Shown: positions 1-64,000 of the stretch, piece after piece | Numbering within the stretch: the stretch's first letter is position 1 | Layout: the number at the start of each line of letters is the position of its first letter | Made by a program: the position numbers and the translations under genes | The notes under the pieces: generated by a model | Database searches by the model: none | What the model saw: the letters and a program-made list of their open reading frames with translations, nothing else | Told to the model about the DNA's origin: nothing | Assembly: GCA_027618835.1 (NCBI GenBank) | Contig: JAQCHZ010000005.1 | Span: 1-64,000 of the forward strand | Direction: 5' to 3' | Source of the DNA: Chloroflexota bacterium | Lineage (GTDB): Bacteria > Chloroflexota > Dehalococcoidia > Lucifugimonadales > Lucifugimonadaceae | DNA: 64,000 nucleotides

Positions 1-309
1 ACCACGATCGAGCAACAGGCGGACCACGTCGAGAGAGTTGGTCTGGGCTGCTACATGCAGGGGCGAATCACCAATTTCGTCCCTCGCATTGACATCGTCT
101 CCTCGGGCAATCAAGGCCCGTGCGATATCGACCCGGTTCTCTTTTGCCGCACGGTGAAGATCCCAGCCTTCGAGGTCCAACTCCTCGACGTTCGCAAGGT
201 CCTGCTCCTCGAACTCCTTGAGGTAATCAACTGATCGCTGGACGAGGCTGTCTCTCCGACGTTCGATCTCGTCGGACTTCCTGCGTTCTATGTCTCTGTT
301 TTCAGTCAT
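1..309 (-). CDS. Ankyrin-repeat protein, 5' part (ANK4), runs off the window
   Basis: The reading frame is open over 103 codons from an ATG at 309 to the left edge, so only the N-terminus is seen. The first 77 residues match those of the ankyrin protein at 4980-6059 at all but two positions (Thr for Pro at 2, Asp for Gly at 37). They form a charged leader (residues 1-45, rich in Glu/Arg) followed by ankyrin repeats beginning at EGWDLHRAAKENR and continuing with a SPLHVAAQ repeat. Ankyrin repeats are protein-binding scaffolds; the partner is unknown. It is separated from the other ankyrin genes by the oppositely oriented gene at 506-1372. Confidence 0.85.
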   Translation of the reverse strand, partial: MTENRDIERRKSDEIERRRDSLVQRSVDYLKEFEEQDLANVEELDLEGWDLHRAAKENRVDIARALIARGDDVNARDEIGDSPLHVAAQTNSLDVVRLLLDRG

Positions 310-505
310 ATTACTGGCGACCCATCCAGTTCCGTGGTGTTCTGACATACGCGTCCATCGCTCGATGTTTCCGTGGATATTACCTCCTGCACTACAATAA
401 TGAGGGAGTGTGTAGAAGGAAAACTTGCTGGGCTCGACGGTCAAGATGTACCCAATATTACCCAGTCTGTATGCTCACTATGGTTTCTGTCAGGACTGAG
501 GGAAA

Positions 506-1372
506 ATGGCTAAGTGCAATATATGTGGCGATAGTGCCGGGTGGTTTAAAAAAACTCACGCTGAGTGTGTTCAGATAGTGACGGACCTTACCTCCAAGAC
601 CCAAGAGATGGTTGCTGATGCTGTGCCCCAGATTTCGAGACACAAAGAGATCGAATATGAGGTGGAATCGGTCGTCGCTAAAAGCGGTGTTCTTTTAGAG
701 CCGTATTTTGAGCGCCAAGCGTTGGCGGCGGGTTGGAAATTGGTGTCTAGCCGGGCTCTTGCCAACGATGGAATTACTGAAGATCTCGAACTTGCACTGC
801 TCAAGTTTGTGAAACTGCATAATCTTTGGGAACATGAGCTTAAGGATGATCTAGATTATTCAGACTTCATATTCTGGGGCATATTGAGGGATCTAGCCCA
901 CGATAAAATTCCTAACCTGAACATTCATACATCCAGTCCCATTCCTTTGAATCTACATAAAGATGAGATGTTGATTTGGTTGATCGACCAAGTTGTGTAC
1001 TCTCGGAAAATTGTTAGAAGATCCCTAGTCGGTGGAAGTACAGGTGGTGCAATCGAGCTTGGATCAGGTGTTTACTATGGCAAATCCGAATTTGAATTGC
1101 ATGAAACGTCTATCAGTGAGACCGAAAGTGTTGCAACCGGTTTTGTCGCTATTACCACACGGCATTTGTATTTTTCCGGTGAAGGAACTTATTTCAGGGT
1201 CAGATACGCCGACATCGTAGCTACCCAGTCGTACAAGGACGGGATAGGTTTCCAGCGTGAAGGAAACGATGGTATGGAGTATTTCCTTACCGAGGATGTA
1301 TGGCGACTTTGGAATCTAATCGAGAACCTGAAGTCAGAACCCAATCTTACAGAGTATTCTTCGGGCTCCTGA
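506..1372 (+). CDS. Hypothetical protein with N-terminal zinc-finger motif and PH/GRAM-like C-terminus
   Basis: This 288-residue protein matches no family I can name. The N-terminus carries CNICG, then a HAEC motif about a dozen residues later, a C-x2-C...H-x2-C arrangement that could bind zinc. The middle (about 50-180) is predicted mostly helical. The last third (about 190-275) has alternating beta-type segments, including FVAITTRHLYFSG and the following YADIV segment, which resemble bacterial PH/GRAM-like domains. The start ATG has GAGGG a few bases upstream. It is the only plus-strand gene among the minus-strand nuclease/ankyrin cluster, so it has its own promoter. Function unknown; the PH-like assignment rests on pattern only. 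Confidence 0.65.
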   Translation: MAKCNICGDSAGWFKKTHAECVQIVTDLTSKTQEMVADAVPQISRHKEIEYEVESVVAKSGVLLEPYFERQALAAGWKLVSSRALANDGITEDLELALLKFVKLHNLWEHELKDDLDYSDFIFWGILRDLAHDKIPNLNIHTSSPIPLNLHKDEMLIWLIDQVVYSRKIVRRSLVGGSTGGAIELGSGVYYGKSEFELHETSISETESVATGFVAITTRHLYFSGEGTYFRVRYADIVATQSYKDGIGFQREGNDGMEYFLTEDVWRLWNLIENLKSEPNLTEYSSGS

Positions 1373-1490
1373 TAAGAGAACTAGCAGTAGGTAGACATAG
1401 ATATTGGAGAATGCCTCGCGTTCGGTGCGTCCCTGCGTCTTTATGCACGCGTACGTGAGCAAAAAAATGGGCTAAGAAGGGACCTTATGC

Positions 1491-2621
1491 CTATAAACCA
1501 TATTCCCTAAACACGCTGACCACGCCAAGTTTGCCTGTGCGAGAAGCGTAGTCAGAACAAGTCTCTTTTTCTTCAACATCCGAAAACATCGGGTCGATTA
1601 AATCTATGTACGGATTCTGCAAAGACCAATCTTGATCTTCCAGATTTTTTTTCTTAAAAGAATCCCAATCTGACCAATTGTCTATCCCTGCTCGTCCTAG
1701 TTCATTTTCAGCTATATGATCAATGAATTCACTGAGTGCTTTGGGCGAGTCATATAACGTGCAGACCCACAACCAATTCAATATATGAGGAGGGTCTTCA
1801 CCTTCCAATCCTGACGGTACAACAGAACTTCCGTATCGGTTAAATCCCTGTTCAGACCAATAATGCCATTCAACCCATTCAAGCCACTCATCCCACTCAG
1901 GATCAGACATCCAGCCCGACCAGTGGTTAAATCTCGTTTGGTCAACGAACATCTCGGGAATAAGCGCCCATCCACCGTTTTTTTCAACGACAATTGGAAG
2001 CTCGTCAAGAATAAATCCTGCTTCTAGGATCCCAGTGACCGACTCATGATCGTCCAGAACACATGCGTTGAGTAGTTTTGGAAAGTCCAGTTTTTGATCC
2101 TCTATCGAGTAATCCGAGCCTATCGAGGGTTTCCAGCTCGACCACTCTTCATCAAGTTCATCTTTCTTCATCAAGCTAAGGTCATCGGTATTTGCACCAC
2201 GATCGATCAGCAGGCGGGCAACATCGAGAGATTTGTGCCTGACTGCGAAGTAGAGGGGTGTGCCATAACCGCTACGCCAACCCTCACTGCCGGCCAAACT
2301 TTCAATGCGCGCATGATGATCGATCAGAAGGCGGGCAACATCGAGAGAGTTCTTCCAGGCTGCCCAGTGCAAGGGGCTCATGTATAACCAGTCCCACCTT
2401 TCAACATCGTGTCCTCGTGCGATCAAGACTCGTGCGATATCGACCCGGTTCTCTTTAGCCGCACGGTGAAGGTCCCAGCCTTCAAGGTCAGGTTCCTCGA
2501 CATTCGCAAGGCCCTGCTCCTCGAACTCTTTCAGGTAGTCGAGTGATCGTTGGACGAGGCTGTCTCTCCGACGCTCAATGTCGTCAGGCTTCCCGCGCTC
2601 TATGTCTTTGTTTTCAGGCAT
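1491..2621 (-). CDS. Ankyrin-repeat protein with Trp-rich C-terminal half (ANK3)
   Basis: This 376-residue protein opens with the same leader as the neighbouring ankyrin genes (residues 1-45, with IERRRDSLVQRS). About three ankyrin repeats follow, to residue ~145 (SPLHWAAWKNS, GTPLYFAVRHKS). The remaining ~230 residues are not canonical repeats and are unusually rich in Trp, Asp and Glu (for example the WDEWLEWVEWHYW stretch). Short degenerate ankyrin-like segments reappear at the very end. It starts 12 bases downstream of the exonuclease gene's stop, so it is probably the last gene of the same transcript. A 44-base tract (2320-2363) is identical to 5140-5183 in ANK1, a sign of recent recombination between paralogs. 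Confidence 0.85.
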   Translation of the reverse strand: MPENKDIERGKPDDIERRRDSLVQRSLDYLKEFEEQGLANVEEPDLEGWDLHRAAKENRVDIARVLIARGHDVERWDWLYMSPLHWAAWKNSLDVARLLIDHHARIESLAGSEGWRSGYGTPLYFAVRHKSLDVARLLIDRGANTDDLSLMKKDELDEEWSSWKPSIGSDYSIEDQKLDFPKLLNACVLDDHESVTGILEAGFILDELPIVVEKNGGWALIPEMFVDQTRFNHWSGWMSDPEWDEWLEWVEWHYWSEQGFNRYGSSVVPSGLEGEDPPHILNWLWVCTLYDSPKALSEFIDHIAENELGRAGIDNWSDWDSFKKKNLEDQDWSLQNPYIDLIDPMFSDVEEKETCSDYASRTGKLGVVSVFREYGL

Positions 2622-2633
2622 CTAAATACATTA

Positions 2634-4157
2634 CTAGGGCAACTCTGTCGGGTCCTCAGACTCATTATCAAATCGATCAACAACACGTTGGGCCGCCACA
2701 ACGAGGTCGTCGATATCGAAACCATGTCCGATCTGGGTCTCTAGGTATTCGATTCTCTTCATCAGTTTTTCAGAGAAGCTCCTGAAGTAGTTCTCCCCAC
2801 GGTCTTCAGCTTCCCGTGCAGCGAGCACATTCACCCAATCATCAGACTGTTCGAGACTGGCCTTCTTAGATTCCAGTTCAGTTATGTGGTTCCTGATCTG
2901 GCTAAGCCGACGAATCATCCTCACAAGGTCGTACCCGACCCCTTCACCCTGTACAGCGTCTTCTGAAGCGTTGTACTGGTCAACGATTTTCTTTATCGCA
3001 TCCTTATCGCCTTTTGCATAAGCCTCATTGAGGTCAGCCATCAGCCTAGTACGAAGCTTCCGGTCTTGCTCATCGTCCGCAAGATCAGGGTGGACCTGCT
3101 TGGCAGCATCCCTAAACATGGATTTCAATTCGTCATCAGCAGGTTTTTCCTGCCAGTCAGCATCAGAATCAGGGGGAGCTGTAGGGGCGCCTGAGTAATC
3201 ACCAAGCAATGCCTTCAAAGCCTGAAGTGCTTTATCAAGTCCTGCCTTGTCTCCACGTGCAGCATAGACCTCAACATCTAAGATATGTATCTTCAGGATC
3301 AGCGGCGCAATGGTCGCTGTCATCTGGTCCTTAAACCATTTGATTGAACGGAGCATGTCGGCCAACTCAGCCTCGAGCTCCAGCATCCGGCTTTCAGCCT
3401 GAGCTACCTGCTCTTCGTAATTCCCAAGTTCGATCTCTTCGGGGGATTTGTGCGAATTGTTTTTTGCTGCCGTGTAACCTGCTACGGATTTGCCGGTCAT
3501 TTTTTTATCTGTACTTTCGTTACTTTCGGATGGCTGAGCGCATAGGCGTTCAGGCCAAGAACCTCGGCTCCATTCTTTTTGCAGAGACTGCAGTTCTTTG
3601 ACGGAGGCTGTACCTAACGTTGAGTTAGCGTGGGTTATCGATAAGGCAACCTTGGCTGTTGTTCGGACGTCAGCCAGGGCATCATGAGCGTTTGCATGCG
3701 GAATCCCAAACTTCTGTGCCATAGCCACAAGGTCACGAGGGCCGGAATAGAATTTTCTCGCCCATACCAATGGGTCAAGAACGCTGAGCTTGGGAAGTTG
3801 TAAACCATGCCTTTTGCATTCTTGGTTGAGAATCGTAAAGTCGAACGGAGCGTTGTACATCATTATCGGGTAATCACTGTATTTCGTGATTGTTTCGATA
3901 AATGATTCAAAAGCCTCTTTTACTGGCACTCCTTCTTCGAGGATGCGAGCATCAGTGATGCCGTGGACTTTTAGTGCCTGCCAATGGCTCCTAACCCCTG
4001 TAGCGACGATACTGTTCAGTTCATTGGTAAATGAGTTGTCTGATGGATCAAAAATAGCGTAGCCGATCTGAACGGGACGGGTCGTGCAAGGATCAGCACT
4101 CGTCGTCTCGAAATCAAGCACCATTACCGGCGTATCGGTCCAACTCATAATTTTCAA
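2634..4157 (-). CDS. DEDDh 3'-5' exonuclease fused to a J-like domain
   Basis: The 507-residue protein begins with a DnaQ/RNase T-type exonuclease domain. Exo I is DFETT (Asp15, Glu17), Exo II is NAPFDF (Asp106) and Exo III is HDALADVRTT (His158, Asp163), so all catalytic residues are present. A linker and coiled coil (~240-320) follow, then a J-like segment around residues 340-395 with an intact HPD triad (356-358) and the preceding FRDAAKQV helix. A second coiled coil makes up the C-terminus (~410-507). The exonuclease would degrade single-stranded or frayed DNA or RNA ends; HPD suggests contact with an Hsp70/DnaK. It lies between two ankyrin genes on the same strand, 35 and 12 bases from them. 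The start could also be the ATG three codons inside. Confidence 0.85.
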   Translation of the reverse strand: MKIMSWTDTPVMVLDFETTSADPCTTRPVQIGYAIFDPSDNSFTNELNSIVATGVRSHWQALKVHGITDARILEEGVPVKEAFESFIETITKYSDYPIMMYNAPFDFTILNQECKRHGLQLPKLSVLDPLVWARKFYSGPRDLVAMAQKFGIPHANAHDALADVRTTAKVALSITHANSTLGTASVKELQSLQKEWSRGSWPERLCAQPSESNESTDKKMTGKSVAGYTAAKNNSHKSPEEIELGNYEEQVAQAESRMLELEAELADMLRSIKWFKDQMTATIAPLILKIHILDVEVYAARGDKAGLDKALQALKALLGDYSGAPTAPPDSDADWQEKPADDELKSMFRDAAKQVHPDLADDEQDRKLRTRLMADLNEAYAKGDKDAIKKIVDQYNASEDAVQGEGVGYDLVRMIRRLSQIRNHITELESKKASLEQSDDWVNVLAAREAEDRGENYFRSFSEKLMKRIEYLETQIGHGFDIDDLVVAAQRVVDRFDNESEDPTELP

Positions 4158-4192
4158 ATCCTAGATTGAATTATTAACCCTAAATGGCTTCG

Positions 4193-4987
4193 TTATAGGG
4201 TTTTAAACGAACTGTCTAAAGAGAGTTCTTTTAAGCTGCCCATTACCCACTGCCTGGGTGTATGTCCGTATTTGTTCATTGCATCGATGTCAGCACCATT
4301 TTCAATCAGAAGCTTACCTACAGCAAGCGAGTCCTTTTGAGCTGCCAAATGCAATGGCGTCCACCTAGTATTCGACTTCGCTTCGATCTCTGCACCACGT
4401 TCGATGAGCAGGCGTGCAACGTCGATTGAGTTCTTATTTGCTGCTATATGCAGTGATGTCCAGCCATCGTTGTCCTTCGTTTCGATATCTGCACCATGCT
4501 CTATTAGAAGGGTGGCAATGTTAATAGAGTTCTTCCAAGCAGCGTGGTGTAGAGGGGTTTGTCCATCGTCGTTCTTTGCTTGAATGTAGGCATCGCGCTC
4601 GATCAGAAGCTTGACCACTTCGAGAGAGTTGTTCACGGCTGCCACGTGCAGGGGCGTCCAGCCAATTTTCGACTTCGCTTCGATGTCGACATTGCTATCG
4701 ATTAACAGAGTGGCAACTTCGATAGAGTTATGCCCAGCAGCCACCCCTAGGGGCGTCCAGCCATTGTTCGACTTAGCTTCGATGTCCGGCCCATGCTTGA
4801 TCAGCAGGCGGACTACATCAAGGGAGTTCTTATAGGCTGCCCAGTGCAGGGGCGTCCAGTTATCGTTGTCCTTCACTTCAATATCGTCGCCTCGTGCTAT
4901 AAGAGAACGTACGATGTCGATCCTGTCCTCCCGTGCCGCACGATGGAGGTCCCAGCCCTCGAGGTCTATGCCCTTGTTTTCAGTCAT
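4193..4987 (-). CDS. Ankyrin-repeat protein, short-leader form (ANK2)
   Basis: The protein has 264 residues and is almost entirely ankyrin repeats: about seven 33-residue units with WTPLHxAA starts plus a degenerate cap ending TPRQWVMG. I chose the ATG at 4987 over a start 17 codons upstream because MTEN matches the starts of the paralogs. The leader is shortened: MTENKG joins directly to IDLEGWDLHRAA, lacking about 37 residues present in the other copies. The start overlaps the stop of ANK1 by 8 bases (ATGACTGA), suggesting translational coupling. No signal peptide or membrane segment is seen, so it is probably cytoplasmic. The ligand is unknown. Confidence 0.85.
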   Translation of the reverse strand: MTENKGIDLEGWDLHRAAREDRIDIVRSLIARGDDIEVKDNDNWTPLHWAAYKNSLDVVRLLIKHGPDIEAKSNNGWTPLGVAAGHNSIEVATLLIDSNVDIEAKSKIGWTPLHVAAVNNSLEVVKLLIERDAYIQAKNDDGQTPLHHAAWKNSINIATLLIEHGADIETKDNDGWTSLHIAANKNSIDVARLLIERGAEIEAKSNTRWTPLHLAAQKDSLAVGKLLIENGADIDAMNKYGHTPRQWVMGSLKELSLDSSFKTL

Positions 4988-6059
4988 CTTGATAGGCATC
5001 CATCCAGCCAACAATTGCGTCCATTGGATCTGCACCACGATCCATCAGTAAGTCGACTACATCGGAAGAGTTTTTTGAGGACGCCGAGACCAGCGGCGTC
5101 CGGCCGTTTTTGTCCATCCCATTGACATCTGCACCGTGTTCGATCAGAAGGCGGGCAACATCGAGAGAGTTCTTCCAGGCTGCTAAGTGCAGGGGCGTAC
5201 TTCCTTTTTCGTCCCTCGCATGGACTTCTGCACCGTGTTCGATCAGAAGGCGGGCAACATCGAGAGATCTCTCCCAAGCTGCCTCGTGCAGGGGCGTACT
5301 TCCTTTTTCGTCCCTCGCATGGACTTCTGCACCCTTTTCGATAAGTAGCCGAACGATGTCGACCCTTTTCTTCGAGGCTGCAACATGCAGAGGTGTATGT
5401 CCGTATTTATCTTTCGCTTCGATCTCTGCACCATGATCGATAAGCAGAAGGGTGATACCTGGCTCATCCCAATATACTGCATTATGCAGGGGTGTTTCAC
5501 TTTGATCATTCCTCGCATTTACATCTGCACCATGCTCGATGAGCACTTGAATTACATATGGTTTAGCAGAGGCTTCGGAAAAGACTGCCACGTGCAAGGC
5601 TGTGTCACCGTCATCTCTCTTTGCATTGACATCTGCACCCTTTTCGATCAGCAGGCGGGCAGTGTCGGAATGATCCGGTTTCCTTGGTTGTCCGATAGCT
5701 GTGTCGAGAAGAGGTGTGTAGCCCATTTCGTCCCTCGCATCGATCTCTGCTCCATGATCGATCAAAAGACGGGCAACATCCAAGGAGGCCCTATGTGCTG
5801 CTACGTGAAGGGGCATCTGTTCGGCTTGATCCCTAGCATTAACATCGTCCCCCCGTGCGATCAAGGCACGTGCGATATCGACCCTGTTCTCTTTAGCCGC
5901 ACGGTGAAGGTCCCAACCTTCGAGGTCCAACTCCTCGACGTTCGCAAGGCCCTGTTCCTCGAACTCCTTGAGGTAATCAACTGATCGCTGGACGAGGCTG
6001 TCTCTCCGACGCTCAATCTCGTCGGATTTCCTACGTTCTATGTCTCTGTTTTCAGGCAT
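4980..6059 (-). CDS. Ankyrin-repeat protein with full leader (ANK1)
   Basis: This 359-residue protein has the shared leader (1-45) and then about nine ankyrin repeats that run nearly to the C-terminus. Several repeats are close to consensus (TPLHVAASKKR, STPLHEAAWERS, STPLHLAAWKNS), and two adjacent repeats are nearly identical at DNA level with a 99-base period. The start codon lies inside the end of the HNH nuclease gene; ATGCCTGA gives both the ATG and the upstream TGA, an 8-base overlap. Direct coupling to the nuclease suggests a functional pair. An inhibitor or targeting subunit is possible, but that is inference. It ends overlapping ANK2 in the same way. Confidence 0.88.
   Translation of the reverse strand: MPENRDIERRKSDEIERRRDSLVQRSVDYLKEFEEQGLANVEELDLEGWDLHRAAKENRVDIARALIARGDDVNARDQAEQMPLHVAAHRASLDVARLLIDHGAEIDARDEMGYTPLLDTAIGQPRKPDHSDTARLLIEKGADVNAKRDDGDTALHVAVFSEASAKPYVIQVLIEHGADVNARNDQSETPLHNAVYWDEPGITLLLIDHGAEIEAKDKYGHTPLHVAASKKRVDIVRLLIEKGAEVHARDEKGSTPLHEAAWERSLDVARLLIEHGAEVHARDEKGSTPLHLAAWKNSLDVARLLIEHGADVNGMDKNGRTPLVSASSKNSSDVVDLLMDRGADPMDAIVGWMDAYQDD
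5131..5328 (-). repeat. Two near-identical 99-base ankyrin repeat units
   Basis: Units 5131-5229 and 5230-5328 share long identical tracts, including GCACCGTGTTCGATCAGAAG at 5131 and 5230 and AGGGGCGTAC at 5191 and 5290. A degenerate third unit begins at 5329. The period equals 33 codons, one ankyrin repeat, so copy number can change without shifting the frame. Confidence 0.85.
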
Positions 6060-7125
6060 CGGTCCGAGCGTTTCTCATATGATCTGTAAGCAACTGTCGA
6101 TTCGGGATCGACCCATCGATTCTTGGTCGTAAACCCTGGCCCTCAAGTCCTGCGTAGGTAGTTGATCGCAATTTCACGGCAATGGAAACGGTCAATGAAT
6201 CCGGTTCTATCCACAGCAGATGGTCATCGAACAATGCATGTATATCAGAGCGTAATAACAAGCCGTTATCAAGTGAATTTCTACCACTAACAGCATGAGG
6301 CTCTATATGTGCCGCTTCAAGCACTTCAGCCGGTTCATCACCCGTAATGGCACATTTGCCATCGTACAAACGCATCAAAGCGCGCCTGAACTTAGGAGCA
6401 CCTCTTCGGTCTCTTAAGGATTGAGAATAGCGTTTATCAGTGTCGTCGGGAATATCGTCCAGATCTGAATATGGATCAGTGGATTCACCTGGTAATACGT
6501 CAACAATCTTTATGCCAACAGGAAAACTATCACTCTTTTGATAATTACCAGAATTATCTATAAATACTATTGCGCCTAACTCTCTAAGTTCCTGCAGCGT
6601 GCGTCTGATCGCTGGTCTGATGTTCTCGTTATATGGATGAAAGGATGACAACTGAGATTCAAACCGGTCGTAAATATCAGACAACTTGAATTCTGTGTCT
6701 AAAAGGTCAATGCATGAGACCAGATCAGAATGCCAATCGGAATGTTGGTCTTCGCGTTTAATGAACTCTGTTACAAAGTCATATAGTTCTTGATCAGATC
6801 GTTTTTCCCATTCATCGAATACTTCTTGGCCTAAGCGGGATAAACGGGCTGGTTTTGCCTGGTCATCTACTTGTCCTGTAGTAACAGATGCTCTCCACCC
6901 CACACGACCATTTTCAAGATGGCCGTCAAACCAGTCACGTAAATTTTTTAGACTGTTTGAGAACTGTTTCCTAGGTCTTCCGCCATTCAAATTCGGCCAA
7001 AATAGTTGATACGCTTCGGTCCATGAGTCAACTTCTAATTCGGGTGGTTGTTTTCCACGACCTTTTTTACCGCACCGGGCGAGAAAATAGGCCACGATAA
7101 ATTCGTTGCGTGTTCTTTTGTACAT
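6052..7125 (-). CDS. HNH_2-type endonuclease, first gene of the nuclease/ankyrin operon
   Basis: The 357-residue protein ends in an HNH nuclease domain of the HNH_2 type (about 258-305): Cys258, AAHIEPH (His273, His277), GRNSLDNGLLLR (Asn287) and DIHALFD (His296). The N-terminal ~200 residues are not recognised; they contain helix-rich, charged segments, possibly winged-helix (PAIRRTLQELRELGAIV). Relatives of this domain occur in Type IV-like or McrA-like restriction enzymes and in mobile elements. It precedes ANK1 with an 8-base overlap and follows a 353-base gap, so it probably heads the transcript. The target (DNA modification, phage DNA) cannot be read from sequence. A mobile-element homing role is an alternative. 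Confidence 0.82.
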   Translation of the reverse strand: MYKRTRNEFIVAYFLARCGKKGRGKQPPELEVDSWTEAYQLFWPNLNGGRPRKQFSNSLKNLRDWFDGHLENGRVGWRASVTTGQVDDQAKPARLSRLGQEVFDEWEKRSDQELYDFVTEFIKREDQHSDWHSDLVSCIDLLDTEFKLSDIYDRFESQLSSFHPYNENIRPAIRRTLQELRELGAIVFIDNSGNYQKSDSFPVGIKIVDVLPGESTDPYSDLDDIPDDTDKRYSQSLRDRRGAPKFRRALMRLYDGKCAITGDEPAEVLEAAHIEPHAVSGRNSLDNGLLLRSDIHALFDDHLLWIEPDSLTVSIAVKLRSTTYAGLEGQGLRPRIDGSIPNRQLLTDHMRNARTDA

Positions 7126-7478
7126 GTGTTAGCTCTGAAATATGAACAATTTTTGACGATATGCCTCAGACTAGGTCACTCAATAATGAACTGCCAGACC
7201 AAAGTGGTTCTGCTGCCCCACCATAGTGAACTCTGACATCTCCAAGATTGTAGTCGATGTCGTGAAAAGGATTCACGAGGGATGATCTATTGATCTTCCT
7301 AGGATCCAGGTATTAGCGGTACATAGTTCGTTCGTTTTGGAACATTGCTGCCCCGTGACTGGCCTTTTCTCTTCTTGTAGTTACTCTTTTTCTAATAGGT
7401 ACGGGGGTAGGACACGACACGACATCACTACATCATCGGGGCATTACGATTCGGGTGTTCATGCGGATACCCTCTGGT
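7126..7478. other. 353-base intergenic region upstream of the HNH operon
   Basis: No convincing gene is seen here; the short plus-strand frames lack family motifs. It must hold the promoter for the minus-strand HNH/ankyrin transcript. A weak candidate on the minus strand is TTGAGT, 16 bases, TATCGT near 7160-7190. It also holds the 3' end region of the primase-helicase gene, but no clear U-tract terminator is visible. Confidence 0.4.
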
Positions 7479-9278
7479 TTAAACGAGGGAATAGAATTTT
7501 CGCTTTCCTTCAGTTCTTAAGATCAACTCTCCTGAATCGAGCATCGCCTTACGGGCGTTGCCGTATGTTTCACCTCTGATCCCGGCTACGCCCTGTAACT
7601 CACTAGCACCTAACTCACCCACTTCTAAAAGAGCTTCACGAATCATCATTTTTCCTGATTCAATTACGAACTCTTGCGCTCTGCCGATGTTCTGAGGCCA
7701 ACCGGTTTGCTCGCTTAACGTAATAACTACAGGATCGAGAGATTCGCCTTCCCTCTGAATCGACATCAACTCACGACCTTTTACGGCACCTTCAGCACCT
7801 TTCCGTCGACTCAAAATAAGAGCTGTATCGACACCGCCCAAAATCGCTGTGCTTCCGAGAATGGATTGCCCTGGATCATCGGGATTCTGAGTCGCCTTGT
7901 TTGCGTGGTGACTAACGACAAATGTCACGTCAGTTCTTCTGCCAAGATGCTCTAGAGGAGAGAGTGCCCTATTTACCAATGAATAATCGTTGGCATCTGC
8001 CACTTGCGGCAACATTCGAAACAATGTGTCGATAATCACTAGTACTGGATTGAAATGATTAATCATCGGCTCAATCCAGTGTTCGAAAATCGATTTGTCC
8101 GAATTTTGGAACACTGGCGGTGGACCAACGAGTAGATGAATTTCATCAACCGATCTAATCCCCATCTGTTTGAATCTGTTAATCAAATCTCCACGGCGGC
8201 CTTCAAATGCTAGATAGAGAACAGGTCCTTTGTATGTGGACCAGCCCAGGAATTTTTCTCCTCGGCAGGTAGCAAGTGCCAAACCGCAGAGTGTCTGAGT
8301 TTTTCCATCCTTGGGCTTCGAAACTAAAATCGCCAGTCCACCACGTGGGATTCTGCCACCTAGCTGCCAATCCATCTCTGGAGCTTGGTAACTAAGGATT
8401 CCATTTGCATCCATAATTCCGCTTGGAATTGTTGGTTCATCTGTCACTGTTCCCTCTTCCCTTACCCCTACGGGGAGGGAAAAGGGAACAGTGACATCGG
8501 ACGGGCGTGCAGCGGGTGGAGAAGTAGCCTCAGAATGAAGCTCTAGTAGTTTCTCCAATGTCCCGCCATTTTCAACGAAATCCGCAGCGTCACCTTTTAT
8601 CGGTGCGGCTGGATCTATGAGCCATAGTGGTGGTTCTGACAAAACTTCGGCGACACGACCCATGTGTCTTCGTCCAGGTTCATCGTTATCTGGCCACAGG
8701 CAAACGTCGAAACCATCCAATACTGAGAGGGCTTCTCGACTAGGCGTGGTTGAAGCACCAGTGACCGTTGCGACGACTTGTACCTCGAGTGTTCTGAGCA
8801 CATCGCATTTTCCCGCACCTTCTGTGACGTATACCGGCTTATGTTTATCAAATTCAGGGATTAACTCTGTTCCATATAACGGCATATCTTTCGAAGAAGT
8901 ACTGTTGTGACCGACCCAAAGAAAGCGCTTTTTACCATTGGGCAACTCTTTACGAATCTGAGTGCCGACCACTGTTCCATCGAAATTTCTAACATGCCAG
9001 CGACCTACTACGGTCCAGGTCTCCGGTTCTTTCACTAGGCGTTCGATCCCCAGACGATAAGCAAGATCGATGTAACCGCCCCTAGCTGAACAGGTAAAGC
9101 AATGCCATCCATGACTTTCTACATTCCAACTAGCGGAAGGATCAGTATCGTCATGGGCAGGACAGATAAACCTGATCCATTCTCCAGTACGTTTGCCCTG
9201 CTGTTGCGTGTTCAGAACATATTCGATCTGTGAGATAACGTGATTTGTATTAAGAGAAACAATCTCTCGTGTATTCAT
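7479..9278 (-). CDS. Primase-helicase of the mobile element (CHC2 zinc finger, Toprim, RecA-like)
   Basis: The 599-residue protein has three modules. A primase zinc finger has Cys39, His42, Cys60 and Cys63 (ICPAHDD, HCFTCS). A Toprim-like region (~148-215) has YVTEGAGKCD and LWPDNDEPG. A RecA/AAA_25-type ATPase (~305-520) has KPKDGKT (Walker A, starting with Ser320 rather than Gly) and VLVIIDT (Walker B). The C-terminus may be a winged helix. Such proteins initiate replication of plasmids, phage satellites and integrative elements. A 55-base palindrome lies in frame in the linker between the Toprim and ATPase modules (residues 261-279). It follows the small HTH gene by 4 bases, so the two are co-transcribed. 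Confidence 0.85.
   Translation of the reverse strand: MNTREIVSLNTNHVISQIEYVLNTQQQGKRTGEWIRFICPAHDDTDPSASWNVESHGWHCFTCSARGGYIDLAYRLGIERLVKEPETWTVVGRWHVRNFDGTVVGTQIRKELPNGKKRFLWVGHNSTSSKDMPLYGTELIPEFDKHKPVYVTEGAGKCDVLRTLEVQVVATVTGASTTPSREALSVLDGFDVCLWPDNDEPGRRHMGRVAEVLSEPPLWLIDPAAPIKGDAADFVENGGTLEKLLELHSEATSPPAARPSDVTVPFSLPVGVREEGTVTDEPTIPSGIMDANGILSYQAPEMDWQLGGRIPRGGLAILVSKPKDGKTQTLCGLALATCRGEKFLGWSTYKGPVLYLAFEGRRGDLINRFKQMGIRSVDEIHLLVGPPPVFQNSDKSIFEHWIEPMINHFNPVLVIIDTLFRMLPQVADANDYSLVNRALSPLEHLGRRTDVTFVVSHHANKATQNPDDPGQSILGSTAILGGVDTALILSRRKGAEGAVKGRELMSIQREGESLDPVVITLSEQTGWPQNIGRAQEFVIESGKMMIREALLEVGELGASELQGVAGIRGETYGNARKAMLDSGELILRTEGKRKFYSLV
8442..8496. repeat. 55-base near-perfect palindrome inside the primase-helicase gene
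   Basis: The arms TGTCACTGTTCCCT (8442-8455) and AGGGAACAGTGACA (8483-8496) pair perfectly. Inner arms rich in CCCT/AGGG continue the stem, with one mismatch and a two-base bulge, to a three-base loop (8469-8471). It encodes a proline/valine linker at residues 261-279. The composition resembles the GAGGG/CCCTC hairpins in intergenic DNA at 36729 and 62591, suggesting an in-frame insertion of a mobile palindromic repeat. Confidence 0.8.
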
Positions 9279-9282
9279 CGGA

Positions 9283-9507
9283 TCAGTCCTTACTTGCTGG
9301 ACCGTTTTTGATTTCTAGGATTGCACCGTTTGCAAGAAATCTATTCCACGCCGGTACAGGAATTACGTATCCCCAACCCAATCTCACCGCAAACGGCACT
9401 TGTCCAGCTTTCGCCAATCGGTACATTCGACGGTGGCCGATTCCGAGTCGGTCGGCTGCTTCTCGTAATCCACCTGGCAGAACATCCAAGCTAGTTATCG
9501 CCATCAC
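9283..9507 (-). CDS. Small HTH/excisionase-like DNA-binding protein
   Basis: The protein has 74 residues with a MerR/Xis-type winged helix-turn-helix: LREAADRLGIGHRRMYRLAK, then a beta-wing-like VRLGWGYVIPVPAW and NRFL. Such proteins commonly direct excision or repress element genes. Either of the first two Met codons could be the start. It lies 4 bases upstream of the primase-helicase and is divergent from the HTH gene at 9611, so the gap between them is a likely regulatory switch region. Confidence 0.75.
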   Translation of the reverse strand: MMAITSLDVLPGGLREAADRLGIGHRRMYRLAKAGQVPFAVRLGWGYVIPVPAWNRFLANGAILEIKNGPASKD

Positions 9508-9577
9508 TGTCTAATCCTCATCATTGATTTGATTCGCACTTGTTGTTCATCTTTGTACATTGGTATATGGTTAGTCT

Positions 9578-9593
9578 CAACTGGACAACTGGA
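9578..9593. promoter_or_regulatory. Tandem 8-base repeat between divergent element genes
   Basis: CAACTGGA occurs twice back to back (9578-9585, 9586-9593), followed by CAGAAAAGTGGAC just upstream of the ATG at 9611. Its place between divergent xis-like and HTH genes fits an operator or Xis site, but no binding protein can be assigned. Confidence 0.3.
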
Positions 9594-9610
9594 CAGAAAA
9601 GTGGACTTAA

Positions 9611-10459
9611 ATGAGTTACCGAGCTCTAGATGATTCTCAGATTGAAGAAGCCCAACAATTACGTAACCAAGGTCTTACGAATATGCAAATTGGTGAGAGC
9701 TTGGGGGTGTCGACCAAAACAATTCAGCGAGCACTTGGACCGAAACAACGAAAACAGCTGCCAGAGCGGATAGATGAATGGCCAGTTGACCGGTTATGGC
9801 CTAAATCTTGGAACGCTAAAAGATTCCGAGATTCTGGACTTGGAGATGAAGCTGCGGAAGTACATTGGGCCATAGTTCAAGGAGCAGTTCACTCCAATAA
9901 CCAATGGCTTCAATGGTTCGAGCGGTCATGGATTGAACTTAGGGATGAGTTGACGGATGAATCGCTTCTTATTTCAACCGACCCAAAGGAACCAGCTGCC
10001 AATTGGTTCGACGCTCTTGCTGGCCTGCCGGTCCTTTGCGAATGGTTGGGCGGCTCACGTGCTTGTGCAGAAATAAAAGCAGCTGCGATGGAGTACCGAC
10101 CTTGGGTGAGCAGCCCCAGGACACGTAAAGCAGCAGAAATAACGCCGAAAGGCGTAGGGAAGTTGTTGGCAAAGACATTGCAGCACGACCCTGAAGTGCG
10201 ATCTCGAATTGGATTCAGATCCGCTGCCCGAACTCAAACACAAGAACTAACCAGACTTATAAACAAACAGCAACTCATGCGGGCGGTCACGTTGCCGCAG
10301 GAATCAACACCAGGGTTATCACCTGTATTTGTTTTGAATGGCCTCCTAGAAAGAATTCCAATGTTCGATATGCATCCGAAAAGATCCTCATACGCCAAGT
10401 TCGGGATATGGCAAATGTACGTTGGATTGTTCAGTTTTGAACCCATAAGGAACAAGTAA
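9611..10459 (+). CDS. HTH-domain protein upstream of the integrase
   Basis: The 282-residue protein begins with a resolvase/Hin-type helix-turn-helix: IEEAQQLRNQGLTNMQIGES, then LGVSTKTIQRALG (residues 10-42). The rest (about 50-282) is helical, Trp-containing and not recognised. Its stop overlaps the integrase start by one base (TAATG), so the two are translationally coupled. It is probably an element-encoded regulator or accessory recombination factor; no recombinase catalytic motif is visible. Restriction to relatives of this element is likely but untested. Confidence 0.65.
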   Translation: MSYRALDDSQIEEAQQLRNQGLTNMQIGESLGVSTKTIQRALGPKQRKQLPERIDEWPVDRLWPKSWNAKRFRDSGLGDEAAEVHWAIVQGAVHSNNQWLQWFERSWIELRDELTDESLLISTDPKEPAANWFDALAGLPVLCEWLGGSRACAEIKAAAMEYRPWVSSPRTRKAAEITPKGVGKLLAKTLQHDPEVRSRIGFRSAARTQTQELTRLINKQQLMRAVTLPQESTPGLSPVFVLNGLLERIPMFDMHPKRSSYAKFGIWQMYVGLFSFEPIRNK

Positions 10460-11646
10460 TGACAGGACATATTGAACGTCGAAAAAACGGATGGAAAATC
10501 ACCATTTCTGCAGGCACTGATGAGTTAGGCAAACGTCAGCGTGTATATGAGACAGTCAAAGGCTCTAAAAGTGAAGCACGGCGAAGACTAACGGATCTCC
10601 AACGGCAAATTGATACTGGAAGATTTGTGCCCAGGGGGCCGAGAACATTTGGTCAATTCGTGAATGATTGGCTCCCTAATAAGAGACATGCTATTAGACC
10701 TAGCACTGCTGCAAGCTACGAGCGTTTATTGAATGGGTACATCCTTCCAGAGCTCAGTGATCGACCTATACAAAAAATAACGTCATCCGAAGTGGGCAGA
10801 ATCATCACGACCCAGGCCGATCGAGGGAAGTTGTCCACCGCAGAGCATCTATTCAGATTGATGCGTGTTGTATTTAGGTCAGCGATGCAACAACAGGAGA
10901 TCGGGCGTGATCCTACCGTGGGAGTCGATCGCCCAAAGGCAAAACGACGAGAGCTATCGGTACTCACGCCATCTGAATGGCGCAGAGTTAGTGCATACGT
11001 CGAGCAGAGGTATCCGCATTTCCTAACCCCTCTAACTGTTCTTATAACTACTGGCCTTCGTCGATCGGAGCTATGTGGGCTCCAATGGGGAGATATTGAT
11101 TTTGACCGGCGAGTGCTGTCAGTCAACCGAGGATTTCACGTCGTCAAAGGTAAAGGTGGAGTGCACACGGACCCGAAAACAGATCGAAGTCGGCGTGTTG
11201 TAGCGCTAGACGCCATCGCTCTCGAATTGTTGCGAGTGCAATTTAACAACGTGGGCACAGTGAGAAGTGCATTAGATCTAAAGACAACAATGGAAACGCC
11301 TGTATTTTCTTTAGATCAAATTTCACCTCTGCGCCCAGACACGATCAGTCAACTCTGGTTGAAAGTGAAGAAAGCTCTCGGGTTGAACGTCAGATTGCAC
11401 GACTTACGCCATACTGCCGCCACGTTAATGCTTGCCGCCGGTGTTCCTATCGGCGACGTTAGTGATCGCCTCGGACATGCGACTCCAGGGTTCACGATGA
11501 CGGTCTACAGGCATGCAATACCGGGTGCGCAAGAGGAAGCGGCCGAACGACTGGCAGCATTGCTGCATGGTGATGCGTATGTGTCAGATGGCAACAAACT
11601 GTCGCCAGGATTGTCGCCACAACGAAAACTGGCCGCTATTTCGTAA
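10459..11646 (+). CDS. Tyrosine recombinase (phage-type integrase)
   Basis: The 395-residue protein has an N-terminal arm-binding region (1-60, ending near RFVPRGPRTF), a core-binding SAM-like domain (~62-150) and a catalytic domain (~165-360). The catalytic residues are Arg201 (TTGLRRSELCG), HDLRH (His314, Arg317), GHA (His340) and the nucleophile Tyr350 (MTVYRH). It integrates and excises the element at a tRNA attachment site, here tRNA-Lys, whose 3' end is 26 bases beyond the stop. It follows the HTH gene in the same transcript. Length and motifs are complete, so it is probably active. Confidence 0.93.
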   Translation: MTGHIERRKNGWKITISAGTDELGKRQRVYETVKGSKSEARRRLTDLQRQIDTGRFVPRGPRTFGQFVNDWLPNKRHAIRPSTAASYERLLNGYILPELSDRPIQKITSSEVGRIITTQADRGKLSTAEHLFRLMRVVFRSAMQQQEIGRDPTVGVDRPKAKRRELSVLTPSEWRRVSAYVEQRYPHFLTPLTVLITTGLRRSELCGLQWGDIDFDRRVLSVNRGFHVVKGKGGVHTDPKTDRSRRVVALDAIALELLRVQFNNVGTVRSALDLKTTMETPVFSLDQISPLRPDTISQLWLKVKKALGLNVRLHDLRHTAATLMLAAGVPIGDVSDRLGHATPGFTMTVYRHAIPGAQEEAAERLAALLHGDAYVSDGNKLSPGLSPQRKLAAIS

Positions 11647-11662
11647 GAAAAGCGGCCAGTTT
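11626..11662. terminator. Bidirectional hairpin spanning the integrase stop codon
   Basis: AAACTGGCCGCT (11626-11637) pairs with AGCGGCCAGTTT (11651-11662), and inside it TTTC pairs with GAAA around a GTAA tetraloop. The integrase TAA (11644-11646) lies in the loop region. On the minus strand the stem is followed by TTTTCGTT, so it can also terminate tRNA-Lys transcription. Confidence 0.7.
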
Positions 11663-11672
11663 GATTTCAGTT

Positions 11673-11748
11673 TGGTGACGGGCCGGGGACTTGAACCCCG
11701 AACCTAGTGATTAAGAGTCACTTGCTCTGCCAATTGAGCTAGCCCGTC
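11673..11748 (-). tRNA. tRNA-Lys(CTT), encoded CCA
   Basis: On the minus strand the acceptor GACGGGC pairs with GCCCGTC. The D stem is GCTC/GAGC, and the anticodon stem AGTGA/TCACT encloses loop CTCTTAA, giving anticodon CTT. The T arm is CGGGG-TTCAAGT-CCCCG, the discriminator is A, and CCA is encoded at 11675-11673. Its 3' end faces the integrase and is the presumed attachment site. Confidence 0.95.
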
Positions 11749-11961
11749 CCTGAGTTCACTTAACAATTCAATCGAAGCCTATCCGCGCTGTCAACTGCAA
11801 TTCGGCTCGGTTACGTGGTGAGTCAAACTCGGCTACCAGCAGTATTTAGCTCGAACGCTCGAAGAATCGTTCTATATTCGGCTTCGGGCACGATATCTCA
11901 GCAGCTTTCTAGCCGCGAGGAACTTAGCCGATACACGCCGTTCCAAGCAGTCAATCCAGAG

Positions 11962-12315
11962 CTATAGAGCCGATTCGTTTCGCTCACCGGTTCGCACTCG
12001 AATTACTTCCGAGACATCCGACACGAATATTTTCCCGTCGCCGATAGCGCCATTTTCAGAGCTCTTAGCGGATCCAAGGATTGCTTCAATAATTTTGTCT
12101 TTATCGCCGTCCTTAACAACTATCGATATCAATGCCTTGGGAAGCGACATCCTGGTGGCAGTAGTTGCGCCTCGACCTGTGAATACCTCAACGCCCTGTT
12201 GCTGACCACGTCCGTTTACGTTCAAGATGTTGAACCCTCGACACCCGACGGCATCCAAAGCGTCGATGATGATGTTGATTCGGTCGGGTCTTACTATGGC
12301 TTCTATTTTGATCAC
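11962..12315 (-). CDS. P-II family nitrogen regulator with an atypical T-loop
   Basis: This 117-residue protein has the P-II fold motifs: an N-terminal MIKIEAIVRPDRI strand/helix, NVNGRGQQQG at the base of the T-loop, and the C-terminal signature GDGKIFVSDV followed by RTGERN. P-II proteins sense ATP/ADP and 2-oxoglutarate and block AmtB. The T-loop between GRG and LPK is about two residues longer than in GlnB/GlnK and contains no Tyr, so classical uridylylation at Tyr51 is impossible. The start is GTG at 12315 with GAGGG upstream. It lies 98 bases downstream of amtB on the same strand, supporting a GlnK-like role. Confidence 0.88.
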   Translation of the reverse strand: MIKIEAIVRPDRINIIIDALDAVGCRGFNILNVNGRGQQQGVEVFTGRGATTATRMSLPKALISIVVKDGDKDKIIEAILGSAKSSENGAIGDGKIFVSDVSEVIRVRTGERNESAL

Positions 12316-12364
12316 TTCTATGCCCTCACTCGTTACCGCACTACTGTGCGGCGAATAATAGCTT

Positions 12365-12401
12365 GTTTACCGCCCCTTGTTTGTCGCAAGGGACGGTAAA
12401 C
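12365..12401 (-). promoter_or_regulatory. Strong intercistronic hairpin between amtB and the P-II gene
   Basis: GTTTACCG plus CCCTTG pairs with CAAGGG plus CGGTAAAC around a short loop, leaving one mismatch or bulge. No U-tract follows on the minus strand. It is more likely an RNA-processing or attenuation element setting the amtB to P-II ratio than a simple terminator. Confidence 0.6.
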
Positions 12402-12413
12402 CTCATCGGTCTG

Positions 12414-13649
12414 TTAGTCCGCACCGTCTGCGACGTATCCACGCTCACCGTGCAGCGTAATGTCTAGACCGAGATCCTCTTGTTCACTCGTGACCCTGAG
12501 TCCCAGACCCGGAATAACATCGAGTATTTTCAAAATGATGAAGGTCATAATCCCTGAATAAACCGCAACTGCCATCACCGCTCTGAAGTTAGCCCACAGC
12601 AAAGCTGTTTCGCCGTCGATCAATCCAACGTTCTGCATAACGCCGTTATCATCTGCGATTTGCACTGCGAAAATCCCGGTTGCAATTGAACCCCAAATCC
12701 CGCCAACTCCGTGGACAGCGAACACTTCAAGTGCATCATCGATCCGCGTCTTTGACATCAATTTCACAGCTGAATAAGCGGCGATACTGCCGACAATACC
12801 GATTGCAAACGCGCCCATCGGCCCAACGAATCCCGCAGCCGGCGTAATCGACGCCAGCCCCGCGATTGCGCCCGTTGCAAAACCAACGCCACTTGTTCGG
12901 CCAGTCGACTGGAATTCGAGAACCATCCACACCAATCCTGCGATAGCCGCTGAAGTATTCGTTACGAGGAACGCTGTGACTGCGACACTATCGGCAAGCA
13001 GGCCCGATCCAGCATTAAAGCCGAACCATCCGAACCATAAAAGGCCGGTTCCCAAAAGAACATATGGCACATTGTGAGGTTCTACGCCACGCTCGACTTG
13101 GCGTCGTGATCCGACCATTGTCGCCACGACGATTGCTGCGATTCCAGCAGAGGCATGAACTACGATTCCACCGGCGAAGTCGAGTGCACCAATTCCTGCT
13201 ATCCAGCCATCAGCTGCCCATACCCAGTGAGTCACTGGGACGTAAACGACGGTGACCCAAACGAACAGGAATACGATGTAGGTAGTGAACTTGAATCTCT
13301 CGGCAAATGCTCCGGTGATCAAAGCCGGTGTGATGATCGCGAACATCATCTGAAAAATAGCGAACAGCATTGGCGATATACCGCTGTCAGTACTCTCGGC
13401 TGATACACCCCGGAACCCAACAAAGTCGAAGTTCCCGATGAAATCACCGCCCGCTCCGAAAGCGAGACTGTATCCCCAAAGAACCCACAGCACACTCACT
13501 ACGCCCATAGCGACGTAGCTGTACATCAGGGTCGATACCACGTTCTTACCACGGACTAATCCGCCGTAAAAGAACGCCAGACCGGGAGTCATGAGAAGAA
13601 CCAATGCCGACGCGGTCAGCATCCATGCGACGTTGCCGGGATCAGACAT
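12414..13649 (-). CDS. amtB: Ammonium transporter AmtB
   Basis: The protein has 411 residues from the ATG at 13649, chosen because GGAG lies 7 bases upstream; an upstream in-frame start adds only nine residues. It is an eleven-helix Amt/Rh channel that imports ammonium across the inner membrane. Family marks include LVLLMTPGLAFFYGGLVRGKN at the N-terminus, THWVWAADGW, the first pore histidine in GGIVVHASAG and the second in VFAVHGVGGIWG. The cytoplasmic C-tail is short (after LRVTSEQEDLGLD). Pairing with the downstream P-II gene is the classic nitrogen-uptake module. Confidence 0.95.
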   Translation of the reverse strand: MSDPGNVAWMLTASALVLLMTPGLAFFYGGLVRGKNVVSTLMYSYVAMGVVSVLWVLWGYSLAFGAGGDFIGNFDFVGFRGVSAESTDSGISPMLFAIFQMMFAIITPALITGAFAERFKFTTYIVFLFVWVTVVYVPVTHWVWAADGWIAGIGALDFAGGIVVHASAGIAAIVVATMVGSRRQVERGVEPHNVPYVLLGTGLLWFGWFGFNAGSGLLADSVAVTAFLVTNTSAAIAGLVWMVLEFQSTGRTSGVGFATGAIAGLASITPAAGFVGPMGAFAIGIVGSIAAYSAVKLMSKTRIDDALEVFAVHGVGGIWGSIATGIFAVQIADDNGVMQNVGLIDGETALLWANFRAVMAVAVYSGIMTFIILKILDVIPGLGLRVTSEQEDLGLDITLHGERGYVADGAD

Positions 13650-13884
13650 ATTCGAGCTCCATTTTCTGTTGCACACAAACTAATTGTCAGGGTAAAAGAA
13701 CGAACTCACGTTTTACAGATAGCGGCTATGCGTCGAGCTGTAAACAAAGTAATGGCCTATATTCCGAACTCGATCCCTGAATATCGTGTCCGGTTATTTA
13801 TCACCGAGGAAATCTAGCAAACGATTCGCCATTTACAAACAGCCACTCGTCGATTGAGTAGATTTATTCTTTAGTGGTGGGGTG

Positions 13885-14070
13885 TTACGATTCCGACATC
13901 ATCACGCCGCCGACTGACCAACTGGCCTTCTCGACGTCTTGGAATATAATCGTGGTTGCTGAATCGGGCACTCCAGCCGTTTCAGAAATCGCCTTGGTGA
14001 TTGCCTTGGCGAGATCGGCTTTTTGTTGGTCGGTTCGACCGGCGTAAAGAGCTACGTTTACTACTGGCAA
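13885..14070 (-). CDS. 4-oxalocrotonate tautomerase-family enzyme
   Basis: The 61-residue protein starts with MPVVNVALYAGRTDQQK. After Met removal, Pro1 is the catalytic base of this superfamily, and the length matches the ~62-residue subunits that form hexamers. It would isomerise 2-hydroxymuconate-like enols, but small members are promiscuous and the substrate cannot be assigned. The start codon is TTG, with AGGA upstream. Conserved Arg11 (AGR) is present. It stands alone between amtB and the divergent thiL gene. Confidence 0.85.
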   Translation of the reverse strand: MPVVNVALYAGRTDQQKADLAKAITKAISETAGVPDSATTIIFQDVEKASWSVGGVMMSES

Positions 14071-14199
14071 GTTTTTTTCCTAAGTTTTGAAATGACAATG
14101 CTCGTATTGAAAATCCGGTCGAATTATAGGCGGCGAATACTCGGATAAATGGGCAGTGGCGACCGAAAATCTGAAGGATTAAAAGCTTTATCAATATAA

Positions 14200-15237
14200 T
14201 TGGCTTCATACATGCAGCCTGCTACAAATAATAACGGTGAGATCTTGAATGAATTCGAGCTTATTGCTCGACTTTCTGAACTCGATTCTGCAAAAAATCT
14301 CGAATGTGATAACACAGTCCTAATCGGTATCGGCGACGATGCCGCGGTAGTCTCAACACCCGCCAGCCAAATGTTGCTGACAACCGACGCCATTGTCGAT
14401 GGTGTTCATTTTCGATCCGTCGACGAACGCTGGTTCGACGTTGGTTGGAAGTGTGCGGTTTCAAATCTCAGCGATATCGCTGCCATGGGAGGCGTTCCCG
14501 ACCACGCCTTAGTCACCTTAGGTGTTCCGCCTGGAGCTTCAGTTGAGACATACGCTGACTTCTACAACGGTATGAACGCAGCATTTTCTCAATTCGGCGG
14601 ATCGATTGTCGGGGGCGATGTTGTTTCATCTTCAACAATGTTCGTAAACCTTGCGCTAACCGGTCATCCATCGTCAGACTCCTTTGGCGAGCCGATTACG
14701 ATGCGACGGACCGAAGCGCGGGCTGGCGACCTCGTTTGTGTCACAGGCCCGTTGGGTAGTTCTGCTGGCGGACTCAAAGCACTATTGAATGGTGATACAA
14801 ACCCAAGCAGCACAATTCTTATAGACCGTCACTACCGCCCGACCCCACGAATCGAAATTGGCAACAAGCTTGTCTCATCTGGAGTTCGCTGTGCGATGGA
14901 TATCAGCGACGGATTAGTTGGCGATCTTGAAAAAATTGCGAAACTAAGTAGTGTCAAAATTACTGTTGAAATGACGAGTATCCCGCTCACCACAGAGCTA
15001 ATATTTATGTTTGGATCTAGTGCCATTGAGCTGGCTCTTGGCGGTGGTGAAGACTATGAACTAGCGTTCACTGCATCGAAACCCTTGGTAGATGATCTTG
15101 TGGCCAATAACATCGGTATCACAGTTATCGGCAGCGTAACTTCCAGTGAATTACCAGGTGGTCAAGTGGACGTAATTGACGAGAACGGCGAGCTGTATGA
15201 ACCGATTCGAAAGGGATGGGATCACCTGAATGTTTGA
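14200..15237 (+). CDS. thiL: Thiamine-monophosphate kinase ThiL
   Basis: This protein of about 345 residues is in the PurM/ThiL family and phosphorylates thiamine monophosphate to the pyrophosphate cofactor. Diagnostic segments are GIGDDAAV, LLTTDAIVDGVHF, WKCAVSNLSDIAAMGG, VCVTGPLGSS, AMDISDGLVGDL and GGGEDYELAF. The start is uncertain: TTG at 14200 or ATG at 14212, with only a weak ribosome site for either. Its end overlaps tsaE by 8 bases, forming a thiL-tsaE-tsaB operon. Confidence 0.93.
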   Translation: MASYMQPATNNNGEILNEFELIARLSELDSAKNLECDNTVLIGIGDDAAVVSTPASQMLLTTDAIVDGVHFRSVDERWFDVGWKCAVSNLSDIAAMGGVPDHALVTLGVPPGASVETYADFYNGMNAAFSQFGGSIVGGDVVSSSTMFVNLALTGHPSSDSFGEPITMRRTEARAGDLVCVTGPLGSSAGGLKALLNGDTNPSSTILIDRHYRPTPRIEIGNKLVSSGVRCAMDISDGLVGDLEKIAKLSSVKITVEMTSIPLTTELIFMFGSSAIELALGGGEDYELAFTASKPLVDDLVANNIGITVIGSVTSSELPGGQVDVIDENGELYEPIRKGWDHLNV

Positions 15238-15796
15238 GACATCCCAGCCAGATCCTCTGAGCCCTGCACTAATGCTCGTTTCCGATTCGGAAGACGATAC
15301 TGTGCGAATTGGGAAGTCGGTCGGATACGCTCTTCGAACGGGCGATACGGTCTTACTTTCAGGCGACCTCGGCGCAGGTAAAACTCGAATGGTCCACGGA
15401 ATGGCCGAGGCTATCGGAAGTCCTATTCCGGCTCGCAGTCCAACATTCGTTATTGTCAATGAATACCCTGGCAAAATACACCTCAGTCACTGTGATCTTT
15501 ATCGCCTTGGCTCAATTGACGAAGTCGAAGAGCTCGCATTGGAAGAGCGACTTCTAAATGGAGCTTTGGTAATCGAATGGCCCGAAGTCGGCGGGGCAGC
15601 ATTGCCGTATGACGTTCTATTTTTGAAGCTAGTTAACGGCGAGCATGACGACCAGCGGATCATCACGTTCACGGCAACTGGCGCCCGCTCAGCCGACTTG
15701 CTTAGTCGTTCGGCTGCCGTATTCGAGTCACTCGATGGCACTGTCGGGTTGACTCATTCATCAGCACCTGACCAGACGGGCCAAGCGGAAAATTGA
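15230..15796 (+). CDS. tsaE: tRNA t6A biosynthesis ATPase TsaE
   Basis: This 188-residue P-loop protein carries GDLGAGKT (residues 45-52), SPTFVIVNEY, HCDLYRL and IEWPE, all typical of TsaE. TsaE works with TsaB and TsaD to put threonylcarbamoyl on A37 of ANN-decoding tRNAs. The C-terminal ~35 residues form a low-complexity tail beyond the family core. It overlaps thiL upstream and tsaB downstream (TTGA, 4 bases), so translation is coupled. Confidence 0.93.
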   Translation: MFETSQPDPLSPALMLVSDSEDDTVRIGKSVGYALRTGDTVLLSGDLGAGKTRMVHGMAEAIGSPIPARSPTFVIVNEYPGKIHLSHCDLYRLGSIDEVEELALEERLLNGALVIEWPEVGGAALPYDVLFLKLVNGEHDDQRIITFTATGARSADLLSRSAAVFESLDGTVGLTHSSAPDQTGQAEN

Positions 15797-16458
15797 TCTT
15801 ATTAGCAATCGATACTTCGACCCGCTTCGCAGGAGTCGGTGTTGCAGACGATGAAGGCAAACGAGCAATACGGACTTGGCGATCGAGCCAGAACCACGGT
15901 CGAGAACTGATGCCTGCCGTCGTTGAATCGTTGGCAGAACTTTCTCTAGCACCCAAAGACGTAACTCACGTAGCAGTCGCACTCGGGCCAGGCGGATTCA
16001 GCGCTGTTCGAGTCGGTATAAGCTTGGTTCTTGGGCTTGCTGTTGCCAAGCAGCTCCCAGTTTTGGGCATAGCAACTCACGACGTGGAGCTTGAGCCACA
16101 TCGTAAATTGGTCAACCATGAGACGCCCGTCTATACGTTGATTCCCGTGGGTCGAAACGAGATTTCGTGGACTCGCCATGCGACAGATTCAGGGCCAAAA
16201 ACCGGTATCCACTCTCCCGAGGAACTGGCGCTAACACTTGAACCTAACGCGCTGCTGTGTGGAGAGGCATGCGATCTGATGGCTGGTCACGTCGATCAAT
16301 CTCGGTTCCGGGGTCAAGCGGCGCCGACCCGAGACCCGAATTCGATTATCGATATCGCACTGGCCAAATTCGATTCAGGTCTATCGACTTCATACGAAGA
16401 ACTTCGACCAATTTACGCACGACCGCCTTCGATCACGAAACCGAAACCTGCCAAGTAG
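15793..16458 (+). CDS. tsaB: t6A biosynthesis protein TsaB
   Basis: The 221-residue protein is a TsaB-type ASKHA-fold partner of TsaD/TsaE: ILLAIDTSTRFAGVGV, SQNHGRELMP and VALGPGGFSAVRVG are family signatures. It is an inactive paralog of TsaD that scaffolds the t6A complex. The start is TTG, inside the end of tsaE. The C-terminal half is more divergent. tsaD is not in this window. Confidence 0.9.
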   Translation: MILLAIDTSTRFAGVGVADDEGKRAIRTWRSSQNHGRELMPAVVESLAELSLAPKDVTHVAVALGPGGFSAVRVGISLVLGLAVAKQLPVLGIATHDVELEPHRKLVNHETPVYTLIPVGRNEISWTRHATDSGPKTGIHSPEELALTLEPNALLCGEACDLMAGHVDQSRFRGQAAPTRDPNSIIDIALAKFDSGLSTSYEELRPIYARPPSITKPKPAK

Positions 16459-16555
16459 TAGAAGTTAACTTAATCTGCCGCCAACAACAGAATTTTCACG
16501 GCACAATGATTAGACACAATTGCTGTAAATCCTTTTAGCTGGAGAAGAAACGACA

Positions 16556-17005
16556 ATGGAGCGAACACTCATACTGGTAAAGCCTGATGGCGTACAACGC
16601 GGACTTGCCGGTGAGATTATCGGGCGACTTGAGCGAACAGGCTTACAGATCGTCGGCATGAAGTTAATGCAGATATCCGACGAACTAGCTGGTACTCACT
16701 ACGGTGAGCACAAAGGCAAGCCCTTCTACGATGGGCTCGTAGGATTCATCACTTCTTCTCCAGTGGTTGCGCTCTGCCTTGAAGGCCCAAGCGCCATTTC
16801 GACCACCCGAAAGTTGATGGGTGCAACAAACCCAGCCGACTCCGCACCAGGAACAATTCGTGGCGACTTCGGCGTCGACATGGGGCGTAACTTGATCCAC
16901 GGATCAGCAAATGAAGATGATGCAGCACGAGAAGTGGCGCTGTTCTTCAACGATTCTGAGCTAACTTCGTACGACCGGGCGACTCAGCCTTGGATCGTGG
17001 AGTAA
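16556..17005 (+). CDS. ndk: Nucleoside diphosphate kinase
   Basis: The protein has 149 residues. It transfers phosphate between NTPs and NDPs through a histidine intermediate. RTLILVKPDGVQRG at the N-terminus and the catalytic His in NLIHGSA are present, with RKLMGATNP and GTIRGDFG in order. The length is standard. A ribosome site (GGAG) lies 11 bases upstream of the ATG. The gene ends before a strong bidirectional terminator facing rsfS. Confidence 0.96.
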   Translation: MERTLILVKPDGVQRGLAGEIIGRLERTGLQIVGMKLMQISDELAGTHYGEHKGKPFYDGLVGFITSSPVVALCLEGPSAISTTRKLMGATNPADSAPGTIRGDFGVDMGRNLIHGSANEDDAAREVALFFNDSELTSYDRATQPWIVE

Positions 17006-17019
17006 GTTTCTCGATTAAA

Positions 17020-17062
17020 TAAAAAATGCCGGTGCGGAAGAACTCCACACCGGCATTTTTGT
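17020..17062. terminator. Bidirectional terminator between ndk and rsfS
   Basis: ATGCCGGTG (17026-17034) pairs with CACCGGCAT (17048-17056). An A-run precedes the stem and TTTTT follows it, so it can stop transcription from both convergent genes. Confidence 0.92.
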
Positions 17063-17077
17063 TTAACATTTGTGTTG

Positions 17078-17452
17078 CTATTGAACCCGAACGATTTCGG
17101 TAGCACGTGCCCAGAGCTGTTCGAGTCCGTAATGCTCACGTTGATCCTTGGTGAACAGGTGAACGACGACTCCAGTGAAGTCGATCAGCACCCAGCCACC
17201 GCCGCCCGTACCCTCACGGTGAGTCACGTGAACGCCCATCTTTCGTGATCGACGGCTAATGTCCTCAGTCATCGATTCAAGGTGGCGGTCGGTTTCACCA
17301 CTGATAATTACGAAAAAGTCAGCGAAACTACTGACGCCCTCAGTATCGAGCAGAACGATGTCAGATCCGAGTTTCTCGGATGCCTCATCGACAGCCGCTC
17401 GGGCGATTTCTTCGTTAGTGGCTATTGTCTTTGTTTTAGTCGTGTCTTCCAT
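17078..17452 (-). CDS. rsfS: Ribosome silencing factor RsfS
   Basis: This 124-residue protein is of the RsfS/Iojap (DUF143) family. It binds L14 of the 50S subunit and prevents subunit joining when nutrients are low. Characteristic segments are DIVLLDTEGVSSFADFFVI, GETDRHLESM and the C-terminal WVLIDFTGVVVHLF with REHYGLEQLW. It faces ndk across the shared terminator. Confidence 0.94.
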   Translation of the reverse strand: MEDTTKTKTIATNEEIARAAVDEASEKLGSDIVLLDTEGVSSFADFFVIISGETDRHLESMTEDISRRSRKMGVHVTHREGTGGGGWVLIDFTGVVVHLFTKDQREHYGLEQLWARATEIVRVQ

Positions 17453-17560
17453 TGCTTTAAATTATAGACGCAATCGGACAGAATCCCACTCACTATTTTT
17501 AGACATTCCGTTTAACCGTGATTTAGCAGTTTCTGTATAAAGATTTGGTAATCTGAATAT

Positions 17561-18724
17561 ATGGCACAAGTTCAGAACAAGAAAAAACGTGCAGTTGTCG
17601 CAATGAGCGGTGGAGTCGACTCGTCAGTCGCCGCTGCCCTATTGGCACGCGACGGCTATGAAGTCGTTGGCGTAACCATGCGACTTTTCAACGCCCCGAA
17701 CGAGAATGTTGCGCGTCTGAACAAGTCGTGTTGCTCGCTCGAAGACGTCGAGGATGCTCGAGCCGTCTGCCGCAAAATTGGGGCGAAGCACTACTTCCTC
17801 AACTTCGAAGAAGAGTTTCAGAAGCACGTAGTCGACTATTTTGTTGGCGAATATGAACGCGGGCGCACTCCGCATCCTTGCCTTGCTTGCAACGATCGCC
17901 TGAAGTTCGAATTCCTCGTTCGACGTGCAGAGCTCATGGATGCCGATGTTGTAGCTACCGGGCACTACGCTCGAATTCGGGAAGATAACGGTGAGTACAA
18001 GCTACTTGCAGGGATCGACTCGATGAAGGATCAGTCGTACGTTCTGTACACCTTGAGTCAGGAACAGCTCTCGAAGCTGGCATTGCCGATTGGCGACTAC
18101 TCTAAGGACGAAATTCGAGAGGTTGCTCGCGACCTTGGACTGTCGATCGCCGACAAGCCCGACTCCCAGGACATCTGCTTTATTCCCGACGGCGACTACA
18201 ACCGATTCATCGAACCCCGCCTAAAGCGAAAAGCTCCAGGCGATATTGTCGATGCCGAAGGCAAGGTTCTCGGTGAGCACGAAGGAATCCACGGATTCAC
18301 TATCGGACAGCGCAAGCGTATTCCGATCTTCAACAGCACGCCGCGTCCTATGTATGTAACAGACATCAACGCAGAATCAGGTCAGGTCACTGTCGGTCCA
18401 GCCGAGAATCTGATGAAAACGCGCTTATACGCTTCTGGTGTGAACTGGATTTCCGGGTCCGCTCCGATCGAACCGATTACGGTTGAAGCTCGAATCCGCT
18501 ACAACGGACGCAACACCCCTGCGAAGGTACGATCGGTCGACGGTGGTGCCGAGATCGAGTTCGATGAGCCAGTGCGAGCGATCACGCCCGGTCAGGCTGT
18601 TGTCTTCTATCAGGACGATGTCGTACTCGGCGGCGGTTTGATAGAAACTTCGCTTCCTGAGCTAACTCAGCATGATTCGAACGAATCCAGCGATTCTGCT
18701 GAGCCTTCTGCCATACCGGTCTGA
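17561..18724 (+). CDS. mnmA: tRNA 2-thiouridylase MnmA
   Basis: This 387-residue protein thiolates U34 of tRNA-Lys, -Glu and -Gln. The PP-loop SGGVDSSV (16-23) binds ATP. The catalytic cysteines are in PCLACN (Cys110) and SQDICF (Cys206). GHYARI and the C-terminal beta-barrel (TIGQRK, PRPMYVTDI) are intact. A Ser/Glu-rich tail of about 20 residues extends past the family core. The ATG is preceded by an AT-rich region; the promoter is not clear. Confidence 0.96.
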   Translation: MAQVQNKKKRAVVAMSGGVDSSVAAALLARDGYEVVGVTMRLFNAPNENVARLNKSCCSLEDVEDARAVCRKIGAKHYFLNFEEEFQKHVVDYFVGEYERGRTPHPCLACNDRLKFEFLVRRAELMDADVVATGHYARIREDNGEYKLLAGIDSMKDQSYVLYTLSQEQLSKLALPIGDYSKDEIREVARDLGLSIADKPDSQDICFIPDGDYNRFIEPRLKRKAPGDIVDAEGKVLGEHEGIHGFTIGQRKRIPIFNSTPRPMYVTDINAESGQVTVGPAENLMKTRLYASGVNWISGSAPIEPITVEARIRYNGRNTPAKVRSVDGGAEIEFDEPVRAITPGQAVVFYQDDVVLGGGLIETSLPELTQHDSNESSDSAEPSAIPV

Positions 18725-18828
18725 GTTTTCCCACGTAAACGTTATGCTTCGGGTACTACCTCTATGAGGCGGGCCTGTTCATACAGTGAACCTTCTTCTT
18801 TGTACCGACCCTCTCCGAAATCGCTCAA

Positions 18829-19467
18829 TTGCCAAAAACTACGCGCACTCTTACAGATTTTTCTATTGAGACCGGAATTGCAAATAGCTCGAAGCTGCTG
18901 ATTGCCGGCGTGGATGAGGTCGGTCGTGGAACATTGGCAGGACCGGTCTTGGCCGCTGCGGCAATTCTTCCTGGCCCCGTTCCCGAGGAATACCGCCCTA
19001 TAATTAATGACAGCAAAGTCCTGTCGGCGTCCCAGCGAGAACGGGCCTTCGCATGGCTTGTGGACTGGTGCGTTAGCTATGGCGTCGGGGCATCTACTGC
19101 TTATGAGATCGATGCTATTGGGATCGTCCCAGCAACGAAACAGGCGATGTCTCGCGCTATTGCAATACTTGAGCCACAACCGGATCACCTAATTATCGAC
19201 GCTGTGGATCTCGATTCAATCACCATTCCCCAAACGTCGATCATCAAGGCCGATTCTCGGAGTCAAAGTGTCGCCGCAGCTTCGATTATTGCGAAAGTAA
19301 CACGTGATCGATTGATGGCTAACGTGTTCGATTCTGAATATCCCGGTTACGGATTCGCTGCCCACAAAGGCTACGGCACGGCATTTCACATGTCTGCATT
19401 ACAAAAATTAGGGGCTTCTCCGATTCACAGACGCAGCTTCAAGCCTGTGAAGGACGTTCTCACCTAA
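18829..19467 (+). CDS. rnhB: Ribonuclease HII
   Basis: This 212-residue RNase HII removes RNA from RNA/DNA hybrids and single ribonucleotides from DNA. Signature GVDEVGRGTLAGPV holds the first acidic pair; IIDAVDLD and KADSRSQSVAAASIIAKV complete the active site, and YPGYGFAAHKGYGT is the family block. The start is TTG. The adjacent yraN remnant reproduces the common rnhB-yraN order. Confidence 0.95.
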   Translation: MPKTTRTLTDFSIETGIANSSKLLIAGVDEVGRGTLAGPVLAAAAILPGPVPEEYRPIINDSKVLSASQRERAFAWLVDWCVSYGVGASTAYEIDAIGIVPATKQAMSRAIAILEPQPDHLIIDAVDLDSITIPQTSIIKADSRSQSVAAASIIAKVTRDRLMANVFDSEYPGYGFAAHKGYGTAFHMSALQKLGASPIHRRSFKPVKDVLT

Positions 19468-19543
19468 ATCGATAGCATCGACTCTCTCTGTTTGATTTAC
19501 GTTTGATTTTCTTGCCACGTACTTTTATTGAATTTGGATAAAT

Positions 19544-19933
19544 TTGGGTTTTACCAGCGGAAAACTGAACTTACCACCCGGAATCGGCCGATCCGGTGAA
19601 GCCGCCGCGCGGGAGTATGTGACGACAGAACTTGGCTACAAGGTAGTCGAAACTAACTTTCGCACCCGCTAGGGAGAAATCGACATCGTTGCCAAATCTG
19701 ACTCCGATTTTGTATTTATCGAAGTAAAAACTCGGACTAACCAAATTTTCGGTTTGGGTGTTGAACAGATTTCGACCAGCAGAGCTCAGCGACTACAGAC
19801 GACGGCTCTTCGATATTTAGAGAAAACAGGCGACTTTGACGTCGATTGGCGCATCGACTTGTTGAGGATCCAAATGAGCAATTCAGGACAAGTTTTACGT
19901 TTTGATTACATCCAAAACGCTATAGAGGAATAA
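19544..19933 (+). pseudogene. yraN: YraN/UPF0102 gene interrupted by an in-frame amber codon
   Basis: The frame is continuous from a possible TTG at 19544 to TAA at 19931-19933 (130 codons) except for one TAG at 19670-19672. Before it lie SGEAAAREYVTTELGY and VVETNFRTR; after it lie GEIDIVAKSDSDFVFIEVK, TSRAQRLQTTALRYLEK and WRIDLLRI, all expected parts of YraN, a PD-(D/E)XK-fold nuclease-like protein of unclear role. The stop replaces the residue just before conserved GEID, so the nuclease core would be lost. One base change would restore it. It could be a true nonsense mutation, a suppressed codon or a sequence error. No frame-shifting change is seen. Confidence 0.88.
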
Positions 19934-19992
19934 GCCAACAAATCTAAACTTGAGTATATTCACATCCCTGTTAGTTTTCGCTATTCGGAGTG

Positions 19993-20937
19993 CTAGAAAA
20001 TCACCACTGGGTTCACAGGTGATCCCGTTACAGTTGGCATTTTTAGAGGCAGGATCGAAATCATGAACTCCCACTTGCCGCGCTTCTTGCACTCTTCAGC
20101 GAGATCATCGAGCCATGCGTTATCAAGGATCCAGAGGCCGAGACCAACGATTCCAACCTGGTGAACTGGATTCGAAAACCGTTCATAGGGGTTCGGACCA
20201 ATATCGTTACCAGTGTCTGACCCCATCACCGCTACTCCCCGTTCGTGAAGCAGGGGCAATATTTCAGGGGATGGCCCAGACGAACCGCCAACGTTCACAT
20301 CGACTGGTCCTGTTACCTCTCGTTGCCCCAATTGCCCCGTTCGAAGCAGCAATACGTCGCCTTGCTCAACTTTTACACCGTGTTCACGCTCTGCAGCTTC
20401 GATATCAGCTACGCCAACCCCATCTCCTCGTTCGATGAAATCAACTCCCCGCAACAGAGGAGCATCGACGAGAACGCCCTTCGTGACGATTCCTCCGCTA
20501 GCGGCCATCACATCGAACTCAGTTGCGCCATCCTGAACTGAAACGACACTCGAAGGACGCCCGTTGTAGGTCTGGCCATCCCAGAAAAAGTGAGCGAGGC
20601 TATCGATGTGAGTCACGGTGTGACCATGGAAGATCAGACCGAAGTAGTCCATCGCTACCTGGCGATCGACTCCCTCACCGGGTCGGTAACGATCTCCCGC
20701 GGTCACCATGAAGTGCTGCGGAGGCTTCGGTACGTCGACCGACGCTACAAAATCGATTGGGCGAGCGCAGCTGACCGTCACGCCTTCTTCGACCAAACTT
20801 AGTGCTTGAAGAGTTTTTTCTTTCGAAAGATGATTCAATGTCCCTTTTTGATCACTTGCGCCCCATCTTCCCCAATTATTGAGATCAGACTTCAACCAGC
20901 TGAGTAAATCGTCCTGAGAAGGCCAATTGACGGTCAT
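19993..20937 (-). CDS. Cyclase-family metal-dependent hydrolase
   Basis: The 314-residue protein is of the cyclase / kynurenine-formamidase-like family (PF04199). The metal motif reads HGHTVTHIDSLAHFFWDG, matching the family HxGTHxDxxxH pattern with Val for Gly. LLLRTGQLG and MGSDTGNDIGP are further family blocks. I chose the ATG at 20937 because GGGAG lies about 10 bases upstream; an in-frame TTG would add 12 residues. The long N-terminus (WGRWGASDQKGTLNHL) is typical of the large subgroup. The substrate is unknown; it stands alone. Confidence 0.87.
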   Translation of the reverse strand: MTVNWPSQDDLLSWLKSDLNNWGRWGASDQKGTLNHLSKEKTLQALSLVEEGVTVSCARPIDFVASVDVPKPPQHFMVTAGDRYRPGEGVDRQVAMDYFGLIFHGHTVTHIDSLAHFFWDGQTYNGRPSSVVSVQDGATEFDVMAASGGIVTKGVLVDAPLLRGVDFIERGDGVGVADIEAAEREHGVKVEQGDVLLLRTGQLGQREVTGPVDVNVGGSSGPSPEILPLLHERGVAVMGSDTGNDIGPNPYERFSNPVHQVGIVGLGLWILDNAWLDDLAEECKKRGKWEFMISILPLKMPTVTGSPVNPVVIF

Positions 20938-20973
20938 TGATAAATCGCTCCCTAGGCACATGGCCAATTTCAA

Positions 20974-21740
20974 AGTAGTTGCGAACTTCGGAGAAGGTTA
21001 TATGAATACGATCAGCCAACGGCCTACCCGCCCAGTAAAACCGTTTTGAATCGCGAAGCAGATCAGCTCACACAGCCCGATTTTATTCGATTTTTCACTA
21101 CAGTGGAGATAACTGAGATAACTCAAGCGTGATCTTATAAAGCTCTGAATATCTAGTTATCAGATAACACTGTACTGCCAATGTATTGCCCATTTTCGGC
21201 AGTGAATCCCCAAAATGCCCCGACGACCTAGTCTTCATCGACAAATGTCGCGTTGTCTGAAAAGACCGCCCAATCTGTAAGACTCAGATCTTTCCCAAAG
21301 TCTTCACGAGCTTGCCAAACCCAGGCCTGAAATATGAGAGACAAGGCGACCTACTCGAATTATCTTGGTCGGGAATTATTTCCGACACTTATCACCTGTA
21401 TCGATCTCTCATTCCCCGGCGATCCTTCGAAGCGGCAATATGGCTGAGTATCACTTAATTCATACAGTTCCGAACATGAAAATATTACTCGACTGTACTC
21501 GATTGATACTAGTAGCCTGATTTATAAATTGTTTCAATCGTCACAATCTGCCGCTCAATTTGTTGACTGCAAATTACGCCGATGCTAGCGTTCATTGGTC
21601 AACTTAAGGATGGGTGAAGTCGAATCGGGTTCGAAACACGGAAATGATCGGCTGTACGTAGTCCCACCTTTAATACGTACCTTCCGTATCAACTGCACAA
21701 AGCAGTGGGGAATGGAAGGTTTTTTTGCGGAGAAATTTAA
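20974..21740. other. 767-base region with no intact gene
   Basis: No complete coding frame, tRNA or clear riboswitch is seen. A protein-like minus-strand fragment lies at 21228-21350. The right part must carry the hppA promoter; TTGACT at 21563-21568 is a possible -35 but no good -10 follows. The region looks like a decayed gene plus the hppA leader. Confidence 0.5.
21228..21350 (-). pseudogene. Possible 3' remnant of a decayed gene
   Basis: Forty open codons end in TAG at 21228 and follow directly on an upstream TAG (21351-21353). The translation (FQAWVWQAREDFGKD, then LTDWAVFSD) looks like a genuine protein C-terminus with balanced composition. No start with a ribosome site and no family match are apparent. 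A chance frame is a real alternative. Confidence 0.3.
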
Positions 21741-23843
21741 ATGGAATCGATCTTGCTTGCAATTGCAGCAGGAGCTGTTGGTCTTGTGGCCGCTGGCCTA
21801 CTCGCCATGCGAGTGCTCAAGCAGCCTCAGGGCAACGATGAAGTTCGAGCTATTGGTGATCTAATTCAGGAAGGATCATCGGCGTTTCTTCGCAAGGAAT
21901 ATTCAATCCTTGCAGTATTCGTCGCAGTCATTTTTGTAATCCTGGCACTGTTCATCGACTACAACATTCTGGACAACGACAAAATCGCCTCACTCAGTGA
22001 GGGCGGCGCAATGACGTCCCAGGGCCCATGGACAGCCATCGCTTACATATTGGGTGCTATCGGCTCGGCTCTCGCCGGATTTGTCGGCATGAGCATCGCT
22101 GTTCGAGGTAACACCCGAACTGCAACTGCAGCTCAAACGGGACTCAACAAAGCACTTCAGGTTGCATTCAGCACCGGTGCGGTGATGGGTCTCTCAGTAG
22201 TTGGCATCGGCATCATTGGCGTGTCGGCACTGTGGCTTCTCTTCGAGAACCCGAACGTGATTGCCGGCTTCGGATTCGGAGCATCATCAATCGCACTGTT
22301 CGCACGAGTCGGTGGCGGTATCTTCACGAAGGCTGCCGACGTTGGAGCCGACCTCGTAGGTAAGGTTGAGGCCGGACTTGATGAAGACGATCCTCGCAAC
22401 CCTGCTGTTATCGCCGACAACGTTGGTGACAACGTAGGTGACGTTGCAGGAATGGGTGCCGACCTGTTCGAATCATACGTCGGTTCGATCATCGCAACCA
22501 TCTCACTCGCCTTCTTCGCAGTCAGCGCAACGGGTGTTGTATCGGCAATTCCATTTGAAGTTGATGCTTCAAGGGCAATTTTGCCTCTCGTCATCGCTGG
22601 TATCGGCATCATCGCCTCGATTCTAGGAATGTTCCTAGTTCGAACCGGCGACAATGCCGACATGGGCAAACTGCTCTGGACACTCCGCTACGGAATCTTC
22701 AGCGCAGGTGCTCTATCGCTAATCGGTACTGCCGTTTACATCAACATGAACGACTCGCTTTCGTTCGACCTATTCTGGGTCGTGGTCACGGGTATCGTCG
22801 TTGGTCAGGTGATCGGAACGTCGACAGAGTGGTTTACTTCCTACGAAGGTCTGAAGATCTTTGGCAAGGAATTCAACCCAGTGAAGTGGATTGCTAGTCA
22901 GTCTGAAACAGGCCACTCATCGACGATCATTGCTGGTCTGTCGATCGGTCTTTACAGCACTGTGATTCCTGCAATCGCAATCGTCGTCGGTATCTACTTC
23001 GCAAACGAGCTCGCTGGTCTCTACGGAATCGGTCTCGCTGCGGTTGGAATGCTTTCGACTCTAGGTATCACTCTTGCTACCGACGCTTACGGCCCTGTTG
23101 CCGATAACGCCGGTGGCATCGCCGAGCAGGCTCACCTCGATCCTGAAGTACGACAGCGCACAGATGCCCTCGACGCCCTTGGTAACACCACTGCCGCTAC
23201 AGGTAAGGGTTTCGCCATCGGTTCGGCCGTGCTTACGGCTCTGGCCCTTCTGGTGGCATATGCATTCGCTACCGGAATCACCGAACTCGACCTATTGAAC
23301 CCTAAGGTTCTGATGGGAACGATCATCGGTGGTCTACTTCCGTTCGTGTTCTCAGGTCTTACGATGCAGGCAGTTGGAACAGCTGCCGGTGAGATGATCG
23401 AAGAAGTACGACGTCAGTTCCGAGAGATCCCTGGTCTTCGTGAAGGCCTACCAGGCGTAAAGCCTGATGCCGCTCGAGCAGTTGCTATCAGCACAGAAGG
23501 TTCATTGAAGGCAATGATCGTTCCTGGCCTGATCGCAATCATCGCTCCAATCGCCATTGGCACGCTGATGGGAGCTCACGCTCTCGGTGGCATGCTGGCC
23601 GGTTCGATTGTTTCTGGTTTCCTCCTCGCCATCTTCATGGCTAACGCAGGTGGAGCATGGGACAATGCTAAGAAGTTTGTTGAACTCGGAAACTTCGGCG
23701 GCAATGGTTCAGATGCCCACTCTGCTGCAGTTACCGGTGACACCGTTGGTGATCCTTTCAAGGACACATCCGGTCCTGCTATCAACATTCTGTTGAAGCT
23801 CATGGCAATCGTTTCGCTGATCTTCGGACCACTGTTCGTCTAA
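21741..23843 (+). CDS. hppA: Membrane-bound proton-translocating pyrophosphatase
   Basis: This 700-residue protein has about 16 membrane helices. It couples PPi hydrolysis to ion pumping across the cytoplasmic membrane. The substrate loop is intact (DVGADLVGKVEAG, then DDPRNPAVIADNVGDNVGD), as are DAYGPVADNAGGIAEQ and GGAWDNAKK. The marker motif reads GNTTAATGKG (from residue 481) with Ala where K+-independent enzymes have Lys, pointing to a K+-dependent enzyme; H+ versus Na+ pumping is not settled. GGAG lies 8 bases before the ATG. A strong terminator follows. Confidence 0.96.
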   Translation: MESILLAIAAGAVGLVAAGLLAMRVLKQPQGNDEVRAIGDLIQEGSSAFLRKEYSILAVFVAVIFVILALFIDYNILDNDKIASLSEGGAMTSQGPWTAIAYILGAIGSALAGFVGMSIAVRGNTRTATAAQTGLNKALQVAFSTGAVMGLSVVGIGIIGVSALWLLFENPNVIAGFGFGASSIALFARVGGGIFTKAADVGADLVGKVEAGLDEDDPRNPAVIADNVGDNVGDVAGMGADLFESYVGSIIATISLAFFAVSATGVVSAIPFEVDASRAILPLVIAGIGIIASILGMFLVRTGDNADMGKLLWTLRYGIFSAGALSLIGTAVYINMNDSLSFDLFWVVVTGIVVGQVIGTSTEWFTSYEGLKIFGKEFNPVKWIASQSETGHSSTIIAGLSIGLYSTVIPAIAIVVGIYFANELAGLYGIGLAAVGMLSTLGITLATDAYGPVADNAGGIAEQAHLDPEVRQRTDALDALGNTTAATGKGFAIGSAVLTALALLVAYAFATGITELDLLNPKVLMGTIIGGLLPFVFSGLTMQAVGTAAGEMIEEVRRQFREIPGLREGLPGVKPDAARAVAISTEGSLKAMIVPGLIAIIAPIAIGTLMGAHALGGMLAGSIVSGFLLAIFMANAGGAWDNAKKFVELGNFGGNGSDAHSAAVTGDTVGDPFKDTSGPAINILLKLMAIVSLIFGPLFV

Positions 23844-23897
23844 TAACTGACGGGTAGGAACTTCTGAGAAGCAGACGAACCTAAAATCGCTAAATAA

Positions 23898-23930
23898 AAC
23901 GCCCGGGTCGTAACTGACCCGGGCGTTTTT
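23898..23930. terminator. Terminator after hppA
   Basis: ACGCCCGGGTC pairs with GACCCGGGCGT around a GTAACT-type loop and is followed by TTTT. An AAAA run before the stem also makes it usable from the minus strand, for the hydrolase operon ending at 23977. Confidence 0.93.
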
Positions 23931-23976
23931 GCGTTCTGATCTAGGTTGGCCTAACGAGCTTGTGTGTTTCAGATAT

Positions 23977-24600
23977 CTAGCGAACGAACCGGTTAGCGAC
24001 TTTTTCGTGACCAATCGACGTCGAAGGTCCATGACCGGGCCATACGACTGTTTCATCAGGAAGCTCGAACAGAACGTTCCTAATACTGGCAATTTCTTGC
24101 TGTTCATCACCGCCAGATAGATCAAATCGGCCGATCGACTCTCGAAATAACGTGTCGCCAGTAAATACATGCCCAGAGATGTAGAAAGAGCTACTGCCTT
24201 TGGTATGACCCGGAGTGGCCAGTACATTGATCTCAACTCCGGTCGCTGACACTAGATCACCATGTTTGAGCTTCTCAGACGGCGCAGGAGGCTCAGCGAA
24301 GTCGCCTAGCATGCTCGTCAGCCAATCAAGCTGTTCAGCGGCTGCAGTGACATCTTCATGACCGATCAGGAATTTGCAGCCATACCGTTCAACCAACGGC
24401 GTCACGGCTCCTGTGTGATCCGCATGTGCGTGCGTCGAAACAATTCCACTTGGCGTGAGTTTGTTTTCTTCGAGAAGTTTGATGATCTTCTCCGACTCAC
24501 CGCCGGGGTCGATCACGATGCAATCGGACTCATCATCAGCGTGTATCACATAGCAGTTAGTTGCTAATACGCCGACCTGCACTACATGAACCTGAACCAT
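23977..24600 (-). CDS. Metallo-beta-lactamase-fold hydrolase, glyoxalase II-like
   Basis: The 207-residue protein has the full metal-binding set: THAHADH (His57, His59, Asp61, His62), TPGHTKG, FTGDTLF and PGHGPST. This matches the glyoxalase II / YcbL group that hydrolyses thioesters such as S-lactoylglutathione analogues; the true substrate is unknown. It lies 15 bases downstream of the broken prepilin peptidase on the same strand. Confidence 0.9.
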   Translation of the reverse strand: MVQVHVVQVGVLATNCYVIHADDESDCIVIDPGGESEKIIKLLEENKLTPSGIVSTHAHADHTGAVTPLVERYGCKFLIGHEDVTAAAEQLDWLTSMLGDFAEPPAPSEKLKHGDLVSATGVEINVLATPGHTKGSSSFYISGHVFTGDTLFRESIGRFDLSGGDEQQEIASIRNVLFELPDETVVWPGHGPSTSIGHEKVANRFVR

Positions 24601-24615
24601 GAGCTACTTGATCTC

Positions 24616-25376
24616 CTAAAGTTGAGTCTCGATCCAGTCGGCAATCGTGCGGAAATAAAGCATTGAGACAATTCCGCCGGCGACTAAATACGGTCCATAG
24701 GGTATCAATACCCGATTGAATCCAAAACATATAGCCGCGTACACGATGATTTCGATGAATCCGCCGATCAATACTCCCAAGTAAAGACCTAGCAAAAGCG
24801 GCGCCAATCCTAAGATCGCTCCAAGTGCCGCACTGAGTTTCACGTCACCCCAGCCCATCACGGGCCGATTGAGGCGATCGCCAATCCAGGCGAACGGATA
24901 GAACACCGCATACCCAGCTGCCGCTCCGGCAAGTCCTTGCCACCACTCTCGTTCCGGGATGAAAAACGAAGTGGCAATTCCTACTACGAAAAGTGGCAAT
25001 ACCAGATTGTTCGGCAGTTACGTGGTTTCAAAGTCTATAAATGCAAGAGCTGTGAGCACCGCGATCATCACTAGCGATATAGCAAAGAGCCATGGGGGGG
25101 GGCGGGTATTCGGTACGAGGTGAGACCGAACAGACCGGCAGAAACCAGTTCAACTAGCGGATATCGAAGCCAATAATTAGGAAACTGCACCCGGGATTGT
25201 TTGATAGCCCCATAGGTAGAAAGAAGCGGAAACCATTCCCAAACGGCTATCGGACGAGGACGCGCACCTTCAGAAACAACGCCTTCGACGTGGTCGTGAG
25301 GAGGGAATCGATCGTTGATGACGTTGATTACGCCGCCGACGAACAGACCGAGAATTGCGAAGAGTCCGGGTTCCAT
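24616..25376 (-). pseudogene. Prepilin peptidase broken by a frameshift and a nonsense codon
   Basis: The N-terminal part (25376 to ~25100) shows GLFVGGVINVINDRFPP and WLRYPLVELVSAGLFG. At a run of nine G (25094-25102) the frame shifts; the other frame continues WLFAISLVMIAVLTALAFID with the first catalytic Asp, then hits TAA (25018-25020) just before LPNNLVLPL. The C-terminal part (to 24616) carries the second catalytic motif GWGDVKL and three membrane helices. The total length (761 bases, not a multiple of three) agrees with one lost base. Intact, it would be a ~253-residue type IV prepilin peptidase. The usual N-terminal CxxC zinc pairs are absent, as in some family members. Confidence 0.88.
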
Positions 25377-25578
25377 AGGTCTTTCATAGTGGTTTGTGGC
25401 GAACGAGCAATGTGACGGTTTGGCACCCTATAGACGTGCGTGAGACACACACCTTTAGATCTACCATATCGGTGATTTAAAACTTTACGAGGTTTGACAT
25501 TATGCGGCGTTAAATATAATTGAGTGTAAACTCGACTATGCTTGGACTGTACGAAGTCACCCATCACACTGTTCCTTC

Positions 25579-26655
25579 TCAAGCACCAACCTTCGGTAAC
25601 ACCTCTTGCTTAAGTAAACCCATAGAGGTCTTCCAGAATCCCTCGGGTTCCCACTCGTGTCCCATAGCCATCAGTGTTCCAAATCCACCAACTGATTCTT
25701 CGAGTGAAGATAGCTTCTCAGTCACCTCTTCGGGCGATCCCACTATGAATATGTTGTCCACTAAATATTCGACAGTAACGTCGGAATCAGGCATGTTTGG
25801 ATCGATCTTAAGGAGGCCCATCATCTTCGATCGTGGAAGCAACTTGAGGAAGTAGCCCTCCATATCTCGTGCCAACGTCCCGGTCAGAGCCTGCTTACGT
25901 GCTTCGGCACTCGAATCTGCAACCATCACCTCTCGGGCGATTCTCCAGTTAGAACGATCCGCAGTTTTCCCGACCTTAGCTGCTCCAGCTTCAACTGCAG
26001 TCCAGTGAGAACGTAGCATCTGCTCAGGAACGAAGTTGATACTCATTGGAAGCCAACCGCGCTCCCCTGCTAGTGTCAGCGTCTCGGAGTTCGGAGAAAC
26101 GCCAGCCACACCAATTGGGGGATGGGGATCTTGATAGGGACGTAAATGAACTCTGAGAGCGATATCTTCTTCTGGCTCAGGGATATTGAATTCCCACCAT
26201 TTGCTCTTGTAGTTCCCCGGTTTTGGATCCTTCCATAACTGCAGAACCAAATCGACCGCCTGGCGGGTCATCTCTCGATTATCCCCAGAACGCGGATCGA
26301 AGCCGTTTACGTGCAGATCGCCAGGAAAGCCACCTGAGCCGACGCCCCAGTTCAAACGCCCTTTCGACATTTGATCGAGTTGAGCAATTCGGTGAGCGAT
26401 GTAGAACGGATTGTGGTTAGGCATACACGTAACGCCAGTTCCAAGCCGAATCTGCGATGTGACACCGAGAGCCTGTGCGATCATTAGATCAGGTGCCGGA
26501 ATGTTCTCCCACTCAGCTGTGTAGTGTTCTCCGATCCACGCTTCGGAGTACCCCAGCTGATCGAGATAGATAAGTTGCTTTAGATCGGCCTCGAGCGTGT
26601 CTGCAATATTCGAACCAGGCGGGTGCAGTGGCATCGTGAAGAAACCAAGTTCCAT
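25579..26655 (-). CDS. LLM-class flavin-dependent oxidoreductase
   Basis: This 358-residue protein of the luciferase-like monooxygenase family uses FMN (or F420) to oxidise small substrates. Typical blocks are GFFTMPLHPPG at the N-terminus, GYSEAWIGEHY, IRLGTGVTCMPNHNPF, QMSKGRLNWGVGSGGFPGD and, near the end, FIVGSPEEVTEKL. The substrate cannot be predicted. It is a single gene with MutS upstream on the same strand and 155 bases between them. Confidence 0.9.
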   Translation of the reverse strand: MELGFFTMPLHPPGSNIADTLEADLKQLIYLDQLGYSEAWIGEHYTAEWENIPAPDLMIAQALGVTSQIRLGTGVTCMPNHNPFYIAHRIAQLDQMSKGRLNWGVGSGGFPGDLHVNGFDPRSGDNREMTRQAVDLVLQLWKDPKPGNYKSKWWEFNIPEPEEDIALRVHLRPYQDPHPPIGVAGVSPNSETLTLAGERGWLPMSINFVPEQMLRSHWTAVEAGAAKVGKTADRSNWRIAREVMVADSSAEARKQALTGTLARDMEGYFLKLLPRSKMMGLLKIDPNMPDSDVTVEYLVDNIFIVGSPEEVTEKLSSLEESVGGFGTLMAMGHEWEPEGFWKTSMGLLKQEVLPKVGA

Positions 26656-26810
26656 TCCAGCCTCCGAGCTGAGTTGGCGTAGTTCCCAAAAATATTGGGA
26701 CGCGTGCGTATTCGGGGCATACTACAACGAAATCGCTGTTACCTGCGCCGCCATCTCAACCTAAGTCGAAGCCCCATGCGATAAAACGGGTAATAAATGC
26801 TACGTGACGA

Positions 26811-29510
26811 CTATTCGTCTTTTCGTTTGACCTGCTCTTGGAGCCTGAACAACGTATTGATCGCCTCGATAGGCGTCATATTGGCTACATCAAGCTTTTT
26901 TAGTTCATCGACAAGTTCACTACTCACCTGTTGATCCCCGAGTGGCATCTGTAGCTGGAACTCTGCTGATCGTTGGGTAGCTTTGGCACCGTTTTCCAAT
27001 TCGTCGAGAAGATCCCATGCCCGACTGACTACTGCCCCCGGCATTCCGGCCAATCTCGCAACGTGGACTCCGTACGAACGGTCGGCTCCCCCCGGAACTA
27101 TCCGGTGCAGGAATACAACTTCGCCCGCCTCTTCGGCGACTGCAACTCGTAAGTTGTGCGCTCGTGGCAGTTGATCCGCCAGCTCCGTCATCTCGTGGTA
27201 ATGAGTGGCAAATAGGGTTTTACAGCCCAATTTAGGCGAATTGTGAATATGCTCGGCGACCGAGCGAGCTATTGCCAATCCATCGTAGGTAGACGTTCCA
27301 CGACCGATTTCGTCGAGTACAGCTAAAGAACGACTCGTAGCCTGATTCAATATCGAAGCAGTTTCGACCATCTCGACCATGAAAGTCGATTGTCCACCGG
27401 AAATATCGTCGGAGAGGCCAGCACGAGTGAATATGCGATCCACAACACCGATTCTTGCCTTCGTGGCTGGTATGTAGCTTCCAACCTGTGCCATGAGCAC
27501 CAGCACCGCGGCTTGTCGAATGTAAGTCGACTTACCCGACATATTGGGCCCAGTAATGATCATCACTTGCCGTTCATTGTTCGAAAGATCGAGATCGTTC
27601 GACACGAACCGACCAGGACCTAGCGATGATTCAACAACTGGATGACGTCCGCCCTCGATTTTGAGAGCCGTATCATCGTCGACGAGTGGCCGAACCCAAC
27701 CGTTCTCGGCGGCAGCCTGCGACATTGAGACCAACGCATCGAGAACGCCAAGCGCACTGGCGGTCTCCATGATTCTGCCGCCATGAACTGCGACTTCTCC
27801 GCAAACGCGTCGGAATATTTCTCGTTCTAACTCGCTGATCCGATCACGGGCGTTAAGAATCTTCGACTCAAGCTCTTTGAGCTGTGGAGTGATGAACCGT
27901 TCTCCGTTCACAAGCGTCTGACGCCGTTCGAACGATTCTGGAACCAGATGAACATTGTTCTTTGTGACTTCGAGGTAGTAACCGAACACGCGGTTGTAGC
28001 CGATTTTCAGGCTTTTGATTCCGGTGGTTTTTCGATGATCGGCTTCGAGAGCGGCAATACTCGACCGGGCATCGCCCGAAAGCGACCTGACCTCGTCTAG
28101 CTCGGAATGAAATCCTTCACGGATTGCCGATCCTTCCCCAACCGTGACCGAAGGATCGTCTGGGATCGCAGCATTGAGCAGATCAAATGCTTCAGATGAC
28201 GGGTGAAGCCGACCTATTACCGATCCGCCAGGAACAACGCCATCTGGCAATGATGCGATCAGTTCAGGAATCACAACTAACCCTGCTCGTAGCGAAGCTA
28301 GATCACGAGGTGTGGCCGTGTTGGTTCTCACGCGGTTTGTTAGACGTTCGAGATCAGACACTTGACCCAGAAGATCCTGAACTCGCGAACGGGCGCTCTG
28401 GTCGCCAACAAAAGCAGCAACAACTTCTTGACGCCGCTGTACGTCATCAGGTTCAAGCAGCGGGCGAGTCAGCCAAGCCCGCAGAGTTCGGGCTCCCATA
28501 GCCGTTTTCGAGAAATTTAATGTTCGGTACAGAGTAGGCGCAGAGGTCTTGCCGATCGACGAGGTGAAGACTTCAAGATCTCTCAGCGCCTTCTGGTCGA
28601 GCTTCATATACGAATTGGTCGACTCTGTGCGCAGAGAAGTCAGTTGCGGAATCGCCCCGAATTGCGTGTCAGCTACGTAATCGAGGACCGATGAGGCAGC
28701 GATAATCGCAAGGGGCATGTTCTCGCACCCGAACGCTTCCAACGTTTTTACTTTGAAATGTTCGAGCAAGCGAGCCGCAGATAGATCGGTATCGAGTCGC
28801 GTTTCATCTAGTGGACGAACCACCATGCCGGATTCTTGATCGGAATTTATTAGCTCGAGCGATTGCGAATCAGCGATCAATTCCGCTGGTGAAAGGCGAA
28901 ACAGTTCATCTTTAAGATCGGCAACGGGAAATTCCCCAGTGACAAATTCGCTTGTCGAGATATCGACGTACGCTAGTCCCGCTCGTTCGCCATCGGACAC
29001 AGCAGCTGCAAGGTAGTTGTTCGTCGATTGATCTAAAAGTGCCGGTTCGATCACAGTTCCGGGAGTGACGACCCTTACTACGGCACGTTCGACTAATCCT
29101 TTTGATTTCGCAGGGTCGCTTGTCTGCTCGGCAATCGCGATCTTGAGACCAGCGGCAACGAGTGTTCCAAGATGATTATCGAGCGCGTGATGCGGAATTC
29201 CAGCGAGTGGAGCTTTGCCGCCAGCGCCAGATTCTCGTGCTGTGAGCGTAATGCCAAGGACTTTAGACAGTGTGCGGGCGTCTTCATCAAAGGCTTCGTA
29301 AAAATCGCCCATCCTAATCAGCAATAGTGAATCAGGGTAAGCCGCTTTGAATTCAAGAAACTGGCGTCGCCCCGGGGACAGCTTCTTTCCACCCGCTTCC
29401 TTCTTTTTAGGCGCCGTTACGCGAGAGCCGACTTCGCCGGTGGGTTCTCCCGTAACTTCGGAGGGGGCTGTTTTTTCTGCTGAACTGGCAGTGTCGGAAT
29501 ATGCTGACAT
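26811..29510 (-). CDS. mutS: DNA mismatch repair protein MutS
   Basis: This 899-residue MutS recognises mismatches and starts methyl-independent or nick-directed repair. The mismatch-reading Phe-Tyr-Glu is in MGDFYEAF. The clamp and lever domains are present, and the ATPase has GPNMSGKSTYIRQ (near 650), DEIGRGTSTYDG and FATHYHEM. An extra Ser/Lys-rich N-terminal extension of about 40 residues precedes the usual start. The C-terminal dimerisation helix (MTPIEAINTLFRLQEQ) is intact. mutL is not in the window. Confidence 0.97.
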   Translation of the reverse strand: MSAYSDTASSAEKTAPSEVTGEPTGEVGSRVTAPKKKEAGGKKLSPGRRQFLEFKAAYPDSLLLIRMGDFYEAFDEDARTLSKVLGITLTARESGAGGKAPLAGIPHHALDNHLGTLVAAGLKIAIAEQTSDPAKSKGLVERAVVRVVTPGTVIEPALLDQSTNNYLAAAVSDGERAGLAYVDISTSEFVTGEFPVADLKDELFRLSPAELIADSQSLELINSDQESGMVVRPLDETRLDTDLSAARLLEHFKVKTLEAFGCENMPLAIIAASSVLDYVADTQFGAIPQLTSLRTESTNSYMKLDQKALRDLEVFTSSIGKTSAPTLYRTLNFSKTAMGARTLRAWLTRPLLEPDDVQRRQEVVAAFVGDQSARSRVQDLLGQVSDLERLTNRVRTNTATPRDLASLRAGLVVIPELIASLPDGVVPGGSVIGRLHPSSEAFDLLNAAIPDDPSVTVGEGSAIREGFHSELDEVRSLSGDARSSIAALEADHRKTTGIKSLKIGYNRVFGYYLEVTKNNVHLVPESFERRQTLVNGERFITPQLKELESKILNARDRISELEREIFRRVCGEVAVHGGRIMETASALGVLDALVSMSQAAAENGWVRPLVDDDTALKIEGGRHPVVESSLGPGRFVSNDLDLSNNERQVMIITGPNMSGKSTYIRQAAVLVLMAQVGSYIPATKARIGVVDRIFTRAGLSDDISGGQSTFMVEMVETASILNQATSRSLAVLDEIGRGTSTYDGLAIARSVAEHIHNSPKLGCKTLFATHYHEMTELADQLPRAHNLRVAVAEEAGEVVFLHRIVPGGADRSYGVHVARLAGMPGAVVSRAWDLLDELENGAKATQRSAEFQLQMPLGDQQVSSELVDELKKLDVANMTPIEAINTLFRLQEQVKRKDE

Positions 29511-29561
29511 CGTGTCGCGATTCTAGCGTGAATTCGAGACAGGTTTTCGACTGTACCGAGC

Positions 29562-30500
29562 TTACTGGTACCGAATAGTTACAGAATCCGACGCAGTCCA
29601 TCGTAATTCTGAGAACGAGCTACCTCTTGGCATATCGAAAACCAACATTCCAGTAACTTGCTCGCGAGCGTTCAGTTTCACCGTGCCCCAGATGGGAACA
29701 AACCCCGGCACTGTGTATCTAGGAGCTGGCTCTGCTGTGTAAGCACGGCTGATCGTATCGATCGGTATGTACGTACTCCGATTGCCGTCCATCAACGTAG
29801 ATGAGGTTTCGTCCACAATTAGATTGACCGTTCCGGAAGTCTCGTTGATCAGAGTTACCTTCACGTAAACGAGCTCGTTATTCGCCTCGTCTTCAGGCTT
29901 CATTGCCCAGTTGTAGACAGTCCCCATGGTGTCGGCACCCTGGTAACTGATGAATTGCTGTTGCTTCGGCTCTTCTGCTCGAATATAAAGCGTCCGACCG
30001 GCAACGTAGAGCGGATCTCCGGCCTCGCTCTTGAACACCGTCATCAAGCTGATGACGACCACCGCTAAAATGACAGAGAATGCCGTGATGCCCATGAGCA
30101 CGAACGGTTTGTTCTCTTTTGGAATGCTGAGTTGTCGTCGGGCCAGAACTGCTCCACCCGCGTCGATATCCATGTATTCCGACCCAGGATCGCCCCGGAA
30201 ACCGGAAATTGGCATGAATTCGAGTCGGACTCTAACGATATCGCCAGCCATTCGTTCGGCCGAAACAACGTTCCAAGTCAGATCTGCGTCTCTTAGACGA
30301 GGACCGTACTCGTACTTGTTAGCTCGAGCGTACTCCAGGGCAGCGGAAACCTGGCTCGGAAAGCTCTTTGTTGCTTCTTCACCAAACTCACAACTAGCCG
30401 ATTTCACGGCCGGCTCTGCGCTCGCTGATACAGCTGCGTCTTCATCAGTTGCCTGAGGTTCTTCAGCAGCGTTCTGTTCTGTTCGATTCTCTTCAGTCAT
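29562..30500 (-). CDS. Hypothetical single-pass membrane protein with an extracytoplasmic beta-rich domain
   Basis: I place the start at the ATG at 30500, with GGAG 6 bases upstream, rather than at a GTG four codons earlier. The ~312-residue product has an acidic Ala/Glu-rich N-terminus (~1-45) and a cytoplasmic domain (~45-125). One membrane segment follows (~132-155, FVLMGITAFSVILAVVVIS). The outside domain has LVYVKVTLINETSGTVNLIV and a WGTVKLNAREQVTGMLVFD pattern recalling DUF4352-type immunoglobulin-like domains. Function unknown. It lies 51 bases upstream of mutS and may share its transcript. Confidence 0.7.
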   Translation of the reverse strand: MTEENRTEQNAAEEPQATDEDAAVSASAEPAVKSASCEFGEEATKSFPSQVSAALEYARANKYEYGPRLRDADLTWNVVSAERMAGDIVRVRLEFMPISGFRGDPGSEYMDIDAGGAVLARRQLSIPKENKPFVLMGITAFSVILAVVVISLMTVFKSEAGDPLYVAGRTLYIRAEEPKQQQFISYQGADTMGTVYNWAMKPEDEANNELVYVKVTLINETSGTVNLIVDETSSTLMDGNRSTYIPIDTISRAYTAEPAPRYTVPGFVPIWGTVKLNAREQVTGMLVFDMPRGSSFSELRWTASDSVTIRYQ

Positions 30501-30657
30501 CCATTGCTCCACTGTCCGGGACTACCCCGAACCGACAAGCGAGAGTACACGATGTACGGACGGTACCGCACAGTATTTTTACATTTGAGGAACTAATTAT
30601 TGCCAAGACTCGGCGAATGAGCGAATTCTAGATCGCTATTCGTCAAATATTGGATGC

Positions 30658-31848
30658 CTAGCTTCGCGCCGATGGAAACGTCGCCAGTTGGTCTAAAACG
30701 TCTTTCAATGCTTGAAGTACGTCATCTACATCGGTTTCGGTTGTGTCTCGACCAAAAGATATTCGGACGCTGCCGACTGCCAGATCAGGTTCAACTCCCA
30801 TAGCGATAAGCACGTGAGACGGTTCAAGCGATGCGCTACTACAGGCACTACCGCTCGAAGCTGCAATTCCTTTGAAATCCAATCCCAACAGCACTGGTTC
30901 CCCTTCCACACCCGGGAAAGAGAAATTCGATATTTCAGGAACTCGATCAGTCTTGCTGCCATTAAACGATGATCCTGGAATTCGCTCGGCCACGCCCTCG
31001 ATTAGCTTGTTCGCAAGCTGCTGCATGCGCCCTCTAGATTCGATTCGTTCGGACTCAGCCAGCGTTATCGCCTCTCCGAACCCGACGATATTGGCGACGT
31101 TCTCAGTTCCCGACCGACGCTGACGTTCCTGCCCACCACCGGCAATTAGCGGCTCTAGCTCCACGCCTCGCTTCACATAAAGAGCGCCTACGCCTTTGGG
31201 ACCGTAGATCTTGTGTGCCGACAGGCTGAGCAGATCAACTCCAAGATCACCCACATTCAACGAAAGCTTCCCTGCGCCTTGCACCGCATCGGTGTGAATC
31301 AGCACCTTTCCGCCTAGCCGCTTCGATGCTTCCCGGGTTTTCCCGGCAATTGTCGCAACGTCTTGAATCGTGCCTACTTCATTGTTCACCAGCATCACGC
31401 TGGCAAGGAACGTATCGGCTCTGACCGCGGCTGCGATCTCGTCGGGATTAACCTTGCCCGTACTGTCGACACCTACATACGTAGCCTCGTAGCCCAGTTT
31501 TTCGAGTTGCTCGACAGGGTGAATGATGGCGTGATGCTCGATAGCCGTGGTGATGATGTGCCCACCAGAGGGCGAACGCATTGCTGCAGATCCCTTAATC
31601 GCAAGATTATTCGATTCAGATCCGCCGCCCGTAAAAACGATTTCCCCAGAACGGCAATCCAAAACCGATGCTAATTGTTCCCGCGCCTCGTCAATTCCGT
31701 ACCGTGCTTCCCCTGCTAACGAGTACAAACTCGAAGGGTTACCGAACTTCTCAGTAAAGTACGGAAGCATTTTTTCGAGCACCTCACGACGAACCGGAGT
31801 GGTCGCAGCGTGGTCGAGATAATTAATTCGTTCGTCGCCAGATGTCAT
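30658..31848 (-). CDS. Cysteine desulfurase, IscS/NifS family
   Basis: This 396-residue PLP enzyme removes sulfur from cysteine for Fe-S clusters and tRNA thiolation; MnmA at 17561 needs such a sulfur source. It has YLDHAATTP, FTGGGSESNNLAIKG, the PLP lysine in SAHKIYGPKG (Lys213) and the catalytic Cys335 in SGSACSSASLEPSHVL. The short SACS-type loop marks group I (IscS-like). No iscU/iscR neighbours are present, so I do not assign a symbol. Confidence 0.93.
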   Translation of the reverse strand: MTSGDERINYLDHAATTPVRREVLEKMLPYFTEKFGNPSSLYSLAGEARYGIDEAREQLASVLDCRSGEIVFTGGGSESNNLAIKGSAAMRSPSGGHIITTAIEHHAIIHPVEQLEKLGYEATYVGVDSTGKVNPDEIAAAVRADTFLASVMLVNNEVGTIQDVATIAGKTREASKRLGGKVLIHTDAVQGAGKLSLNVGDLGVDLLSLSAHKIYGPKGVGALYVKRGVELEPLIAGGGQERQRRSGTENVANIVGFGEAITLAESERIESRGRMQQLANKLIEGVAERIPGSSFNGSKTDRVPEISNFSFPGVEGEPVLLGLDFKGIAASSGSACSSASLEPSHVLIAMGVEPDLAVGSVRISFGRDTTETDVDDVLQALKDVLDQLATFPSARS

Positions 31849-32053
31849 GGTGCAAGTATTTGCTAAAGAACCGCTTGAAGCAACGAAACCGTGTAGCCGT
31901 TGCTATTTTGCTTGGATAAGATATTTCGGATTTGAAATCCGCGAGAACAAATCTGCCGTATCTACTTGACGTGAGCCCCACGGCGCATTTAATTTTGGCA
32001 GAATGGTTTGTGGCGCGAACCGCCGTCATTCAACCGAAAACCGGAGTGAGTAG

Positions 32054-33025
32054 TTGATCAAAATTGAGCACATGTCGAAAAGTTACGGACCCTACCCGGC
32101 CGTTATAGACATTTCGTTCGAAGTGCTCAAGGGCGAGATCGTCGGATTCCTCGGCCCGAACGGCGCAGGTAAGACGACAACCATGCGTGTTGTCACCGGC
32201 TTCACGCCTCCAACCGAAGGCGATGTAACCGTTGGTGGTTACGACGTCGTATCCCACTCGCTCGACGTTCGCCGACACATCGGATACCTCCCGGAGACCG
32301 TTCCGCTCTACCTAGATATGACTGTTACGGACTACCTCACCTACATGGGTGAAATCCGTGGCATGAACAAATCATGGGTGAAAGAACGTTTGCCTAAGGT
32401 CATCGACATGGTGAAACTTGGCGAATATAGGAACACGCTAGTAGGCAGGCTCTCCAAGGGCTACCGACAGCGTGTAGGTATCTCACAAGCGATCTTGCAC
32501 GAGCCTGATGTGCTTGTGATGGACGAACCAACTATTGGTATCGACCCAATTCAGGTAGTCGAAACTCGAGAACTGATCAGTAACTTGGGTGAAGAACACA
32601 CCTTGCTTCTCAGTTCCCACATCCTTCCTGAAGTAAGCGCCATATGTAAACGAGTGCTTGTGATCAACGACGGTCGTATCGTTGCTGACGACAAGCCAGA
32701 CGATCTTTCTGAGAAGCTCCAGCACGCTGAACGAATTGAAATCAGCGTCAGGGGAGCAGAAGCGCCAGCGTTCATCAACGCTATGCGAGATATCTCCGAT
32801 GTAATCGATGCCCGCTCTGACCAGCGAGTGTCGATCGTACAACGTGCTGAACGAGAAGACTTTCTTCCGTTCATTGTGGATGCCCGACCTAACGCTCAGG
32901 CAACTGAAACTATTGCGAAGACCATCATCAACAACGGCTGGGGACTGACTAATTTGACTCCTCTGCCGATGACCCTTGAAGAGATCTTCCTCCAATTGAC
33001 AACCGAAGAGAATTTAGGCGAGTAG
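32054..33025 (+). CDS. ABC transporter ATP-binding protein of a Gld-type exporter
   Basis: The protein has 323 residues from a TTG start with GGAG 7-8 bases upstream. It carries Walker A GPNGAGKTTT (34-43), the signature LSKGYRQRVG, Walker B VLVMDEPTIGIDP and the H-loop SSHIL. The C-terminal ~90 residues form the extra domain seen in GldA/NatA-type exporters. It heads a four-gene operon with the permease at 33029, the GldG-like protein and the DUF4340 protein. The exported substrate is unknown. Confidence 0.93.
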   Translation: MIKIEHMSKSYGPYPAVIDISFEVLKGEIVGFLGPNGAGKTTTMRVVTGFTPPTEGDVTVGGYDVVSHSLDVRRHIGYLPETVPLYLDMTVTDYLTYMGEIRGMNKSWVKERLPKVIDMVKLGEYRNTLVGRLSKGYRQRVGISQAILHEPDVLVMDEPTIGIDPIQVVETRELISNLGEEHTLLLSSHILPEVSAICKRVLVINDGRIVADDKPDDLSEKLQHAERIEISVRGAEAPAFINAMRDISDVIDARSDQRVSIVQRAEREDFLPFIVDARPNAQATETIAKTIINNGWGLTNLTPLPMTLEEIFLQLTTEENLGE

Positions 33026-33028
33026 GAA

Positions 33029-33790
33029 TTGCGTTTCATATCCGTCATAGCGATCAAAGAGATTCGCACATACTTCGCCTCGCCGATGGCCTACGTGGTT
33101 TCGGCGGCGTTCCTTGCTATCACAGGCTTCTTCTTCGTCGCATCGGTTTCCGATGCGTTCGCTGAAGCGAGTATCCGTGGTTACTTGGCCGGTGCAATCT
33201 TCTTCCTGATTTTCATGTCACCAGCCCTCACGATGCGTCTCCTTGCTGAAGAGCAAAAACTGGGAACGCTCGAATTGTTGTTAACCTCACCCCTGCGTGA
33301 ATTTGAAATTGTTTTAGGAAAATTCATCGCAGCCTTAGTTACTACAATGGTCATGGTCGGGCTTTCGCTCTACTTCGTGCTTGTGCTGTTCGTCTATGGG
33401 GATCCAGACATCGGCCCGATGCTCAGCGGATTACTCGGACTTGCCTTTTACGCATCGGCAACTCTTGCGGTTGGACTGTTCGCCTCAGCGCTAAGCAGTA
33501 ACCAGATCGTGGGTCTCGTCGTTGGATCTGGAATTCTCACAGCTCTCACGATTATCGATTTTGTGAGCGCAAGACTTTCAGGAACGGCAGCTCAAGTTCT
33601 GGATGCATTCCAGCTTGGCGCTTCGTTCTCAGTGTTCGACCTTGATAGCTTCGGAGTTGCCGAGGGCGGCCACTTCGCAGATTTCGCACGAGGTATTATC
33701 TCGCTAACAGATATTGCCTACTACTCATCAATAACAGCAGTGTTCTTGCTCCTCACAGTTCTTGTGTTGGAAGCAAGGCGATGGCGCTAG
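33029..33790 (+). CDS. ABC-2 permease, GldF-like
   Basis: The 253-residue membrane protein has six predicted helices. It begins with RFISVIAIKEIRTYFASPMA, contains the cytoplasmic EEQKLGTLELLLTSPL motif typical of ABC-2 permeases, and ends in a helix followed by EARRWR. The start is TTG, 3 bases after the ATPase stop. It forms the membrane channel with the ATPase upstream. Gliding is not implied: GldF/GldG-type operons occur widely in non-gliding bacteria. Confidence 0.92.
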   Translation: MRFISVIAIKEIRTYFASPMAYVVSAAFLAITGFFFVASVSDAFAEASIRGYLAGAIFFLIFMSPALTMRLLAEEQKLGTLELLLTSPLREFEIVLGKFIAALVTTMVMVGLSLYFVLVLFVYGDPDIGPMLSGLLGLAFYASATLAVGLFASALSSNQIVGLVVGSGILTALTIIDFVSARLSGTAAQVLDAFQLGASFSVFDLDSFGVAEGGHFADFARGIISLTDIAYYSSITAVFLLLTVLVLEARRWR

Positions 33791-33805
33791 GCCAGTATTC
33801 TTTAG

Positions 33806-35563
33806 ATGTCTACAGATCAGCAGAACAAACCCGGTAGTCGGCCCACCGCCGATTCCCTTCGTGAAAAGACTTCGATTTTTCAGAGTCTGAAAAACAACAC
33901 GAAATCGATCAGGCAGGCGCTCGCGCTAGTCGGTGTCGGTGCCCTCGTTTTCGGAGTACTCATTTGGATATTCCTGCGCGGTCTTGAAGGTCCAGCCTTC
34001 ATCGTCGCTGGGGTAGGTTTCATCCTTCTCCTCATCGATGCGATTATCTCGCTAGCGACGGTTCGTCAGACGGTATTCGGTCGACGTGGTCGATACGGTC
34101 TCAACACCGCAATTGTGTTCATCGTCTTTGTGACAATCGCCGTGGTGCTGAACTTCACTCTTCTCTGGGCAACTGATCGACCGAACCCCGAAGGTTGGCT
34201 ACGTGTCGACACTACGGCTACCAAGCAGTTCTTACTTGAAGAACAGGTAATAAACACTCTCGAAAATCTGAAAGAGCCAGTAAAGATCACAGCGTTCTTT
34301 ACAACCGACACTGCGGCTGAAGCAGCTGCCTGGCGGGACACCGACGACATGCTCAGCGAGTTCCGTCGTCGATCTGGGGACTTCGACCTTACGTATGAGC
34401 GAGTCGACCCTGAATTGAACCCGAACGTTGCGACTGCCCTAGGTGTGACCCAGTTCCCGGCTCTTGCCATCGAAGGTGTTGAGAGTCGTCGAACCGAAGT
34501 TATTGTAGGTACCAATCCAACGGCTGGCCCTAACGTATTTACTGAGCAACAGGTCGTGACCGGACTACTGGTAATCAACCAAATAGCCCAAAAGAAGGTT
34601 GTCTTCATCACCGGGCACTCCGAGCGCGATCTAACCGACGTATCGACCACGACAGCCATCGGGCTCGCAGGTCGTGCGCTGAACCGTGAGAACTACGTCA
34701 TCCTGAACGAAACACTTCAGGAACTTGGCACTCGGATGGCTTCGGGTGACCCACAGGAAATTCCTGCCGCTATTGTGTTTGCAAACCCAACACAAGACTT
34801 ACTTGCGATCGACCAGCAGGCGTTATTGAACTATGCGCGGTACGGCGGAAGCATCCTGTTCTTGTTTGAGCCTGACTCAACTCCAGAAACCTTCAAACAG
34901 TTCCTCTCTCGCTACGCAGTGGCAGTTGGCGATGGTGAAGCTGCAGATACGGCAAGCTTCGTCGCTCCAAGCCCTACGTTCATCCAGGTGAAGAAGAGCA
35001 ACGGCCAGATTCCAGCGCACCCAGTAACTATTGGATTTGAAGTTCTTTATATGCCTGGAACAACCCACTTCGGCTGGGCGATTGACCCAGCTTCGATTCC
35101 TCTAGTCGACGAAAGCACCCCGCTTGTGAAGCAGGGAATTCTGGCTTCCACTACTCTCAGCAGTTGGTCGGAAACGGATCCAGACACACTCGCATACGAT
35201 ATTGGCACTGAAATTGCCGGTCCACTGCCATTGGCGGTAGTCATCGAGGCAGTTGGTGAAGTTGCAGGTGGTGTTTATTCAGATGGAGAACAGCTGGTTA
35301 CGATGAACATGATCGTAATTGGTGACACCGATTTCGCTACCAACAACTACTTTGGTTCAGCGAACAACTCCGATCTATTTGTAAATGCAGTCAACTATCT
35401 TGTGAAGGACTACGAGCTAATTTCGATTAGGGCGAAGACTGACGCGAACCGACAGCTGTTCCTAACCAAGAATGAACGTGACTTCGTTCGATGGTCCGGG
35501 TGGCTTCTAATGCCATCCTTGATCAGTTTGTTTGGGTTCTGGACATGGTGGAGAAGGCGCTAA
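33806..35563 (+). CDS. GldG-like ABC-type auxiliary membrane protein
   Basis: The 585-residue protein has three N-terminal membrane helices (~40-60, 65-90, 100-125) and a large outside domain of the ABC_transp_aux type. This domain includes KQFLLEEQVINTLENLKEPV, the DDMLSEFRRRSGDFDLTY block and VVFITGHSERD. A final helix (~560-580, WLLMPSLISLFGFWTWWRRR) anchors the C-terminus. GldG-type proteins act with the adjacent permease; their exact role is not known. The gene sits 15 bases after the permease and 4 bases before the DUF4340 gene. Confidence 0.9.
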   Translation: MSTDQQNKPGSRPTADSLREKTSIFQSLKNNTKSIRQALALVGVGALVFGVLIWIFLRGLEGPAFIVAGVGFILLLIDAIISLATVRQTVFGRRGRYGLNTAIVFIVFVTIAVVLNFTLLWATDRPNPEGWLRVDTTATKQFLLEEQVINTLENLKEPVKITAFFTTDTAAEAAAWRDTDDMLSEFRRRSGDFDLTYERVDPELNPNVATALGVTQFPALAIEGVESRRTEVIVGTNPTAGPNVFTEQQVVTGLLVINQIAQKKVVFITGHSERDLTDVSTTTAIGLAGRALNRENYVILNETLQELGTRMASGDPQEIPAAIVFANPTQDLLAIDQQALLNYARYGGSILFLFEPDSTPETFKQFLSRYAVAVGDGEAADTASFVAPSPTFIQVKKSNGQIPAHPVTIGFEVLYMPGTTHFGWAIDPASIPLVDESTPLVKQGILASTTLSSWSETDPDTLAYDIGTEIAGPLPLAVVIEAVGEVAGGVYSDGEQLVTMNMIVIGDTDFATNNYFGSANNSDLFVNAVNYLVKDYELISIRAKTDANRQLFLTKNERDFVRWSGWLLMPSLISLFGFWTWWRRR

Positions 35564-35567
35564 AAAT

Positions 35568-36581
35568 ATGAATCTGCGTTTTCTGCTCGTCCTAGTAACC
35601 GTTCTCTCTTTTGTGTCAATTGGTGTCACTTTTATCGTTACGAATCCGTCCGTAGTGATAAAAGAGCCTGACCCACCGTTCTTCTACACACTCGCGCCTG
35701 ATGATCTTCGAAACATCAGTATCGACACTGGTGAAAAAGTCTCCAGCTGGTCGCTACGTGAAGACGTTCACAGGTGGTACTTCGACGGTCTTGAAAATAT
35801 CCCCGCCGACCTCTTTCGCTGGGGTGGTATTACCCAACTGCTCGGTGGACCACGAACTCAGCGTGTCTTGGCTCAATCGATCGACGATATTTCGCTTTAT
35901 GGTTTAGACGATCCATCTGCCGAGTTCAAAGTCACGCTGCGTGACGCTTCTAGTGTGACACTCATTCTTGGGAACCTCACGCCAGACGGAGAAAATAATT
36001 ACGCTAGAGTCGAAGGGTTCCCGCAGCTCGTACTTGTCGACTCGTCTTGGGGCCAGGTTCTTGAGCGTTTGGTAAACGATCCGCCATACCCAGAGTGGTT
36101 CTACTCTCTAACGGGCGATCCACGCGAACTAATCCTGTTTGACAATAACGAAGTTCTGCGTGCGTACGGCTACGAGCGTGATACCGATACCTGGACGATT
36201 TGCGATGTTCCGTTGACGACCGATCCATGCACTGGCTCAGTTTTGGCTGATGGCGATGCCCTGATGACTGAATTAGAGTTCTTCGGCAACCCGCAGATTG
36301 GCGGAGCCGTGGCATTGAACCTCGAAAACGATGTCGACTACATCCCCTACGGAACAATTCTTGAATCGCCGTACATTGCAGTTCGTATCGAAAATCGAAA
36401 CCCGGACACCAACGTTATCGAAGTGCGACGCCTGACAATGACCATCGGTGACCTCACGGATAACGGCGCAAACCGTTTCGCTGTGGCAAACGAAACGTCG
36501 GACGTGATCAAGATCGATGCAGAATGGGCAGATCGAATTCTCGACCTGTTCTATGGCGACCTTCTAGTCGACAACGGCTAG
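35568..36581 (+). CDS. DUF4340-domain membrane-anchored protein
   Basis: The product has about 337 residues from the ATG at 35568, preferred over an in-frame start inside gldG because GGAGAAGG lies about 9 bases upstream. An N-terminal membrane anchor (~4-24, FLLVLVTVLSFVSIGVTFIV) is followed by a repeated beta-rich domain. Typical phrases are WSLREDVHRWYFDG, the YGLDDPSAEFKVTL block and LILGNLTPDGENNYARVEG, as in DUF4340 proteins found beside GldG-type genes. It is probably an extracytoplasmic part of the exporter. Confidence 0.87.
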   Translation: MNLRFLLVLVTVLSFVSIGVTFIVTNPSVVIKEPDPPFFYTLAPDDLRNISIDTGEKVSSWSLREDVHRWYFDGLENIPADLFRWGGITQLLGGPRTQRVLAQSIDDISLYGLDDPSAEFKVTLRDASSVTLILGNLTPDGENNYARVEGFPQLVLVDSSWGQVLERLVNDPPYPEWFYSLTGDPRELILFDNNEVLRAYGYERDTDTWTICDVPLTTDPCTGSVLADGDALMTELEFFGNPQIGGAVALNLENDVDYIPYGTILESPYIAVRIENRNPDTNVIEVRRLTMTIGDLTDNGANRFAVANETSDVIKIDAEWADRILDLFYGDLLVDNG

Positions 36582-36728
36582 GACACCAGCACACTTAACC
36601 CGCTCGTTCCTAAGACAACATCCGTAAACTCGGATGTGTTATATGCCGCAGATCGAACGTTGATCGTTAATTGATCGCGCAGATGCATCGACAGATGCGG
36701 ACTCACCTGCATCAAATACCAGCGCACA

Positions 36729-36760
36729 GCTCTCCCGCCCTCAGGGAGGGCGACGAGAGC
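36729..36760. repeat. GC-rich hairpin between convergent operons
   Basis: GCTCTC (36729-36734) pairs with GAGAGC (36755-36760), and inside it GCCCTC (36737-36742) pairs with GAGGGC (36746-36751). It lies between the DUF4340 gene and the VWA gene. No U-tract follows. It resembles REP-like palindromes and may also act as a transcript end. Confidence 0.6.
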
Positions 36761-36763
36761 GAA

Positions 36764-39700
36764 TTACGTAGTGAGGTTGCGATACAGCTGCGGCAGGCGT
36801 TTCGGAAGCAAGCTGATATCCGGTAGAACTTCATAGCTGAAGTCTTCCATCATCGTCTTCATGTAATCGTGCCCAGCCTTATCGACGGTCAGACAGAACG
36901 GTGTAATTCCCATGTTGCGCGCTTCCAAAAGTGACTGACGGGTGTCGTGCACCGCGTATTCCTTCTCGACGCCTTCACGAGAGTATCCACGGTCCTGTGG
37001 TCGCCCATCAGAGATGAGGAACAAGAATTTCGATCGTGCCTCTGCCTCTGCTAATTTAGCGGCTGTGTGGCGAATTGCAGGCCCCATACGCGTTGCGTGA
37101 AGCGGTGCGATCCTGTCGATACGTCGAGGAACCATGTCAGAGAATTTCTCGTCCATATCCTTGATCGTGTAGAACTCCACATTCTCTCGGCCGTAGCCGG
37201 AAAATCCGTAAATTCCGTACATATCACCAATCGCTTCGAGCGAATTGACCAAAAGAGTAATTCCCTCTTTTTCAACATCGACGATTCGCTTGTAAGTGCG
37301 ACGAAGACCTTCGGATCGGCGTGAACGCAGCCAGACCATGTATTCAACAGGATCGTCAGGCGCACCCCAGTCATCGGACGGCTTCTTAGCTTCGTCAATC
37401 GCCTCTGCTGTAGACGCAGAGAGGTCCAATAAGAATGCGACGGCAACGGACCGTTCGTTCTTGTTCCGGCGCCAGTAGAGCTTCTCTTCTGGCGAAACAC
37501 CGATTTTAAGATCGATCAGCGCTTCCAATACGGAATCGAGATCATATTCTTCGCCGTCTTCGAGTCGCTTCTGTTTGCGGTACATCTCTGGGATGACCAA
37601 CTCGAATTGTCGCTTGATCTGAGCGACCAATCCTGAGTTCTCAGCGAGAGTCTCGCGGTAGAAATTAGGTTCGCCGTCGGCCATGATCTTCTCGTGAACC
37701 ATGCACCAGTTCGGCTTGTATTCGTTTGCCCTGAAATCCCACTCGGGGTACGTGAAGGTATCGGGTTCGGTGGCAGTGAGAGGACCACCATCTTCATCGA
37801 CGTGCTGCGAAGGTCCCGGCTGGAAATGCTGGTTCTCCGGATCGCGCTTCTGCAGCTCTTTCAAGAGGTTTTCGATCATCTCGGAAACCTCTTGATCGCC
37901 ACCCTCTTCGCCCTCGGTCTGCTCCATTTCCATCTCTGGAGCGTTCTTCATCATCTCTTCGAGCTGTTCCTGAGTGATCGGCTCCATCTCACCTGACTCC
38001 GACATTTCACCGTTTTCCATCATCTGCATTTGGGAAAGCAGCTGTGAAAGCTCAGGTTTGAACTCGCCTCGGTAGTCGACTTCTTGAGGTGAAGAGTAGT
38101 CCTCTTCGCCCTCACCCTCACTATCCATATCTGGTTCGGATGAATCGCCTTCTTCGGGCTCGCCTTCACCTTCGCCGTCTGGAGAAGACTGACCCATAAA
38201 CTGCCGAATCACCTCTTCTGGGTCGACTACATCGTCCTCATCTTCAGCGGACGCATCTTCTTCCTCAGGTTCGAGCTGTTCAAAGTCGTCATCGTCGACT
38301 TCTTCGTTCTTCACGTCTATTAAGATCGAGTAGGCACGAATCGCTGCTTCAGCGGCGTCTTCTACCACTGCTTCTACGGAAGTGACTTGTCGGATCAACT
38401 TGCGCAACTTACGAGCAACGTCCAGGTGCTCCGATGGTACGAGCATTTCGTCGACCTGACCAAGACTGACTCGAATCATGAATTCAACGAGTGCTTCACG
38501 TGCAGGTAGTTCTGTTACATCAGGGCGTGCTTCGAGCGAAGCAGTACGAACCATGTCGTACATCGTCATTACACCCGGATAGAGCTCTTCGACATGTCCG
38601 TCGATACGTGAGCTTTCAAGCACTGTGAATGCATCCAGAGCCAATCGGCGTTCCTGGAAAAGATCGAAGAATCGACTCATGTCAGTTAGAAATTCTCGGG
38701 TCTCGACCTCAACTGGTTCGGCCGCAGCCTGTATCGGTTCGGCAGGCGGCTCATGACCAAACACGACCACCTGTGGCGGATTTGCCGCAGCCTTCTGTGC
38801 AGATTCGTCGGCTGCCTTGGCGGCTTTCAGTTCAGATGCTCCTGGGAGACGTGGACGAAGATCATCAAACAAAGTTGACGGAATATTGAAATCAAATGCG
38901 AACGAACCAAATTCGATGTGCCCGATCTGGTGCGTTGATATTACTTTTAAGTGGCCAAAGTTTTCGTCTTTGGTTGTGTATCGATTGATTACCGACGGCA
39001 TGTAAATCGTTGTGCCTTCGGTCGTCGGCAGTTCACCATGAAACCAGCCGATGTTCTTTTCTGCCAACGCAGCTGCTGCCTGAACGTCAATCGAGCGGCC
39101 GGTGAGTGCGAGACAGTACATCTGGATGACGTCTCGGACGCGCGAAAGTTCGATAGAAGATGACAGCGAATCAAGCATCTCCTGCGACGCTGGCGATTCA
39201 AGCTTAAAGTAGGCAATAGCAGCTTCTTCGCTCTCGCGAGCCGTGCGTAGACCTTCGGTCTGCCATTGCCCCATCTGGTTGAACGTCACGCGTTCGAGCA
39301 CTTCTGGAACTATCTTAAGAAACGCAGGTGCAGCAGGAGCCGACACGGCTGCGATGCCGTCGGTCATTTCGAGTAATCGATCTCGCTTGTCGGCTGGGAT
39401 CCTGTTAACCGTATTTACACCGTCTCTCAGCACTCCAGCGGCATCGCTGACACCAGTGATAGCGAGTCGACGAGCAAGTGAAATCAATGGTGCGCGGTGA
39501 GGTGTACCGAGCTCAACGAGCGAGGCGGTGGCAGAGTCGAACAGCGCAGCTGTTTCTCGCCAAGATTTCTCGGCAACGATTTGCGCAAGGTTGATAAATC
39601 GATCAACATCTCCGGTAATTTTCGGGAACAAGTCGATACCGGCAGCTAGAGCATCACCCGCCTGATCGTAGGATCGGCGCGAGAGAATTTCGAGGAACTC

Positions 39701-40201
39701 ACCGAAATGACAGAACTCTTCGAAAGATAGCGTTTCCAGCAGATCGGGAGTCGCCTCGAACAGTCGGCAAGCAAGAGCCGACGATTTCCAAGTGCCACGG
39801 TAGAGGGCTCGGCACACGTTGGCCCAATCGTCGATGTAGCGAGGGCGTAGTCGAAGCATCGCGTTAGGTGACGACTTGAAATATGCGACTGCCAATGATG
39901 GCGAGTCTTCACAGAGCGACGTGCCAGTTTTTGCCCACTTCAGGAATTGACCTGAAGGAAGCTGTCGTTGAACCGCTACTGAAGCATCAAAGAATTCGGC
40001 TGCTGCTTCCCACGACCTCACGGTCTTGCTGGCGATTTCGAGTCCCTCTTGCGCCCATAGCTGGCAGGTTTCGTCAGCTAACCGTCCGTTTAGCTTTTCG
40101 AGGGCAACTTCGTATCGTTCGAGAACCGGCGCCGGGAACTGATCCAGTTCCTTACGGGTGATCTCGATTGAGTTTTGCTTTGCGTCGTCGGAACTGGTCA
40201 A
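36764..40201 (-). CDS. Giant VWA-domain protein of the CbbO/NorD type
   Basis: This 1145-residue protein has a long N-terminal helical-repeat region (~1-380). A metal-site-like THQIGHIEFGSF (~425) follows, then a helical domain, a very acidic linker (~640-760, long Glu/Asp runs) and a C-terminal von Willebrand A domain (~925-1145). The VWA domain keeps its MIDAS motif: LLDLSAS, the Thr in HATRMGP and LISDGRP. With the CbbQ-like ATPase two genes upstream, it matches CbbQ/CbbO and NorQ/NorD pairs that remodel rubisco or NO reductase. No rubisco, nitric oxide reductase or other client is nearby, so the client is unknown. The repeat-rich N-terminus is longer than in characterised NorD/CbbO proteins. 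Confidence 0.85.
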   Translation of the reverse strand: MTSSDDAKQNSIEITRKELDQFPAPVLERYEVALEKLNGRLADETCQLWAQEGLEIASKTVRSWEAAAEFFDASVAVQRQLPSGQFLKWAKTGTSLCEDSPSLAVAYFKSSPNAMLRLRPRYIDDWANVCRALYRGTWKSSALACRLFEATPDLLETLSFEEFCHFGEFLEILSRRSYDQAGDALAAGIDLFPKITGDVDRFINLAQIVAEKSWRETAALFDSATASLVELGTPHRAPLISLARRLAITGVSDAAGVLRDGVNTVNRIPADKRDRLLEMTDGIAAVSAPAAPAFLKIVPEVLERVTFNQMGQWQTEGLRTARESEEAAIAYFKLESPASQEMLDSLSSSIELSRVRDVIQMYCLALTGRSIDVQAAAALAEKNIGWFHGELPTTEGTTIYMPSVINRYTTKDENFGHLKVISTHQIGHIEFGSFAFDFNIPSTLFDDLRPRLPGASELKAAKAADESAQKAAANPPQVVVFGHEPPAEPIQAAAEPVEVETREFLTDMSRFFDLFQERRLALDAFTVLESSRIDGHVEELYPGVMTMYDMVRTASLEARPDVTELPAREALVEFMIRVSLGQVDEMLVPSEHLDVARKLRKLIRQVTSVEAVVEDAAEAAIRAYSILIDVKNEEVDDDDFEQLEPEEEDASAEDEDDVVDPEEVIRQFMGQSSPDGEGEGEPEEGDSSEPDMDSEGEGEEDYSSPQEVDYRGEFKPELSQLLSQMQMMENGEMSESGEMEPITQEQLEEMMKNAPEMEMEQTEGEEGGDQEVSEMIENLLKELQKRDPENQHFQPGPSQHVDEDGGPLTATEPDTFTYPEWDFRANEYKPNWCMVHEKIMADGEPNFYRETLAENSGLVAQIKRQFELVIPEMYRKQKRLEDGEEYDLDSVLEALIDLKIGVSPEEKLYWRRNKNERSVAVAFLLDLSASTAEAIDEAKKPSDDWGAPDDPVEYMVWLRSRRSEGLRRTYKRIVDVEKEGITLLVNSLEAIGDMYGIYGFSGYGRENVEFYTIKDMDEKFSDMVPRRIDRIAPLHATRMGPAIRHTAAKLAEAEARSKFLFLISDGRPQDRGYSREGVEKEYAVHDTRQSLLEARNMGITPFCLTVDKAGHDYMKTMMEDFSYEVLPDISLLPKRLPQLYRNLTT

Positions 40202-40229
40202 CTCTGGTCTTGCCCTTTGTCTGACTGTT

Positions 40230-40811
40230 TCATGCTGCGTTCATCACAATTTTGATGGTGTTCGCAATTATCTGAGCAGATGCTCCCCAGATAATGCGAT
40301 CCTCATAGGCGTATGCGGTTAGCTTGCGCACTCCGCTTTTCCTGACGACTGTGATCGATCGTCGAGAACCGGCGTCCACAAATACCCTCACAGGTACGTT
40401 TACGACATCCGCAACTTCGGCTACTTCGGGCGTGATTTTCACGCCGTCCGTCACCCTGCCTGCATATGGCCAAACTTCGTATCCTGTCGAGGTATCGATT
40501 GGTGGCATCTGACACCAGATATCGATATCACTCGACTTGATTCCAAGTTCTTCATCTGTCTCTCGCAACGCCGCGTGCATTGGCGAATCGTCAGACTGCT
40601 CGATCATTCCACCCGGGAACGCCCATTGACCGCTGTGGTTTCTGAGAGTTTCCGCTCGCCGAATCATCAACACGCACGGTTCACCGTTTGTAACGTTGAA
40701 CAGCACGCTTACGGCCGCGGGAGAACTACTACCCAGTGCTTTATGCTTCTTGCCTGAATACTGCTTTAGGGTAGTTTCGAGCCGGTTGATGGTTAGCTTG
40801 GTAGTGTTCAC
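40230..40811 (-). CDS. NUDIX hydrolase, CoA-pyrophosphatase-like
   Basis: The 193-residue protein has a NUDIX box near residues 68-92 (GGMIEQSD, then AALRETDEELGI), with the catalytic REtdEE helix intact. The placement with LMIRRAETLRNHSGQWAFPGG resembles the NudL/CoA diphosphatase group (UPF0035), which cleaves CoA derivatives. The start is GTG overlapping the stop of the AAA+ gene (GTGA). CoaE lies at the head of the same gene group, which fits a CoA link, but NUDIX substrates are hard to predict. Confidence 0.85.
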   Translation of the reverse strand: MNTTKLTINRLETTLKQYSGKKHKALGSSSPAAVSVLFNVTNGEPCVLMIRRAETLRNHSGQWAFPGGMIEQSDDSPMHAALRETDEELGIKSSDIDIWCQMPPIDTSTGYEVWPYAGRVTDGVKITPEVAEVADVVNVPVRVFVDAGSRRSITVVRKSGVRKLTAYAYEDRIIWGASAQIIANTIKIVMNAA

Positions 40812-41692
40812 GCGAAGATCGAAGTTACAACCTCATCGATGCTGCGTTGTACCTGAGGATCGTCAGTGATACCCCAAGTTACAGACACTTGGCATGCTCG
40901 TCGCTGCGATACGCCTTCTTTGATTAGGCGACCTGCGTAGATAAGCATTCGAGTGCTAGCACCTTCTTCAAGGCCATGCTCACGGAGGTTTCGAATTTTG
41001 AGACCGAGTCGTGCCAATCGTTCAGCAGTGTCGGAATCACAACCAGATTCGTGGGCGATAATCTTTGCTTCTCGCTCTTCTTCTGGGAAGTCGAACTCAA
41101 GCGCAACGAAACGCTGACGCGTGCTGTGCTTCAAGTCCTTGAGAGCGTTCTGGTATCCAGGGTTATAAGAAACAACCAACAAGAAGCCATCGGCGGCTTC
41201 AATCGTCGTCCCGAGCTTGTCGATGGTTAGTGAACGACGGTGGTCGGTTAGAGGGTGAATGATGACGGTGGTGTCTTTTCGTGCTTCGACGATTTCGTCG
41301 AGGTAGCAAATTCCACCGGCTTTTACAGCACGGGTTAGCGGTCCATCGATCCAACGTGTGCCATCGGCATCAAGCAGGTATCGACCGACGAGGTCGCTGG
41401 CCGTCAGGTCTTCGTGACATGCAACTGTTATTAGTGGGAGCTTTTCCCCGGCACCGTTCGTAGCAGCAGTACCCGGGTTTCGTGCAGTAATACCTTCACT
41501 CAGGCGCCATGCCATGTGCTCCACGAAACGGGTTTTACCAGTTCCGGTCGGTCCCTTTAAGAGGATCGGTACTCGCTGTCGGTAGGCTGATTCAAAAATG
41601 TCGATTTCGTCAGATGTTGGTACGTAAAACGGCTCTTCCGTTACGTAATGATCTTCTATGTTCTGCTCGTGGTATTTCTGTTCTGTGGCCAT
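40808..41692 (-). CDS. MoxR-type AAA+ ATPase, CbbQ/NirQ/NorQ subfamily
   Basis: The 294-residue AAA+ protein has Walker A GPTGTGKT (~42-49), the subfamily block VACHEDLTASDLVGRYL, GGICYLDEI (Walker B) and SYNPGYQ (sensor region). Its C-terminal domain (GASTRMLIYAGRLI to the end) is CbbQ_C-like. CbbQ/NorQ hexamers pair with a VWA partner to insert cofactors into, or reactivate, enzymes. The partner is the giant VWA protein downstream; a NUDIX gene sits between them with a 4-base overlap. Confidence 0.92.
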   Translation of the reverse strand: MATEQKYHEQNIEDHYVTEEPFYVPTSDEIDIFESAYRQRVPILLKGPTGTGKTRFVEHMAWRLSEGITARNPGTAATNGAGEKLPLITVACHEDLTASDLVGRYLLDADGTRWIDGPLTRAVKAGGICYLDEIVEARKDTTVIIHPLTDHRRSLTIDKLGTTIEAADGFLLVVSYNPGYQNALKDLKHSTRQRFVALEFDFPEEEREAKIIAHESGCDSDTAERLARLGLKIRNLREHGLEEGASTRMLIYAGRLIKEGVSQRRACQVSVTWGITDDPQVQRSIDEVVTSIFA

Positions 41693-41767
41693 TGGTACTC
41701 ATGCCCTGAGGGCATTTACTCACCGATTAGCGGTGGACTATTTCGGATTCGCACCCGGATACATTCG

Positions 41768-42358
41768 CTAAGGGATAGATTCCCAGAGTTTCGATATTTG
41801 ATTACGCAGATCTTCAAGCGTTGCGTCGTTTTCAATCACTATGTCAGCCCTATCGACACGATCTTTCCTCGTGAGCTGCGCAGCAACTCTGGCTTTCGTG
41901 TCTGACTCACTCATTCCCGATCGTCGCTCAACCCGCTGACTAACCACGCTCTGCGGCGCTTCAACGGTCCACACGACATCCGCGACTTTGTCCCATCCTG
42001 ATTCGAATAATTTTGGGACTTCAACCACAACGACTCTAGTTCTGTGTACTGTCTCTTTTTCCAAGAGTGCCAACGTCAGCTCTCGCGTGGCTGGCCAAAC
42101 AATCTTTTCAAGCTCCAAACGCCGTGCGGTATCGGCGAAAACGATTTTGCCCAGAGACTTCCGATCAATAAAACCGTAACCATCCAGAACGTCTTCACCA
42201 AACAGGTTTACGATCAACCCATGAGCCTTCGTTCCCGGCTCATAAGACTGGTGCGCAACCTTGTCCGACTCGATCACCACTGCTCCCAGATCACGAAGAA
42301 TGTGAGAAACCTCGGATTTTCCGGTTCCAATACCGCCGGTAAGACCGATGATTAACAC
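41768..42358 (-). CDS. coaE: Dephospho-CoA kinase
   Basis: The 196-residue P-loop kinase makes the last step to coenzyme A. It has GLTGGIGTGKS (5-15), a lid/substrate block (VVIESDKVAHQSYEPG), VVEVPKLFESG and a late-domain RRSGMSE. The length is normal. It lies 75 bases upstream of the AAA+ gene and is divergent from selA. Confidence 0.95.
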   Translation of the reverse strand: MLIIGLTGGIGTGKSEVSHILRDLGAVVIESDKVAHQSYEPGTKAHGLIVNLFGEDVLDGYGFIDRKSLGKIVFADTARRLELEKIVWPATRELTLALLEKETVHRTRVVVVEVPKLFESGWDKVADVVWTVEAPQSVVSQRVERRSGMSESDTKARVAAQLTRKDRVDRADIVIENDATLEDLRNQISKLWESIP

Positions 42359-42499
42359 TCGAACTCCAAGTAGAGCCAGTTACATAAGTGGCAAGCCGAG
42401 TAATCTTACGCCCGCACAAACATCATCGCCGTGCTTTTTTCAATTAGATTCAAGTTCGAGAGTAGTAAACTTTTGTACTTATAATCTCTAAATTGCGTT

Positions 42500-43951
42500 T
42501 TGACTGTTCGACTGACTCGCTTATTGTCACCTACAGGCGAATTGCGGAAACGAACTGGGAGTGTCCATTTGACAGAGTCCGCATACCGATCACTTCCTTC
42601 CGTGGACGCGCTTCTTCAATCAGAAGAAGTCGCAGACCTCGTCCGAAATTTTTCCCACGAAGCAGTTACCACTATCGCCCGTGAAGAACTGGGAAAAGCA
42701 CGTGCGGCTATCAAGAGTACCGGGGCTGCTCCCGAATTGGATTCGATGGTTGCTCAAATCGTGAAACGCGCCGACCGCGCATGGGGCGCTTGGCCTAAGC
42801 CGGTCGTCAACGCTACTGGTGTCGTCCTTCACACGAATCTTGGACGTTCTCCGCTTAGTAGTGACGCGGCTCGTGCTGCCGCCGAATCGGCATCGATCTA
42901 CTCTGATCTGGAGTTTGATCTTGGCTCAGGTAAACGCGGCTCTAGAAACGCCCATATCTCAGATCTCATTTCACAGACGACAGGGGCCGAAGCGGGAATC
43001 GCCGTAAACAATAACGCTTCCGCTGTACTACTCACATTGGCCGCTGTATCGGGTGTGAACAACGAGAAAAACGAAGTAATCGTTTCTCGTGGCGAGGCCG
43101 TGGAAATCGGTGGTGGCTTTCGAATACCAGACGTGATGCGCCAGTCAGGCGCAACGCTCGTCGAAGTGGGCACTACCAACCGCACATATGCAGCCGACTA
43201 TGAAGTTGCTATCAGCCCAAATACTGCAGCAATTCTCAAGGTTCACCCAAGCAACTTTGTCGTTGAGGGTTTCACTCATGTTCCAGAACTGGTTGACATG
43301 GTCGGCGTCGGTAAGAAGCACGGCATCCCTGTGATCAATGATCTGGGATCGGGCTGTCTGGTCGACACTCGAAAATATGGACTCGATCAAGAGCCTAAAG
43401 CGCAAGATTCGGTGTCAGATGGCGCTGCACTGACGTTGTTCTCGGGCGACAAGCTGTTGGGTGGACCGCAGGCTGGTCTCATAGCCGGTGAAAAGCAGTG
43501 GGTTGATCTGGTTTCGAAGCACCCGCTCGCACGTGCAGTACGAATCGACAAGATGACGCTTTCGGCAATCGCAGCCACCCTAGTTTCATATCTCAAAGGT
43601 GCGCACGAAGAAGATATTCCGATCTGGAACATGATTTCCATGAGCGAAGCATTGATCGCTAGCCGAGCAGAAAAGTGGAAATCGGAATCTGGTATTGGAG
43701 AGGTTCAGCGAGCCAGATCGGCAGTTGGCGGCGGTTCGCTACCGGGGCAAACCCTACCAACAACAATACTGGCCATCGACCCAATCGGCAGCCCAGATGG
43801 TTTTGCGGCAAATCTTCGCAAAGCTCCCGTTGCCGTCATTGCCCGAATCGAAAACGACCGAATAATGTTGGATCCTCGCACCGTACTCGCTACACAGGAT
43901 CACGCTGTGGTCGAAGCGATCAAATTCGCTGTCAGTCAGTCTGCACAATGA
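42500..43951 (+). CDS. selA: L-seryl-tRNA(Sec) selenium transferase SelA
   Basis: This 483-residue PLP enzyme converts Ser-tRNA(Sec) to Sec-tRNA(Sec). The PLP lysine is Lys318 in FSGDKLLGGPQAG; VVNATGVVLHTNLGRSPLS and the SGKRGSRNAHI block are family signatures. The start is TTG at 42500; a later start is possible but would remove part of the N-terminal domain. It implies that this organism uses selenocysteine, although selB, selD and tRNA-Sec are outside the window. It overlaps the Smr gene by 4 bases. Confidence 0.95.
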   Translation: MTVRLTRLLSPTGELRKRTGSVHLTESAYRSLPSVDALLQSEEVADLVRNFSHEAVTTIAREELGKARAAIKSTGAAPELDSMVAQIVKRADRAWGAWPKPVVNATGVVLHTNLGRSPLSSDAARAAAESASIYSDLEFDLGSGKRGSRNAHISDLISQTTGAEAGIAVNNNASAVLLTLAAVSGVNNEKNEVIVSRGEAVEIGGGFRIPDVMRQSGATLVEVGTTNRTYAADYEVAISPNTAAILKVHPSNFVVEGFTHVPELVDMVGVGKKHGIPVINDLGSGCLVDTRKYGLDQEPKAQDSVSDGAALTLFSGDKLLGGPQAGLIAGEKQWVDLVSKHPLARAVRIDKMTLSAIAATLVSYLKGAHEEDIPIWNMISMSEALIASRAEKWKSESGIGEVQRARSAVGGGSLPGQTLPTTILAIDPIGSPDGFAANLRKAPVAVIARIENDRIMLDPRTVLATQDHAVVEAIKFAVSQSAQ

Positions 43952-44352
43952 GTCTTAAAAGACGCAGGCGGCCAAAGCCAACTTCAGAACAACAAGCATG
44001 GGAATCGAACCCCAACGCTTCTTCGAACGGCTACGATGCCGCTGAGATCGAGATCGACCTTCACGGCATGAGGGCACATGAAGCTGAAACTGCAATTTTG
44101 GTTCACCTTCAACACTGCCTCAATTCCCGCTTACATATCGCCAAGATTAATCACGGTCATGGCACCGGCGTACTAAAGCAACTAAGCCGAGATATTTTGA
44201 CTAAAAGCGACCTAGTTGTGCGCCATTACGCAGCCCCATATGGCGATGGCGGCGACGGAGTTACGATTGCCGAACTGAACTATGGTGGGCACAAAGCATT
44301 CAACCGCCGTGCAAACAATGAGATCGTTCCAAAGGCGTTACCTCGAAAGTAA
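43948..44352 (+). CDS. Stand-alone Smr-domain protein
   Basis: The 134-residue protein starts at an ATG inside the selA stop (ATGA). After a basic N-terminus (KRRRRPKPT), an Smr domain fills residues ~45-120 with EIDLHGMRAHEAE and INHGHGTGVLKQ, the family's DLHG and HGxG motifs. Smr domains nick or cleave RNA or DNA in several contexts. The isolated form is short, without MutS2. Its link to selA is by position only. Confidence 0.85.
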   Translation: MSLKRRRRPKPTSEQQAWESNPNASSNGYDAAEIEIDLHGMRAHEAETAILVHLQHCLNSRLHIAKINHGHGTGVLKQLSRDILTKSDLVVRHYAAPYGDGGDGVTIAELNYGGHKAFNRRANNEIVPKALPRK

Positions 44353-44433
44353 TTTAAGGCACGGTTACCGACTTGATGACTGACCATCAATTGCCAATAA
44401 TCTCGACCCGCCGGCACATTCATGGCGTAACCT

Positions 44434-45780
44434 GTGACTATGACGCTGTTCGACAATCGTAAACAAGAAATTCAAGATCGTATCGCCCCATTGGCGACTC
44501 GTATGCGTCCGCAAACTCTTGACGAATACGTCGGTCAAAAACACATACTCACCCCGGGCAAAGTTCTGCGAAGAGCTATCGAGGAAGACCGCCTACCTTC
44601 GATGATTCTTTGGGGACCACCCGGAAGTGGAAAAACAACACTTGCCCGCTTGATCGCCGGTGAGACCAATTCCCATTTCGAGCAGTTGAGCGCCGTAACC
44701 TCGGGCGTAAAAGATGTTCGAGCAGTGATGGCGATGGCGGGCGAACGGCTCGGGCAAACGGGTCGAAAAACCATCCTATTCATCGATGAAATTCACCGTT
44801 TCTCTAAATCGCAGCAAGATGGCCTGCTACCCCATGTCGAAGATGGCACAGTCACCTTGATCGGTGCGACTACCGAGAATCCTTCATTTGAAGTCATATC
44901 TCCCCTTCTGTCGAGAACTCGGGTCTACACGCTCGAACCGCTACATGACGAAGACATCACAGAAATCGTCGAACGGGCGATTGCTGACAAAGATCACGGG
45001 CTTGGTCGAGATGGCGTTTCACTTTCCAAAGACTCGATGCACTTCCTGCTTAGAGTTGCCAACGGCGACGCTCGTTCGGCTCTGAACACACTCGAACTAG
45101 CTGTCGAGTCGACCGAAAAGGATAAGTCGGGAAGCATCTCTGTTGAAGTCGAAACGATGGAAGAGTCGGTCCAGCGCCAGTCGCGTTACGACCGCCTGGG
45201 CGACATGCACTACGACACGATCTCGGCGTTCATCAAGACGATACGCGCCTCTGATCCCGACGCCGCTTTGTACTATCTGGCGCGAATGATCGACGCCGGA
45301 GAAGATCCTGTTTTCATTGCGCGTAGATTGGTTATTTCTGCTGCCGAAGACATCGGACTCGCCAATCCCAACGGGCTTGCAGTTGCAATGGCGGCGCAGC
45401 AGGCCGTCAGTTTTGTTGGCATGCCTGAAGGCAGAATTCCGCTGGCTGAAGCGACGATCTATCTGGCAACCGCCCCAAAATCGAACTCGGCGTACAAGGC
45501 GATCGATAAAGCGCTGGAATTCGTGAAGGCTTCGCGGGATGAACCCGTGCCACAGCATCTTCGGAACGCCCCTACCCGCCTCATGAAAGATCTTGGTTAC
45601 GGCGAGGGTTACGAATATCCACACGACAAACCTGGTCATTTTTCGCAGTCGGACAACTTACCAGACGCGATAAAGGATGAACGGTTCTACGAGCCGGGCG
45701 ATCTTGGAACCGAACACGGTATACGCGAGCGACTCATCGGCTGGTGGGGCGAACGATACGGAAAATCATCGGACGACTAG
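44434..45780 (+). CDS. rarA: Replication-associated recombination protein RarA (MgsA)
   Basis: The 448-residue AAA+ clamp-loader-like ATPase acts at stalled replication forks. It has LDEYVGQKHIL, Walker A GPPGSGKTT (61-69), Walker B ILFIDEIHRFSKSQQD, sensor 1 IGATTENPSFEV and the C-terminal MgsA domain (PEGRIPLAEATIYLATAPKSN). The start is GTG at 44434 or ATG at 44440. It follows the Smr gene by 81 bases. Confidence 0.95.
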   Translation: MTMTLFDNRKQEIQDRIAPLATRMRPQTLDEYVGQKHILTPGKVLRRAIEEDRLPSMILWGPPGSGKTTLARLIAGETNSHFEQLSAVTSGVKDVRAVMAMAGERLGQTGRKTILFIDEIHRFSKSQQDGLLPHVEDGTVTLIGATTENPSFEVISPLLSRTRVYTLEPLHDEDITEIVERAIADKDHGLGRDGVSLSKDSMHFLLRVANGDARSALNTLELAVESTEKDKSGSISVEVETMEESVQRQSRYDRLGDMHYDTISAFIKTIRASDPDAALYYLARMIDAGEDPVFIARRLVISAAEDIGLANPNGLAVAMAAQQAVSFVGMPEGRIPLAEATIYLATAPKSNSAYKAIDKALEFVKASRDEPVPQHLRNAPTRLMKDLGYGEGYEYPHDKPGHFSQSDNLPDAIKDERFYEPGDLGTEHGIRERLIGWWGERYGKSSDD

Positions 45781-45798
45781 TCCGTTCAAACCCGTAAA

Positions 45799-47046
45799 TT
45801 ACCCAGACTGACGTAGTGCGCCCCAGACGGAGCGAATACTCATTCGCTGTCCGTACAGAAGCAGTCCAGCCCTGAACACGCGTGCGCTCAGCCACAGCAG
45901 GAACATACCGGCAAAGGCGGTTACAACCAGCCCAAGAACGACCTCGTACATTCGATCGGTATCGCCTGCGATTCGCAAAATCGATGCGGTCGGCGAAGTA
46001 AGCGGAAAGAACGTCAATACTCTCGCTAGCATTCCGTCAGGATTCGGAATGATGAGTGCAGATGCGTAGATCGGAATGACAGCAGGAACCAACACTATCG
46101 CCGATATCTGGCTCGCCTCACGCACGCTCGTTGAGGCCGCTCCAATCGATGCCATAAGAGCTGCAAAAACGAAATATCCGGCGAAATAGAATGCGATCAT
46201 CAATACGATCAGATCGGGCTCTACAGAGAGCGATGATAATCCTGAGAATTGATTGCTGATTTGAGGCACGGAAATCGCAGCCACGGTTAGCCAAATCGCA
46301 ATTTGCAGTAGGCCCGCAGCGCCGAGTCCGAGCACTTTTCCAACCATGATCGACATGGGCGACGTCGAAGTCACCAGCATCTCGACCATGCGATTTTCCT
46401 TCTCTTCCGTCACGCTTTGGAGGAGGGAGCCTGATCCCACGAAAATCGACATCATGAGCATCATTGCGAATATAAACGCAGGTGCAGCTTTCGCCACTTC
46501 GTCCTGCAGACTGCCAGATGAATCGGTTTGCCCAAGTTCGTCAACTTTGAACAAGGTGTACGAAGCCGGCGAAATCACTCGGGCGATCTGGTCGTCGGTC
46601 AACGCATCGTCGGCAATAGCGATTCGCAGAACATTGTGAAACGCGTCCCCGGTGCTATCTTCAGAGGCGAGTCCAGAACCCTTGCGATACCAGTCGACTT
46701 CACCTGTGGAGACATAGTCGTTAGGAATAACAAATAACGACTTAATGTCGCCATCGACGAGCGCCAGCCTGCCATCGGCGAGGTCTTCGATTCGGATCAA
46801 ACCGGGGATTGGTTCGAGGTCTTCAGTAACATCTGAGTGATCAATAAATCCGATCGCCTCAGCCAAGTCGGCACTACCATCGTTATCGCTGAAAAATGTA
46901 TCTCCGAGAACCGGCAATATGAATGCAAAAAATAGCATCAAAAACGGCACGCCTACAGTGAACACGCGCCATCCGGTACGTCTGATCTGACGCGAGAACT
47001 CCTCTTCAAAGATGATGCGAGCATCAGCCGTTTTTTTGCCGGGCAT
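45799..47046 (-). CDS. ABC-2 permease, NatB-like
   Basis: The 415-residue membrane protein has an N-terminal helix (~23-45), a large extracytoplasmic loop (~60-190) and five to six C-terminal helices. The EEKENRMVEMLVTSTSP motif is typical of NatB/YhaP-type permeases. It overlaps the ATPase gene by 23 bases, so the pair is translationally coupled. Na+ export (NatAB) is one option; other substrates are possible. It converges with rarA, 18 bases apart. Confidence 0.9.
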   Translation of the reverse strand: MPGKKTADARIIFEEEFSRQIRRTGWRVFTVGVPFLMLFFAFILPVLGDTFFSDNDGSADLAEAIGFIDHSDVTEDLEPIPGLIRIEDLADGRLALVDGDIKSLFVIPNDYVSTGEVDWYRKGSGLASEDSTGDAFHNVLRIAIADDALTDDQIARVISPASYTLFKVDELGQTDSSGSLQDEVAKAAPAFIFAMMLMMSIFVGSGSLLQSVTEEKENRMVEMLVTSTSPMSIMVGKVLGLGAAGLLQIAIWLTVAAISVPQISNQFSGLSSLSVEPDLIVLMIAFYFAGYFVFAALMASIGAASTSVREASQISAIVLVPAVIPIYASALIIPNPDGMLARVLTFFPLTSPTASILRIAGDTDRMYEVVLGLVVTAFAGMFLLWLSARVFRAGLLLYGQRMSIRSVWGALRQSG

Positions 47047-47950
47047 TGCTCACCTCCTCTATGAAAATATCGTTGAGTGACGGCAGCACCTGCTCAAATC
47101 TCGAAAGCACGATTCCGGCAGAAGCGTAGGCGTTGAGAATCATCTCGGGAGTCAGTTCGTCGCTCAGGCGATATTCGATCTGACCACCACGACCTGCTTG
47201 CTTTTGTGCGCCTGGCAAACCGTCTGGATGTGAAGGTGCTTCGACCACCGCGGCATTTGCACCACGTGATACTCGAATTTCGTGGAGATCACCAAATAAA
47301 ATAAGACGGCTGTCCGCGATCAACGCCACCCGTTCGCTCATCTCTTCGACGTCTGACAGCACGTGAGTGCTGAAGATAACTGTTGCACCGCGAGCTTGCT
47401 CAACAGCAAGCATCTCTTTCATTAGTTGAACGTTAAGCGGGTCGAGACCCGAAAACGGCTCATCGAGAATAATCAACTCTGGACTATGAATCAGGCTGGC
47501 TACAAATTGCACCAGCTGAGTCATTCCACGCGAAAGCCCTTCGACCTTCTTGTCTCGATGTTCGTATAGACCTACCCGGTGTAAAAGCTCCAGACCTCGA
47601 TCCAGCGCCTCGGCTTTTGAAAGGCCACGAAGGCGGCCAAGATATCGGAGAACGCTAGAAACTTTCTCTTTACGAAGAAGCCCGCGTTCTTCAGGCAAGT
47701 ATCCGACGCGAGGCATCGCATCTTCTGCGTTCAGACCGCCCAGAAACCGAACTTCCCCGGCATCTTGTCGAAGTATCCCAAGAGCTGTTCGTATCGTTGT
47801 GGTCTTTCCAGATCCGTTCGGACCCAGAAACCCAAATACCTCGCCCTCTTCCACCGAAAACGAAATATCGTCGACCACCGTTTTGTTTCCAAAACGTTTG
47901 GTCAGTCCTTCAATTTCGAGTGCGTATGGCACAGAAGCAGTGCGAAACAA
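47024..47950 (-). CDS. ABC transporter ATP-binding protein, NatA-like
   Basis: The 308-residue ATPase has Walker A GPNGSGKTTT (43-52), the signature LSRGMTQLVQF, Walker B LIILDEPFSGLDP and the H-loop STHVL. The C-terminal extension (~225-308) ends in SLNDIFIEEVSN, as in NatA-type proteins. It is coupled to the permease downstream. The upstream gene is threonine aldolase, 25 bases away on the same strand, so the three may share a transcript. Confidence 0.93.
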   Translation of the reverse strand: MFRTASVPYALEIEGLTKRFGNKTVVDDISFSVEEGEVFGFLGPNGSGKTTTIRTALGILRQDAGEVRFLGGLNAEDAMPRVGYLPEERGLLRKEKVSSVLRYLGRLRGLSKAEALDRGLELLHRVGLYEHRDKKVEGLSRGMTQLVQFVASLIHSPELIILDEPFSGLDPLNVQLMKEMLAVEQARGATVIFSTHVLSDVEEMSERVALIADSRLILFGDLHEIRVSRGANAAVVEAPSHPDGLPGAQKQAGRGGQIEYRLSDELTPEMILNAYASAGIVLSRFEQVLPSLNDIFIEEVSNARQKNG

Positions 47951-47975
47951 ACTTACCTATAGAGGCAAGAAGTAA

Positions 47976-49013
47976 CTACGAAGCGATCTCTTTCATCACT
48001 TTGTCGAGAGCGGTAATAGTAAATTCGTAATCTGCTGCCGAAACTCCGTAGTGAGTGACGATGCGAAGATCAGAATCCCCTCCATTGATGTACACACCCT
48101 CTTCTTTCATCCGTGCGGCAATCTGATCGCCGGTGTGATCTGGAACACCAAACCTGATTATGTTCGTTTGGATGTGCTCAGGGTCGACCGAGATGCCCTT
48201 CATATCGGCCATTCGAGAAGCAATATGTCGAGCGGAATCGTGGTCTTCCTGCAAACGATCAATCATCGAGTCTAGCGCTACTAACCCAGCTGCTGCCACG
48301 ATGCCAACCTGTCGCATACCTGAACCTAGCATCTTGCGCCATCGATCGGCTTCCTCGATGAAATCCTTCGAACCAACCACAATCGAACCAATCGGGCAGG
48401 AAAGCCCCTTAGAAAGGCAGAACGTAGCCGTATCGACGTTCTCTGTAAGCTTCGACACTGGAACTCCAAGGGAAACGGCTGCATTGAAAATGCGTGCACC
48501 ATCGAGATGAACGTTCAGCCCTTTCTCGTGCCCAGCGTCGGCCATTGCTTTCATCTGTTCAGGACTGAGTGCCCGACCGCTTGAACCGTTATGAGTGTTC
48601 TCGATTGTCAGCAAGCGAGTCGGTGGCTTGTGATAGTCACGCGGCTTTACAGCTGCCTGAATCAACTCGGGCTCAAGAAATCCGAAATCATCGGTTTTGA
48701 TCGGATAAAGAACAACACTGCCCAAAACCATCGTTCCGCCGGCTTCGGAGTTCATGATGTGACACTGATCTCCGACTAGCACTTCGTCGCCACGCTGCGC
48801 CTGAGCCAGAACCGCTACCAAGTTTCCCTGCGTGCCTGAGGAAACGAATAGTCCAGCTTCCTTGCCAAGCATATCGGCTGCGCGCTGCTGCAGTTCGTTT
48901 ACAGTCGGGTCGTCGCCATAAACGTCGTCTCCGAGTTCAGCTTCGTACATTGCCTTACGCATTTCGGGGCTTGGGTGAGTAACGGTGTCACTCCGTAAGT
49001 CGACTCGGATCAT
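47976..49013 (-). CDS. ltaE: Low-specificity L-threonine aldolase
   Basis: This 345-residue PLP enzyme cleaves L-(allo)threonine to glycine and acetaldehyde. It has VDLRSDTVTHPSPEMR, GDDVYGDDPTV, FVSSGTQGNL, ENTHN, NVHLDGARIFNAA and the PLP lysine in CLSKGLSCPIGS. The family length is normal. It starts at 49013, divergent from lspA. In a bacterium of this type it can serve glycine supply. Confidence 0.94.
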   Translation of the reverse strand: MIRVDLRSDTVTHPSPEMRKAMYEAELGDDVYGDDPTVNELQQRAADMLGKEAGLFVSSGTQGNLVAVLAQAQRGDEVLVGDQCHIMNSEAGGTMVLGSVVLYPIKTDDFGFLEPELIQAAVKPRDYHKPPTRLLTIENTHNGSSGRALSPEQMKAMADAGHEKGLNVHLDGARIFNAAVSLGVPVSKLTENVDTATFCLSKGLSCPIGSIVVGSKDFIEEADRWRKMLGSGMRQVGIVAAAGLVALDSMIDRLQEDHDSARHIASRMADMKGISVDPEHIQTNIIRFGVPDHTGDQIAARMKEEGVYINGGDSDLRIVTHYGVSAADYEFTITALDKVMKEIAS

Positions 49014-49211
49014 GTCGTTGGTTCTCCGCCGCTATGTATTGGGCCAAAGCTGAGTTTTGATAATCGATATCGACCGCAGATTCTATCTCTCGAATGACTC
49101 CACGCATACGGTCCGACCGTATACTCAAATGGGACTTTCAGCGTTGTTGTAGCTCAAATCCAATCCTCGCAACGCCGCAATCACCCTCTAACGAGAGCCC
49201 AAACGATCAAT

Positions 49212-49787
49212 TTGACCAACGACCAAACTAGCAACCGCAACGAGACCTCCGGCTCGAAATTCGCTGATCCGCTGCCGTGGATCATGATGTTCGCCGCGCT
49301 CATTTTCGACCAACTCACGAAGTGGCTGACGATCGAAAACTTGGCAGTTGGCGAGTCATGGCCAGCGGAAGGTTTCTTCCGCTTCACCCACGCATGGAAC
49401 ACCGGCACAGCATTCTCGCTATTCCAAGGACAGGGCGACATTCTTACGTGGGTTTCACTCGGCGCAGTCGGCGTACTGACCTGGATTTACCGATCTATCG
49501 ACAATCCCCCTTGGGTGCTTCGAATTGCATTTGGGATGCAGTTCGGTGGAGCGATCGGAAACATCATCGATCGAATCCGACTTGGCCACGTCACAGACTT
49601 CCTCGATGTCGGTCCGTGGCCTATCTTCAACATCGCCGATTCTTCGATTGTTATCGGTATCGGTTTGATGATCTTCTACTTTTGGTTCCTCGACGATAGT
49701 GGAAAAACAAAAGAAGATTCCAGCCCAGACGCTGCCGGGCCATCCGAGCAGGCAACCACGAACACAACCCTTGATTCTTCAGATTAG
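49212..49787 (+). CDS. lspA: Lipoprotein signal peptidase LspA
   Basis: The 191-residue membrane protease has four helices and cleaves prolipoproteins. It has FDQLTKWL, HAWNTGTAFSLF, GNIIDRIRLGHVTDFLD (first catalytic Asp) and FNIADSSIVIG (second catalytic Asp). The start is TTG. The C-terminal ~30 residues form a Ser/Asp/Thr-rich tail not needed for the fold. It is followed 17 bases later by the rluD gene, the common lspA-rluD order. Confidence 0.95.
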   Translation: MTNDQTSNRNETSGSKFADPLPWIMMFAALIFDQLTKWLTIENLAVGESWPAEGFFRFTHAWNTGTAFSLFQGQGDILTWVSLGAVGVLTWIYRSIDNPPWVLRIAFGMQFGGAIGNIIDRIRLGHVTDFLDVGPWPIFNIADSSIVIGIGLMIFYFWFLDDSGKTKEDSSPDAAGPSEQATTNTTLDSSD

Positions 49788-49804
49788 ATTTCGGTAGTTT
49801 TACT

Positions 49805-50713
49805 TTGACTGAGTTCGCAATTACCGAAGAGCAATCGGGAAAACGTTTGGATGTGTTCCTGAGCGAGCACTGGGATGAAGCTGAATCGCGAGCAGTCGCT
49901 CAGCGCGCTATAAAAGCGGGCGAAGTTTCGATCGATGGAAAAGCAGTCTCACGGGTTTCGGCAAAACTCACCGAGGGACAAATCGTAAACGCTAGTCCTT
50001 ATGGAACCGTAGCGCCAACTTCGATCATCAAAAGCAATATCCCGCTAGACACTGCCTACGAAGACGAGCACATCGCCGTTATCAACAAAGTCGTAGGTAT
50101 GACCGCTCATCCTGGTTCTGGGCATATCGACGACACGGTCGCTAACGCAGCCGCGTACAAGTGGCCTCAAATCGTTGACATTGGTGAACCTGACCGCCCC
50201 GGAATAGTTCACAGGCTCGACAAAGACACAAGTGGCCTGATGGTCATTGCGCTCACCGAACCGGCGTACATCCGCCTTTCGGAGATGATCCGTAATCATG
50301 AGATTACGCGCATCTACTCCGCACTAGTCCACGGCATTCCGAAATCGCAAAAAGGTGTTGTCGATGCACCGATTGGACGAAGCCCGTTCTACCGCAAAAG
50401 ACAGGCAATCGACGAAAATGGTCGACCTTCGCGTACCCATTACAGAGTCGACTATGTATTCGGCGACTTCGCATTTCTCGAAATACGACTTGAGACGGGT
50501 CGAATGCACCAGATCAGGGTTCACATGGACGCTATTGGTCACCCGGTTATAGGCGATCAAACTTATGGGCGACAAAAAAATCTCCCAAACCTAAACCGGC
50601 AATTCCTACATGCTTCTAAGCTAGAGTTCGATCATCCAGTCACTGGTAAACGACTATCAGTAACGTCCGAACTTCCGGCGGATCTGACACGCGCTCTCGA
50701 AGCACTGCAATAG
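49805..50713 (+). CDS. rluD: 23S rRNA pseudouridine synthase RluD/RluA family
   Basis: The 302-residue protein has an N-terminal S4 domain (GKRLDVFLSEH, then SRVSAKLTEGQIV) and an RluA-type catalytic domain. The catalytic Asp139 is in GIVHRLDKDTSGLM; ETGRMHQIRVHM and HASKLEFDHPVTG follow. RluD modifies helix 69 of 23S rRNA; the exact target of this member is inferred from the S4 domain and position. The start is TTG. Confidence 0.92.
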   Translation: MTEFAITEEQSGKRLDVFLSEHWDEAESRAVAQRAIKAGEVSIDGKAVSRVSAKLTEGQIVNASPYGTVAPTSIIKSNIPLDTAYEDEHIAVINKVVGMTAHPGSGHIDDTVANAAAYKWPQIVDIGEPDRPGIVHRLDKDTSGLMVIALTEPAYIRLSEMIRNHEITRIYSALVHGIPKSQKGVVDAPIGRSPFYRKRQAIDENGRPSRTHYRVDYVFGDFAFLEIRLETGRMHQIRVHMDAIGHPVIGDQTYGRQKNLPNLNRQFLHASKLEFDHPVTGKRLSVTSELPADLTRALEALQ

Positions 50714-50783
50714 CTCGTCTTTCGCTCGTTCTACGTATTACCGTTTGTTCCTTCCAGCCTCAGGCGCTGCTAAAGTTTTCTGA

Positions 50784-52295
50784 ATGACTAACCCAACTTC
50801 TCCTGTCCGAGTTCGATACGCGCCCAGCCCCACCGGCATTCCCCATATCGGAAACATTCGTACCGCCCTTTTCTGTTGGGTGCTTGCTCAACAGACCAAA
50901 GGTGAGTTCATCGTTAGAATCGAAGACACCGACCGGTCGCGTTACGACGCCGACGCCGAAAAGGCGATATTTGAATCTTTAGATTGGTTGGGACTCACTT
51001 GGGACGAAGGTCCCGGCAAGGGCGGCCCGGTTGGCCCTTATGTGCAGTCCGAGCGTCAGCAGACGTATATCGAAGCGGCGCACCGTCTTGTCGAGTCAGG
51101 GCACGCCTACTTCGACGACACCACTCCTGAGCAGCTTCACGCCTTGCGAGAACGTCAGCGCGCTGCAAAGCAGCCGCCAAGGTACGATGGTCGTGGACGA
51201 CACCGCAGCACTGAGGAAATCGAAGAGTCGCGACAGGCAGGATTGCCGATTACGATTCGCCTAAAGGTTCCCGAGTTCGGTTCGGTTTCGTTCAACGACG
51301 CTGTTCGTGGCAAGATCACATTCGAGCTAAAAGAACTCGATGATTTCGTAATCTTGAAGTCGGACGAAATGCCGACTTACCACCTTGCCCACATCCTCGA
51401 CGATAAAGCGATGGGCATCACACACGTCATCCGTGGTGACGAGTGGATTTCAAGCACGCCTCGCCACCTATTGATTCATCAGGCGCTGGAAATCGAGCCG
51501 CCGGAATATGTTCACGTGCCATTGATTCTCGGCAAGGACAAATCAAAACTCAGTAAGCGTCATGGTGCTACGTCTGCACTCGAATATCGTGACCAGGGAT
51601 TCTTGGCCGACGCGGTATTCAACTTTATGTGCCTGCTCGGTTGGTCGCCTGGCGACGATACCGAAGTAATGACACGGGAGGAGATCGTACGTAGATTCAG
51701 CATTGATCGGATCAACGATTCCCCTGCAACTTTCGACGTAGAAAAGCTCGAATGGATGAACGGCGTCTACATACGAAACATGTCTGAAGATGAGCTAATA
51801 GAGCACTTGCTCCCGTTCATGGAGCGATCTGAAGCGGATGGCGGCCTGCCCGACACCGTAGAACGGCCTATCGACCAGGTGTATTTGAAGAAACTTATCC
51901 CGCTCGTCCACGAGCGCCTAAAGCTGCTGTCCGAAGGAACCGAAACCCTAGATTTCTTCTTTGCTGACAACGTCTACCCTGCTGCCGAAGACCTACCGGG
52001 TCGCAATATGGACATGGCGATGACAGAGACTGCTCTCGAAGCAGCACTCAGTCTATGCAACTCAGTTACGTCGTTCGAGCCTGAGCATCTTGAAGCTGAG
52101 TACCGAGCACTAGCCGAGAAGATCGAGATGAAGCCAGGTCAGTTGTTCTCGCCGATACGAGTCGCAACTACAGGCAAAGCGTTCGCTCCGCCGTTGTTCG
52201 ACACTATGGCTGCGATTGGGCAAGAGCGTTGCATCGAGAGAATCGAAAATGCGCTCTCAATTGTCCGTTCCGCTGCGTCAACTAGCGCGGAGTAG
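50784..52295 (+). CDS. gltX: Glutamyl-tRNA synthetase
   Basis: This 503-residue class I synthetase charges tRNA-Glu, and in many bacteria also tRNA-Gln. It has RYAPSPTGIPHIGNIRTA with the HIGH-type motif, FIVRIEDTDRSRY and the KMSKS-type motif KSKLSKRHGA. The C-terminal anticodon-binding domain is complete. Whether it is discriminating cannot be settled here. It starts 70 bases after rluD. Confidence 0.97.
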   Translation: MTNPTSPVRVRYAPSPTGIPHIGNIRTALFCWVLAQQTKGEFIVRIEDTDRSRYDADAEKAIFESLDWLGLTWDEGPGKGGPVGPYVQSERQQTYIEAAHRLVESGHAYFDDTTPEQLHALRERQRAAKQPPRYDGRGRHRSTEEIEESRQAGLPITIRLKVPEFGSVSFNDAVRGKITFELKELDDFVILKSDEMPTYHLAHILDDKAMGITHVIRGDEWISSTPRHLLIHQALEIEPPEYVHVPLILGKDKSKLSKRHGATSALEYRDQGFLADAVFNFMCLLGWSPGDDTEVMTREEIVRRFSIDRINDSPATFDVEKLEWMNGVYIRNMSEDELIEHLLPFMERSEADGGLPDTVERPIDQVYLKKLIPLVHERLKLLSEGTETLDFFFADNVYPAAEDLPGRNMDMAMTETALEAALSLCNSVTSFEPEHLEAEYRALAEKIEMKPGQLFSPIRVATTGKAFAPPLFDTMAAIGQERCIERIENALSIVRSAASTSAE

Positions 52296-52317
52296 CAGTT
52301 CAAGAGCAAAACTTAGA

Positions 52318-52347
52318 TTGACCTTGCGTTGGGCTACTACTTATACT
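52318..52347 (+). promoter_or_regulatory. Sigma-70-type promoter for rpsU
   Basis: TTGACC (52318-52323) and TATACT (52342-52347) are separated by 18 bases and lie 80 bases upstream of the rpsU start. This is the clearest canonical promoter I saw in the window. Confidence 0.7.
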
Positions 52348-52428
52348 TGAATGTAGCGCATCTGCTTTTCAGATGAATTTGGACCGGTCACGATTACTCG
52401 TGGCTCAAACTACGAATCAGGATTACCG

Positions 52429-52623
52429 TTGGTAGAACTACGAATCAACGAAGGCGAGAGCTTCGAAGGCTTCCTCCGACGCTTCACCAAGCGTGTACAG
52501 CAGGAATCGATTATTTCCGAAGTCCGACGTCGTCAGCACTTCGAGCCACCTAGCATTACTCGCAAGAAGACTGCTGCTGCCAAACGCCGCAAGAGCGTCA
52601 AGGCAACTCTGAAAGCCATGTAA
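52429..52623 (+). CDS. rpsU: Ribosomal protein bS21
   Basis: This 64-residue basic protein of the 30S platform helps start translation. VELRINEGESFEGFLRRFTK and the YR/RRR-type basic helix (RRRQHFEPPSI) are typical, and the Lys-rich tail is normal. The start is TTG. The gene has its own promoter upstream and its own terminator downstream, so it is a single-gene unit. Confidence 0.94.
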   Translation: MVELRINEGESFEGFLRRFTKRVQQESIISEVRRRQHFEPPSITRKKTAAAKRRKSVKATLKAM

Positions 52624-52666
52624 TCACCTGCCAAGATTTTTCAATAGGTCTTGGTTAGATTGCTTT

Positions 52667-52698
52667 AACACCTCGGTAAATTTTTCCGAGGTGTTTTT
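52667..52698 (+). terminator. Rho-independent terminator after rpsU
   Basis: AACACCTCGG (52667-52676) pairs with CCGAGGTGTT (52686-52695), followed by a T-run. The hairpin stands 44 bases past the stop. Confidence 0.93.
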
Positions 52699-52873
52699 GT
52701 TTGTCTAAAAATCACCGACGCTGTTCACTCATATTCACGCGACAACATTTCACATCCGGTTAACAAAAAGCCGGTTCTGTTCCGTGATTTTCTAGCCGGG
52801 AGAGGAGAGAATAGATGCTCGACTCGTTGAGTGAGTAATTGGTTGGCACGAACGCCGCAAGGGAGCACCTAAA

Positions 52874-53575
52874 TTGAAGTTCGGGATTGTCGTTTTCCCC
52901 GGTACTTGGAGTGAGAAGGACACGCACCACGCGGTGAACGGTGTTCTAGGTCAGGATGCAGAGTACATCTGGCACGGTGACGAAGTCCTCGGCCAGTACG
53001 ATGCGATCATAATCCCCGGCGGATTCTCCTACGGCGATTACCTACGCTCAGGCGCAATTGCCCGTTTCTCACCGGTGATGGAAGCAGTCCAACACTTCGC
53101 CGACAAGGGCGGACCAGTTCTTGGCATCTGTAACGGCTTCCAAGTTCTCTGTGAATCAGGACTACTGCCCGGTGTTCTAATGCGCAACGATCACCTTGAG
53201 TTCCGCTGTATCTGGACCGACCTCAAGGTTGAAAACGCCTCAACGATGTTTACGTCGAAAGCTACAGCTAGCGAAACTCTTCATATTCCGATATCGCACG
53301 GCGAAGGTAACTACCAGGCCGACGAAGCGACGGTAGATCGACTCGAAGGCAACGGCCAGATTGTTCTTCGCTACTCCGATTCCTCGGGCAATGTATCGCC
53401 CGACATCAACCCGAACGGGTCGATCAACAACATCGCCGGAATCGTGAACGAACGCGGCAATGTTATGGGCATGATGCCGCACCCCGAAAAGGCGAGCGAG
53501 AAGCTCATTGGTGGGGACGACGGGAACGTAATTTTCAGTTCGATGATCGAAAGTTTCGCAGCTTCACTGGCTTAG
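52874..53575 (+). CDS. purQ: Phosphoribosylformylglycinamidine synthase subunit PurQ
   Basis: The 233-residue class I glutamine amidotransferase subunit supplies ammonia to PurL in purine synthesis. It has FPGTWSEKDT, PGGFSYGDYLRSG, the nucleophile Cys in LGICNGFQVLCESG and the His-Glu pair in MMPHPEKASE. The start is TTG with GGGAG upstream. purL follows 55 bases later; purS is not seen next to them. Confidence 0.96.
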   Translation: MKFGIVVFPGTWSEKDTHHAVNGVLGQDAEYIWHGDEVLGQYDAIIIPGGFSYGDYLRSGAIARFSPVMEAVQHFADKGGPVLGICNGFQVLCESGLLPGVLMRNDHLEFRCIWTDLKVENASTMFTSKATASETLHIPISHGEGNYQADEATVDRLEGNGQIVLRYSDSSGNVSPDINPNGSINNIAGIVNERGNVMGMMPHPEKASEKLIGGDDGNVIFSSMIESFAASLA

Positions 53576-53630
53576 TCCAAACCGATCACAATCTTTACTA
53601 GCACTTCAACAAACGAAACGAAAACACCAC

Positions 53631-55841
53631 ATGCCGGTTAGCCAGGAAACACTCGACGAAATCGCTCTCAGTCGCGACGAATATGAAGCGATTGTAGATC
53701 GACTTGGCAGAGAGCCCGAGCCACTTGAGCTAGGACTCTTTGGTGCGTTGTGGTCAGAGCACTGTGGCTATAAGCACACGAAGGCGCTGCTCCGCACTCT
53801 CCCTTCGTCTTCCGAGCGATTGTTGGTAGCTCCCGGCGCCGAAAACGCAGGAGTTATTGACCTTGGCGACGGACTATCCGTTTGCTTCAAGATCGAATCG
53901 CACAACCACCCGTCGGCAGTGGAGCCCTTTGAAGGCGCAGCCACAGGTGTTGGCGGCATCATTCGTGATATCTTCGCCATGGGTGCCCGCCCTATCGCAT
54001 TGCTCAACTCTCTGCGATTCGGGCAGCCAGACAATGCCCGCACTCGTTACCTCCTCAACGGTGTAATCGGCGGAATTTCCTCCTACGGAAACTGCATCGG
54101 CATTCCCAACGTGGGCGGCGAAATATTTTTCTCCGACACCTACAAAGGCAACCCGCTCGTAAACGCAATGTGCATTGGACTGATCGAAAACGGCAAGATG
54201 GCAAGCGCATCGGCTAAAGAGCCCGGAGATCTGCTACTTCTCGTTGGCGCCGATACTGGACGAGACGGCATTCACGGTGCGTCGGGCTTAGCTTCACGAG
54301 CGTTTGAAGAACAAGCCGAGATGCGTTCAGCTGTTCAGGTCGGAAACCCCTTCCTTGAAAAAGTGCTGATCGAAGCTTGTCTCGAAGCGCTCGAATTGCC
54401 CGGCGTCGTTGGTCTGCAAGACTGTGGTGCAGCGGGAATAACCTCAGCTGCCATCGAGATGGCCGAACGATCCGGAATGGGCCTGAAGCTTCTCATCGAC
54501 GAAGTACCACGGCGTGAAGAAGGCATGACTCCGTATGAAGTTATGCTTTCTGAATCGCAAGAGCGAATGCTTCTTGCCGTGACACCGGGACAAGAAGGAC
54601 CTGTATTTGACCTGTTCAAGAAATGGGACCTCGATGCAACGATCATCGGAAATTTTGAACTAGGTGAGAATGTTCGAATTTACGACGAGGGCGTGGAAAT
54701 AACTTCTACCCCCGTAATTACTCTCACCGACGCACCTGAGTACAAGTTCACCGGAGTAAAGCCCGAATGGCTAACGAAGCTCCAGAATGCTGATCTCTCT
54801 GCGAACCCGATTCCGTCCGAGTCCCCTGCCGATATGCTGCTGAAGATGCTTGCGTCTCCAAACATCGCATCGCGATTCCCGATCTACCGTCAGTACGACT
54901 ACCACGTGCAGACGAACACGGTCGTGGAACCGGGTGGCGACGCTGCTGTATTGCGACTCAAAGGCTCGAAGCGAGGAATCGCAGTATCGACCGACTGTAA
55001 CGGCAGAATTTGCTACCTCGACCCAGAAATCGGCACGGCAATCGCGGTCGCAGAAGCTTGCCGCAACCTCTCCGTCACCGGCGCAACGCCCGTGGCTCTT
55101 ACAGACGGTCTCAATTTCGGCAATCCAGAGACCGCTGACGTTCAGTTCCAGCTCACTGAGTCAATTGCTGGGATGAGCCGTGCAGCCAAAGCATTCGAAA
55201 TTCCGATTGTTAGCGGCAATGCCAGCATGTACAACCAGTCGCAAGGCATAGACATATTCCCGACTCCCATCATCGGTTCGCTCGGACTTCTCGAAGATGT
55301 CGAAAAGCACTCAACTGCCGGATTCAAGTCGGATGGTGACGTGATCATTCTACTGGGAACCGATTCCACTTGGGACGACATAGACGGTCTGGCAGGTAGT
55401 GAGTATCTCGACTATATTCACGGCAAAGTCGAGGGTCAACCAAAGCTCGATATTGCTCTTGAAATCCGTACTCAAGCAGCTTGCCGAGAAGCGATAACTG
55501 ACGAACTAATCGCTTCAGCTCACGACGTATCCGACGGTGGCGTTGCCGTCGCTATCGCCGAGAGTGCGGTAATCGGTGAGATCGGCGCTTCGATAAATTC
55601 AGCTCCCGGAGAACGCTGGGATGCTTCAATGTTCGGCGAAACCCAATCGAGAATTATCGTCAGCGTGAAGCCAGAGAATCTGGCTGCCGTTAAAGCGATT
55701 ACCGCAGCGAACAACGTTCCATCTATCGTCATTGGTTATGTAGGCGGCGACACGCTCTCGTTTGGCGACTCTATTTCGTTACCGCTAGCCGATGTCGATG
55801 ACGCTTGGAAGAACGGTTTCAGCCGGGCTACATCCGACTAG
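53631..55841 (+). CDS. purL: Phosphoribosylformylglycinamidine synthase subunit PurL
   Basis: This 736-residue small-type PurL (PurM-like) uses ATP and ammonia from PurQ to make FGAM. It has LGLFGALWSEHCGYKHTK, FKIESHNHPSAVEPFEGAATGVGGI, VGLQDCGAAG and ALTDGLNFGNPE, with ISAHDVSDGG-type sequence near the end. Small PurL normally needs PurS, which must be encoded elsewhere. The next gene starts just after its stop. Confidence 0.96.
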   Translation: MPVSQETLDEIALSRDEYEAIVDRLGREPEPLELGLFGALWSEHCGYKHTKALLRTLPSSSERLLVAPGAENAGVIDLGDGLSVCFKIESHNHPSAVEPFEGAATGVGGIIRDIFAMGARPIALLNSLRFGQPDNARTRYLLNGVIGGISSYGNCIGIPNVGGEIFFSDTYKGNPLVNAMCIGLIENGKMASASAKEPGDLLLLVGADTGRDGIHGASGLASRAFEEQAEMRSAVQVGNPFLEKVLIEACLEALELPGVVGLQDCGAAGITSAAIEMAERSGMGLKLLIDEVPRREEGMTPYEVMLSESQERMLLAVTPGQEGPVFDLFKKWDLDATIIGNFELGENVRIYDEGVEITSTPVITLTDAPEYKFTGVKPEWLTKLQNADLSANPIPSESPADMLLKMLASPNIASRFPIYRQYDYHVQTNTVVEPGGDAAVLRLKGSKRGIAVSTDCNGRICYLDPEIGTAIAVAEACRNLSVTGATPVALTDGLNFGNPETADVQFQLTESIAGMSRAAKAFEIPIVSGNASMYNQSQGIDIFPTPIIGSLGLLEDVEKHSTAGFKSDGDVIILLGTDSTWDDIDGLAGSEYLDYIHGKVEGQPKLDIALEIRTQAACREAITDELIASAHDVSDGGVAVAIAESAVIGEIGASINSAPGERWDASMFGETQSRIIVSVKPENLAAVKAITAANNVPSIVIGYVGGDTLSFGDSISLPLADVDDAWKNGFSRATSD

Positions 55842-55863
55842 CAGACGTTCCGATACTGAAGCA

Positions 55864-56724
55864 TTGACGACTCCAATCCAAACGACGATTTCAGTCCTTA
55901 CAGAAGGCTATGATGCGCTGTTCTTCGACTCGTTTGGGGTGCTCATCGACGGCGTAGACGCTTTGCCGGGTGCGGTCGAATTAGTAGATCGGATGAATGC
56001 CGACCACACAAATTACTTTGTAGTAACGAACGACGCGTCGGTTTCTCTCGACTCTCGAGTTAATACTTTCGCCTCAAAAGGATTCAGCATTCCTAAAGAA
56101 CGAATCATCAACTCAGGTTCGCTCATAGCTGACTACATATTAGAGCACGAGCTACAAGACGCCCCCACTCTCGTGCTCGGCTCACAGGATGCCAAAGACT
56201 ACGCGACCGATGCGGGTGCAAGACTGGTGAGTCTCGATAGCGACGAAGAACCAGATGTCGTTATCACAGGGCACAACAGGCCGTATGACTGGGAATCAAC
56301 TCTGGAAGAATTATTGACGCTATTCAGTCGCCGATTCCAGCAGAACAACCCGGTTCGTCTCGTCCTGCCGAATCCAGATTTCATCTATCCAAACGGACCT
56401 GGCGTCTTCGGTTTTGGGGCAGCGGCGTTCGTGAACGCGCTGGAGCAAGCGCTTGAACGACTTCATGGTTCGCATGATTCGCTGATCGCTACCAAACTCG
56501 GAAAACCGTACGCACCTATTTTCAAAGCTGCGATCGATCAAGCCGGTACAAATAACGCAATAATGATCGGCGACCAACTCGAAACCGACATTTCTGGAGC
56601 AAACTCAGCAGGCATCGATTCGGCAGTCGTAACGACAGGAATCAACCGTCGATCAACCCCAGACGAGTTCGAAAATGTACCGGATGAGCTAACTCCACGA
56701 TACATTCTTGCGTCTCTCGTATAA
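55864..56724 (+). CDS. HAD-IIA family phosphatase, NagD-like
   Basis: The product is about 286 residues if it starts at the TTG at 55864, chosen because it lies just past the purL stop; an earlier in-frame ATG overlaps purL by 50 bases. The HAD motifs are ALFFDSFGVLIDG (motif I, with Ser for the usual second Asp region), FVVTNDAS (II), TKLGKP (III) and IMIGDQLETDI (IV). The cap block VLGSQDAKDY is typical of NagD-type sugar or nucleotide phosphatases. The DxFG form of motif I is divergent, so activity is uncertain. The operon position hints at nucleotide turnover. Confidence 0.82.
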   Translation: MTTPIQTTISVLTEGYDALFFDSFGVLIDGVDALPGAVELVDRMNADHTNYFVVTNDASVSLDSRVNTFASKGFSIPKERIINSGSLIADYILEHELQDAPTLVLGSQDAKDYATDAGARLVSLDSDEEPDVVITGHNRPYDWESTLEELLTLFSRRFQQNNPVRLVLPNPDFIYPNGPGVFGFGAAAFVNALEQALERLHGSHDSLIATKLGKPYAPIFKAAIDQAGTNNAIMIGDQLETDISGANSAGIDSAVVTTGINRRSTPDEFENVPDELTPRYILASLV

Positions 56725-56807
56725 AATTAGAATATATCGGTTACAAAACAATTTTGCGCGAGTGCCTCGGTGCTCGCGTTTGCATGTAGTTCCTACTCCA
56801 ATAAAAG

Positions 56808-57191
56808 ATGCCAACTTACGTTTATAAGTGTGTTGAAAACAAGGATGTTTTCGAATTAATCCAGAAGTTCAGCGATGAGCCAGGTGCCGACTGCCCAACC
56901 TGTGGTAGCGAGTCGAAGCGACAGATATCAGCGCCGACGGTTATCTATAAAGGTTCTGGCTTTTACACCACTGACTACGGTTCAGGATCTTCGCCGGGCA
57001 CTAAGTCCAACGGCAGCTCTTCGAGCAGCGATAGCTCATCATCAGACTCTGTCTCCTCGAGTTCGACCTCTTCGGAATCGAAATCATCCGACAGCAGCAG
57101 CATCAGTAGCAGCAGTAGTTCAGACAGCAGTTCAAAATCCGACGGTGGCGGATCAAGTCATTCCCACGGCGCTGGCAGCCACACCCACTAG
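56808..57191 (+). CDS. FmdB-type zinc ribbon protein with long Ser-rich, His-ended tail
   Basis: The 127-residue protein starts with the FmdB/CxxC regulatory domain: TYVYKCVENKDVFELIQKF, then CPTCGS. FmdB proteins normally have CxxC at both ends; here the first half keeps only one Cys (YKCVEN). Residues ~60-115 are almost all Ser/Asp/Lys, and the end is HSHGAGSHTH, a possible metal-binding tail. Its role is unknown. The ribbon domain is common beside tRNA or quality-control genes, here dtd. Confidence 0.88.
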   Translation: MPTYVYKCVENKDVFELIQKFSDEPGADCPTCGSESKRQISAPTVIYKGSGFYTTDYGSGSSPGTKSNGSSSSSDSSSSDSVSSSSTSSESKSSDSSSISSSSSSDSSSKSDGGGSSHSHGAGSHTH

Positions 57192-57205
57192 GCAGTACGG
57201 CCAAC

Positions 57206-57679
57206 ATGCGCGCTGTCATTCAACGAGTAAACCGAGCTTCAGTCAGCGTCGCTGGCGAAACAACTGGTTCGATTGAACATGGTCTTTGTCTACTGATCGG
57301 CATCACTCACGACGATACCCAAGACGATCTCAATTACATCGTCGACAAGACGCTGAACATGCGAATCTTCCCTGAAGAATCTGGGGACTCAGGATTCGAT
57401 CAGTCGGTGCAGGACGTAGCTGGCGGCATTCTTCTGGTCAGCCAGTTCACTCTTTACGCAAGCACCCGCAAAGGTCGACGCCCCGGTTTCATGGAGGCAG
57501 CTCGTCCCGAGCAAGCGGAACCGATGTTCAACGAATTGGTCGATTCATTCAAGCTGAACAGCGGCTTACGAGTGGAAACAGGCGTGTTCGGAGCCTCTAT
57601 GCAGGTCGAAATTGAAAATGCAGGACCAGTGACGATCATCCTCGACTCGGATGATCGCAACACATCACGCCGCAGCTAG
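57206..57679 (+). CDS. dtd: D-aminoacyl-tRNA deacylase
   Basis: The 157-residue DTD hydrolyses D-amino acids and glycine mischarged onto tRNA. It starts MRAVIQRVNRASVSV and has LLVSQFTLYASTRKGRRPGF, the catalytic Ser-Gln-Phe-Thr block, and the ETGVFGASMQVEIENAGPVT block. The length is typical. It follows the FmdB-type gene after a 14-base gap, probably in one transcript. Confidence 0.95.
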   Translation: MRAVIQRVNRASVSVAGETTGSIEHGLCLLIGITHDDTQDDLNYIVDKTLNMRIFPEESGDSGFDQSVQDVAGGILLVSQFTLYASTRKGRRPGFMEAARPEQAEPMFNELVDSFKLNSGLRVETGVFGASMQVEIENAGPVTIILDSDDRNTSRRS

Positions 57680-57760
57680 ATCTTATTGGGGTGACTAGCT
57701 AGCGATCGTGACTTCGCCGACGTTCACGGGCTCTTCTACGCCGTTTGCGTCAGGCAAGTT

Positions 57761-58621
57761 TTAGGCGTTATTCATTTCGAAATCAAGGGAAATATCTAAC
57801 GCTCGCACCGAATGAGTCAGTGCACCAACCGAAATAATATCGACGCCGCTCTGTGCGATTTCTGCCACATTATTAAGCGTGACATTCCCGGAAGCCTCAA
57901 CGATGCACTTGGCAGCGATTTGATCAACCGCATTGCGCATTTCGGCTGGTGACATGTTGTCGAGCATGACGATATCTGCACCGGCTGCGGCTGCTGCGAG
58001 CGCCGCCTCGATCGTTTCCACTTCGACTTCGATCTTCACGGTGTGTGGAGCTCTTGTCCTCGCTCGCTTAATCGCTTGGCTTAGGCTCACTCCCTCACCC
58101 GACAAAGCAGCGAGGTGGTTGTCCTTTATTAGCACACCATCGGTGAGGTTCATACGGTGATTCCGGCCTCCACCGATTGAGACCGAGTACTTGTCGAGCA
58201 ATCGCAATCCCGGAGCGGTCTTACGAGTGTCGGCGATAGACGCCGTGGTGCCATCGACAGCTTGGACGTACTTGTCAGTCAGAGTTGCGATTCCGCTCAT
58301 ACGCTGTAAGAAGTTCAGGGCGGTTCGCTCGGCAGTAAGGATCGACGCCATCGAACCGGAAATTGTGGCTACTACTTCGCCACCTTCAACACGATCGCCA
58401 TCGAGCATTTTTTTTGTAAAAACCAAGTCGGGGTTAACTCGCTTGAATGCAGCCGCAGCCACATCGAGTCCAGCGAGAATTCCTGGCTCTTTCGGAATGA
58501 GGGAAGCACGAGCTTCGAGATGCGAAGGGATCAACGCAGACGTCGTTACGTCGGCACCAACAGAATCTTCTTCCAGCGCACGGTCAATAAACATTTCTAG
58601 TTCACGTGGAGTTAAGAGCAT
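57761..58621 (-). CDS. nadC: Nicotinate-nucleotide pyrophosphorylase NadC
   Basis: The 286-residue quinolinate phosphoribosyltransferase converts quinolinate and PRPP to nicotinate mononucleotide. It has ALEEDSVGADVTTSALIP, LTAERTALNFLQRMSGIAT, DTRKTAPGLRLLDKYSV, GGGRNHRMNLTDGVLIKDNH and the C-terminal VDIISVGALTHSV. It is the last gene of the miaB-nadA-nadC group. Confidence 0.96.
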   Translation of the reverse strand: MLLTPRELEMFIDRALEEDSVGADVTTSALIPSHLEARASLIPKEPGILAGLDVAAAAFKRVNPDLVFTKKMLDGDRVEGGEVVATISGSMASILTAERTALNFLQRMSGIATLTDKYVQAVDGTTASIADTRKTAPGLRLLDKYSVSIGGGRNHRMNLTDGVLIKDNHLAALSGEGVSLSQAIKRARTRAPHTVKIEVEVETIEAALAAAAAGADIVMLDNMSPAEMRNAVDQIAAKCIVEASGNVTLNNVAEIAQSGVDIISVGALTHSVRALDISLDFEMNNA

Positions 58622-58661
58622 TCTGATCTTCGAAAATTAGCCGTGATTATTTGATTGAAAA

Positions 58662-59876
58662 CTACCCAGCGACTTCGAGCATGCGCTCGAGTGCCACCAG
58701 AGCGTTGCGCCGAGTCTCAGGTTCAACCTCAATACGGTTGATTGCCAGACCAGCCATAATGCCTTCGAGCACCCACAGCACGTATGCCGGGTGGATTCGG
58801 TACATGGTTGCACATGGGCAAACTACCGGATCAAGACAGAAAATATCCTTGTCGGGATTCTCAGCAGCCAATCGGCGAACCATGCTGATCTCGGTACCAA
58901 CTCCCCAAGACGAACCCGCAGGTGCATTTGAGATGGTTTCGAGAATTAGCTCTGTTGAGCCGTACATATCGGCTGCAGCGACGACTTCCTGAGTGCACTC
59001 GGGGTGAACGATAATCGTTGTTTCCGAATTACGTTCTTTAGCCGCTTTGATCTGGTCGACCGTAAAGCGGGTGTGAACTGAGCAGTGACCCTGCCAAAGC
59101 AGCACTTTGGCGTTCTTGATTTCGTCTTCTGACAGACCACCCATCGGCAAAAACGGATTCCAGAGAGCCATCTCGTCTTCCGAAATGCCCTTTGCGATTG
59201 CGGTGTTCCGACCAAGATGCTGATCAGGAAGGAACAATATTTTTTCGCCTCGTTCCAGCGCCCAATCGAATGCTTTATCGGCGTTCGAAGATGTGCAGAC
59301 GAGTCCGCCGTTCTTGCCGCAGTGAGCTTTGATCGCTGCTGCAGAGTTCATATAAGTGATCGGGATTACGCTCTCGGTTGAACCGAGAACAGATTCGATG
59401 TCGTCCCAGCAATCGGTGACGTCGGATGACTTCGCCATGTCGGCCATCGAGCAACCCGCAGCCATGTTCGGCAATAGAACGTTCTGGTCAGGCGACGTCA
59501 GAATGTCGGCGGTCTCAGCCATGAAATGAACGCCACAGAAAATAATCCACTTGGCGTCTTTGGTCTCGGCAGCCATTTTCGATAGCTTGTAGGAATCGCC
59601 AGTGAAGTCGGCGTACTTGATCACATCGTCGCGCTGATAGTGGTGACCCAGAATAACTGCTTTAGTACCGATTTCTTTGCGAGCGAATTCGATACCTTTA
59701 GCAATTTCCTCAGGAGTCAGTTTCAAGTAGCGAGTTGGCACTTTCTGCCAACGAACACCAGCCTGAAATTCCTCTTCAAGGGTCTTTGTTCGCAGGTTGC
59801 CATCAGTTTGGCAAAAAGCAGACTGTTCCAATTCCGTAATCGGAATCGTTGTCTGCTTTGTGAACGCAGTCGTCAT
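58662..59876 (-). CDS. nadA: Quinolinate synthase NadA
   Basis: The 404-residue 4Fe-4S enzyme makes quinolinate from iminoaspartate and DHAP. It has ILGHHYQRDDVIKYADFTGDS, FCGVHFMAETADIL, AGCSMADM, GLVCTSSNA, the HPECTQEV block and DPVVCPCATMYR, which carries the cluster cysteine. It is longer than the E. coli form, with an N-terminal extension of about 60 residues. The start ATG overlaps the miaB stop (ATGA). It is fed by NadX at 61487. Confidence 0.96.
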   Translation of the reverse strand: MTTAFTKQTTIPITELEQSAFCQTDGNLRTKTLEEEFQAGVRWQKVPTRYLKLTPEEIAKGIEFARKEIGTKAVILGHHYQRDDVIKYADFTGDSYKLSKMAAETKDAKWIIFCGVHFMAETADILTSPDQNVLLPNMAAGCSMADMAKSSDVTDCWDDIESVLGSTESVIPITYMNSAAAIKAHCGKNGGLVCTSSNADKAFDWALERGEKILFLPDQHLGRNTAIAKGISEDEMALWNPFLPMGGLSEDEIKNAKVLLWQGHCSVHTRFTVDQIKAAKERNSETTIIVHPECTQEVVAAADMYGSTELILETISNAPAGSSWGVGTEISMVRRLAAENPDKDIFCLDPVVCPCATMYRIHPAYVLWVLEGIMAGLAINRIEVEPETRRNALVALERMLEVAG

Positions 59877-61219
59877 ACGACCGGTACCTTTTCCTTATTT
59901 GCCGTGGTGATGGCCAGAGATGAAGATGAAACCAACTCCGACTCTAGAGACCACGGTGAGCTATCAGTTATTTCAACTTGAACAGTTTGCCCAGGCTGTG
60001 GCTCGGGCATGCTACCTTCGGCTGGGGCGTTTATGTATATTAGTTTATCGCCTCTGCTACGACCGTGCACCCTACCCCGCTTGCGACCTTCGATAAGTAC
60101 ATCGAACTGGGTTCCAACTAAAAGAGCGTTATTTTTGGCCTGAACTACCTGTTGAAACTCGTCGACAGCGACTTTTCTCGACTTCTTCACTGCCCTCGTA
60201 ACGTCGTCGTTCATCTTACGAGATGCGAACGTACCTTCACGATATGAGTATTCAGACGTGTGAACCTTCGAGAATTCGACGGATCGAAGAACATCCATTG
60301 AACGCTCAAACTGCTCGTCAGTTTCACCACTGAAGCCAACAATGAGATCGGTGGTTAATGTGACGTTGGGAATAATGTCTTTGATCTGGGCAATTTTGTC
60401 GTGGAACTGTCCGATCGTGTACCCCCTCCGCATGTTCGCCAGCATCGTGTCGTCTCCTGCTTGGAACGGCAGGTTGACCATCTCGCAAACTTTTGGAAGA
60501 TCTCGAATCGCTTCGATTATTCGCAACGACATATCGTTCGGGTGCGAAGTCATAAACCTGATTCGTTCGAGACCGTCGATTTCATGAACCTTCTCGAACA
60601 AGTCGGCTAGATCGATTCGTGGCCGAATGTCGTGACCATACGAATCAACGTTCTGGCCGAGGAGAGTGATGTCTTTTACGCCACGGTCAACCATCATCTC
60701 GGCGTCATGAACGATATCGGCAGCCGATCGACTGGTTTCTCGTCCTCGGCGATAAGGGATGATGCAGAAAGTACAGAATTTATCGCAGCCGTGAACAATA
60801 GGGATGAACGAAGCTACGTTCGGATTTTCAGGAATTGCTCCAGCAAGGCATCCTTCAGGATCTAGCCCGTGCTTCATGCCAGCAGTTTCGAGGATTGGCT
60901 CGAATTCCTGAGGTCGTGCCCAAACATCAACATACGGGAAGCGGCGCTTCAGTTCTGTTTGCTCGGGGCCAACCATGCAACCCATCACAGCGATCATACG
61001 ATCGTCGTTGCCCTTTGTTCGCTTACCGAGCCGGCCCAGCACGCCTGTGGCAGAGTCTTCGGCAGACTGCCGAACTACACAAGTGTTCAACACAACCACA
61101 TCGGCGTTCGCCATGTCGTCGGTCGAATCGAATCCCATATTTGAGAATCCGCTGGACAAACGATCAGAGTCAGATGTATTCATCTGACAACCGACGGTCC
61201 ATACGTGATAGCTAGGCAA
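59873..61219 (-). CDS. miaB: tRNA-2-methylthio-N6-dimethylallyladenosine synthase MiaB
   Basis: The 448-residue radical SAM methylthiotransferase modifies A37. The N-terminal cluster cysteines are in VGCQMN, LNTCVVR and VMGCMVG. The radical SAM motif is GCDKFCTFCIIPYRRGRE (CxxxCxxC). A C-terminal TRAM domain (VLIEGRKRGRVHGRSRGDK) is present, matching MiaB rather than RimO. It leads the nadA-nadC transcript and is divergent from nadX. Confidence 0.95.
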   Translation of the reverse strand: MPSYHVWTVGCQMNTSDSDRLSSGFSNMGFDSTDDMANADVVVLNTCVVRQSAEDSATGVLGRLGKRTKGNDDRMIAVMGCMVGPEQTELKRRFPYVDVWARPQEFEPILETAGMKHGLDPEGCLAGAIPENPNVASFIPIVHGCDKFCTFCIIPYRRGRETSRSAADIVHDAEMMVDRGVKDITLLGQNVDSYGHDIRPRIDLADLFEKVHEIDGLERIRFMTSHPNDMSLRIIEAIRDLPKVCEMVNLPFQAGDDTMLANMRRGYTIGQFHDKIAQIKDIIPNVTLTTDLIVGFSGETDEQFERSMDVLRSVEFSKVHTSEYSYREGTFASRKMNDDVTRAVKKSRKVAVDEFQQVVQAKNNALLVGTQFDVLIEGRKRGRVHGRSRGDKLIYINAPAEGSMPEPQPGQTVQVEITDSSPWSLESELVSSSSLAITTANKEKVPVV

Positions 61220-61486
61220 TATTTAGGCTGTTAGGGTGATCAATATTCTGACTATTGGGTTTTACGCCCGACCAGCAAGAGTTCGACTTTGTGAATTATT
61301 TATCCAACGGTAGACGTATAAGGATATCTCTACTACCGACCACACACAAAGCGCGAAGCTAAAATACCCGGTTGGCGGGTATCATCTATCGGCGATATCG
61401 ATCTAGCAGCGCGAGCGGTATCTACTAGATATAACGAACGTATCGAATAACTTCCAACCAGATCAGCGAGCGGAGTAGCAGAACCA

Positions 61487-62326
61487 GTGGCAGAACAAGT
61501 AAATGTAGGACTGATCGGGTGCGGATCGATGGGTTCCGAACTAGCCAGAGCAGTTCATCGGGGTGAAGCAGGCTCGGCACGAATCATCGGTCTGTTCGAC
61601 GAATATCAACCCGGCAGAGAAGCGCTTGCCAAAGAACTCAGCACTGGAAATGCACCTGAGCCAGCTCAAGTCGAAACAGTTGCAGAACTCGTAAATCTCC
61701 CGAATATCGATCTCGTCATCGAATGTGCGTCGCAAGCTGCCGTCGTCGCTCACGCCGAAACCGTGCTCAGGTCTGGCACTTCGATAATCGTAATGAGCTC
61801 TGGAGCGATGATTTCGCCCGATTTCATGCGAACTGTCTCCGCCGCCGCCGCTAAGTCAGGTGCATCTATCTACATTCCTTCTGGTGCGGTTGGAGGAATC
61901 GACGCGCTTCGAGCTTCAAAGGCATTACTCGAAGAAGTAACAATCGTTTCTACAAAGAAGCCGAGCTCGCTGAGCGGAGCGCCCGGTTTCGCCGATTGGG
62001 AGGATAAAGAAATCACCGAGCCAACAGTGATTTTCGAAGGATCAGCGACTGATGCGGTTGGACTGTTCCCAGCGAACGTGAACGTCGCTGCAACCGTCAG
62101 CATGGCGGGAATCGGACCTGACGCAACGAAAGTTCGTGTAGTCGCCGATCCTGACTCGCCGGGCAACGTCCACGAGATCAACGCCGTGAGCAAGGCAGGT
62201 AAGTTCTCGTTCCGCTTCGAAAATATGCCGCATGAGACGAATCCAAAAACCAGCTTCTTGGCGGTTCTGGCAGCCATCGAAACGTTACGTTCGATCTGCG
62301 AACCAGGATTGCGCATCGGAACTTAG
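61487..62326 (+). CDS. nadX: L-aspartate dehydrogenase NadX
   Basis: The 279-residue NAD(P)-dependent enzyme makes iminoaspartate for NadA. It has a Rossmann motif GLIGCGSMGSELA, CASQAAV, PSGAVGGIDALRA and NVNVAATVSMAGIGPD with GNVHEI, all of the DUF108/NadX family. The start is GTG with GGAG upstream. It replaces NadB (aspartate oxidase) in an oxygen-independent NAD route together with nadA and nadC on the opposite strand. Confidence 0.93.
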   Translation: MAEQVNVGLIGCGSMGSELARAVHRGEAGSARIIGLFDEYQPGREALAKELSTGNAPEPAQVETVAELVNLPNIDLVIECASQAAVVAHAETVLRSGTSIIVMSSGAMISPDFMRTVSAAAAKSGASIYIPSGAVGGIDALRASKALLEEVTIVSTKKPSSLSGAPGFADWEDKEITEPTVIFEGSATDAVGLFPANVNVAATVSMAGIGPDATKVRVVADPDSPGNVHEINAVSKAGKFSFRFENMPHETNPKTSFLAVLAAIETLRSICEPGLRIGT

Positions 62327-62676
62327 GGTTCCCCTCAACGCGCTCATCTTCATCCCGAAAGCGCTCACCGTCAGTCCGAACTCCCCCGCCGTCATCCTGA
62401 ACTTGATTCAGTACCTCGTGCAACGTGGATCAACGTTTAAAAAAGGCAGCCCATTATTGCCACCAAACGTGATGACCACGGCGTCGGACACCTCGCAATG
62501 ACAGGCATGGCTTCTGTCGCTCTGGAGGGACTGCGGGCAACATCGCAGACGTGTGCGACAAAGTATGAAGTTAGCTGGGAGTTACCGGTCCTCCCCTGGA
62601 CAGGGGGAGTTAGAGGGGGAGATTGCGACGCGCGACCAAGTCGTCCGACGACGCCCGAAGCACAAAGAAGTAAAAA
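62327..62676. repeat. 350-base intergenic region with palindromic repeats
   Basis: No gene is seen. CTGAA-cttga-TTCAG (62397-62411) sits in a GTCATCCTGAACTTGATTCA context like common interspersed repeats. CTCCCC/GGGGAG (62591-62609) begins a purine-rich GAGGGGGAG tract similar in style to the hairpins at 8442 and 36729. These look like dispersed intergenic repeats; their genome-wide copy number is not testable here. Confidence 0.5.
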
Positions 62677-62767
62677 TGGCGGAGGGTGCGGGATTCGAAC
62701 CCGCGAGAAGGTTTACCCCTCAACCCGCTTAGCAGGCGGGCGCACTAGGCCACTATGCGAACCCTCC
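62677..62767 (-). tRNA. tRNA-Ser(GCT), encoded CCA
   Basis: On the minus strand GGAGGGT pairs with ACCCTCC, and anticodon stem CCCGC/GCGGG encloses loop CTGCTAA, giving anticodon GCT. A long variable arm (TTGAGGGGTAAACCTTCTC) and T arm GCGGG-TTCGAAT-CCCGC are present. Discriminator G and CCA are encoded. Confidence 0.95.
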
Positions 62768-62891
62768 GCGGAAGATGTGCCAGTGCGAACCAATTCAATA
62801 TATATTCACACTCCTTGATCGGCAAAGGAGTTCTGCATGAATCTTTTGATATATCGAACCAAATTCACAAGCGTTTCGACGAGCCGATCTC

Positions 62892-63678
62892 TTATTTGAT
62901 CAGCCGACGCCTTAAAAGGTAGATCGCAACCGGCCAAATAACCGCCGTAAGGGCAATCATGTACAGCGCTGCCCAAAGGTGGGTGATGTTGAGATCTGCG
63001 AGTGCGAACCCACCTGCAATGTGCACTGCGGAGGTAAGCGGCATGAACCATGCGATCGGCTCCACCCAATCGGGAAGTATCGATATTGGGAAGAACGAGC
63101 CTGAGAAGAAGAACATTGGCGATGCGACCAACGTGAACACGAGAGTTAGGAACGTTGTGTGTGGTGCCACCGCAGAGAACAAGAATCCGAGCGCGCCGAA
63201 CGTTATTCCAACCATTATCGCCGGAATAATTATTCCAATCGCTTCCCAATGATTCAGCCAACCGAACAACGCCGCGACTGTTGCTGTGCCTACCACGGTC
63301 ATGATCGATCTGGTGACCGCCCACAAAATATCTCCCATGGTGATTTCGGTGATAGTTATTGATGTTGTCAGAGCTGTTTCATATACGTCGTTGTCGATTC
63401 GGTAGTACGCGTTCCAAGACGTCTCAAACAGCGCATGAAACATAGCGTTTCCCATAATTAACCCAGGAGTTACGAACTCAGCGTAAGAAGGAGCACCATC
63501 GACTTCGTCGATAAGCTTTGCCCACGCCGAACCCGACGGCCACGAGAATGATGACCGGTTCGATTAGAACCCATGTGATCACGAACTTCCAATATCTAAC
63601 AAACGATACGGCGTGGCGAAGCCAAAGTCCGGTGACGCTCCTACGGCGAATGCCAAGGGTTGGAATTGCGAGGCTCAC
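62892..63678 (-). pseudogene. NodJ-type ABC-2 permease with a +1 frameshift
   Basis: The N-terminal part reads from a GTG at 63678 (SLAIPTLGIRRRSVTGLWLR, WVLIEPVIILVAVGFGVGK). At the TTT at 63517-63519 one extra base shifts the frame; in the other frame the protein continues LIDEVDGAPSYAEFVTPGL into MGNAMFHALFETSW and five more helices, ending at 62892. The total of 787 bases (3n+1) agrees with a single inserted base. Intact, it would be a ~262-residue ABC-2 permease of the NodJ/DrrB group. It may be a real pseudogene or a homopolymer error; it overlaps the ATPase stop by one base, which favours recent function. Confidence 0.88.
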
Positions 63679-64000
63679 TATCCGTCTCTCAGTTCTCGTC
63701 CTGTTATCGCAATGAACACATCTTCTAAATTGCCGGCACGATACGAAGTTCGTACGCCTTCAAGGTCATTGAGACCCGAAAGATCGGGACGATCGCCGTT
63801 TACGGCCGTCACGCTGATCAAGGCTCCAACTTCTCTGAACATAATATTCTGTTCCGTCAGATATCCCCGAACCGTGCGTATAGAAACTGGGGATACTCGT
63901 AACTGCGCAACTTCTTTCGGTGCATGGCGTTCGATCATTTGGTCAGGCGTGCCCTCATCGAGGATTTTTCCGTTGTCCATGATCGAAAGCCGATCGCACA
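63678..64000 (-). CDS. ABC transporter ATP-binding protein, NodI-type, C-terminal part
   Basis: Only about 107 C-terminal codons are in the window; the gene continues past the right edge. The visible part starts CDRLSIMDNGKILDEGTP, the segment after the H-loop, then has a substrate-modulating tail ending NLEDVFIAITGRELRDG, typical of NodI/DrrA-type exporter ATPases. The stop TAG overlaps the permease GTG by one base (TAGTG). The substrate is unknown. Confidence 0.88.
   Translation of the reverse strand, partial: CDRLSIMDNGKILDEGTPDQMIERHAPKEVAQLRVSPVSIRTVRGYLTEQNIMFREVGALISVTAVNGDRPDLSGLNDLEGVRTSYRAGNLEDVFIAITGRELRDG

Follow-up and report, generated by a model that had tools for sequence, protein, structure and literature searches.

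The exonuclease-J gene and the ankyrin genes on a mobile island in the 64,000-nucleotide Chloroflexota DNA analysed here (the window) formed a well supported case of a recurrent pairing between a coiled-coil protein with an embedded J domain (cc-J) and a binding scaffold, and the HNH gene of the same operon was probably independent cargo encoding a separate enzyme. The reading we favour, though with somewhat less than even confidence, is that the exonuclease-J protein and the leader-bearing ankyrins act as one module of the recurrent cc-J/leader-scaffold type, operating by docking, Hsp70 and exonuclease and likely serving defence. The island would then join a DNA-cutting enzyme of known type to a J-protein/scaffold module that is less well known.

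All five minus-strand open reading frames of the initial annotation were recovered where it had placed them, and the five-gene layout was real. The HNH gene (6052..7125) overlapped ANK1 (4980..6059) by exactly 8 bases (ATGCCTGA), ANK1 overlapped ANK2 (4193..4987) by exactly 8 bases (ATGACTGA), and ANK3 (1491..2621) started exactly 12 bases after the exonuclease-J gene (2634..4148). The 35-base gap reported between ANK2 and exonuclease-J held with the TTG start at 4157 (507 aa) and became 44 bases with the better-placed ATG at 4148 (504 aa). The mobile setting was also borne out: a tyrosine integrase detected by Pfam (10459..11646, plus strand) abutted a called tRNA-Lys gene (11673-11748, minus strand; 11666..11748 with the probable attachment site at 11666-11718), and contig C25 of this genome carried, close to its end, a 53-bp partial copy of the 3' part of this tRNA, 94% identical, which would fit a second attachment site. 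Further element genes on the minus strand (7479..9507) were assigned by Pfam to a primase/AAA_25 helicase (7479-9278) and an HTH_17 excisionase-like protein (9283-9507), and none of the genes seen at the island locus encoded DnaK.

The exonuclease domain of the fusion protein (residues 4-190; 3579..4139) was matched by RNase_T in Pfam (2.2e-17), and the catalytic residues D12, E14, D103, H155 and D160 were all present, so that the three motifs of a DEDDh 3'-5' exonuclease were complete. The PDB sequence matches were PolC and DnaQ exonucleases and one CRISPR-associated DEDDh protein, the closest solved relatives being replicative proofreading exonucleases. The full catalytic set was shared with the DnaQ/PolC type, whereas the fusion to a cc-J module was found in the window only, among all profile matches inspected. 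Against a cc-J profile built without the window, the coiled-coil/J part of the protein (residues 231-480; 2709..3458) scored 135.8 bits (E 9e-44 at single-sequence database size), and the best of 2000 shuffles reached 8.9 bits; by this comparison the window protein carries a full-length cc-J module. The match to DnaJ in Pfam was sub-threshold (17.6 bits vs a cut-off of 27.8, E 0.004); one relative, L095, passed the cut-off at 28.4, and most single-protein cc-J scores fell below it. The HPD motif (residues 353-355; 3084-3092) was invariant across the aligned family, and in the predicted structure it was flanked by helices 338-352 and 360-378 in the order helix II - HPD - helix III (pLDDT about 81-88); the exonuclease domain was not modelled with confidence. 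Foldseek searches with both models returned no significant fold match, and the results were dominated by long helices and gave no information. The helix II - HPD - helix III arrangement and the profile matches to solved J domains were shared with co-chaperones of the DnaJ, HscB and auxilin type. Differently from these, the J domain of cc-J was embedded between long coiled coils, was mostly under the Pfam cut-off alone, and was encoded beside a scaffold partner, with the additional exonuclease fusion in the window.

Genes for cc-J with an adjoining or fused scaffold were found in other Chloroflexota, Cyanobacteria, Desulfobacterota and Acidobacteriota. Among 28 cc-J loci checked, 21 had a scaffold gene directly downstream (16) or a cc-J-LRR fusion (5), and seven had no such partner. 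The five fusions shared one operon context and may represent one event, in which case the independent cases were 17 of 24. In 15 of the 16 downstream pairs the spacing ranged from a 14-base overlap to a 13-base gap, and the WD40 pair was separated by 189 bases; ANK3, at 12 bases, was likewise directly downstream, while ANK1 and ANK2 lay upstream of exonuclease-J. Partners were assigned by Pfam to LRR, HEAT, beta-helix, TPR, FGE, WD40 and Sel1 classes, with ANK in the window. That a different binding scaffold stood beside or was fused to the J protein each time suggests a modular recognition system not previously described. The distant Chloroflexota J proteins L067-L070, L078 and L079 stood without a neighbouring scaffold gene and seem to belong to another subfamily, and L067-L069 were kept as negatives in the tally of 28. 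The distribution was sporadic, about 2-5% of the genomes sampled in three phyla. The search of single-protein classes gave just two cc-J relatives, so the tallies rest on profiles; at least four cc-J loci appeared in the scan of genome contigs and two on plasmids. Viral-contig scans with exonuclease-J, HNH and stand-alone cc-J gave no relative, no cc-J was found in phages, and among the matches listed phage similarity covered the exonuclease domain only. PADLOC gave no convincing match for cc-J or its partners, and no description of the cc-J/leader pairing was found in the open-access literature searched.

In most cases the partners shared a short helical leader at the N terminus, S-x-L-[IV]-x-R-[GST]-L-x-L. 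Scored by leave-one-out, 12 of 14 leaders from outside the window had p <= 0.0004 and the other two 0.005 and 0.01. The match of the window leaders was weak to modest: ANK3 had p 0.003 against random sequences and 0.002 against shuffles, ANK1 and ANK4 had p 0.02, and ANK2 had no leader (p = 0.16, random). The leader arginine was at residue 25 in the window and at 24-32 in the correctly registered others; one leader, L112, was out of register in the PSSM, and a version with it in register gave similar window scores. When the cc-J-LRR fusions were aligned to separate LRR partners, a gap fell exactly over the leader. This precise loss is what would be expected of a docking tag, and we infer that the leader is one and that the window leader is the same tag as in other partners.

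The ANK proteins were strong Pfam ankyrins. Leader-bearing ankyrins had been proposed on the island, and this stood for ANK1 (leader 5931-6059) and ANK3 (leader 2493-2621), failed for ANK2, and extended to a fourth minus-strand gene, ANK4, whose 5' part (1..309; leader 181-309) is cut by the contig start. The leader of ANK4 was 97% identical to that of ANK1; in DNA the leaders of ANK1, ANK3 and ANK4 were 86-95% identical, and the identity of the repeats behind them fell to 59-63%. In ANK3 no more than about three repeats could be recognised, and Pfam matched nothing in its long C-terminal part. All ANK starts read ATG[C/A]CTGA and carried an out-of-frame TGA, therefore an ANK start can supply the stop codon of the upstream gene. 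The 8-base overlaps may thus be a by-product of ANK duplication, and for the same reason they were not used as evidence of coupling between HNH and ankyrins. The MZA anti-phage system, which includes the ankyrin sigma factor MzaA, was considered and rejected, the best MzaA score being 142.6 bits, from ankyrin repeats, vs a cut-off of 800.

The HNH protein is predicted from its domains to be a modification-dependent type IV restriction enzyme. Behind an N-terminal domain, Pfam recognised DpnI_C (4.7e-16) and HNH_2 (1.9e-13) in one chain, both above cut-off; PADLOC matched it to mREase_II (6.4e-11), and DpnI (4esj) and VcaM4I (6yex) were matched in the PDB at about 2e-5. A DpnI-type winged helix plus HNH is the architecture of N6-methyladenine-dependent type IV restriction enzymes (wH-HNH), which work as single chains (PMC11037411), and both domains were present in the single chain of the window protein. 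As in the wH-HNH and PUA-wH-HNH enzymes HhiV4I, SruGXI and HtuIII (PMC11037411), the winged helix was followed by HNH with its residues intact (H273/N287/H296). In the three-domain enzymes the N-terminal part is PUA, whereas that of the window protein, about 125 aa, had no Pfam match. The gene is probably independent cargo because wH-HNH relatives were found without ankyrin or exonuclease-J genes nearby, and such homologs were what the initial annotation had itself named as counting against its reading of the five genes as one unit; its pairing of exonuclease-J with ankyrins was upheld, and the five-gene unit was not supported.

Under the favoured reading, the leader would dock on the coiled coil of cc-J, the partner's scaffold, of no fixed fold, would bind a target, and the J domain would bring Hsp70 (DnaK) to the bound target for remodelling. 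In the window, cc-J would have gained the DEDDh exonuclease so that targets are exposed to 3'-5' nuclease attack, with the scaffold multiplied to three or more ankyrins that bear a leader (ANK1, ANK3 and ANK4) and would compete for one J protein. Defence against foreign nucleic acid would be the likeliest use, given the mobile island and the type IV restriction enzyme next to the module. A wider claim, which we regard as possible but doubtful, is an undescribed, widespread modular recognition system in which cc-J takes interchangeable leader-tagged scaffolds of at least eight classes and hands targets to Hsp70; in the lineage of the window it would also hand them to the fused exonuclease, serving immunity, and the multiplied ankyrins would be specificity subunits. 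If the pairing works in the way set out here, one J protein would accept many unrelated scaffolds through a common short tag, Hsp70 biology would be linked to target-specific recognition, and the exonuclease fusion would be a module directing a nuclease; function could be tested through leader swaps, and such pairs could be located across phyla by rule.

Rather unlikely, but the strongest of the rival explanations, is that cc-J/scaffold pairs are housekeeping devices whose scaffold directs Hsp70 to machinery of the cell, for instance complexes of DNA replication or repair, the exonuclease fusion being a repair variant on the island by chance. In five genomes the cc-J-LRR fusions lay downstream of a gene for a DnaA-like ATPase, itself preceded by ruvB in stretches of sufficient length, which suggests that a housekeeping role may apply as well; the proofreading relatives of the exonuclease agree with this, as do the many cc-J genes with no obvious mobile genes within the short stretches read. 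The sporadic distribution, the changing scaffold fold and the presence of several ankyrin paralogues on an element with an integrase nevertheless fit recognition of variable targets better. We consider it improbable that the island carries one five-gene defence operon with the ankyrins as specificity or control subunits of both nucleases, as first annotated. Tight co-directional spacing from HNH through ANK3, the mobile setting and the presence of two nucleases speak for it, but a wH-HNH enzyme works as a single chain (PMC11037411), wH-HNH relatives occur without these neighbours, and the overlaps may have the duplication explanation given above.

Ankyrin proteins act as immunity proteins in some polymorphic toxin loci, the lead taken by the initial annotation, and HNH and ANK1 do overlap. 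An HNH toxin restrained by ankyrins is nonetheless very improbable: by Pfam the HNH protein had no trafficking or delivery domain and carried a DNA-methylation sensor domain instead, its relatives had no neighbouring ankyrin, and a polymorphic toxin/immunity locus was rejected. With relatives that require modified DNA (PMC11037411), the enzyme also has no need of ankyrin inhibitors. Slightly more improbable than the five-gene operon, by our estimate, is that the ankyrins are eukaryote-like host-interaction proteins of a symbiont-type Chloroflexota bacterium beside unrelated nuclease cargo. Sponge-associated Chloroflexota, SAR202 among them, commonly have ankyrin proteins (PMC6306507), and in relatives there are small ankyrin genes that share the DLEGW-type cap; yet the ankyrins of these relatives have no leader, the window leader is charged and by eye is not a signal peptide, and cc-J/scaffold combinations also turn up in cyanobacteria and Desulfobacterota, to which such an explanation does not apply.

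The GTPase and HSP70/GrpE genes of the GAP1-N2 / HSP70-GrpE-DnaJ conflict systems (PMC7159879) were not seen at the window locus. The likeness lies in the DnaJ domains of those predicted conflict loci, which are fused to FNIII-repeat proteins, or to TPR instead.

The protein encoded by the exonuclease-J gene (2634..4148, minus strand), whose start codon was probably the ATG at 4148, consisted of an N-terminal DEDDh exonuclease of 190 residues with complete catalytic residues, followed by a coiled coil, then an HPD-bearing J-like domain and further helices. With a profile built from nine other coiled-coil/J (cc-J) proteins, the window's own being excluded, this module scored 135.8 bits over residues 35-276 of a 308-aa test stretch, and 2000 shuffles scored at most 8.9. 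The HPD was invariant in the aligned cc-J proteins, and solved J domains, DnaJ homologues and auxilin among them, were matched by the profile. The predicted structure of the stand-alone relative L094 (mean pLDDT 86) showed the helix order of the window module, and no significant fold match was returned by Foldseek with predicted models. The cc-J proteins matched Pfam and NCBIfam weakly, mostly via generic DnaJ models, and had no convincing match in PADLOC. Two cc-J proteins were extended N-terminally in other ways, the one at L039:1258-2463 by a double zinc ribbon and the one at L065:4499-5569 by a helical region that looked TPR-like by eye.

When the C-terminal part of exonuclease-J alone was searched against 393 same-class genomes, two relatives were found, both directly upstream of a leucine-rich-repeat (LRR) gene. 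Profile searches covered 400 genomes of the window's phylum, 292 from the phylum to which a cyanobacterial match belonged, two overlapping sets of 297 and 237 genomes, each around a Desulfobacterota-type match, and 227 of the window's order, and two plasmid loci were added. Finally, 28 loci, picked for cc-J similarity regardless of their neighbours, had a neighbourhood that could be judged. A gene for a scaffold, a binding protein of changing fold, lay directly downstream of cc-J in 16 of them, namely ankyrin (window), LRR (L038, L039, L112, L122), HEAT (L065), right-handed beta-helix (L066), TPR (L094, L096, L107, L108), FGE-sulfatase (L095), WD40 (L106) and Sel1 (L099, L111, L113); most classes were confirmed by Pfam, and the rest were taken from translations or annotation. 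The pairing of exonuclease-J with ankyrins, noted in the initial annotation, was supported, with ANK3 directly downstream and one of these 16 pairs. The spacing ranged from 14 bases overlap to 13 bases gap in 15 pairs, and was 189 bases in the WD40 pair. In five further loci cc-J and LRR formed a single chain, and seven (L067, L068, L069, L098, L109, L114, L118) had no scaffold partner; partnered loci amounted to 17/24 when the five fusions were counted as one. At L124, a further locus of the same order, a coiled-coil fragment was paired with an NHL-like repeat gene. Sigma-70 region 1.1 together with FGE and Lcl_C was detected in the L095 partner (1928-3382), and sigma-70 region 4 together with Sel1 in that of L111 (2286-2759); a transcriptional role is thus possible for some scaffolds.

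Most partners shared a short N-terminal leader, S-x-L-[IV]-x-R-[GST]-L-x-L. When 14 partner proteins outside the window were left out in turn and scored against random sequence, p was ≤ 0.0004 in 12 and 0.005 and 0.01 in the other two; the Sel1 partner of L099 had no clear leader. The leader-bearing ankyrins noted beside the nucleases were recovered in part: ANK3 (p = 0.003) and ANK1 (p = 0.02) had a leader that fitted the pattern modestly, as did an additional ankyrin gene, ANK4 (1-309, truncated by the contig start; p = 0.02), and ANK2, which lacks a leader, gave no match in the same scoring. The conserved R was residue 25 in these three window ankyrins versus 24-32 in the others (a mis-registered L112 entry aside), and the window leader is plausibly a divergent member of this group. 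Aligned with separate LRR partners, the cc-J-LRR fusions were continuous, with the sole gap exactly across the leader; the simplest reading of this gap is that the leader would be a docking tag, dispensable once both chains are joined. In the DNA of ANK1, ANK3 and ANK4 the leaders were 86-95% identical and the repeats after them 59-63%, as would be expected for paralogues with one docking partner and a changing binding face, and recent duplication by itself could contribute to this contrast.

What was observed is the pairing of the genes, their domains and the pattern of the leaders. The best supported scheme is that the scaffold would select a target, possibly in defence, the leader would dock it onto cc-J, and the J domain would bring in Hsp70; in the window's genome, the DEDDh exonuclease would be delivered to the target too. 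The main rival is a housekeeping role, because the order ruvB, DnaA-like ATPase, cc-J-LRR recurred (L115, L116, L117, L119, L120; ruvB seen in L115, L117, L119), suggesting a link of the fusions to DNA replication or repair. The sporadic occurrence, the change of scaffold and the multiplication of ankyrins on a mobile element favoured recognition of variable targets. No description of the cc-J/leader-scaffold pairing was found in the open-access texts searched; since its function is a proposal, the pairing was placed among J-domain co-chaperone systems as a variant, short of categorically new.

The HNH gene (6052..7125) is, judged by its domains, a new member of an already known enzyme kind. 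A DpnI winged helix (residues 129-197, 4.7e-16), also matched by the PADLOC mREase_II model, and HNH_2 (residues 258-306, 1.9e-13) both exceeded the Pfam cut-offs, and the nearest solved structures by sequence were DpnI and the modification-dependent VcaM4I. The same architecture has been demonstrated by experiment to include N6-methyladenine-dependent enzymes (PMC11037411). A same-genus relative, 59% identical across residues 113-347 but unlike it N-terminally, lay on a 4.6-kb contig with no ankyrin and no exonuclease-J, and a more distant one (45% over the HNH part) likewise lacked both as neighbours. The HNH gene is therefore probably independent cargo of the island, and its earlier inclusion in one nuclease/ankyrin unit was not supported. 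Around the winged helix-HNH relative at L083 (G007 contig C58), inspection by eye showed a GIY-YIG-like ORF and the C terminus of a DNA methylase-like protein, neighbours typical of restriction genes.

The five close-set minus-strand genes originally described were all found in place, with 8-base overlaps at HNH/ANK1 and ANK1/ANK2 and a 12-base gap between exonuclease-J and ANK3. Every ankyrin gene (starts 6059, 4987, 2621, 309) opened with ATG[C/A]CTGA, whose out-of-frame stop is able to end the gene before it; the 8-base overlaps may thus have arisen as a side effect of duplication. Besides a primase-helicase and an excisionase-like HTH protein, the element carried an integrase adjoining tRNA-Lys. 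In this draft genome (2.4 Mb, 41 contigs), a 53-bp partial copy of the tRNA-Lys 3' part, 94% identical and with no full tRNA at the site, was located near the end of contig C25. It adjoined a 62-aa integrase C-terminal remnant (both within L135:5391-5760), and was consistent with a second attachment site of the island or the scar of another element. A 288-aa ORF at 506-1372 (+), on the strand opposite to the flanking ANK3 and ANK4, matched nothing in Pfam, NCBIfam or PADLOC; by eye, it showed a small CxxC-type motif N-terminally and a PH-like part C-terminally.
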